A stretch of 32,252 nt of DNA from an uncultured Lachnospiraceae bacterium (GTDB taxonomy: Bacteria > Bacillota > Clostridia > Lachnospirales > Lachnospiraceae). The stretch covers positions 1 through 32,252 of the forward strand of contig CANQVT010000027.1 in assembly GCA_947627365.1 (NCBI GenBank), read 5' to 3'. Positions 1-32,252 of this stretch are shown here, piece by piece (the first letter of the stretch is position 1; every line of letters begins with the position of its first letter). Below the pieces are notes generated by a model that saw only the letters and a list, made by a program, of their open reading frames with translations, had not been told where the DNA came from and did not search any database. The translations under genes were made by a program, and so were the position numbers.

Positions 1-1971
1 GATCCCGTCTGGACAAAGATCGTTATGGGCGCTTCGGAGGGAGATATGTCGATGTTTTCCTCCCTGAACCTGCAGATCGCGTGGCTGAATGCCGGGGTTG
101 ACGCGGTGATCGAATGGCAGTGGGACGGAGGCCATGTTCCCTCCGAGATACTGGGCAATTCTTTCTCCCTCTATGTCGACCAGATGTACGGGAAGTATGT
201 GGAAGGTGCGGTCGCGATCGAAAAAGCCGCGGCGACAAAGCAGACGACAAACGGAACAGCGGAAACGGCGACCGGGACGGACATCAGTGGATGGGTAAAT
301 GATGAGGATACGACCGCTGTATCCTTCAGTCTTTCCGACGCAGCGGCTTACAGGACGAAAGGCGCGAGCAAGGCGATGCCAGGGTTTGACGTGATTGATT
401 ACGGACAGGAGGATTATGTATTCGGCAGCTCCGAAAAGGACGCGCGGCACTGGGATACGTATCTGCTTGATATTTTTGAGGAACATGCGGGCACCCTTGA
501 ACCGCTGCTTTCTGTGGAGAGCGGGGAATCGTCGAAAGAGCTTTCGGCAGAGGAAGAACTTTCGGCGGATGAGCAGCCGGGAGATGGGCAGACGCCGCCA
601 GAGCTTCCGGGCGGAGAGCAGCCAGGGAATGGACAGACGCCGCCGGAGCTTCCGGACGGGGAGCAGCCAAACGGAGAACAGCCGGGCGGTATGGGAGGCG
701 GCCAGCCGGGCGGTTTTGGCGGCTCCGGCGAGGTGACGCAGGGAACCGCCGCCAACACGCTTGCTGAGGACGGAACATACAACGACTTCGAGTATATTTC
801 TTCCGGTGATGACGAAAACGCTCTGCGGATAGACGGCGCGACAGCCACCCTGGATGGGATTACGGTGGAGAAGTCCGCCGGAAAATCCTCCAACACGGAG
901 GATGGGGATTTTTACGGAATGAACGCGGCGCTGCTTGCGACAAACGGCGCGACGGTGACGATCAAAAATGCCTCGGTCAGTTCCTCTGCGCAGAACGGAA
1001 ACGGTGTGTTCAGCTACGGCAGCGGGACGACGGTCAACATTTCCGATTCCACGATCACGACCACTGCGGACAATTCCGGCGGGATCCAGACGACCGGCGG
1101 CGGCACGACGAATGCGGCAAACCTGACCGTTGAGACGTCCGGGAATTCTTCCGCAGCGATCCGTTCCGACCGGGGAGGCGGAACTGTGAATGTGGACGGT
1201 GGCAGCTATACGACAAACGGATACAATTCTCCCGCGGTGTATTCCACCGCCGCGATCACCGTGAAAAACGCCGCGCTTACCGCTAACAATTCCGAGGCGC
1301 TTGTCGTTGAAGGGAAGAATTCAATCGCGCTTGAGAATTGCACCGTAATCGGAAATATGAGCGATACGAAGGGAAGCAGCTCGGATGAGAACGTGCACAA
1401 TGTGATGATCTACCAGTCCATGTCCGGAGACGCCGACGTGGGAACCTCCGAATTTACCATGAACGGCGGGATGCTGATTTCTGAAAACGGAGATATGTTC
1501 TATGTGACAAACACCCACTGCGCCGTGAACCTCTGCGGCGTGGAGCTCGTTAATCAGGACAGCGACGGTTATCTGTTGAACGTGAGCGGCAACTCCGCGT
1601 CCCGCGGCTGGGGCACTGCCGGGGCAAACGGCGGGCAGGTGGAATTCACCGCGACCGACCAGACGATGAACGGCGACATCATAGTCGACAGCATTTCTAA
1701 CCTGAATTTGACCCTTGCCGGTAGCAGTGACTTTACAGGCACGATCAACATCGTTGACAACGCGCAGGGCGGAGCGGCGGTCGCTGACAATGCCGTCGTT
1801 ACCGTGGAGAGCGGAAGTGTCTGGACGCTGACCGGAGACTGTTCGCTCACAAGTTTGACCAACCAGGGGACGATCGATTTCAATGGCTATACCATCACTC
1901 TGGCAGATGGGACTGTGCTGGAAGAAAGCAAAATTTCCAGCAATCTCTCCGCAACCGGCGTAAATACCTGA
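1..1971 (+). CDS. Secreted tannase-like esterase fused to a beta-helix domain (5' partial)
   Basis: The frame is open from base 1, so the true start and signal peptide lie upstream; the ATG at 25 is internal. The first ~65 residues resemble the C-terminal catalytic end of tannase/feruloyl-esterase hydrolases: an Asp in GASEGD, a LNLQIAW helix and a candidate catalytic His in WDGGHVPSE. About 60 residues later, KAMPGFDVIDYG...YVFG with DARHWD resembles a segment that in classical tannases lies before the catalytic Asp/His. A linker with 15-residue EQPG-GQTPPELP repeats follows, then about 400 residues of Gly/Asn/Thr/Ser-rich short beta-strands (GATVTIKNA, GTTVNISDS, GGTVNVDGG) typical of a right-handed beta-helix of the pectate-lyase/autotransporter type. 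No sortase signal or C-terminal membrane helix is seen. Inferred role: an extracellular esterase with a glycan-binding or adhesive beta-helix. The 3' end overlaps the reverse-strand LysR gene by 85 bp. Confidence 0.7.
   Translation, partial: DPVWTKIVMGASEGDMSMFSSLNLQIAWLNAGVDAVIEWQWDGGHVPSEILGNSFSLYVDQMYGKYVEGAVAIEKAAATKQTTNGTAETATGTDISGWVNDEDTTAVSFSLSDAAAYRTKGASKAMPGFDVIDYGQEDYVFGSSEKDARHWDTYLLDIFEEHAGTLEPLLSVESGESSKELSAEEELSADEQPGDGQTPPELPGGEQPGNGQTPPELPDGEQPNGEQPGGMGGGQPGGFGGSGEVTQGTAANTLAEDGTYNDFEYISSGDDENALRIDGATATLDGITVEKSAGKSSNTEDGDFYGMNAALLATNGATVTIKNASVSSSAQNGNGVFSYGSGTTVNISDSTITTTADNSGGIQTTGGGTTNAANLTVETSGNSSAAIRSDRGGGTVNVDGGSYTTNGYNSPAVYSTAAITVKNAALTANNSEALVVEGKNSIALENCTVIGNMSDTKGSSSDENVHNVMIYQSMSGDADVGTSEFTMNGGMLISENGDMFYVTNTHCAVNLCGVELVNQDSDGYLLNVSGNSASRGWGTAGANGGQVEFTATDQTMNGDIIVDSISNLNLTLAGSSDFTGTINIVDNAQGGAAVADNAVVTVESGSVWTLTGDCSLTSLTNQGTIDFNGYTITLADGTVLEESKISSNLSATGVNT
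571..690 (+). repeat. 45-bp tandem repeat in the linker of the esterase/beta-helix gene
   Basis: Copies begin with GAGCAGCC at 571, 616 and 661, an exact 45-bp period. Each encodes 15 residues of the form EQPG(D/N)GQTPPELP(G/D)G; the third copy degenerates into EQPNGEQPGG and a Gly-rich run. The period keeps the reading frame, so copy number could vary without disrupting the protein. Confidence 0.85.
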
Positions 1972-2786
1972 TGCTTTTTCCAGATGAGATATATCCGGGT
2001 CTCCAGGCTCGGGGTGAGCGGACGGAACACAAGTCCGCTCTCCGGGCTTGTATCGATCAGGTGCTGAAAGGTCAGGAGATAGCCAAGTCCTTCCCGTACA
2101 AAAAGAGCGCCGTTATAGGACAGGCGGAAAGAGCCTTCCAGGTGAAGCTGATCCATGTGGCTGCCGCACCATCTGGGAAGATCGTGGTTCCAGCCCTGTT
2201 CGGAGCAGAATAAGGGCAGACCATTCAGATCTTCGACGGAAACTGCCGCCCTTTTTGCCAGCGGGCAGTCGGCGGGCATGACGACACCCCAGAGATCGGC
2301 GCCCGGAAATTTCAGACAACGGTATTTTGCGGTGTTGGGTTCCTGCGCCAGCACCGCAAAATCAATGATGCCCTTGTCGAGCTTTTCCGTCACCTGTTCC
2401 GTATCTCCGCTGGTGATGTGGTAATGCAGGTTCGGGCAGATTTTTTTCAGCTCTTTGATCGCGGCGGCGAGATACCGGATCTGGTAGGATTCCGCCAGAC
2501 CCAGATAGAGATCGCCGCCTGTGAGATCGTCCATCGTGTGAAATTCTTCCGTGATCTTGTCGGCCATTTTGACCAGATCCTCCGCGCGCTTCCGAAGGAG
2601 GATGCCCTCCTCGGTGAGCTGTATGCTGAAGCTGTGCCTGAGAAACAGCTTCTTTCCGAGCTCATCCTCCAATGCTTTTAGCTGCTTGGAGAGCGTGGGC
2701 TGAGTGACGTGCAGCAGCTCCGCCGCGCGCGTCATGTTTTCTTCCCTCGCGACCGCGAGAAAATACCGCATGGTTCTCAGTTCCAT
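1887..2786 (-). CDS. LysR-family transcriptional regulator
   Basis: A 299-residue protein of standard LysR length. Residues 1-60 form the winged helix-turn-helix (MELRTMRYFLAVAREEN, then AAELLHVTQPTLSKQLKALE), followed by the linker helix and a periplasmic-binding-protein-like effector domain to about residue 290. It is divergent from the alpha/beta hydrolase at 3035, the usual arrangement for a LysR regulator and its target, so the hydrolase is the likeliest regulated gene. The effector cannot be inferred. Its 3' end runs 85 bp into the oppositely oriented esterase/beta-helix gene, giving complementary mRNA tails. A good promoter lies at 2833-2861 and a palindrome at 2819-2830 in its leader could serve autoregulation. 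Confidence 0.93.
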   Translation of the reverse strand: MELRTMRYFLAVAREENMTRAAELLHVTQPTLSKQLKALEDELGKKLFLRHSFSIQLTEEGILLRKRAEDLVKMADKITEEFHTMDDLTGGDLYLGLAESYQIRYLAAAIKELKKICPNLHYHITSGDTEQVTEKLDKGIIDFAVLAQEPNTAKYRCLKFPGADLWGVVMPADCPLAKRAAVSVEDLNGLPLFCSEQGWNHDLPRWCGSHMDQLHLEGSFRLSYNGALFVREGLGYLLTFQHLIDTSPESGLVFRPLTPSLETRIYLIWKKHQVFTPVAERLLEILLSSSTVPSARVMV

Positions 2787-2818
2787 AACTGTCCGCCTTT
2801 CTGAAATTCTTAAAATTC

Positions 2819-2830
2819 ATATCATGATAT
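2819..2830. promoter_or_regulatory. 12-bp palindrome, candidate LysR operator
   Basis: ATATCATGATAT is a perfect inverted repeat between the LysR start codon and its -10 box. A regulator bound here would block its own transcription, which fits LysR autorepression. The assignment is by position only. Confidence 0.45.
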
Positions 2831-2832
2831 AA

Positions 2833-2861
2833 ATTATAACTATTCGTAAAAAAGAAATCAA
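2833..2861 (-). promoter_or_regulatory. Promoter of the LysR gene
   Basis: On the reverse strand, -35 TTGATT (2861-2856) and -10 TATAAT (2838-2833) are separated by 17 bp, a good sigma-A match 47 bp upstream of the LysR start. Confidence 0.65.
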
Positions 2862-2866
2862 GGGAC

Positions 2867-2872
2867 TATAAT
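2867..2872 (+). promoter_or_regulatory. -10 box of the alpha/beta hydrolase promoter
   Basis: TATAAT points toward the hydrolase. There is no good -35 at 17 bp (TCGTAA at 2844-2849), as expected for an activator-dependent promoter. It interleaves with the divergent LysR promoter, so the two would compete for polymerase. The transcript would carry an untranslated leader of roughly 155 nt. Confidence 0.5.
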
Positions 2873-3034
2873 AAAATTAAAGGACAGTTTGTCCTACGTT
2901 GTTACTGTTCAAACCAGGCCGAAGCACTTGTTGCTGAGGTTGTAAGAACGTAAAACAAGTGGCAGTTTGGGCAGGCAGAAGGAAAAGGGTAAAAATAAAT
3001 CATGAAAACAAGCAGGAAAGGACGGTATGGAAAT

Positions 3035-4036
3035 ATGGCAAATGTTGAGAAACTGGAACTGACACAGAAATGGGATAAGACATTCCCGAAGAGCGAAAAG
3101 GTAAACCATCGGAAAGTGACGTTTGTGAACCGCTACGGGATCACGCTGGCAGCGGATGAGTATGCGCCGAAAAGCGCGTCCGGCAAGCTCCCGGCGATCG
3201 CCGTCTGCGGACCGTTCGGCGCGGTGAAGGAACAGTGCGCAGGACTCTACGCGCAGACGATGGCGGAGAGGGGCTTTTTGACGGTCGCATTTGACCCTTC
3301 GTTTACGGGAGAAAGCGGCGGCAATGTTCGCTATATGGCGTCGCCCGACATCAACACGGAGGATTTCATGGCGGCGGTGGATTATCTGTCCCTGCATGAG
3401 AGCGCGGATCCGGAGAGGATCGGCATCATCGGGATCTGCGGCTGGGGCGGCCTCGCGATCAACACCGCGGCGATCGACACCAGGATTAAAGCGACGGTTG
3501 CTTCCACGATGTACGATATGGCGAGGGTGAACGCCAACGGCTATTTTGACGCCGAGGACAGCGAGGAAGCGCGTTACCAGAAAAGGGCAGCGATGTGTGC
3601 GCAGAGGCTTGCGGATCTGAAAGCGGGCGAGTACGCGCTGGGCGGCGGCGTGGTCGATCCGCTGCCGGAGGACGCGCCGTTCTTCGTAAAGGATTATCAT
3701 GATTATTACAAGACGGATCGCGGCTACCACGCCCGCTCCCTAAACTCCAACGGCGGCTGGAACGTGATCGGCTGCGAATCCTTCCTGAACCAGCCGATCA
3801 ACCAGTACAGCAACGAGATCCGCAGCGCCGTCCTGGTCATGCATGGCGACAAGGCGCATTCCTGCTATTTCGGGAAAGACGCTTACGCGGCCATGATAAA
3901 AGACAGCATGTACGCGGATAACAAGGAGCTGCTGCTGATTCCGGGCGCGGTGCATACTGACCTGTACGACGGCGGCGAAAAAGACGCTATTCCGTTCGAT
4001 AAGCTGGAGGAATTCTTCCACAAGTATATGAAATAA
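3035..4036 (+). CDS. YcjY-like alpha/beta hydrolase with cysteine nucleophile
   Basis: A 333-residue cytoplasmic hydrolase of the dienelactone-hydrolase/YcjY type. The nucleophile elbow reads IIGICGWGG, placing Cys135 where most esterases have Ser. Asp272 in VMHGDKAHS and His307 in PGAVHTDLYD complete a candidate triad. The N-terminal HRKVTFVNRYGITLAADEYAP strand is typical of this family. I chose ATG 3035 (MANVEKLEL) because it matches the usual family start and has AGGAAAGGA at 3014-3022; an in-frame ATG at 3002 would add 11 residues and also has a purine-rich upstream site. Probably controlled by the divergent LysR regulator. The substrate is unknown. Confidence 0.85.
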   Translation: MANVEKLELTQKWDKTFPKSEKVNHRKVTFVNRYGITLAADEYAPKSASGKLPAIAVCGPFGAVKEQCAGLYAQTMAERGFLTVAFDPSFTGESGGNVRYMASPDINTEDFMAAVDYLSLHESADPERIGIIGICGWGGLAINTAAIDTRIKATVASTMYDMARVNANGYFDAEDSEEARYQKRAAMCAQRLADLKAGEYALGGGVVDPLPEDAPFFVKDYHDYYKTDRGYHARSLNSNGGWNVIGCESFLNQPINQYSNEIRSAVLVMHGDKAHSCYFGKDAYAAMIKDSMYADNKELLLIPGAVHTDLYDGGEKDAIPFDKLEEFFHKYMK

Positions 4037-4125
4037 GACGGTGAATACCATACGTTGAAGATTTTTTTATGACCGAAGAATCATCGTTTATGGATGGAAA
4101 ACCCTGATCTGTATGGAGGATTTTC

Positions 4126-4689
4126 ATGAAAAAGATATTGATTATTTTCATGGCGCTTATGTTTATGATGAATGTCGCTGCCTGCGGCTCGGCCGGTCAG
4201 GAATCAGAAGCATCAGAAGCAGAATCGACATCCGTAGAAACGATCCGGCAGACAGAAAGCATATCCGAACAGACGGAATCGAATGATTTGAAACGTGTGG
4301 CATCGGATGAAAGAGAAGAAACGGAGGTTGATACAGTAATGAAAATGAAGGTTCAGATCGGAAATCAGTCCTTTACCGCAACGCTGGAGGATAACGCCGC
4401 GGTACGGGAATTGGTCGATATGATGAGAGAAACGCCGGTGTCCATCGATATGAGCGATTACTCTGGCTTTGAAAAGGTGGGTTCTCTGGGACGGAGCCTT
4501 ACCACGGACAACCGCCAGACCACAACCGGCGCGGGCGACATCGTTTTGTACAACGGCGATCATATCGTGATGTTTTACGGTTCGAACTCATGGAGCTATA
4601 CAAGGATCGGCCACATCAACGATCTGACAGGATGGGAGGAAGCGCTCGGTGATGGCAGTATCACGGCGGTGTTTTCCGTTGAGGAATAA
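4126..4689 (+). CDS. Lipoprotein with cyclophilin-like domain
   Basis: A 187-residue lipoprotein. The signal peptide ends in lipobox NVAAC with Cys20 as the lipidation site. An acidic, Ser/Glu-rich spacer runs to about residue 70. The rest (QIGNQSFTATLEDN, LVDMMRETPVSIDMSDY, GDIVLYNGDHIVMFYG, YTRIGHINDLTGWEEALG) matches the small cyclophilin-like fold found in many clostridial and Bacteroides proteins, often next to oxidoreductases or hydrolases. Prolyl-isomerase activity should not be assumed. The start is set by GGAGG at 4116-4120. It is followed by a strong terminator and appears monocistronic. Confidence 0.8.
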   Translation: MKKILIIFMALMFMMNVAACGSAGQESEASEAESTSVETIRQTESISEQTESNDLKRVASDEREETEVDTVMKMKVQIGNQSFTATLEDNAAVRELVDMMRETPVSIDMSDYSGFEKVGSLGRSLTTDNRQTTTGAGDIVLYNGDHIVMFYGSNSWSYTRIGHINDLTGWEEALGDGSITAVFSVEE

Positions 4690-4768
4690 TGTCCATCGCA
4701 AACAGATATTATTTTGGTTTGCGCTGTAATTGACTTTGATTCTAGCTAAGCACATGGAATTTTAAAAC

Positions 4769-4798
4769 CCGCAGGTACGTTTGCGCCTGCGGATTTTT
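4769..4798 (+). terminator. Intrinsic terminator after the cyclophilin-like lipoprotein
   Basis: CCGCAGG (4769-4775) pairs with CCTGCGG (4786-4792) around a 10-nt loop, followed by A and TTTTT. Upstream AAAA makes it potentially bidirectional. Confidence 0.8.
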
Positions 4799-4960
4799 GT
4801 GCAATTATGCACCTGCAAGACTGAGGCATCATCAATGACCATGCAAGGGATTGCCCCTGCTATCAGAAGATCAATGCGACGTATCCGACGATAAAAATGA
4901 AACCGGATCGGGAAGTGTGACATGGAGCAGATTGGCATACTTTTTTACATCCGCAAAATT
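4799..4960. other. Intergenic stretch with no recognised content
   Basis: This is the middle of a 354-bp gap between the lipoprotein and the nucleotidase. Apart from the terminator before it and the promoter after it I see no ORF with a ribosome site, RNA gene or repeat. Confidence 0.5.
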
Positions 4961-4992
4961 TTGTAGGCTAAAATGGAAAACTGTAGTATAAT
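4961..4992 (+). promoter_or_regulatory. Promoter of the 5'-nucleotidase gene
   Basis: A perfect -10 TATAAT lies at 4987-4992, 51 bp before the start codon. The best -35 is TTGTAG at 4961-4966, with an unfavourable 20-bp spacer, so the -10 is more certain than the -35. Confidence 0.5.
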
Positions 4993-5043
4993 GCTTTCGT
5001 AAGCACGATTTTGGCTGCATAATAAAAAACAGGAGGTACTCAC

Positions 5044-6807
5044 ATGAAGAAATTTGCTGCTGCTTTGACACTTCCGCTTATCCTTTCCGCGCTTTGGCTG
5101 CCCGCTGTGGCCGCTGAAGATGCGACTGAGGTTACGGGCGCGGAGCAGGTCACGATTCTCTACACCAACGACGTGCACACATATATCGACGGCGAGCTCA
5201 GCTATTCCCTGGTTGCGCGTTACCGCGATACGCTTGACAACGTGCTTCTGGTGGACGCAGGAGACCACATTCAGGGTACGGCCTACGGCTCCATGGATAA
5301 GGGTTCGTCTATTGTAGATCTGATGAACGCGGCGAAGTATGACGCGGCCACACTGGGAAATCATGAGTTTGACTATGGCATGGAGGGTGCGCTCGCCACG
5401 ATCGAAAAGGCGGAGTACCCATACCTGTCCTGCAACTTCTACCATGAGGAGAACGGCGAGAAGGGTGAGAATGTGCTCGATTCCTATAAGGTATTCGAGG
5501 TTGGCGGGCAGAAGATCGCGCTGATCGGCATCACCACACCAGAATCCTTCACGAAGTCAACGCCTGCTTATTTCCAGGATGAGAACGGCAATTACATCTA
5601 TGGCATCGCCGGCGGGAACGACGGAAGCGATCTGTATGATACGGTGCAGGAGACAATCGATGAGGCCTCCCAGGAAGCGGACATCGTCATCGGACTCGGG
5701 CATCTGGGTGTAGATCCATCCTCTATTCCGTGGACGTCCGAGGAAGTCATCGCGAACACGACGGGCTTTGACGCGTTCATCGACGGACATTCGCACACGA
5801 CGCTTCCGATGGAAGTAGTGCTCGATGAGGAGGAGAACGAGGTCGTCCTGACGCAGACCGGTTGCTATTTCGGCGCGCTCGGACAGATGACGATTTCTCC
5901 GGAGGGCGAGATCACGACCGAGCTTCTCGAAGCGGACAATGTGAAGGCAAGGCTTTTTGACGGTTATATGGCGCAGGCGGCTGCGGGCGAGTCCATGGAG
6001 GCTGCCATCGCGGATGAGACGGCCGACGCGGTCGCGGAGGTTGAGAGCGCGTGGATCACGCAGGTGAGTGACGAGCTGGGACAGGTGATCGGCACCGTCG
6101 ATGATGTGCTTGACAACTTCGACGCGGACGGCAATCGTCTGGTGCGCAGGCAGGAGACAAACTCCGGCGATTTTACGGCAGATGCGCTGTATTACTTGTT
6201 TGACAAGACAAATGTGGTGGACGGCTACCCGGTGGACGTCGCGGTTATGAACGGCGGCGGCATCCGCAACGAGGCAATCACTGGTGACATCAGCTACCTC
6301 ACCTGCAAGAACATGCACCCCTTCGGCAATGTGGCCTGCATGATCGAGGTGACGGGGCAGCAGCTCCTCGACGCTCTGGAGTTCGGCGTGCGCGGCGTAG
6401 GCGGCGGAGAGGAAAGCGGCGGTTTCCTGCACATCGCGGGTGCGAAATACACGGTCGACACGAGCGTTGAGTCCACGGTCACGATAGACGACAAGGGCGT
6501 GTTCACAGGCGTTGCGGGCGACTACCGCGTGAAGGACGTGCAGATCCTCGACCACGAGAGCGGCGAATACAAGCCTTTAGATGTGAATGCGAAGTACAAT
6601 CTTGCGGGCTACAATTACACACTGCGTGATCAGGGCGACGGATTCACCATGTTCGACGGCGCGACGAACATCATCGATTACGTGATGGAGGATTATATGG
6701 TGCTCGCGAATTATGTGCAGTCCTTTGAGGATACCGACGGCGACGGTCTGCCGAACGTGGCAGGTTACGCAGATGTGAATGGCGAGGGTCGTATCACGAT
6801 TCAGTAA
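5044..6807 (+). CDS. Secreted 5'-nucleotidase / UshA-like metallophosphoesterase
   Basis: A 587-residue exported enzyme that removes phosphate from nucleotides or related phosphoesters outside the membrane. A Sec signal peptide (residues 1-24, ending AVAA) precedes the calcineurin-like metallophosphoesterase domain with dimetal ligands TNDVH (Asp43, His45), DAGDH (Asp74), GNHEFD (Asn106, His107), GLGH (His220) and DGHSH (His249, His251). The C-terminal nucleotide-binding domain starts near 345 with MNGGGIRNEAITGD (402-414), NMHPFGN and a late GDGFTMFDGA. The extreme C-terminus, DTDGDGLPN...DVNGEGRI, resembles a calcium-binding or dockerin-like loop. The start is backed by AGGAGG at 5031-5036. 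Length is normal for the family. Likely role: phosphate or nucleoside scavenging. Confidence 0.92.
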   Translation: MKKFAAALTLPLILSALWLPAVAAEDATEVTGAEQVTILYTNDVHTYIDGELSYSLVARYRDTLDNVLLVDAGDHIQGTAYGSMDKGSSIVDLMNAAKYDAATLGNHEFDYGMEGALATIEKAEYPYLSCNFYHEENGEKGENVLDSYKVFEVGGQKIALIGITTPESFTKSTPAYFQDENGNYIYGIAGGNDGSDLYDTVQETIDEASQEADIVIGLGHLGVDPSSIPWTSEEVIANTTGFDAFIDGHSHTTLPMEVVLDEEENEVVLTQTGCYFGALGQMTISPEGEITTELLEADNVKARLFDGYMAQAAAGESMEAAIADETADAVAEVESAWITQVSDELGQVIGTVDDVLDNFDADGNRLVRRQETNSGDFTADALYYLFDKTNVVDGYPVDVAVMNGGGIRNEAITGDISYLTCKNMHPFGNVACMIEVTGQQLLDALEFGVRGVGGGEESGGFLHIAGAKYTVDTSVESTVTIDDKGVFTGVAGDYRVKDVQILDHESGEYKPLDVNAKYNLAGYNYTLRDQGDGFTMFDGATNIIDYVMEDYMVLANYVQSFEDTDGDGLPNVAGYADVNGEGRITIQ

Positions 6808-6877
6808 CGAATCGGCTTAGACACAAGAAATTTGACGCGACATCTTACTGAGCGGGAGAGGAAAGGACGGTCACAGG

Positions 6878-8092
6878 ATGGACGGAAAAGCATTATTACA
6901 GGAAGCAACCGGAGTTCAGGAGAGAATTCAGAAGATCCGCAGGGAGCTGCACAAAAACCCGGAGATCGGATTTGAGCTGCCCCAGACAAAGGCGCTTGTC
7001 AAAAAGGAACTGGAGGAGATGGGTTATACCCCGCAGGAGATGGGAAAATGCGGACTGGTCGTACTGGCCGGGGGAAAGCATCCGGGCAGGACGATCCTGC
7101 TGCGCGCGGATATGGATGCGCTTCAGATCCGGGAGGAGGCGGACGTGGAGTTCGCGAGCCGGATCGAGGGCAAGATGCACGGCTGCGGCCACGATATGCA
7201 CACGGCAATGCTGCTGGGCGCCGCGCGGATTTTGAAAGAGCATGAGGACGAGATCCAGGGAATCGTCAAGCTGGAATTTCAGCCGGCGGAGGAGATCTTC
7301 CAGGGCTCGCTTGACATGATGGCGTCCGGCCTTCTGGAGAACCCGAAGGTAGACGCGGCGATGATGATCCATGTGGTGGCGGGGATGCCGCTGCCCGCGG
7401 GCATGCTGATGATCTCCGGTGGCGGGATCGCGAACGCTTCCTGCGAGCAGTATCACATTACGGTCAAGGGAAAGGGCGGACACGGCTCGACGCCGCATCT
7501 GGCGATTGATCCGATCACCGCGGCGGCGCATATTCATCTGGCGCTGCAGGAGATCAACAGCCGCGAGCTGGACGGAAACGAGTTCGGCGTATTCACGACC
7601 GGTCATTTTGAGGCGGGCAAAACGTCCAACGTCATTCCGGATACAGCCGAGATGTGGGGGACGATTCGCACGACGGACGCCGAGAACGCTGTGGGAGAGA
7701 TGATCCGCACGCGCATGACTGAGATCTGCAAGGGCGTCGCCACCGCGCTGCGCTGCGAGGCGGAGGTGGAATTCTTTGATTACTGTCCCTGCATGGTGAT
7801 CGATCCAGAGCTTTCGTCGGACGCGATGAAATATATGAGAGAGCTGTTCGGTCAGGGCGTCCTCGACATGAACGTGATCTCCGGCGGAAAGCCTGGCGGA
7901 GGCAGCGAGGACTTCGCTTTCGTCAGCCACAAGGTGCCGACGGTGAGTATGTTCCTGACAGCCGGAAACTCGAACGAGGGTTATCTCTACAGCCAGCACA
8001 ATCCGAAGACTCGCTTTGACGATTCCGTGCTGTACTGCGGCAGCGCCGCCTATGTGCAGATGGCGCTTCGCTGGCTCGAGGAGCACCGCTGA
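6878..8092 (+). CDS. M20-family amidohydrolase / peptidase
   Basis: A 404-residue cytoplasmic metal-dependent amidohydrolase of the M20D type, which cleaves N-acyl amino acids (hippurate, N-acetyl-diaminopimelate) or indole/peptide conjugates. Metal-site signature MHGCGHDMH gives Cys103 and His105, PAEE gives Glu138/139, His165 follows in MIHV, and His374 in QHNPKTRFDD completes the set. The lid/dimerisation insert carries GKGGHGSTPH. A GAGAGGAAAGGA site lies upstream of ATG 6878. It follows the nucleotidase by 70 bp with no clear terminator, so some co-transcription is possible. The precise substrate cannot be read from sequence. Confidence 0.9.
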   Translation: MDGKALLQEATGVQERIQKIRRELHKNPEIGFELPQTKALVKKELEEMGYTPQEMGKCGLVVLAGGKHPGRTILLRADMDALQIREEADVEFASRIEGKMHGCGHDMHTAMLLGAARILKEHEDEIQGIVKLEFQPAEEIFQGSLDMMASGLLENPKVDAAMMIHVVAGMPLPAGMLMISGGGIANASCEQYHITVKGKGGHGSTPHLAIDPITAAAHIHLALQEINSRELDGNEFGVFTTGHFEAGKTSNVIPDTAEMWGTIRTTDAENAVGEMIRTRMTEICKGVATALRCEAEVEFFDYCPCMVIDPELSSDAMKYMRELFGQGVLDMNVISGGKPGGGSEDFAFVSHKVPTVSMFLTAGNSNEGYLYSQHNPKTRFDDSVLYCGSAAYVQMALRWLEEHR

Positions 8093-8147
8093 GGGATTTC
8101 CGCATGAATGAAAAGCCTGCGTTCCGGCATCGGATCAAACGGAAAAC

Positions 8148-9143
8148 CTATCGCGTGAAGATCAGCTCGATCCCGAACCCGCTCTCGTAGGGAAGCTTCT
8201 CGCTGAGCCGTACTTCGACACACAGCTTCTGCCCGTATTTGCGGACGAGATATAGGCCCATTCCGGTTGCCTTCTGGCGGTTCGGATAACTGCCCGTAAA
8301 GCCCTTGTCAAAGAGAAACGGTTCATCCTCTGGCGGTACGCGGACACCGTTGTTGCAAAGGCTCAGATAAACTTTGTCCTCGGTTTGACAGATGCCGGCC
8401 GTTATTTTTCCATCTTTGGGGTCAGCATACTTGACGGCATTGGACAGAAGCTGGGACAGCATGAAGGAAACAATCTTGCGGTCAGAATCCACTTCGGCCT
8501 GTTCGAGTTCAAGTGTGACGGAGATCTGCTTTTCTTCCAGAAGCGGCTCGTACTCCGACAGGACTTCCCGGAGGCACTCGTCCAGCAGGAAGCGCGTGAG
8601 CCGTATGTCCGGGTGATCCGCCTGCAGGCGCGCGTAATATAAAATCCGCTCTACGTCTTCATTCAGCTGATGCTGTACATATTGCAGCCGGGTGTAGAGG
8701 TAGGGCGGTATTTCATCCTTGTGGTTATCCAGAGCCATTGTGGAGAGCGACAGCGGCGTTTTCGCCTCATGCACCCACGCCTCGATATAGTCGCGGTATT
8801 CCGCCAGGTCAATCGTCCTTTCATTCACCTGGGACTGCAAGGTGAGAACCTGTGAACAAAGGTCCGCGACGGTTTCATTTCCTGCAAAATGCGCCAGGAG
8901 CTCAGCTTTCGTCCGTTCCCCGGGCAACTCCAGAAAGCGCTGAAGCGCCGCCGCGTCTTTCCTGTCGCGGCGGGATTCCAGAAAAATCCCGGCTGTCAGG
9001 AAAATGACGCTGGACAAAGACAAAAACAGTGACAAATATACGAATGCCGCGGGACGTATGATCCACACGGCAAAGAGCGCCGACGCGTCGAGCAGCAGGA
9101 ACAGAAGCAGCCAGTGCCACGACCTCCGAATAAAATTTTTCAT
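8148..9143 (-). CDS. Intramembrane-sensing histidine kinase (BceS-like)
   Basis: A 331-residue kinase with two N-terminal transmembrane helices (about 11-29 and 35-54) joined by only a few residues, hence no extracellular sensor domain; this is the hallmark of kinases that sense through a partner BceAB transporter. The H-box WVHEAKTPL places the phosphorylated His at 125. The ATPase domain has the N-box LSQLLSNAVKYA (Asn235) and G-box KATGMGLYLV. Its ATG overlaps the response-regulator stop by 4 bp (ATGA), so translation is coupled. It is the last gene of the transporter-regulator operon. Confidence 0.93.
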   Translation of the reverse strand: MKNFIRRSWHWLLLFLLLDASALFAVWIIRPAAFVYLSLFLSLSSVIFLTAGIFLESRRDRKDAAALQRFLELPGERTKAELLAHFAGNETVADLCSQVLTLQSQVNERTIDLAEYRDYIEAWVHEAKTPLSLSTMALDNHKDEIPPYLYTRLQYVQHQLNEDVERILYYARLQADHPDIRLTRFLLDECLREVLSEYEPLLEEKQISVTLELEQAEVDSDRKIVSFMLSQLLSNAVKYADPKDGKITAGICQTEDKVYLSLCNNGVRVPPEDEPFLFDKGFTGSYPNRQKATGMGLYLVRKYGQKLCVEVRLSEKLPYESGFGIELIFTR

Positions 9144-9814
9144 AGTCTGTCCACCTCTAACACATATCCCTTTCCCCTGATATTTTGGATGGCGTCACCC
9201 AGTCCGACTTCCGCCAGGCTTTTCCGCAGGCGGCTCATGTTGACCTGGAGAATATTCTCATCTACGAATTCAGCCGTACCCCAGACGGCGGGACAGAGCG
9301 CGTCCTTTCCGACAACGTCCGGGGAGTTTTTCATCAGCAGCTCCAGAATTTTTCCTTCGGTTTCCGTTAAAAGCCGCATGCGGTCTTTGTAAATAAGTTT
9401 ATAGGTATCCGTATCCAGCGAAAGCTCCCCGACGGTGAGAACACAGCGCAGGCACTTCCATGTCTGCAGAAGCCGTTCTGACCGCGCCAGCAGTCTGTCC
9501 GGATGGCACGGCTTTGTGAGAAAGTCGTCGGCTCCCAGGCCGAGGGCGGTCAGCTCGTCGGCAAGGGTATCGCGCGCCGTCAAAATCAGGATCGGGAAGG
9601 AGGATCTGGGTCTCATGCTTTTGCACAGTTCATAGCCGGATTTCCCCGGAAGATTTACGTCAAGCACGACAAGATCCGGGCGCAGTGCTGCAATTTCTGC
9701 CTCCACCGATTCAAAGGAAACGGGAGCAGCGGCGTCATAGCCGGCCTTTTGGAAGGTATGGACCAGTTCTTCCCTCAGATAGTCGTCATCCTCAACAATC
9801 ACAATCCGAAACAT
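9140..9814 (-). CDS. OmpR-family response regulator (BceR-like)
   Basis: A 224-residue two-domain regulator. The receiver domain has the acidic pocket VEDD (Glu8-Asp10), phospho-acceptor Asp52 in VVLDVNLPG, Thr79 and Lys101 (LTKPCHPDR). The C-terminal winged helix (about 125-224) includes LTETEGKILELL, VNMSRLRKSL and IRGKGYVL. The start is ATG 9814 because a perfect GGAGGTGAT site lies 8 nt upstream; the ATG at 9820 would be only 2 nt from GGAGG. The permease stop codon lies inside this ribosome site, giving tight coupling. Its expected target is the palindrome 12680-12696 ahead of the ATPase gene. Confidence 0.93.
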   Translation of the reverse strand: MFRIVIVEDDDYLREELVHTFQKAGYDAAAPVSFESVEAEIAALRPDLVVLDVNLPGKSGYELCKSMRPRSSFPILILTARDTLADELTALGLGADDFLTKPCHPDRLLARSERLLQTWKCLRCVLTVGELSLDTDTYKLIYKDRMRLLTETEGKILELLMKNSPDVVGKDALCPAVWGTAEFVDENILQVNMSRLRKSLAEVGLGDAIQNIRGKGYVLEVDRL

Positions 9815-9819
9815 ATGCA

Positions 9820-11850
9820 TCACCTCCGCCCGGCAGGTTCAAGTCGGTTGATCTCACGGCAGGCCGTCCGCGTCACAATGCGGATATAAAGGATCTCCAG
9901 CCCCGCGAAAACGATCAGCGCTGCGATGGAAAGCAGGATCGTTTTTCCCACCGATACGCCCATCGGCAGCTTCGCGAAGCTTGTAAACATCGAGAAGATG
10001 GCTGCGGTACCACTGAGCAGTGCCGTGACAAGCACCAGTGAGAAATAAAGATTGATCTGTTTTCCCACCGAGCGACACAGGGACGGCAGATCCGCGCCCA
10101 GCATTGCCAGGGTTTCATAGCGATGCTTTGTCCGGCGCTGTCCGATCAGATATTTCATCCCGATCACTGTGTTGGCGATCAGCCAGAACAGTATGCCCAG
10201 ATAGATCGTGAGATAGCTTGCCGCGACTGTATAGAAAAGGTTTCTTCCGATTCCACCGAGATAGCTGTCATATTCAATGCCGATGTCGTCGAGCAGCGCG
10301 CCCATTTTCCGCACAGCCTGCATCAACCCAGATTTCTCCACATCCTCGTCGCGGATCCGCACATTCCGGCAGTACGCCGCCTGTTCACCGGCAAGCTGCG
10401 AATACAGCTCATCCGGTACGATCAATCCCAGATAGAGGGTGATGGCCCGGTCCGCAACGATGTTGTCGTAATAGAGCGTGGGCAGGACAGGGTAATCCGT
10501 CCCATCGATGCCGATGGATATATTTTGCTCCAGGGCTTCCTGAATCATTGTTCCAAAATCTCCCTCCTTTGCCAGAGAGGAGTACATGGCGACTCTCCCG
10601 CCGGACAGGTCGATCGGCGCTTTTCCGGCGTTTTCCAGAATGCGGTTGTAGGAGCTCTGGGCGATCACATACTCGAAATGCAGATTTTCTACGATGTTGT
10701 TGGACCCGTCGATGTCTGTGAGGGCCTCCACCATCTCGCCGGTGTCAAAGGCATTTTCCTGATCTCTGTAATATCCGTCCTTCACATGGGAAAGGTACAG
10801 CGGATAACTGTCCCCCACCATCTCACGGATTTTGTCCTGAGAGAGGACGGCGTCAATCTGCGCTTCTTCCCCAAAGAGAGAAAAATCCACGCTGCGGCTG
10901 CTGACTGTGCGTATCATCCCCATAGCGATGCCGAAGGAGATACAGGCCAGCGCCGTCATCAGGAGCAGAGAAGATACGGCCAGCGATTTGTGCTGGGACA
11001 GGACATTTTCCTGCACCTGCCTGGCCGTAAAGGTTTGAAGGCCGATCGCGTCAGGGGACTTCCTGCGGATGCGCAGTCCCCAGAAACCGCCCAGACCACG
11101 GTACAGAAGGAACGTGCCGGAAATTCCCAAGAAGACAGTGACAAGTACGACCGTAAGCTCCATCGACCGCAGCCAGAATATGCCGAGGTAGTATGCTAAA
11201 GGCAGAAGGACAAGTCCTGCGCACAGAAATCCCATGCTCCCTGCGCCGGAGGAGACGGTTTGTTTTTCGGTATCTCCTGCGCGGAAGAAATCCGCCGGCT
11301 CAGTTCTGCCGAGGCTGACGCAGATGATCAGCATGGAGAAAAGCTGCACGAGGACAAAGCCGCACACCGTCCACAAAACAGCGGTTGGAGAGAGTGAAAA
11401 GCGATGCCCGATAATTCCGAGGCCGACGATCTTTGCCGTGGCAAGGCTGATCCCTTCGGTCAAAAACAGCGCCACGGGAAGGCCGACGATCAGGGAGATC
11501 ATGCTGTTCCACAGCGTTTCTCCAAAAAGCATCCCGAACAGACGGCTCCGCTTCATCCCCAGCATCAGATACATTCCAAGCTCTTGCCTGCGGCTGTCGA
11601 TCTGGTAGCGACAGGCAAAATAGACGAGGAAAAAGACAAAAAACAGGGAAACCGCATACACGACGGGGAGCAGCAGCATCAATTTCCCGACGGCGTCGCT
11701 CTCTATCGTGGCGAGGAATTGCATGACGTCCTGTTCTCCGAGGGACAGAAGCGTATAAAAGGCGACAATGGCGATGACGAGGGAGCCAAAGAACAGACCG
11801 TTCCCTTTTCGGTTTTTGGCGGCATTGCGTCTGATCTGCTTAAAGAGCAT
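9820..11850 (-). CDS. BceB-type ABC transporter permease
   Basis: A 676-residue permease of the peptide-antibiotic detoxification family. It shows the expected order: a first helix (about 19-38), a group of helices with the FtsX-like stretch RRQELGMYLMLGMKRSRLFGMLF, further helices, a large extracellular domain of about 220 residues (roughly 310-540), and a final group of three helices containing YETLAMLGADLPSLCRSVG. The big external domain between late helices is diagnostic for BceB/VraG-type transporters that strip bacitracin-, nisin- or mersacidin-like peptides from lipid-linked cell-wall precursors. It overlaps the ATPase gene by 11 bp and the response regulator's ribosome site. The particular antibiotic is not predictable. 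Confidence 0.92.
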   Translation of the reverse strand: MLFKQIRRNAAKNRKGNGLFFGSLVIAIVAFYTLLSLGEQDVMQFLATIESDAVGKLMLLLPVVYAVSLFFVFFLVYFACRYQIDSRRQELGMYLMLGMKRSRLFGMLFGETLWNSMISLIVGLPVALFLTEGISLATAKIVGLGIIGHRFSLSPTAVLWTVCGFVLVQLFSMLIICVSLGRTEPADFFRAGDTEKQTVSSGAGSMGFLCAGLVLLPLAYYLGIFWLRSMELTVVLVTVFLGISGTFLLYRGLGGFWGLRIRRKSPDAIGLQTFTARQVQENVLSQHKSLAVSSLLLMTALACISFGIAMGMIRTVSSRSVDFSLFGEEAQIDAVLSQDKIREMVGDSYPLYLSHVKDGYYRDQENAFDTGEMVEALTDIDGSNNIVENLHFEYVIAQSSYNRILENAGKAPIDLSGGRVAMYSSLAKEGDFGTMIQEALEQNISIGIDGTDYPVLPTLYYDNIVADRAITLYLGLIVPDELYSQLAGEQAAYCRNVRIRDEDVEKSGLMQAVRKMGALLDDIGIEYDSYLGGIGRNLFYTVAASYLTIYLGILFWLIANTVIGMKYLIGQRRTKHRYETLAMLGADLPSLCRSVGKQINLYFSLVLVTALLSGTAAIFSMFTSFAKLPMGVSVGKTILLSIAALIVFAGLEILYIRIVTRTACREINRLEPAGRR

Positions 11851-12622
11851 TTGCGCTGCCCCCTCCCAACTGTGCCATAACAGTCACGATGCGCTCATAA
11901 AAATCGGCCGTCGACTCGCTTTCCACGTTCCTGCGCAATTCATGGAACAGCTGGCCGTCCTGGATAAAGAGTATCCGGGAACAGTAGCTCGCAGCGTTTG
12001 CGTCGTGGGTCACCATCATGATCGTCTTGTTCTGCGTGCTGTTTACTGTCGCCAGTTTGTCCAGCAGTATCTTGGAATTTTTGCTGTCCAGCGCTCCGGT
12101 CGGCTCGTCGGCCAGCAGGATGTCGGGATCAGAGATCAGCGCCCTTGCCGCCGCCACCCGCTGTTTCTGACCGCCGGACATTTGGGATGGGAATTTATCC
12201 AAAACCGGGACAATGTCCAGCAGAGAGGCAATCGCCTGGATTTCTTGCTCTGCCTGCCTGGCTGTGACGCCATGCAGCGCCAGCGGGAGCGTGATGTTCT
12301 CCCTTGCCGTCAGGTTATCCAGGAGCTCAAATTCCTGAAACAGATATCCGATTTCCTTGCCCCGGTAATCCGCCAGCTTTCCACCGCGGAAGCCGGAGAT
12401 ATCCTGTCCCCGGAGGATAATTTTTCCTGATGTGGGTTTCAGCATGGTGGCAATGCAGCTCAGCAAGGTAGTTTTTCCAGAGCCGCTGGCTCCCATGATT
12501 CCTAAAAATTCTCCCTCCAGCACACGGAAAGAAATGCCTTTTAGGGCTTCCGTCTGATTTGCGCCTTTGCCGTAGGTTTTTGTGAGGCTTTCCACCTGCA
12601 AAAGATCTTTTCTTGTATCCAT
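11840..12622 (-). CDS. BceA-type ABC transporter ATPase
   Basis: A 260-residue MacB/LolD-class ATPase. Walker A GASGSGKTT lies at 44-52; the Q-loop reads YLFQEFELL, the signature MSGGQKQRVAAARAL, Walker B ILLADEPTGALD, and the H-loop MMVTHDAN. I start it at ATG 12622 (MDTRKDLLQVESL), downstream of AAAGGAAGG, because upstream in-frame ATGs at 12652 and 12712 would lie too close to or upstream of the predicted transcription start. It leads the operon ATPase-permease-regulator-kinase; in Bacillus the regulator genes normally come first. The promoter and palindrome are immediately upstream. Confidence 0.92.
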   Translation of the reverse strand: MDTRKDLLQVESLTKTYGKGANQTEALKGISFRVLEGEFLGIMGASGSGKTTLLSCIATMLKPTSGKIILRGQDISGFRGGKLADYRGKEIGYLFQEFELLDNLTARENITLPLALHGVTARQAEQEIQAIASLLDIVPVLDKFPSQMSGGQKQRVAAARALISDPDILLADEPTGALDSKNSKILLDKLATVNSTQNKTIMMVTHDANAASYCSRILFIQDGQLFHELRRNVESESTADFYERIVTVMAQLGGGSANAL

Positions 12623-12650
12623 AAAGAGATTCGCCTTCCTTTCTGCCACC

Positions 12651-12656
12651 ATTTTA
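12651..12656 (-). promoter_or_regulatory. Extended -10 of the Bce-type operon promoter
   Basis: The reverse strand reads TGATAAAAT, an extended -10 (TG-N-TAAAAT), 28 bp before the ATPase start. The -35 position (12679-12674, TGGCAT) is a poor match, as expected where an activator replaces the -35 contact. Confidence 0.6.
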
Positions 12657-12679
12657 TCAGAGGAAGGCGCAGAATGCCA

Positions 12680-12696
12680 CTTACAATCATTGTAAG
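12680..12696. promoter_or_regulatory. Perfect 17-bp palindrome, candidate BceR-type operator
   Basis: CTTACAAT-C-ATTGTAAG, two perfect 8-bp arms around a single C, abuts the predicted -35 hexamer of the transporter operon. OmpR-family regulators of this class bind inverted repeats just upstream of -35, so this is the likely site for the response regulator at 9140-9814. No T-run follows on either strand, so it is not a terminator. Confidence 0.75.
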
Positions 12697-12708
12697 GTTT
12701 CTCGTCTA

Positions 12709-13863
12709 TCACGTAAATTCCCGAGCAAATTTTTTTACAAGCCGGAAGACCTGCTCCGCGGTGTCGGCCAGATTGCGCGCGGCGGTTTCGAGATCCATGG
12801 CTTCCTCAAGTGTGACGACGTCCTGGAGAATAGGAAAGAACGCGTCGATGCCGGCGTTGTTGCAGGCGCCTGCGTCCGACGTGGCGCTGCCGGAGAAAGC
12901 GATTACCGGTTTGCCGTATTTTTTGGCGATCTGCGCGACGCCGACCGGGGCCTTTCCCATCACAGTCTGGGCGTCCAACCTGCCCTCGCCTGTGACTATG
13001 AGGTCGGCGTCCTTTATATCGTCTTCTAAATGCGTTTCTTCCAGCACGATCCGGATGCCGGACTCAAGCACTGCGTTTGTGAAGGTGAGAAACGCGAATC
13101 CGAGACCGCCCGCGGCTCCTGTCCCCGCCTGATTTTTGTCAGCGCGGGGATATTTTTTGGAAGATATCAGATCCGCGTACGCGCTAAGCCATTGATCCAT
13201 CTGAGAAATCATAGCTGGGGTGGCGCCTTTCTGCGGACCGTAGACAGCGCTGGCACCATGTTTCCCGCACAGGGGATTTGTCACATCGCAGGCGATGCGG
13301 AAGCTGCACTCACGAAGCTCCGGGAGCACGGAGTCGTCTGTGATCGTCCGAAGCTCTCCGAGTCCTTTTGCGCCGAAAGAGACCTGCTCTCCAGTTGCAT
13401 CGAGCATGCCGTAACCCAGCGCCTGGAGCATTCCTATTCCGCCGTCGTTGGTGGCGCTCCCGCCGATCCCGACAATGAAACGGCGGCAGCCCTTTGCGAT
13501 GGCGTTGCGGATTACCTCGCCGACTCCGTAGGTGGTGGTGTTCATGGGATTGCGCTCATCTGCGGAGACAAGCGTGATTCCAGCCGCGCCTGACATTTCC
13601 AGGACAGCTGTACTGCCGTCACCTAGTATTCCGTAGGCGCATTCCACCGGTTTTCCGAGCGGGCCAGTGACGGTTGCTTTTTCTATGCGTCCGCCCATTC
13701 CGAGCGTGAGGGCATTGACGGTTCCCTCGCCTCCGTCCGCGAGCGGCCTCACGCTCACCTGTGCATTTGGGTAGACCCGGAGGATTCCCTGCCGGGCTGC
13801 TTCACCCGCTTCAAGGGAGGTCAGGCTCCCTTTGAATGAATCGATCGCAGCGATGACTTTCAT
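12709..13863 (-). CDS. glxK: Glycerate 2-kinase
   Basis: A 384-residue kinase of the GlxK/GarK family that phosphorylates D-glycerate with ATP (2-phosphoglycerate in characterised members), feeding glycerate from glyoxylate, glucarate or serine breakdown into glycolysis. Family motifs are present: N-terminal IAAIDSFKGSL, RPLADGGEGTV, GIGGSATNDGGIGMLQALG, GTGAAGGLGFAFL, DLIVTGEGRLDAQT and GKAPVGVA. Length matches the family. No other glycerate-pathway gene is adjacent, so it appears to be a stand-alone salvage enzyme. It ends 12 bp before the palindrome that precedes the transporter operon. Confidence 0.95.
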   Translation of the reverse strand: MKVIAAIDSFKGSLTSLEAGEAARQGILRVYPNAQVSVRPLADGGEGTVNALTLGMGGRIEKATVTGPLGKPVECAYGILGDGSTAVLEMSGAAGITLVSADERNPMNTTTYGVGEVIRNAIAKGCRRFIVGIGGSATNDGGIGMLQALGYGMLDATGEQVSFGAKGLGELRTITDDSVLPELRECSFRIACDVTNPLCGKHGASAVYGPQKGATPAMISQMDQWLSAYADLISSKKYPRADKNQAGTGAAGGLGFAFLTFTNAVLESGIRIVLEETHLEDDIKDADLIVTGEGRLDAQTVMGKAPVGVAQIAKKYGKPVIAFSGSATSDAGACNNAGIDAFFPILQDVVTLEEAMDLETAARNLADTAEQVFRLVKKFAREFT

Positions 13864-13943
13864 TGCAGAATCAATCCTTTCCCTTCTACAGATATTGTTT
13901 TATGATTTTAACATTGCGCGAAATGGAAAGCAATAAAAAATGC

Positions 13944-13972
13944 TTGCCAAAAGTTCTGAGGTATGCTATTAT
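13944..13972 (+). promoter_or_regulatory. Promoter of the tRNA-Glu/tRNA-Cys unit
   Basis: -35 TTGCCA (13944-13949) and -10 TATTAT (13967-13972) are separated by exactly 17 bp. Predicted start near 13979, about 100 nt ahead of the first tRNA. Confidence 0.75.
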
Positions 13973-13978
13973 CTAGTT

Positions 13979-14075
13979 TGCCGCTGATGCAGTGGATGTT
14001 CGGTTTGCCTGAGATATATGGATTGGGAGGAGCCGTATTTCACAGCTTGTCGAGAGACCAGTGAGCAATCTTTTC
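13979..14075 (+). ncRNA. Candidate structured leader or small RNA ahead of tRNA-Glu
   Basis: No ORF fits here. The 3' half folds as nested helices: GATTG (14021-14025) with CAATC (14066-14070), TCAC (14040-14043) with GTGA (14061-14064), and GTC (14049-14051) with GAC (14056-14058) closing a GAGA tetraloop. TTTT follows at 14071. It could be a tRNA precursor leader or a short separate RNA. It lacks the SRP RNA core and I recognise no family. Confidence 0.3.
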
Positions 14076-14081
14076 CAATAA

Positions 14082-14153
14082 GGCTCCTTGGTCAAGCGGT
14101 TAAGACATCGCCCTTTCACGGCGGTAACACGGGTTCGATTCCCGTAGGAGTCA
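14082..14153 (+). tRNA. tRNA-Glu (anticodon TTC)
   Basis: A 72-nt cloverleaf. Acceptor GGCTCCT pairs with AGGAGTC with one G-U; discriminator A. The anticodon stem TCGCC/GGCGG encloses CTTTCAC, giving anticodon TTC. The T-loop GGTTCGATT sits on ACGGG/CCCGT. No CCA is encoded. Confidence 0.97.
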
Positions 14154-14160
14154 TTTATAT

Positions 14161-14231
14161 GGTGCCATAGCCAAGAGGTAAGGCGCGGGTCTGCAACACC
14201 CTTATCCCCGGTTCAAATCCGGGTGGCACCT
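14161..14231 (+). tRNA. tRNA-Cys (anticodon GCA)
   Basis: A 71-nt cloverleaf. Acceptor GGTGCCA pairs perfectly with TGGCACC; discriminator T, a tRNA-Cys identity base. The anticodon loop CTGCAAC gives GCA. The T-arm is CCCCGGTTCAAATCCGGG. It lies 7 nt after tRNA-Glu and shares its transcript. No CCA is encoded. Confidence 0.97.
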
Positions 14232-14233
14232 GT

Positions 14234-14263
14234 AAAAAAAGTCCCTAGATCGGGACTTTTTTT
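14234..14263. terminator. Bidirectional terminator between tRNAs and ABC importer
   Basis: AAAAAAAGTCCC (14234-14245) and GGGACTTTTTTT (14252-14263) form a 12-bp perfect inverted repeat around TAGATC. It supplies a T-run on both strands, ending the tRNA transcript and the convergent importer operon. Confidence 0.93.
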
Positions 14264-14297
14264 ATTTTTCAATTATAATTGTCTTGCAGACAGATTT

Positions 14298-15098
14298 TCA
14301 GAGCAGCCCTCTCTTTCGGTAAATGCTCCGCTCCAGGCTCCGGAAGAAGAGCTGGTCGATCAGGATTCCCACGAGCACGATGATAATCATCACGAGCATG
14401 ACCTGGTTGATGTCCGCGAGGTTGCGGCCGGTGATCAGCGTCTGGCCGAGGCCGATGCAGGTCGTCATAACCTCGCCGGACATCAGCGCCCGCCAGGCGA
14501 AGGACCAGCCCTGCTTCAGGCCGGAGATCAGCTCCGGAAGGCAGGCGTGCAGGATCACCTTCCGGTAGATCTGCTTCTGGTTTGCGCCCATCGTGAGGGC
14601 TGCTTTCTGGTAGATCGGCGGCACGTTGCGGATCGCGTTGTCAGTTGCGATGGCGATGGAAAATGCGGAGCCCATGACCACGACGAAGATGATCGCCTGC
14701 TCGGAGAGGCCGAACCACAGAATGGAGAACGGCACCCAGCAGACGCTTGGCAGGGTCTGGATTCCCATCACGAGCGGGCGCATGTTCTGGTGCAGGAATT
14801 TGAAATGCTCCATCAGGAAGCCGAGCAGCGTTCCGATTACGACCGAGATCGCGAAGCCGATCATGCCGCGCAGAAGGCTGTTGCCGATGGCAGCGAACAG
14901 CGAGCCGTTTTCAATCAGTCGCAAGAGGCTTTTCCAGACGCCCGCGGGCGACGGCATTGCGTAGGGCTTCCAGAATTCGAGCACGTCGACTCCGACGAAA
15001 TACAAAAGCTGCCAGAGAACGACGATGCCGAGCAGGAAGAGAAGCTGCTGCAGCAGTTTTGCGATTTTGCTATTGCCCTTTTGTATATTTTCAGCCAT
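14298..15098 (-). CDS. ABC importer permease (sulfonate/nitrate/taurine type)
   Basis: A 266-residue inner-membrane permease of the SsuC/TauC/NrtB class with about six helices, starting with LLFLLGIVVLWQLLYFVG. The cytoplasmic EAA-type loop that contacts the ATPase is AALTMGANQKQIYRKVILHACLPELISGLKQG in pattern, with the central Gly. Last gene of a binding protein-ATPase-permease operon, 27 bp after the ATPase; AAAGG lies upstream of its start. The bidirectional terminator at 14234-14263 follows. Substrate class is an inference: these importers take up alkanesulfonates, taurine, nitrate or pyrimidine precursors. Confidence 0.9.
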   Translation of the reverse strand: MAENIQKGNSKIAKLLQQLLFLLGIVVLWQLLYFVGVDVLEFWKPYAMPSPAGVWKSLLRLIENGSLFAAIGNSLLRGMIGFAISVVIGTLLGFLMEHFKFLHQNMRPLVMGIQTLPSVCWVPFSILWFGLSEQAIIFVVVMGSAFSIAIATDNAIRNVPPIYQKAALTMGANQKQIYRKVILHACLPELISGLKQGWSFAWRALMSGEVMTTCIGLGQTLITGRNLADINQVMLVMIIIVLVGILIDQLFFRSLERSIYRKRGLL

Positions 15099-15125
15099 AT
15101 TTCCATACCTTTCTGATACCTGTAT

Positions 15126-15866
15126 TCAAAGCTCTTTCTGTACTTCGTCCAAAATTCTGTGGCGATATTCTACGAAGGCATTGTCGTAGACATGGCGCGG
15201 GCGCTCCAGTTCGATCGGTACAATATCCTGTACACTGTTTGCGCCGGAAGACAGGACGATGACGCGGTCTGCCAAATAGACGGCCTCTTCTACACTGTGC
15301 GTGATGAAAAAGATCGTTCTTCTGGTTTTCATCCAGATGTCCTGAAGCTCTGCGCGGAGCCGGTTGGAGGTCTGTTTGTCCAGAGCGGAGAACGGTTCGT
15401 CCATCAGCAGGATCTTGGAATCCAGAGTCAGAGCCCTCGCAAGCGCGACCCGCTGGCGCATTCCGCCTGAGAGCTGGTGGACAGCGTAATCCCGGTATTC
15501 TTCAAGCTGCATGAGGCGGAGATATTTCATCGCCTTTTCCTCCTGCTCCTGCTTTGGAAGTCCGGCGATCTCCATGCCAAACTTTACATTCTGGATGACG
15601 TTCAGCCAGGGGAAAAGCGCATGCTCCTGAAACATCACGACGCGGTCCGCGCCGGGACCCGTGATGGGAGCACCGTCCAGCAGGATCTCCCCTGCCGTCG
15701 GCTTTTCCAGACCGGCGATAAGGTTGAGAAGCGTGCTCTTTCCGCAGCCGCTCTTTCCGACGACGCAGACGAACTCGCCGTCCGCAATCTCCAGGTCAAC
15801 GTTTCGGACCGCATCCTGTCCGGAATCCTGAAAGGTTTTTGTTATATTCCTTAATTGTAGGGACAT
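15126..15866 (-). CDS. ABC importer ATPase (sulfonate/nitrate/taurine type)
   Basis: A 246-residue ATPase of the SsuB/TauB/NrtD class. Walker A GKSGCGKST lies near residue 38; the Q-loop region reads VVMFQEHALFPWLNVIQNV, a family hallmark; the signature is LSGGMRQRVALARAL, Walker B ILLMDEPFSALD, H-loop FFITHSVEEA. It powers uptake with the permease at 14298. The upstream ribosome site is weak, so translation may depend partly on coupling within the operon, although the gap to the binding-protein gene is 83 bp and contains a hairpin. Confidence 0.93.
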   Translation of the reverse strand: MSLQLRNITKTFQDSGQDAVRNVDLEIADGEFVCVVGKSGCGKSTLLNLIAGLEKPTAGEILLDGAPITGPGADRVVMFQEHALFPWLNVIQNVKFGMEIAGLPKQEQEEKAMKYLRLMQLEEYRDYAVHQLSGGMRQRVALARALTLDSKILLMDEPFSALDKQTSNRLRAELQDIWMKTRRTIFFITHSVEEAVYLADRVIVLSSGANSVQDIVPIELERPRHVYDNAFVEYRHRILDEVQKEL

Positions 15867-15886
15867 TTCAGTTCAGACTCCATTCC

Positions 15887-15903
15887 GCCGTCGCATTGAC
15901 GGC
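15887..15903 (-). repeat. Intercistronic hairpin after the binding-protein gene
   Basis: GCCGTC and GACGGC form a 6-bp perfect stem around a 5-nt loop in the 83-bp gap between binding protein and ATPase. No T-run follows in the direction of transcription, so it looks like an mRNA 3'-end stabiliser rather than a terminator. Confidence 0.5.
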
Positions 15904-15949
15904 ATTTTTGTAGATCTGGATCACGTTCTTACAGATCAGACAGTGGCGC

Positions 15950-16921
15950 TCAGCGCTCGGTGAACAGATTTTCGTAGCTTTCTAGAATGAAGCCCTGCTC
16001 TAGAGAAATATCTGCAAAGTCCTGCATTGCATCCTCGCTGATTTCGTCGGAGAAGACAATGCGCCCGAACGCGTCTGTGAGGATCGCCGGCTCCAGCGAC
16101 TTGCCGGTCGCCTCGTTCAGCTCTTCGTTCACAACAGAGGAGGCTTCCTCGGCATTCTCAGACAGAAGAGCAGTTGTCTCGCTGTGCTTCTCGAGGAATG
16201 TATCGACAATGTCCGGATGCTCCTCCAGAAATTCATTGCGCACAACCACGACCGTTACAGGGTAATCGCCATCTCGATAGACCTCGTCGTAGTCAAGAAC
16301 GATTTCGGCTCCTCCATCGAGCAGCGTGGCGCCCCACGGCTCCGGGACAAGCGCGGCGTCGATATTGCCCTGATCCATCATGTTCAGGACGTCAGCGTTT
16401 TCTACAGCCGCCACGGTGACGGTTCCGCCCTGCTCCACGGGCGCGAGACCGTTGTCGGACAGAAGCTTCAGCAGGCACAGATGCTGGGTGTTCCCTAGCT
16501 GCGGGATCGCGATGGTCTTCCCGTCGAGATCGGCTACGGACGCGATTTCGGCGTCCGCGGACTTCACGAGGATCGCGCCAGCCTGGGCCGCGCCGCACAG
16601 GACGGTCACGTCCCCCTCGGAGCGCACGTTCGCGGTGATGGCCGGAACCGGTCCGATGTAACCGATGTCGATGTCCTCCGCAAAGAGCGCTTCCACCTCC
16701 GCGGGTCCGGCGTTGAACGCGGTCCAGTTGATTGTCACGTCGTCGGGAAGCGCCTCCTCCAGCGTCCCCTGCGCTTTCATGTAGAGCGCCTGCGCGTGCG
16801 TCACGTTGTTAAAGTAGCCGATGTTTACTTCGATGTCCTTTGCGGATGAGTTGCCGGCGACAAAGCTGGCAGCGAGCACAGACAGACTGAATGCTATGTA
16901 TATTTTTTCCTTTTTTTTCAT
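15950..16921 (-). CDS. ABC importer substrate-binding protein (SsuA/NrtA-like)
   Basis: A 323-residue exported binding protein. The mature fold shows VNIGYFNNVTHAQALYMKAQG at the start, IDIGYIGPVPAI, DLDGKTIAIPQLGNTQH and AALVPEPWGATLL, all typical of the SsuA/TauA/NrtA/ThiY group. The start is ATG 16921 (MKKKEKIY) with GAGAGGGG upstream; an in-frame start at 16951 would add 10 residues. Oddly, there is no cysteine in the signal region: the lipobox position reads LAAS where LAAC is expected, and AGC differs from TGC by one base. As read, the protein would be secreted rather than lipid-anchored. The ligand is unknown; the residues do not let me choose among sulfonate, taurine and nitrate. Confidence 0.88.
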   Translation of the reverse strand: MKKKEKIYIAFSLSVLAASFVAGNSSAKDIEVNIGYFNNVTHAQALYMKAQGTLEEALPDDVTINWTAFNAGPAEVEALFAEDIDIGYIGPVPAITANVRSEGDVTVLCGAAQAGAILVKSADAEIASVADLDGKTIAIPQLGNTQHLCLLKLLSDNGLAPVEQGGTVTVAAVENADVLNMMDQGNIDAALVPEPWGATLLDGGAEIVLDYDEVYRDGDYPVTVVVVRNEFLEEHPDIVDTFLEKHSETTALLSENAEEASSVVNEELNEATGKSLEPAILTDAFGRIVFSDEISEDAMQDFADISLEQGFILESYENLFTER

Positions 16922-16964
16922 TGTTTGTATACCCCTCTCGCATCTGAGCATTCTTATATAAATT

Positions 16965-16993
16965 ATAATAATAATCAGGAAAAGTGATGGAAA
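16965..16993 (-). promoter_or_regulatory. Promoter of the ABC importer operon
   Basis: On the reverse strand, TTTCCA (16993-16988) and TATTAT (16970-16965) are 17 bp apart. An overlapping TATAAT at 16967-16962 is an alternative -10 with a poorer -35. Confidence 0.45.
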
Positions 16994-17070
16994 AACAATA
17001 GATCGATAGAAATTTAAAAAACTACGATAGGCTGTACTGTAAAACTTTTCTGAAATCTTTCTTTATCAAG

Positions 17071-17099
17071 TTGACATTTTATGGCAACTCTTTTAATAT
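17071..17099 (+). promoter_or_regulatory. Consensus promoter of the cupin gene
   Basis: A perfect -35 TTGACA (17071-17076), 17-bp spacer and -10 TAATAT (17094-17099). Predicted start near 17106, with a leader of about 55 nt ending in an AAGGGGGGG ribosome site. Confidence 0.85.
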
Positions 17100-17160
17100 G
17101 AAACTATCGAAAAGAGTCGGCAGGGCTCAGATATAAATCAGGAAAAGGGGGGGCGTCTCT

Positions 17161-17502
17161 ATGGTAAGAAAGCCAACTGTGGAGGAAAGGGAAAATATGC
17201 GCGGGGGCAATGGAAAGGTGACGCTGGAGCATATTGTCTCGAAGGAGGAAATGAACGGTCACGGAAGACTTTACGCGCGCATTCGTCTGAGACCGGGGTG
17301 CAGCATCGGATTTCATGAGCACATTGGCGATACGGAGCCATATTTTATTCTGGAAGGACATGGAATCTTTGTCGACAACGACGGCTCCAGGAATGAGGTC
17401 GGCCCAGGGGATGTGTGCTATATCGAGGTGGGGCAGGGACATGCGATCGAGAACGATTCCGACGACGACCTGGTGTTTATGGCATTGATCTACAATGAAT
17501 AA
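17161..17502 (+). CDS. Small cupin-domain protein
   Basis: A 113-residue single-domain cupin. Motif 1 is RPGCSIGFHEHIGDTEPYFILEG in pattern, with two His, one Glu and the Gly; motif 2 is GDVCYIEVGQGHAIEN with the final His. These supply a mononuclear metal site. Such short cupins act as isomerases, dioxygenases or small-molecule sensors, and the substrate cannot be told here. It starts at ATG 17161 behind an unusually long G-run. It is divergent from the ABC importer and followed by the zinc-ribbon gene, which has its own weak promoter. Confidence 0.85.
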   Translation: MVRKPTVEERENMRGGNGKVTLEHIVSKEEMNGHGRLYARIRLRPGCSIGFHEHIGDTEPYFILEGHGIFVDNDGSRNEVGPGDVCYIEVGQGHAIENDSDDDLVFMALIYNE

Positions 17503-17504
17503 AG

Positions 17505-17533
17505 TTATGTAATAGAGGACAAAATTTTATAAT
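17505..17533 (+). promoter_or_regulatory. Possible promoter of the zinc-ribbon gene
   Basis: A perfect -10 TATAAT (17528-17533) has a weak -35 TTATGT (17505-17510) at 17 bp. The leader would be very short but would still include GGAGGA at 17546-17551. Confidence 0.4.
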
Positions 17534-17557
17534 TAACAATTCATGGAGGAAAACGTT

Positions 17558-18271
17558 ATGGATTTCAATGAACTTACACAAAAGTTTACAAGCAAAGTAA
17601 AACAGTTGGGCAAGGATACGGCAGAAGAGGTTCAAAAGCTGAATAAGATCAGGCAGCTCAACGGCAAGGCCAATGACGCGAAGAAGCAGATCGAGAATAT
17701 ATATTCTGAGATCGGAAAGAAATTTTATGAGCTCCATAAGGACAGCGTCCCGGAAGGGTTTGAGGAGCTCGTCCAGACGATCAGCGACAAGCTGGTGGAG
17801 ATTGAGCAGCTGAAGGAGCAGGTACGCGAGGTAAAGGGAGTGGTACTCTGCCCGAGCTGTAATACGGAGGTATCTACCGACGAGCGCTTCTGCCCGAACT
17901 GTGGCGGAAAGATGCCGGAGCCGGTCGAGGAGGCCGATGCAGAGGATGAGTCTGCTGTGGTTGTGGACGCCGAGGATGTGACAGAGAAAGTGGAGGAAGC
18001 GGCAGAGAATGCGAAAGAGGCAGCAGAGGACATTGCCGGAGATGTGAAGGATATGGCAAAAGAGGCGGTGGACGATCTGAAGGATGCTGCGGCTGAGACG
18101 GCGGAGGACGCGAAGGAAGCGGTGGCGGACACGGCGGAGGAGCTTGTGGACGGTGCGAAGGAGAAAGCCGAAGAGCTCGCGGACGGCGCGAAGGAGATTG
18201 CCGGAAATGCGGCTGACGAGCTCAGGGAAGCGGCAGAGGATCTGAAGGAAGACGTGGAAAAACTGTTCTGA
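17558..18271 (+). CDS. Zinc-ribbon protein with 11-residue-repeat amphipathic tail
   Basis: A 237-residue cytoplasmic protein with three parts. Residues 1-95 are helical and probably coiled coil (KQLGKDTAEEVQKLNKI, LKEQVREVKGV). Residues 98-115 form a zinc ribbon with CPSC and CPNC (Cys98, 101, 112, 115). Residues 141-237 are Ala/Glu/Lys/Asp-rich and fall into nine consecutive 11-residue units (such as AKEAAEDIAGD, VKDMAKEAVDD, LKDAAAETAED), the period of group-3 LEA and apolipoprotein helices that lie along membranes or protect proteins on drying. ATG 17558 is chosen over 17543 because GGAGGA lies between them, 6-7 nt before 17558. No membrane helix is present. Function unknown; stress protection or membrane association is inference. 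Confidence 0.8.
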   Translation: MDFNELTQKFTSKVKQLGKDTAEEVQKLNKIRQLNGKANDAKKQIENIYSEIGKKFYELHKDSVPEGFEELVQTISDKLVEIEQLKEQVREVKGVVLCPSCNTEVSTDERFCPNCGGKMPEPVEEADAEDESAVVVDAEDVTEKVEEAAENAKEAAEDIAGDVKDMAKEAVDDLKDAAAETAEDAKEAVADTAEELVDGAKEKAEELADGAKEIAGNAADELREAAEDLKEDVEKLF

Positions 18272-18293
18272 GAAAGGGGAGGGCAGATAAGGA

Positions 18294-19373
18294 ATGTATT
18301 TTTATTTGCCGACAAAGATTTACAGCGAGAGGGATTGTGTAAAGAAACATGGCGCCGAGTGGGCGTCGCTCGGGCGCAGGGCGCTGATCGTGACCGGCAA
18401 AAGCTCAGCCGGGAACGGTTCGCTTGCTGATGTTACGGATGTCCTGAAGGGGCAGGGCGTGGAGTATGTCATTTTTGACGCGGTGGAAGAGAATCCGTCA
18501 GTGGAGGTGGTGATGCAGCTCAGGGATCTGGGCGTGAAGGAGCAGGCGGATTTCGTGATCGGGATCGGAGGGGGCTCTCCGATGGATGCGGCGAAGGCGG
18601 TTGCACTGATGATCGCGCAGAAGGACGAAGGCGCGGACTTCCTCTACAGGAAAGGCGGGAAGGCTGCGGCGCTTCCTGTCGTGGAGGTGCCGACGACCTG
18701 CGGGACAGGTTCGGAGGTGACTCCCTACGCGATATTGACGATTCATGAGCAGCGCATCAAGGCAAGTCTGCCGCACAAGGTCTATCCGGTATACGCGCTG
18801 GTGGATGGAAAATATCTGCAGCATATGCCGAAGCAGATTATGGTCAATACAGCGGTGGACGCACTCGGACATTTTATCGAGAGCTATATCAATGCGCAGG
18901 CCACCGATTTCAGCCGTATGCTCTGTGAGTATGGCATGGGGATCTGGAGCAGTGCCAAGAATGTGCTCATCGGGGCCAGCCTTACGGTGGAGGAGTGTGA
19001 CACACTTTTGTTTGCGTCCACACTGGCGGGCATGGCGATCTCGCACACAGGGACGTCCCTGCCGCACGGGCTGAGCTATTATTTCACATACGAGAAGGGC
19101 GTACCGCACGGGAAAGCGGTCGGATATTTCCTGCCGGGCTATCTTTCGATGGCAGGTCCTTTGCTGCGAAAAAAAGTGCTTGGGCTGATCGGCTTCCCGG
19201 ACATGCAGTATTTCTCTGCGTTCATGCACAATCTGATCGGTCCGCTGGAGGCCGACGACGAGCTGGTGACGCGCGCGGTCAGAGGCATCATGTCCAATGA
19301 GTCTAAGCTGCGCAACGTGCCTTATGAGATTACGGAGGCAATGCTTTACCAGATTTGCAATATGGCATATTAG
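18294..19373 (+). CDS. Iron-containing alcohol dehydrogenase
   Basis: A 359-residue type III dehydrogenase that interconverts alcohols and aldehydes/ketones with NAD(P)H. The cofactor loop is [13 protein letters not shown]; the next family block is [14 protein letters not shown]; the metal site includes Asp and His of [10 protein letters not shown] and two later His in [11 protein letters not shown] and [10 protein letters not shown]. Length is slightly short for the class (about 380), with a brief C-terminal domain. It follows the zinc-ribbon gene by 22 bp and is co-directional with cysE, so all three may share a transcript. Substrate not predictable. Confidence 0.92.
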
Positions 19374-19390
19374 TGATAAATAGTGATAAA
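19371..19390 (+). repeat. Tandem 10-bp repeat at the alcohol dehydrogenase stop
   Basis: TAGTGATAAA occurs twice in direct succession. The first copy carries the TAG stop of the dehydrogenase, and the array contains several stop codons. Confidence 0.85.
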
Positions 19391-19426
19391 GCCAAAAAGT
19401 CCGATCTGGAGAAAGGAAGCTCTACA

Positions 19427-20365
19427 ATGCAGGATTCCGGCAAAAGAAAGATCGACAGGCTGGTGGGGATGATTCTGGAAAGCTATCAGGAATACCCGCA
19501 GACCTGCAGCATAGATATGGAGCACAGGCTGAGCAATGAAGTCATCATAGACCTGCTTGAGAAGATTCGCTGCGTCGTGTTCCCCGGATTTTTTGAATTC
19601 AAGAATCTCAACCGGGATTCCATCGAATACCATGTGGGCGAATTGCTGGAGGATATCAAGTATCGGCTGACGAAGCAGGTGACGAGGGCGCTGTACCACA
19701 GGGCGGAGCTCCCGAAGAGCGGGCAGGAGGCATTCGAAAAGGCGGAGCACGCCGTCGATGTGTTTTTGGAGCGGCTCCCGGCACTGCGCGCGATCCTCGC
19801 GACGGACGTGCAGGCGGCATATGACGGAGATCCGGCGGCCTTCAACACGGACGAGGTGATCTTTTCCTATCCGGGAGTTTTCGCGATCACGGTGTATCGG
19901 ATTGCGCATGAGCTGCATATTCTTGGAGTTCCAATGATCCCGAGGATTATGACGGAGCACGCGCACAGTCTGACCGGGATTGACATTCATCCCGGAGCGT
20001 CGATCGGGAGCTATTTTTTTATCGATCACGGCACAGGCGTTGTCGTCGGTGAAACCACTGAGATTGGCACGGGCGTGAAAATCTATCAGGGTGTGACGCT
20101 CGGCGCGCTCTCCACGAGAGGCGGGCAGAATCTGCGCGGTTCCAAGCGGCATCCGACGCTGGAGGACAATGTCACAGTGTACTCGGGCGCATCCATCCTC
20201 GGAGGAGAGACGGTCATCGGCGCAGGCGCGACGATTGGCTCGAACGCGTTTATCACATCCTCGGTTCCGGGAGGCACCAGGGTGAGTATCAAGAACCCGG
20301 AGCTCCAGATCAAGGGGCGCGTGCGCATGACCGAGCTCGGTCAGGAGGGATTCTGGAAGGGCTGA
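19427..20365 (+). CDS. cysE: Serine O-acetyltransferase
   Basis: A 312-residue enzyme that acetylates L-serine with acetyl-CoA, the first committed step of cysteine synthesis. An extended helical N-terminal region (1-115) marks the long form found in anaerobes. The catalytic core has [12 protein letters not shown] (Asp127), HELH (His161) and HPGASIG (His188), followed by a left-handed parallel beta-helix of hexapeptide repeats ([39 protein letters not shown]). The start is ATG 19427, 8-9 nt after AAAGGAAG; an in-frame ATG at 19355 inside the dehydrogenase gene is unlikely. Together with the sulfonate-type importer upstream it suggests a sulfur-assimilation theme. Confidence 0.93.
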
Positions 20366-20404
20366 GTGCCAATGTATAGAAAAAGCCGGAGGGAGGAATC
20401 AGCA

Positions 20405-20560
20405 ATGTCAGAGGAGAAGAAGGAGAAAACGCAGGAAAAACGAGAGATGCACCGGACATCAGACAGCGAAAGGTCTGAGATCAGCGAGACCTGGGCAGAG
20501 GAGACAATCGCGGATCTCGATGAATTTATTGAGTCACAGGGGATCTACATCAGGCAGTAG
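20405..20560 (+). CDS. Small acidic protein of unknown function
   Basis: A 51-residue ORF starting MSEEKKEKTQEK and ending AEETIADLDEFIESQGIYIRQ. A clean GGAGGGAGGAA site precedes ATG 20405, 39 nt after the cysE stop, so it is probably translated within the cysE transcript. It is highly charged with a likely C-terminal helix and no membrane segment. I do not recognise the family. The in-frame ATG at 20366 lacks comparable spacing. Confidence 0.6.
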   Translation: MSEEKKEKTQEKREMHRTSDSERSEISETWAEETIADLDEFIESQGIYIRQ

Positions 20561-20630
20561 GCGCAGGCGCTTTGCGACGTCCTTAGAGTAAGCTGAGGGC
20601 GGTTTTGTTTTGTGTCCGGGAGATTTTTTT

Positions 20631-21197
20631 ATGAAGAAGATCATATTGGCATCGGCCTCGCCGCGAAGGAGAGAGCTTCTGCGGCAGATAGGGCTGGAGT
20701 TTGACGTAATACCGAGCAAGGCGGAGGAGAAGGCAGCGGGTCAGCTTCCCTCCGAGGTGGTGGAGGGGCTCGCCCTGCAGAAGGCGGAGGACGTGGCGGC
20801 GGCCGTTGAGGAAGGTATTGTGATTGGTTCCGATACGATTGTGTGGCAGGATGGCCATATTATGGGGAAGCCAAAAGACAGGGAAGACGCCCGTCAGATG
20901 CTCCGCCAAATACAGGGCAGCACACACTCTGTCTACACTGGAGTCGCGGTTCTCGTGAAGGAGGGTGCGGATGTGAAGCGCCATGTCTTTTCGTGCGAGA
21001 CGAAGGTTCACGTGTATCCGATGACGGAGCAGGAGACAGAAAAATACCTGGACACCGGAGAGCCGATGGACAAGGCCGGCTCATACGGGATCCAGGGAGC
21101 GTTTGCCGCGTGGGTGAAGTCGATTGAAGGGGATTACAACAATGTAGTCGGTCTGCCTGTAGCGGCCCTGTATCAGGTGTTGAAGCAGTATCTTTAG
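20631..21197 (+). CDS. maf: Maf nucleotide pyrophosphatase
   Basis: A 188-residue Maf/HAM1-like enzyme that hydrolyses dTTP, UTP or modified pyrimidine triphosphates to monophosphates, a housekeeping role linked to septation and pool cleaning. Motifs: ASASPRRRELLRQIGLEF at the N-terminus, GSDTIVWQDGHIMGKPKDREDA in pattern, and late EPMDKAGSYGIQG with catalytic Asp/Lys, then GDYNNVVGLPV. ATG 20631 is used; an in-frame TTG at 20610 is only an ORF extension. The ribosome site GGGAG is modest and separated by a T-run. Normal length. Confidence 0.95.
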   Translation: MKKIILASASPRRRELLRQIGLEFDVIPSKAEEKAAGQLPSEVVEGLALQKAEDVAAAVEEGIVIGSDTIVWQDGHIMGKPKDREDARQMLRQIQGSTHSVYTGVAVLVKEGADVKRHVFSCETKVHVYPMTEQETEKYLDTGEPMDKAGSYGIQGAFAAWVKSIEGDYNNVVGLPVAALYQVLKQYL

Positions 21198-21232
21198 AAG
21201 GAATGAGGCCATAGCACGGCCGTTTTGGTAAG

Positions 21233-21250
21233 CCGCCCGCATTCGGGCGG
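21233..21250. terminator. GC-rich hairpin between convergent genes
   Basis: CCGCCCG and CGGGCGG form a 7-bp stem with CATT loop between maf and the convergent membrane-protein ORF. Neither strand has a proper T-run, so termination is plausible but not assured. Confidence 0.4.
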
Positions 21251-21263
21251 GCCGGCTGTAGGT

Positions 21264-22070
21264 TTAGGGTTCTTTCAGCTCAAAGATAGTGTACGATCCG
21301 ACCTCTCCGATCTTCACATACCCGAATCGTTCGATTTTCTTCATTTTCTTTTCAGGGACGCGGATCACGATAAAATTGCAGCCGCCCCTTTTTGACAGCT
21401 TCGCGAATTTGCGATAATTAAGCGTAGGCCTTAACAACAGGCGGTATACGCGATAACAGGCGTGGTTCCTTACGCCGCCCATACGCCGACCGTATCCTTG
21501 CTTGATCGAAGGATCGTACACCCTCAGATAGGTTACCGGATAATCATCGTCGGTTATGACACAGATTTCCGGGATGTTGTCTTTCGCGGCGGCCTCCTTG
21601 AGCGCGTTGGCGATGTGGGCGATGTCGTCCGGCACCTTCATGCGATTGTTCGTCCGGGTAAAATTACCTGCGCTCAGCATATCTTTGCCGCTCAGCGCGA
21701 TGACGCCGCAGCAGCAAAGCAGCAGAATGGTCTGTACAAGCCTGGAATGTCTGCTGCGGAGAAATTCTGTCGCGGCCAGTGCGACGACCGGAATCGTCGG
21801 GAGAAGCCACAGAACCCGCCAGTAAACGTTCTCTCCGATACAGAAAGAAATACATTTGGCGGTGAGTGGAAAGAGAAAGACAAACAGCAGGCAGGTACAA
21901 AATGCGAGCGTCTGCCGGACATAGCGCTTTTTCCTGTGAAAAATGAGCAGATAAAGTCCGGCGGCAAGAAGAAGGTACTGGTAATATCCGCCGCCCCAGT
22001 AGCATTTCCATGAAAATCCGATCCATTCTAATATAGTCTTCATATGAATCCCCATTCCGCCGCCCTTCAT
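21264..22070 (-). CDS. Membrane protein, probable 3' half of a frameshifted gene
   Basis: A 268-residue ORF with four or so helices (about 30-45, 55-75, 85-103, 110-126) then a soluble domain of about 140 residues (IPEICVITDDDYPVTYLRVYDP, GGCNFIVIRVPEKKMKKIERFG). No convincing ribosome site precedes its candidate starts (22070, 22055, 22043). It lies 25 bp downstream of, and in a different frame from, the multi-helix ORF at 22096. Its pattern (ILEWIGFSWKCYWGGGYYQYLL, then ENVYWRVLWLLPTIPVVA) is what I expect in the second half of a single large membrane protein (I believe of the DUF6077 type). I therefore suspect the two ORFs were one gene. Function unknown; surface glycan assembly is a guess. 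Confidence 0.55.
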   Translation of the reverse strand: MKGGGMGIHMKTILEWIGFSWKCYWGGGYYQYLLLAAGLYLLIFHRKKRYVRQTLAFCTCLLFVFLFPLTAKCISFCIGENVYWRVLWLLPTIPVVALAATEFLRSRHSRLVQTILLLCCCGVIALSGKDMLSAGNFTRTNNRMKVPDDIAHIANALKEAAAKDNIPEICVITDDDYPVTYLRVYDPSIKQGYGRRMGGVRNHACYRVYRLLLRPTLNYRKFAKLSKRGGCNFIVIRVPEKKMKKIERFGYVKIGEVGSYTIFELKEP

Positions 22071-22095
22071 CTGGCGGCATAAATTGTAATGAGTT

Positions 22096-23133
22096 TCAGA
22101 TCATCAAAAGATAAATGACGCCCAACACGACTGACGGAATACAGCAGGACAGGGCGTACAAGGTTCTCTTCAGGCTCCTGAACCGCAGCAGGCCAAGCAG
22201 GGCGAAGATGCCTGTCATCAGCGGCGCGAGTATGATTCCCATCGAGCTCAGAAGACAACAGCTGATATCTGCCATAAGCAGCAGAAGCCAGGAATATTGT
22301 GGCTGCTCCTCCAGAATGACAGAGGAGGACAGATAAAACACAAGCGGGAGAAGGAAAGCGGCCAGAACAGCTTTTCCCTGCCACAGTCGTACCATCTGGA
22401 AATTCCCGGCGTTATATACAGAATATGCGGAGAACCAGCACAGCATCGCAGTCAGAAACAGGAAAATGGCCTGTGCGTTTCGGTCATCCTTGAACCATTT
22501 CCGGGACAACTGATACACCCCGCAGTACACGCAGATCAGGAAGACCGGAGGAAAGACCGTATGTGCCATAATAGCCGGATGCAGCCCGCCGCAGAGCTGG
22601 CTGATCACCGCCAGAAAGATCGGGAACGGAGATAAGACGTATCTGTACGGTAAGCTGCTGTATGGAATGCCAGTGTACGCGTTGATCTCAAAGATCGTGT
22701 CAGTCTCGACAGCGGTGGTGCCCGCGGCGACATAGAATGCATCGTCTGCGTCAAAATGAGCCAAAACGGTCACGACAGCGAGTTGAAAGGCAATCACAAG
22801 AAGCGCTGCCCACAAAAACGGAGAGCTGCCGCGCAGATATCCGACAATGCCCGGTCTGCGGGTACGCATGTCCCTTATAAGAAGAAAAGCGCCGGCTAAA
22901 GCCGTTCCTCCGGCCAGGATCCCGAAGAATATGACGAGAATATGGAGGGGCGCTTTGAAGTAAATCATAGGGAGAGTCAGCAGCTCGAACAGTGAGAACA
23001 GGAATAGATATCCGGTGAGAAGGCACTCAATCCGTGTAGCTGTCTTCTTCTTGCGCAGAAACAGCGCACCTGCAAAAGCCGGCACGGCCATCAGCCATAT
23101 CAGGGCAAGCAATCCTTTTCCAATGAAGCTCAT
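22096..23133 (-). CDS. Polytopic membrane protein, probable 5' half of a split gene
   Basis: A 345-residue integral membrane protein with about nine or ten helices, beginning GLLALIWLMAVPAFAGALFL. A loop after the fourth helix carries AHFDADDAFYVAAG, an acidic motif placed as in GT-C-type glycosyltransferases where Asp residues act in catalysis; ALPYRY-like and SAYSVYNAGNFQMVRLWQGKA segments follow. It resembles the family I know as DUF6077, though I cannot confirm this. It ends abruptly at YLLMI with a TGA, and the next ORF continues in another frame. The start codon has no strong ribosome site. No neighbouring glycan genes clarify its role. Confidence 0.6.
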   Translation of the reverse strand: MSFIGKGLLALIWLMAVPAFAGALFLRKKKTATRIECLLTGYLFLFSLFELLTLPMIYFKAPLHILVIFFGILAGGTALAGAFLLIRDMRTRRPGIVGYLRGSSPFLWAALLVIAFQLAVVTVLAHFDADDAFYVAAGTTAVETDTIFEINAYTGIPYSSLPYRYVLSPFPIFLAVISQLCGGLHPAIMAHTVFPPVFLICVYCGVYQLSRKWFKDDRNAQAIFLFLTAMLCWFSAYSVYNAGNFQMVRLWQGKAVLAAFLLPLVFYLSSSVILEEQPQYSWLLLLMADISCCLLSSMGIILAPLMTGIFALLGLLRFRSLKRTLYALSCCIPSVVLGVIYLLMI

Positions 23134-23447
23134 GTGTATTCTCCTGACTTGTCATTGATTTCCGCAGACGCGAAAGACGTATAACTGCGGATCCTTTGCA
23201 TGTTACGATATCAATTATCAGTAAAAAAATCAAGGGATTCTTTTGCGCCGAAAAGAATGTTGAAGAATTATAAATTTGTGGTTATACTTGTCTCTGAGCG
23301 TCCGGGCTTTGCAGCAGGCAAACATCGTACCTGTGTTTTTGCAATATCGGGTTGAAAACGAAAATGCAGAAGCGAAGGATGTCGGAAACGAAAATACCGG
23401 GAGCGAAAAACGCAGAGAACGGAAAATATAGGAACGAGGCTGGATGA
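23134..23447. other. Intergenic stretch without a supported gene
   Basis: 314 bp between divergent genes. The half nearer the reverse gene is AT-rich. The half nearer the DUF2284 gene has repeated GCGAAA/ACGAAAA motifs (about 23356-23421) and an open TTG-initiated frame without ribosome site. I see no clear consensus promoter, RNA or hairpin. Confidence 0.4.
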
Positions 23448-24005
23448 ATGATAAAAGGGACGACACAGAAAATAATAGAGGAAGGACTGTCTGTGCTTCC
23501 GGTCGTACAGTATGCCTGGCTCGAAATCGGGGAGATCACATTTTCGGAGCGCGTCAGGGAAATTTGTCGTGAGGAATGTCCGCGCTATGGGACGAGCTGG
23601 GCTTGTCCGCCCGGAGTCGGGACGGTACAGGAATGCCGCGAGAAATGCGATCAGTATGACGGGGCGTTTGTGTTCACGACGGTCGCCGAGGTGTCCGACA
23701 TTGAAAATATGGAGGAAACTCTTGCAACGCGGCGCGGACATGAGGAAGTAACGGGACGGATTCGGGCGCTTTTTCATAGTTGTGGATTGGAGACGCTGGC
23801 GCTCTCCGGAGATTCCTGCGCGCGCTGCGAAAGCTGCGCGTATCCGAACGGGCCGTGCCGATATCCAAAAAGCATGATTCCGTGCATAGAAGGGTTCGGG
23901 ATTGTCGTTCCGCTTTTGGCAGAAAAGGCAGGGATCGAATTTGACAACGGCGGAAATATCGTGACCTGGTTCGGGCTGATCCTGTGGAGACAGCAGACGG
24001 ATTGA
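23448..24005 (+). CDS. DUF2284 cysteine-rich metal-binding protein
   Basis: A 185-residue protein of the DUF2284 family, common in anaerobes and methanogens. It has eleven cysteines, including CREECPRYGTSWACPPGVG in pattern near residues 40-57 and a cluster CARCESCAYPNGPC followed by MIPCIEG, consistent with iron-sulfur or zinc binding. Biochemical function is unestablished. It starts at ATG 23448 behind GAGG. A hairpin/T-run follows at 24006-24037. Apparently monocistronic. Confidence 0.85.
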   Translation: MIKGTTQKIIEEGLSVLPVVQYAWLEIGEITFSERVREICREECPRYGTSWACPPGVGTVQECREKCDQYDGAFVFTTVAEVSDIENMEETLATRRGHEEVTGRIRALFHSCGLETLALSGDSCARCESCAYPNGPCRYPKSMIPCIEGFGIVVPLLAEKAGIEFDNGGNIVTWFGLILWRQQTD

Positions 24006-24037
24006 GCCATTGAAAATGGCTGTGGACAGCCTGGTTT
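24006..24037 (+). terminator. Probable terminator with overlapping hairpins
   Basis: GCCATT (24006-24011) pairs with AATGGC (24015-24020); GGCTG (24018-24022) can instead pair with CAGCC (24027-24031), sharing GGC. TTTT follows at 24034. Confidence 0.5.
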
Positions 24038-24051
24038 TCTCCATTTTATAG

Positions 24052-24090
24052 TTCACAAATTTACCACAAATTTGTCACAAATCCGTCAAA
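24052..24090 (+). promoter_or_regulatory. Four 11-bp-phased hexamers, OmpR/PhoP-type operator
   Basis: TTCACA (24052), ACCACA (24063), GTCACA (24074) and GTCAAA (24085) recur at exactly 11-bp intervals; the first three are followed by AAT. Direct repeats at one helical turn upstream of a -10 are the arrangement bound by PhoP/CssR-class response regulators. Confidence 0.65.
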
Positions 24091-24099
24091 GGAAGTTTT

Positions 24100-24105
24100 T
24101 ATACT
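24100..24105 (+). promoter_or_regulatory. -10 box of the HtrA gene
   Basis: TATACT follows the repeat array by 9 bp. The array occupies the -35 position and no good -35 hexamer exists at 17 bp, which suggests activator dependence. Confidence 0.55.
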
Positions 24106-24128
24106 GCAAACTGTAAAGAAGAAAAAGG

Positions 24129-24199
24129 CGCAGTTGTGAAAGTGCAGCTGCGAGAGTTTAAATGCATACGGACTGTGAAAAATTCATGGAGGCAGTCCG
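24129..24199 (+). promoter_or_regulatory. Two-hairpin 5' leader of the HtrA mRNA
   Basis: Stem 1: CGCAGTTG (24129-24136) with CAGCTGCG (24145-24152), one G-U pair. Stem 2: CGGACTG (24169-24175) with CAGTCCG (24193-24199), perfect. Stem 2 ends 10 nt before the AAGGAGGG ribosome site. It matches no riboswitch class I know. Confidence 0.5.
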
Positions 24200-24220
24200 G
24201 GATGACAAGGAGGGATTTCC

Positions 24221-26967
<2,747 letters not shown>

Positions 26968-27003
26968 GACGGCAGGATGGCGAAGGATTAAGAAATAAAA
27001 ACG

Positions 27004-27057
27004 GGACTGCTGCAAAGAACGGCTCGGACAGAGGACGTCTTGCGGCAGTTCTTTTTT
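27004..27057 (+). terminator. Intrinsic terminator of gdhA
   Basis: GGACTGCTGCAA (27004-27015) pairs over 12 positions, two of them wobble, with TTGCGGCAGTTC (27040-27051), followed by TTTTTT. Confidence 0.9.
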
Positions 27058-27059
27058 GA

Positions 27060-27071
27060 ACCAAATTTGGT
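27060..27071. promoter_or_regulatory. 12-bp palindrome upstream of the wall-binding protein promoter
   Basis: ACCAAATTTGGT is a perfect inverted repeat 29 bp upstream of the -35 at 27101. It may be a regulator site; nothing identifies the regulator. Confidence 0.35.
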
Positions 27072-27100
27072 AGAGCTGGGCAGAAATGTGTGATGGAAGC

Positions 27101-27129
27101 TTGACGTTGCCGGAAAAAAGAACTACACT
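27101..27129 (+). promoter_or_regulatory. Promoter of the wall-binding transglutaminase-like gene
   Basis: -35 TTGACG (27101-27106) and -10 TACACT (27124-27129) with a 17-bp spacer, 26 bp before the start codon; AGGGGGTG follows as ribosome site. Confidence 0.7.
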
Positions 27130-27155
27130 AAAATGCAAAGAGGGGGTGGGCAATC

Positions 27156-28235
27156 ATGCGCAGAAGAAAGAGAGTCCTGATTCTGGCAATGACGTTTGCG
27201 GTGCTTTTTTCCACAGTGACGGCAGAGCGGATCCTGACGCAGGCGGCGGAGCTTTCGCCTTCGACAGCAGGTACGGTGTCGGAGATTTCCAATCCGGAAA
27301 GCGTGGGACAGACAGACACGGCCAAAAAGTCAAAGGGCGGCTGGAAGGAGAAAAAGGGAAAGGTCTACTATTACAATTCCAAAGGGGAAAAAATAACCGG
27401 TTGGAAGACGATCGACGGACAGCGATATTATTTTGAGAAGTCTGGCAAAAAGAAAGGCCAGATGGTAACCGGCTGGCAGACGATTGGCGGCAAGAAATAT
27501 TATTTTTTGAAATCCGGCAAGGTTGGGAAGAAAAAGGGTCGGATGGCGACCGGCTGGCAGACGATCGGCAGCAAGACATATTATTTTGAGAAGTCCGGCA
27601 AAAAGAAGGGCCAGATGGCGACCGGCTGGCGGACCATAGAGAAAAAGAAGTATTATTTTATACCCTCCGGAAAGAACGCCGGCCAGATGGCGACAGGTTG
27701 GCAGATGTTCGGGAAGACCTGCTATTATTTCAACTCAAAAGGCGTCCTGAATACAAAAAAGACGGTCAATACAAGCCGCAACGGCGATAAGACCGGCTCC
27801 GCGAAGACGAAGACGATGCGCAGAGCCCAGGCGATCGTGGCGCAGATCACGACGGACAAGATGACGAAAGCACAGAAGCTCAAGGTCTGTTTTGACTATG
27901 TGATGAAGACGTACACGGGCCGCAGGCCGAGGACGCCGCATTACTGCGGAGACGATTGGCCGGTGGTTTACGCGAATGATATGTTCCTTGACGGGAGCGG
28001 AAACTGTTTCAGCTACGCGGCTGCATTTGCGTTTATGGCGAAGGCCTGCGGTTACGAGAATGTATACGCCTGCAACAGCACAGGGCACGGATGGGCGGAG
28101 ATCGATGGCAAGATCTATGATCCGGAAGAGTACCGCAATACGAAATACAAATACTACGGGACGAGCTACAGCGCTGTCCCGAGCTATCGCAGCGCCATAT
28201 CCGCAAGGCGCAGCTTCATGCATGTAAAAATATAA
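27156..28235 (+). CDS. Secreted wall-binding repeat protein with transglutaminase-like domain
   Basis: A 359-residue exported protein. The signal peptide (1 to about 31, ending TQAA) is followed by a Ser/Thr-rich spacer, then about five and a half choline-binding-type GW repeats (63-196), each like MATGWQTIGSKTYYFEKSGKKKGQ, very Lys-rich. The C-terminal domain (about 221-359) is transglutaminase-like with Cys284 in GSGNCFSYA, His311 in NSTGHGWAEI and Asp322 in KIYDPEEY, an intact papain-like triad. Known relatives act as cysteine proteases, peptidoglycan or protein cross-linkers. Its repeats should hold it to the wall or to choline-like or other teichoic decorations. It precedes an O-acetylation pair with its own promoter. 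Confidence 0.88.
   Translation: MRRRKRVLILAMTFAVLFSTVTAERILTQAAELSPSTAGTVSEISNPESVGQTDTAKKSKGGWKEKKGKVYYYNSKGEKITGWKTIDGQRYYFEKSGKKKGQMVTGWQTIGGKKYYFLKSGKVGKKKGRMATGWQTIGSKTYYFEKSGKKKGQMATGWRTIEKKKYYFIPSGKNAGQMATGWQMFGKTCYYFNSKGVLNTKKTVNTSRNGDKTGSAKTKTMRRAQAIVAQITTDKMTKAQKLKVCFDYVMKTYTGRRPRTPHYCGDDWPVVYANDMFLDGSGNCFSYAAAFAFMAKACGYENVYACNSTGHGWAEIDGKIYDPEEYRNTKYKYYGTSYSAVPSYRSAISARRSFMHVKI
27381..27745 (+). repeat. In-gene tandem repeats encoding GW wall-binding units
   Basis: Units of about 66-78 bp recur with near-identical stretches such as GGCGACCGGCTGGCAGACG and TATTATTTTGAGAAGTC. Such high nucleotide identity suggests recent duplication or recombination. Confidence 0.8.
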
Positions 28236-28273
28236 ACAGATAACAGGAAAACAGGATTCAGGAAGACACCCTC

Positions 28274-28302
28274 TTGACCGATATCACAAAACTGACTATA
28301 AT
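28274..28302 (+). promoter_or_regulatory. Promoter of the MBOAT/AlgJ-like operon
   Basis: -35 TTGACC (28274-28279), 17-bp spacer, perfect -10 TATAAT (28297-28302). About 35 nt of leader precede the TTG start. Confidence 0.85.
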
Positions 28303-28342
28303 CTACTGGTAAAATACCATCTATGATTGAGAGGGTTCGAAC

Positions 28343-29791
28343 TTGGTCTTTAGCTCAATAACCTTTTTAAGTATCTTTCTCCCGGCAGTGTTCCTGCTTC
28401 ACCGGATCCTGCCGGGAATAAAATTGAAAAACGCACTGCTGATCGCGGCAAGCCTTGTGTTCTATGCATATGGCGAGCCGGTCTATGTCTGCCTGATGGT
28501 TGCGTCCTCCCTGATGAATTATTGCATGGGACTGGTCGTCAGCCGTCCCGCATGGAAGAAGGCAGGCGTCATCGCTGCGGTGGTGTTGAATGTCGGACTG
28601 CTGGCCGTATTTAAGTACGCGGGATTTCTGGCGGAGCTTGTCAACGCCACGGGGTTTGTGAGGCTTCCGGTGCCGCAGATCGCGCTTCCTATCGGAATCT
28701 CTTTCTTCACATTTCAGGCGTTGTCCTACGTCATAGACGTTTACCGGGGTTCTGTGCAGGCGCAGAAAAACTATGCGAAGGTGCTTCTGTACATATCGTT
28801 TTTCCCGCAGCTGATCGCGGGGCCGATCGTGAAATACCACGATATCGAGAAGGAGATAGAGGACCGGCACGCGACGGCGGAGGATGCGGCGCGGGGCATG
28901 CGCAGGTTTATCGCCGGACTTTCCAAGAAGGTCCTGATTTCCAATGTGATGGCGCTGACCGCGGACACGCTTTTCGCGGCGGAAGCGGGAAGCATCAATA
29001 TCCTGACGGCCTGGATCGCGGCGGTGTCGTATCTGTTCCAGATCTATTTCGATTTCAGCGGATACAGCGATATGGCGCTTGGCATGGGGGAGATGTTCGG
29101 CTTCCATTTCCGGGAGAACTTCCAGTATCCCTACGTGTCGTGCAGCATCCGGGAATTCTGGAGACGGTGGCATATGTCGCTGTCCGGCTGGTTCCGGGAA
29201 TATCTGTATTTTCCGCTCGGCGGCAACCGGAAAGGCCGCGCCCGCACGGTTCTCAACAAATTTATCGTGTTCTTCTGCACCGGGCTGTGGCACGGGGCAA
29301 ATGTGACGTTCGTGGTTTGGGGACTGTACCACGGATTCTTCCTGATGCTTGAGGAATACTGGCCGGGGAGAAAATCCAAAAAAGAGGCGTCCGGGGGAGC
29401 GGCGGCCGTATCCTCCGAGCGGGGAAAGAATGCGGGGAGCGGGATGGCTCAGCGTTTTCTGGGGCATATCTATGCACTGCTGGTCGTGACGGTCGGCTTT
29501 GTGATCTTCCGCGCGGACACGATGGGGCAGGGGCTGCTTTTTATCCGGGAAATGTTTACGGGCTATCACTTTGAGCCTGCAGCGATGAGCCTTGCGGTGC
29601 GGCAGCTGACGCCGCTGTATCTGTTTGTTCTGGCTGTTTCGGCCGTCGCATCCGCGCCGGTGAAACGTTGTCTGGAAAAATGCAGGGGCTATGAAGCGCT
29701 GACCTGGATCGCCAGCCTTGCGGGACTCGTCCTGTGTATTCTGAGCCTGTCGGGAAGTACGTACAATCCGTTTATCTATTTCCGGTTCTGA
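28343..29791 (+). CDS. MBOAT-family O-acyltransferase (AlgI-like)
   Basis: A 482-residue membrane-bound O-acyltransferase with about ten or more helices that moves acetyl groups across the membrane to a surface polymer. Family signature: YFDFSGYSDMALGMGEMFGF in pattern, FWRRWHMSLSGWFREYLYFPLGGNR in pattern (His277), and invariant His317 in TGLWHGANVTFVVWG. The LPIGISFFTFQALSYVIDVYRG block is AlgI-typical. It starts with TTG 28343, supported by GAGAGGG upstream and by the family's usual N-terminus (VFSSITFLSIFLP). It is followed 28 bp later by an AlgJ-like SGNH partner, the two-gene layout of alginate- or teichoic-type O-acetylation systems. Target polymer unknown. Confidence 0.93.
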   Translation: MVFSSITFLSIFLPAVFLLHRILPGIKLKNALLIAASLVFYAYGEPVYVCLMVASSLMNYCMGLVVSRPAWKKAGVIAAVVLNVGLLAVFKYAGFLAELVNATGFVRLPVPQIALPIGISFFTFQALSYVIDVYRGSVQAQKNYAKVLLYISFFPQLIAGPIVKYHDIEKEIEDRHATAEDAARGMRRFIAGLSKKVLISNVMALTADTLFAAEAGSINILTAWIAAVSYLFQIYFDFSGYSDMALGMGEMFGFHFRENFQYPYVSCSIREFWRRWHMSLSGWFREYLYFPLGGNRKGRARTVLNKFIVFFCTGLWHGANVTFVVWGLYHGFFLMLEEYWPGRKSKKEASGGAAAVSSERGKNAGSGMAQRFLGHIYALLVVTVGFVIFRADTMGQGLLFIREMFTGYHFEPAAMSLAVRQLTPLYLFVLAVSAVASAPVKRCLEKCRGYEALTWIASLAGLVLCILSLSGSTYNPFIYFRF

Positions 29792-29819
29792 ACGGAAGCG
29801 TGTTTGGGGAGACATCGTG

Positions 29820-31235
29820 ATGAAGAGATCTGGTATGACAATCTATCTGGCCTTGGCCCTTGCGATCTGTCTGGTTCCGCTTGCGGGGCTGCTCTGGTAC
29901 GAGGGCGCGGAGTCCTCGGAGAACCGGAGGCTCTCCGAATTTCCGGAACTGAAGGCGGAGGACGGGTGGAACATAGAGTTTCTGTCTGAGGCCGGGGACT
30001 GGTTTGAGGAGCATTTCGCTTACCGACAGGAGCTGGTGACGGCGGACGCCAGGCTTCGGGGAAGTCTGTTCGGTGTCTCGACGGAGGACGGCGTGATCAA
30101 GGGCACCGACGGGTGGCTCTACTATATGGATTCGCTGGAGGACTATCTCGGGAGCGAGGTCCTAAGCGACCGGGGAATTTTCAATATCGCCCACACGCTT
30201 TATATGATGCAGGAATATATCGAGAACGCCGGAAGGACGTTTCTCTTCACGGTTGCGCCGAACAAGAACTCGCTGTATCCGGAGCACATGCCATATTATG
30301 ACCGGATCAAGGTGAGCGATACGCACAGCATCGACCGTCTGCGGCCGGTTCTTGAGGAGCAGGGCGTCAATTATGTCGACCTGTACAGTGTCTTTGAGGC
30401 GAAGGACGAGGTTTTGTATCACGCGCGCGATTCTCACTGGAACAATAAGGGGGCGGCGCTGGCCGCGGAGGCGCTTCTGGACGGGCTTGGCCGGGAGCAC
30501 CGCAGCTATGAGGATGCGGACTACACGGTGCGCGCGGATTTCGAGGGCGACCTTGATGTGATGCTGTATCCGGAGGACGTCACGCCTGAGGACGAGATCT
30601 ACTATGACGAGCCGTTCACGTATGAATATCTCACCGAGATTGAGAGCACGTTCGATCCGGAGATTGACACGAGTCAGCCGGATGCGCAGGGCGGTCTTCT
30701 GATGTACCGGGATTCATTCGGTAACGCGCTGCTTCCGTTCATGGCGCAGGAGTTCGCGAACGCGAAGTTTTCCAGGGGCGTCCCTTACTATGTCGACGAC
30801 ATGTTCTTCTGTGACGCGGATACGGTCGTCGTAGAGCGCGCGGAGCGCTTCCTGCCGGACATGAGCAAGAATCCGCCGGTGTTCCAGTCGCCGGAGCGGG
30901 AGATCGCGATCCTGCAGGCACAGGATTGCACGGAGAAGCCGGGGGCGACGACATGCGAGGCGTCCGACGAGGGTCTGTTTCTGAAGCTCGGCGGCAGGAT
31001 CGACGAGTCTTATATCGACACGGGTTCCATGATCTATCTCTGCGTGGACAGCGAGGATACATATGAGGCGTTCCCCGTGAACATCGAGACGGAGGACGTG
31101 GTGACAGACTGTGGCTACGCGGCGTATATCGAGAAGGGCAGGCTGGAAGGAGAGGAGATCACGGTGGAGCTGTATGTGGATACCGGCGGGGAGCTTTCGC
31201 GGGTGTACCGCACGGAGCTCGACGTGTCGAGATGA
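29820..31235 (+). CDS. AlgJ/DHHW-like SGNH acetyltransferase partner
   Basis: A 471-residue protein with one N-terminal membrane anchor (about 8-27) and an extracellular SGNH-hydrolase-like domain. ENRRLSEFPEL near the anchor is typical of AlgJ/AlgX/DHHW proteins. The Asp-His pair lies in RDSHWNNKGA (Asp204, His206) and the nucleophile Ser299 in YRDSFGNALLPF. It should pass the acetyl group delivered by the MBOAT partner to the surface polymer. A C-terminal region (about 360-471) is an added beta-rich domain. ATG 29820 is preferred to the overlapping GTG 29817, with GGGGAG 8 nt upstream. Same operon as the MBOAT gene. Confidence 0.9.
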   Translation: MKRSGMTIYLALALAICLVPLAGLLWYEGAESSENRRLSEFPELKAEDGWNIEFLSEAGDWFEEHFAYRQELVTADARLRGSLFGVSTEDGVIKGTDGWLYYMDSLEDYLGSEVLSDRGIFNIAHTLYMMQEYIENAGRTFLFTVAPNKNSLYPEHMPYYDRIKVSDTHSIDRLRPVLEEQGVNYVDLYSVFEAKDEVLYHARDSHWNNKGAALAAEALLDGLGREHRSYEDADYTVRADFEGDLDVMLYPEDVTPEDEIYYDEPFTYEYLTEIESTFDPEIDTSQPDAQGGLLMYRDSFGNALLPFMAQEFANAKFSRGVPYYVDDMFFCDADTVVVERAERFLPDMSKNPPVFQSPEREIAILQAQDCTEKPGATTCEASDEGLFLKLGGRIDESYIDTGSMIYLCVDSEDTYEAFPVNIETEDVVTDCGYAAYIEKGRLEGEEITVELYVDTGGELSRVYRTELDVSR

Positions 31236-31291
31236 TCTGTGGAAAGAAATTCAATTGTAAATAAAAAGGCAATAAAAGAAAGGTGGAAAAA

Positions 31292-32125
31292 ATGATGAAA
31301 AAGAGAACAGGAATCGCGATGGGGATCGCTGCGGCGCTGTGCATGGGAATGACGGCGTCCGCGCTTGCGGCAGAGACGGAAGGTATGTCTGAAGCGGTTA
31401 CGGCTGCGGAAACGCAGGCCGTGGAGGTTCTGGAGACGATCACGCTGACGATCGAGGACAAGGATCCGGTTGAGATCAAAAATACGGCAGAGCTTCCGAT
31501 CCGCTCGGCTTCTGTGGAGGTGCAGGAGGACGAGACTCTGATCAATGTGGTCATGATCGCAGACGACGGTCAGCAATATGAGTTTCTGGACGTCCCATAT
31601 GAGACGATGTCGGAGCCGGAGCTTGTGATGGACGGCGCGTTTGCGTTCATCAATTATACGAGCCTGTCTTCGGGCAAGGAGCGCAGGGTCGGACAGACCG
31701 GAGAGCTTACCTATAAGGAGCCGGCAGAGCTCTTTGCGGTGGACGATGTCTACATCCGCAGCGAGCCGGACGACGAGGCGGAGATCCTTGGCGTGATCAA
31801 GCGGGGAGACGCGATCGAGGTGCTGGGCGAGACGGCTACGCACTATGTGGTGAAGACGGACGATGCGACCGGATATACTGTGCGCAGATGCATCAGCGAG
31901 GATGAGCAGGCGGCGATCGCGGCAGTGCAGGCTGAGGAGGCGGCGCGCGAGCAGATCCGTCAGGCACAGGCAGCGGCGGCGGCAGCGCAGGCAGCGGCGT
32001 CGCAGCAATCGGGCGGCGGAGTCACAGAGGTGAAGCGTCAGAAGTTCGACGACTGTGACGGAAGCGGCCACGGCTATTACGAGATCACATACTCGGACGG
32101 AAGCGTTGCATACGAGGAGTATTAA
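31292..32125 (+). CDS. Secreted SH3-domain protein
   Basis: A 277-residue exported protein. A signal peptide (1 to about 27, ending ALAA) is followed by a beta-rich domain with no named family that I recognise (about 45-130), a bacterial SH3 domain (about 143-187: LFAVDDVYIRSEPDDEAEILGVIKRGDAIEVLG in pattern, ending TGYTVRRCI), an Ala/Gln/Glu-rich helical stretch (about 192-228) and a short C-terminal tail with DDCDGSGHGYYEITYSDG. SH3b domains usually bind cell-wall peptides. ATG 31292 and 31295 both fit the AAAGGTGG site. It follows the AlgJ-like gene by 56 bp and may be co-transcribed; twin hairpins end the unit. Confidence 0.85.
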   Translation: MMKKRTGIAMGIAAALCMGMTASALAAETEGMSEAVTAAETQAVEVLETITLTIEDKDPVEIKNTAELPIRSASVEVQEDETLINVVMIADDGQQYEFLDVPYETMSEPELVMDGAFAFINYTSLSSGKERRVGQTGELTYKEPAELFAVDDVYIRSEPDDEAEILGVIKRGDAIEVLGETATHYVVKTDDATGYTVRRCISEDEQAAIAAVQAEEAAREQIRQAQAAAAAAQAAASQQSGGGVTEVKRQKFDDCDGSGHGYYEITYSDGSVAYEEY

Positions 32126-32153
32126 AAACACACATCTTGCTATATCGCAGATC

Positions 32154-32175
32154 CGGGCTGTCGAAAGACAGCCCG
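32154..32175 (+). terminator. First of two GAAA-loop hairpins after the SH3 protein gene
   Basis: CGGGCTGTC (32154-32162) and GACAGCCCG (32167-32175) form a perfect 9-bp stem capped by GAAA. There is no T-run, so it may stabilise the mRNA end. Confidence 0.6.
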
Positions 32176-32192
32176 TCAGACTGTAGACAAAG

Positions 32193-32214
32193 TCCCGGCG
32201 AAAGCCGGGATTTC
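32193..32214 (+). terminator. Second GAAA-loop hairpin, probable terminator
   Basis: TCCCGGC (32193-32199) and GCCGGGA (32204-32210) form a 7-bp stem capped by GAAA, followed by TTTCCT, a short T-run. Confidence 0.65.
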
Positions 32215-32235
32215 CTATACTTTCAACCGTCTTTC

Positions 32236-32244
32236 TGGTATAAT
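32236..32244 (+). promoter_or_regulatory. Extended -10 at the window end
   Basis: TGGTATAAT is a perfect extended -10 pointing out of the window, presumably for the next gene. Confidence 0.5.
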
Positions 32245-32252
32245 AATAATTA

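Follow-up and report, generated by a model that had tools for sequence, protein, structure and literature searches.

The gene that opens the analysed stretch (the window, 32,252 nucleotides of a contig from an uncultured Lachnospiraceae bacterium) probably encodes a secreted member of the bacterial tannase superfamily that cleaves galloyl esters, in which the segment that would grip the substrate (the K segment) has moved behind the catalytic His. We put the probability of this reading, which comes from sequence comparison, at roughly 0.78. The change of segment order in the window protein is itself confirmed and real. Homology, profiles and many genomes uphold both the tannase-like character and the permuted order put forward in the original prediction, while its assignment of the catalytic Asp has to be replaced. 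If the reading holds, an active site has been rebuilt after a substrate-binding segment changed its place in the chain.

Gene layout and order of the segments

The window holds the C-terminal part of the gene as a startless open frame of 656 residues, truncated on its 5' side by the contig edge (Table 1). The last 77 bases of contig C102 are identical to the first 77 of the window, and the frame runs on across this overlap. Joining C102 to the window contig (C27) gives a gene of 1,229 residues, which starts with ATG at L003:1543 and has AGGAGG just upstream. A single-contig relative reads through the join, with roughly 93% DNA identity to either side of it, and the one-contig version in genome G339 shows 91% identity over 1,261 aligned columns and is unbroken at the junction. 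An acetyltransferase gene adjoins the esterase gene in both the window genome and G339. The recovered upstream half, where an unrelated fold would have counted against the original prediction, bears a tannase nucleophile region.

Read by eye from N to C terminus, the joined protein opens with a signal sequence, followed by the nucleophile region (VSTGGSGGGAH) and the lid. A Gly/Met/Asp-rich spacer then leads to the segment bearing GASEGD and WDGGH; the K segment (KAMPGFD, GQEDYVFG) comes next, and a Pro/Gly linker connects it to a beta-helix ending near GYTITLADGT. The appended beta-helix of about 400 residues and its repeat linker, as originally described, are seen in the window frame itself. 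The Gly/Asp-rich spacer between the lid and the catalytic acid/His (DH) segment measures 43-195 residues (median 94) in the 59 rows of set A2, which consists of 59 selected lobes. It occupies the place where classical tannases carry the K segment.

Table 1. Features of the permuted esterase gene; positions are those of the window unless another contig is named
Feature	Position	Strand	Basis or remark
Permuted tannase-like esterase with beta-helix, C-terminal 656 codons and stop of a 1,229-codon gene	1..1971	+	
First 573 codons of the same gene	contig C102, L003:1543-3338		77-base overlap with the window
Catalytic acid/His (DH) segment, end only (start on C102)	1..210	+	presumed last helix to ~210
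Glu at the subtype B catalytic Asp position	37-39	+	alignment to solved tannases
Asp of GASEGD, equivalent of the gallate-binding Asp	43-45	+	alignment
His of WDGGH, equivalent of the catalytic His	133-135	+	
Relocated gallate-binding K segment, GTDISGW...KAMPGFDVIDYGQEDYVFG...DARHW	274..453	+	profiles, alignment
Lys and Glu of the K segment (KAMPGFD...GQEDYVFG)	Lys 370-372, Glu 409-411	+	
Low-complexity Pro/Gly/Glu-rich linker with PPELPxGEQPxNGQ-type repeats, esterase to beta-helix	511..750	+	limits by eye
Right-handed beta-helix domain, ~400 residues	751..1968	+	family shared with esterase-free proteins in many Lachnospiraceae

Classical tannases run from the nucleophile segment (S) through K to DH. 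Alignment of the window protein to known tannases is not collinear with this order; the Asp/His segment lies ahead of K, as predicted, and reciprocal profiles and many genomes confirm the reversal. In a phmmer comparison with solved tannases, query residues 131-261 match 3wa6 51-185, while 658-725 match 302-372 and 557-629 match 390-462, a swapped pair; the K and DH stretches are each non-significant when taken alone (i-E 52 to 200). Profiles of the classical segments gave S-DH-K in 36 of 60 permuted proteins (the window protein in its joined form plus the 59 rows of the alignment) at i-E<0.01. The K match of the other 24 is weak (i-E 0.01-0.10) and likewise falls behind DH. Scores of the K single-segment HMM are weak, about 5-15 bits. 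On classical proteins the same profiles gave S-K-DH in 30 of 31, eight of the 31 having served to build them; the exception, L022, was without a K match. L021 and L191, which have no ORF with the nucleophile motif, were left out of this comparison. Conversely, profiles of the permuted segments gave pS-pK-pDH in 27 of the 31 classical proteins and S alone in three, and in the last one (L031) a poor DH match (E 0.037) fell in an unrelated place.

Alignment with hhalign gave the same correspondence. The relocated block (656-761, L079 numbering) matched classical positions 288-397 with a probability of 96.9% (E 2.4e-10), and the Asp/His block (519-655, L079 numbering) matched 333-458 with 98.0% (E 1.8e-12); each of 20 column-shuffled controls reached at most 1.3%. 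The classical alignment comprised 23 rows, without L178. Against the six subtype A sequences alone, the probabilities were 91.0% for K and 95.4% for DH. The match of the N block extends to classical position 340 and thereby overlaps the matching place of the K block. The stretch before the Gly spacer looked by eye like the remnant of a first K copy, as would be left by duplication and decay, but the profile test does not support this: taken by itself, the stretch scored 0.15% with its own C-terminal K and 0.6% with the subtype A K region, and its matches elsewhere in classical tannases reached 3-18%. No intermediate with two K segments was noticed in a non-exhaustive reading of the extracted ORFs.

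Active site, substrate and competing readings

The claim that the protein is tannase-like was borne out by matches to the PDB tannases 6yq4, 3wa6 and 4j0c at E of about 1e-12 (8.2e-13 to 1.5e-11), as well as by the NCBIfam tannase models (E 1.8e-33 for tannase_A and 1.1e-29 for tannase_B). In 59 permuted sequences, Ser203, Glu595, Asp597, His627 and Lys706 (L079 numbering) are invariant, and Glu719 is conserved in at least 90%. The family thus retains the GxSxG nucleophile, the catalytic His and counterparts of the Lys, Glu and Asp that bind gallate, and these residues match the triad and gallate residues given for TanLp and CbTan1-3 in the excerpted text of PMC8958541. According to the same excerpts, Lys, Glu and Asp hold the gallate hydroxyls in TanLp-type enzymes, and the catalytic triad of subtype B is Ser, Asp and His. 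The catalytic Asp position is occupied by Glu in all 59 permuted rows. The Asp of GASEGD had been taken as the catalytic one; the alignment puts Glu at that position and makes this Asp the equivalent of the gallate-binding Asp.

Subtype B (NF041556; TanLp 3wa6/4j0c, FnTan 6yq4, CbTan2 7q6y) shares the nucleophile segment, GxSxG and the catalytic His with the permuted family, and its gallate-binding Lys, Glu and Asp have equivalents there. It differs in order (S-K-DH as against S-DH-K), in its catalytic acid (Asp as against Glu) and in length, which is about 470-570 residues in the excerpts of PMC8958541 as against about 740-940 in unfused permuted frames with their Gly/Asp-rich spacer. In subtype A (NF041555; CbTan1), the catalytic Asp position is likewise not Asp, and CbTan1 carries Gln there (PMC8958541, excerpts) where the permuted family has Glu; all six sampled members of this subtype have the order S-K-DH. 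The characterised tannase TanALb, also from a Lachnospiraceae bacterium, is a 68-kDa protein with a large insertion at residues 341-450; its catalytic residues Asp582 and His614 are close to the C terminus, and the docked-ligand residue Lys482 stands ahead of both (PMC8715002). By this numbering alone its order is classical, because Lys482 precedes the other two. Other permuted hydrolases, as far as the excerpts of PMC11878206 describe them, likewise have an altered order of elements within the alpha/beta hydrolase fold, but there the peripheral strands beta1 and beta2 are permuted, whereas in the tannase it is a substrate-binding segment next to the lid that now follows the catalytic His. None of the open PMC titles and abstracts among the matches listed was recognised as describing a permuted tannase.

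The enzyme is most likely a galloyl esterase. The original prediction had offered a polyphenol or feruloyl esterase; the polyphenol part is likely to hold, and galloyl rather than feruloyl esters are favoured because residues corresponding to the gallate-binding Lys, Glu and Asp are kept. The moved segment would still reach the gallate pocket, the best sign being that both of its gallate residues are retained. Although it now follows the catalytic His instead of standing between lid and Asp/His segment, it would land, once the chain folds, in its usual place beside the nucleophile Ser, supplying the Lys and Glu that grip the gallate hydroxyls. Lys and Glu from the moved arm would then hold the gallate together with the Asp, and a Ser-His-Glu triad would cleave galloyl esters outside the cell. 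In fused forms, the beta-helix behind the moved segment may anchor the enzyme to a surface or to plant material, and the clamping of plant polymers put forward in the original prediction would be one form of this; other forms may be attached by a lipid or a membrane helix. Possible gains for the cell are the sugar of gallotannins, relief from tannin binding, or the use of gallate where a UbiD-family decarboxylase is present.

One competing reading accepts the swap and supposes that the enzyme has drifted to a feruloyl, acetyl or bacterial surface ester and is no tannase. It draws on the long stem branch leading to the permuted clade (3.6 changes per column), the replacement of the catalytic Asp by Glu, the failure to recognise by eye any gallate-pathway gene beside the loci read, and the limited occurrence of UbiD, which 7 of 18 carriers have. 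We nevertheless consider it unlikely, given that the invariant Lys and Asp and the near-invariant Glu of the 59 sequences are not expected to be needed for other esters. The UbiD carriers belong to 4 of 12 genera and compare with 18 of 150 family genomes, a set in which at least G000, G103 and G130 are themselves carriers; the association is suggestive only. No UbiD-family decarboxylase was found in the window genome (84.5% complete), where gallate therefore need not be metabolised further. A permuted tannase is also carried by Eubacterium oxidoreducens (L140), a species reported to degrade gallate (PMC4585845, excerpt).

Less probable still is a swapped dimer, in which the C-terminal K segment completes the site of a neighbouring molecule. 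Such swapping is conceivable since the segment is terminal and joined by a connection of about 25 residues, from the presumed last core helix (~650) to 674-676 (L079 numbering), but the classical enzymes CbTan2 and TanALb are reported as monomers in the excerpts of PMC8958541 and PMC8715002. Finally, the idea that two unrelated contigs were joined and the swap is only apparent, prompted by the split of the gene over two contigs of a fragmented assembly, is refuted, because the order DH then K can be read from the window contig alone and is found again on single contigs in G339, G338, G329 and the one-contig genome G906, as well as in the entries for Eubacterium oxidoreducens DSM 3217 and Blautia sp. 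An249.

The permuted clade and its distribution

In a tree built from 54 rows of the N-terminal part common to both orders, the 24 permuted rows form one clade with 100/100 support, apart from the sampled subtypes A and B. These rows are 21 of the 59 A2 lobes and L188-L190; L194 was left out. The six subtype A rows group together (100/100), and the subtype B rows do not form a single group. The A and B labels were set by motif, and six classical rows were scanned against NCBIfam, among which L022 scored 283 of 300 bits and reached neither cut-off. The permuted clade is placed with little certainty among the classical rows, some of which (L016, L022) sit on long branches.

By NCBIfam score, the four members scanned fit neither tannase subtype. 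The window protein scores 104 bits on tannase_B (NF041556; curated cut-off 300) and 116 bits on tannase_A (NF041555; curated cut-off 550), and its relatives L007, L009 and L013 score 106-130 and 111-137 bits, respectively. Full-length tannase models consequently under-call such proteins, as all four lie below both curated cut-offs.

Strong permuted relatives occur in 12 of 299 genomes of the family, the window's own included, with fragments in G159 besides. Within the genus, 24 of 47 genomes (own included) match the first ~170 residues of the window part. A scan of species genomes returned 302 relatives, of which the best 80 were kept; 60 of these have all four motifs in permuted order and 20 are without one or more motifs by the patterns applied. 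Classical order was found in 0 of these 80, a set that was picked by similarity to the permuted family and is therefore uninformative on the frequency of classical tannases. By record title, the carriers are Lachnospiraceae, Oscillospiraceae and other Clostridia, many of them sampled from guts, often those of animals, together with Eubacterium oxidoreducens and Blautia sp. An249. Beyond the family, carriers include G906 and G1049, both from another family of the same class. A sample of 398 genomes spread over the phylum yielded no permuted tannase other than that of the window; nine further genomes match by the nucleophile region, all of them in classical order. The permuted clade offers directly testable proteins for the handling of dietary tannins by gut microbes.

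Broken permuted genes were also observed, as fragments in L021 (G159) and with an internal stop or frame break in L012/L187 (G198), and loss of the gene may be under way in some lineages. Several sampled subtype A members (L018, L029, L195, L196, L198) show, by eye, an insert rich in Gly and Met that follows the lid, roughly where the permuted family has its spacer. In L016 (G298), a divergent tannase frame runs on past the esterase part into sequence that seems to resemble the beginning of a glycoside hydrolase family 3 domain.

Beta-helix, attachment and neighbouring genes

The beta-helix domain is found in 75 of 299 family genomes. In 29 beta-helix loci that were read, 28 frames have the beta-helix motif and none of the 28 an esterase motif. 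These esterase-free proteins (set A3) carry the same domain with up to ~80% identity to that of the window, which follows an esterase. Against PF13229, the window domain gives a weak generic match of 17.2 bits, below the curated cut-off of 25.9; 13 of 33 members of the beta-helix family match at E<=0.01 (best 2.3e-08), and L057 scores 32.6 bits. The best match of the beta-helix profile is Vag8 (E 1.7e-11), presumably a binding beta-helix of an autotransporter, with the score spread over several short stretches. That the domain is instead an enzyme of lyase or epimerase type, and no binding or anchoring part, seems doubtful. Polar stretches that do not vary across the family (A3: R155-S-D-R-G, Y238-Q-S) and a weak match to the mannuronan C5-epimerase AlgE4 (E 0.005) would fit an enzyme, but Vag8 is the better match and the domain searches recognised no catalytic family.

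Fused frames occur in 6 of 47 genomes of the genus (G000, G339, G338, G337, G331, G329) and, outside it, in L102, L117 and L135, which are Oscillospiraceae 'Lapin' records, presumably from rabbit. Six of the best 80 of 302 loci are fused (L090, L091, L093, L102, L117, L135), the first three being taken to be identical with the genes of G338, G339 and G329. In the beta-helix tree, built by a quick method with SH-aLRT support alone, the fused domains stand in two places, each amid esterase-free proteins and separated from the other by branches with SH-aLRT 100; L044, labelled stand-alone in that tree, lies at a contig edge and its frame is without any searched motif. Most simply, two beta-helix subfamilies were fused separately behind permuted tannases, which suggests that both parts work together. 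A single fusion followed by beta-helix exchange and losses is also possible, because the tannase tree puts the fused tannases close together, in a group that also holds the unfused L094 and L162. In G333, a tannase without beta-helix (L081:7312-9630) lies ~3.3 kb from a beta-helix gene (L081:12934-14439) in which a signal peptide is joined straight onto linker and beta-helix; here a fusion seems to have come apart.

A more far-reaching proposal regards the family as a third natural tannase subtype whose active-site segment is a C-terminal arm, so that in the fused proteins recognition is mechanically tied to the beta-helix. The beta-helix would dock on tannin-coated plant or cell surfaces and present or withdraw the gallate-gripping arm, and the Gly/Asp-rich spacer would let the core open and close. 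We regard this as speculative and rather improbable.

The extracellular location named in the original prediction agrees with the signal sequence seen by eye and with lipobox-like heads in 57 of 79 relatives (loose pattern), from which export of the permuted esterase would follow. In addition, the permuted tannase L190 (G1049) has, by eye, an apparent C-terminal membrane helix and a lysine-rich tail, and its enzyme part should therefore face outward.

A two-component system often adjoins unfused permuted tannase genes (L181, L182, L185, L186 and many of L090-L169). A kinase match was obtained in 35 of 80 permuted loci, a regulator match in 36 and both in 32, some of them weak. Classical loci gave 0 of 25 and 2 of 25, respectively, with shorter flanks that make them an unequal control. 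A similar kinase/regulator pair stands before the beta-helix gene in L087. Two genes downstream of the esterase, at window positions 3002-4036, lies a second alpha/beta-hydrolase-like gene, of dienelactone hydrolase type by reading.
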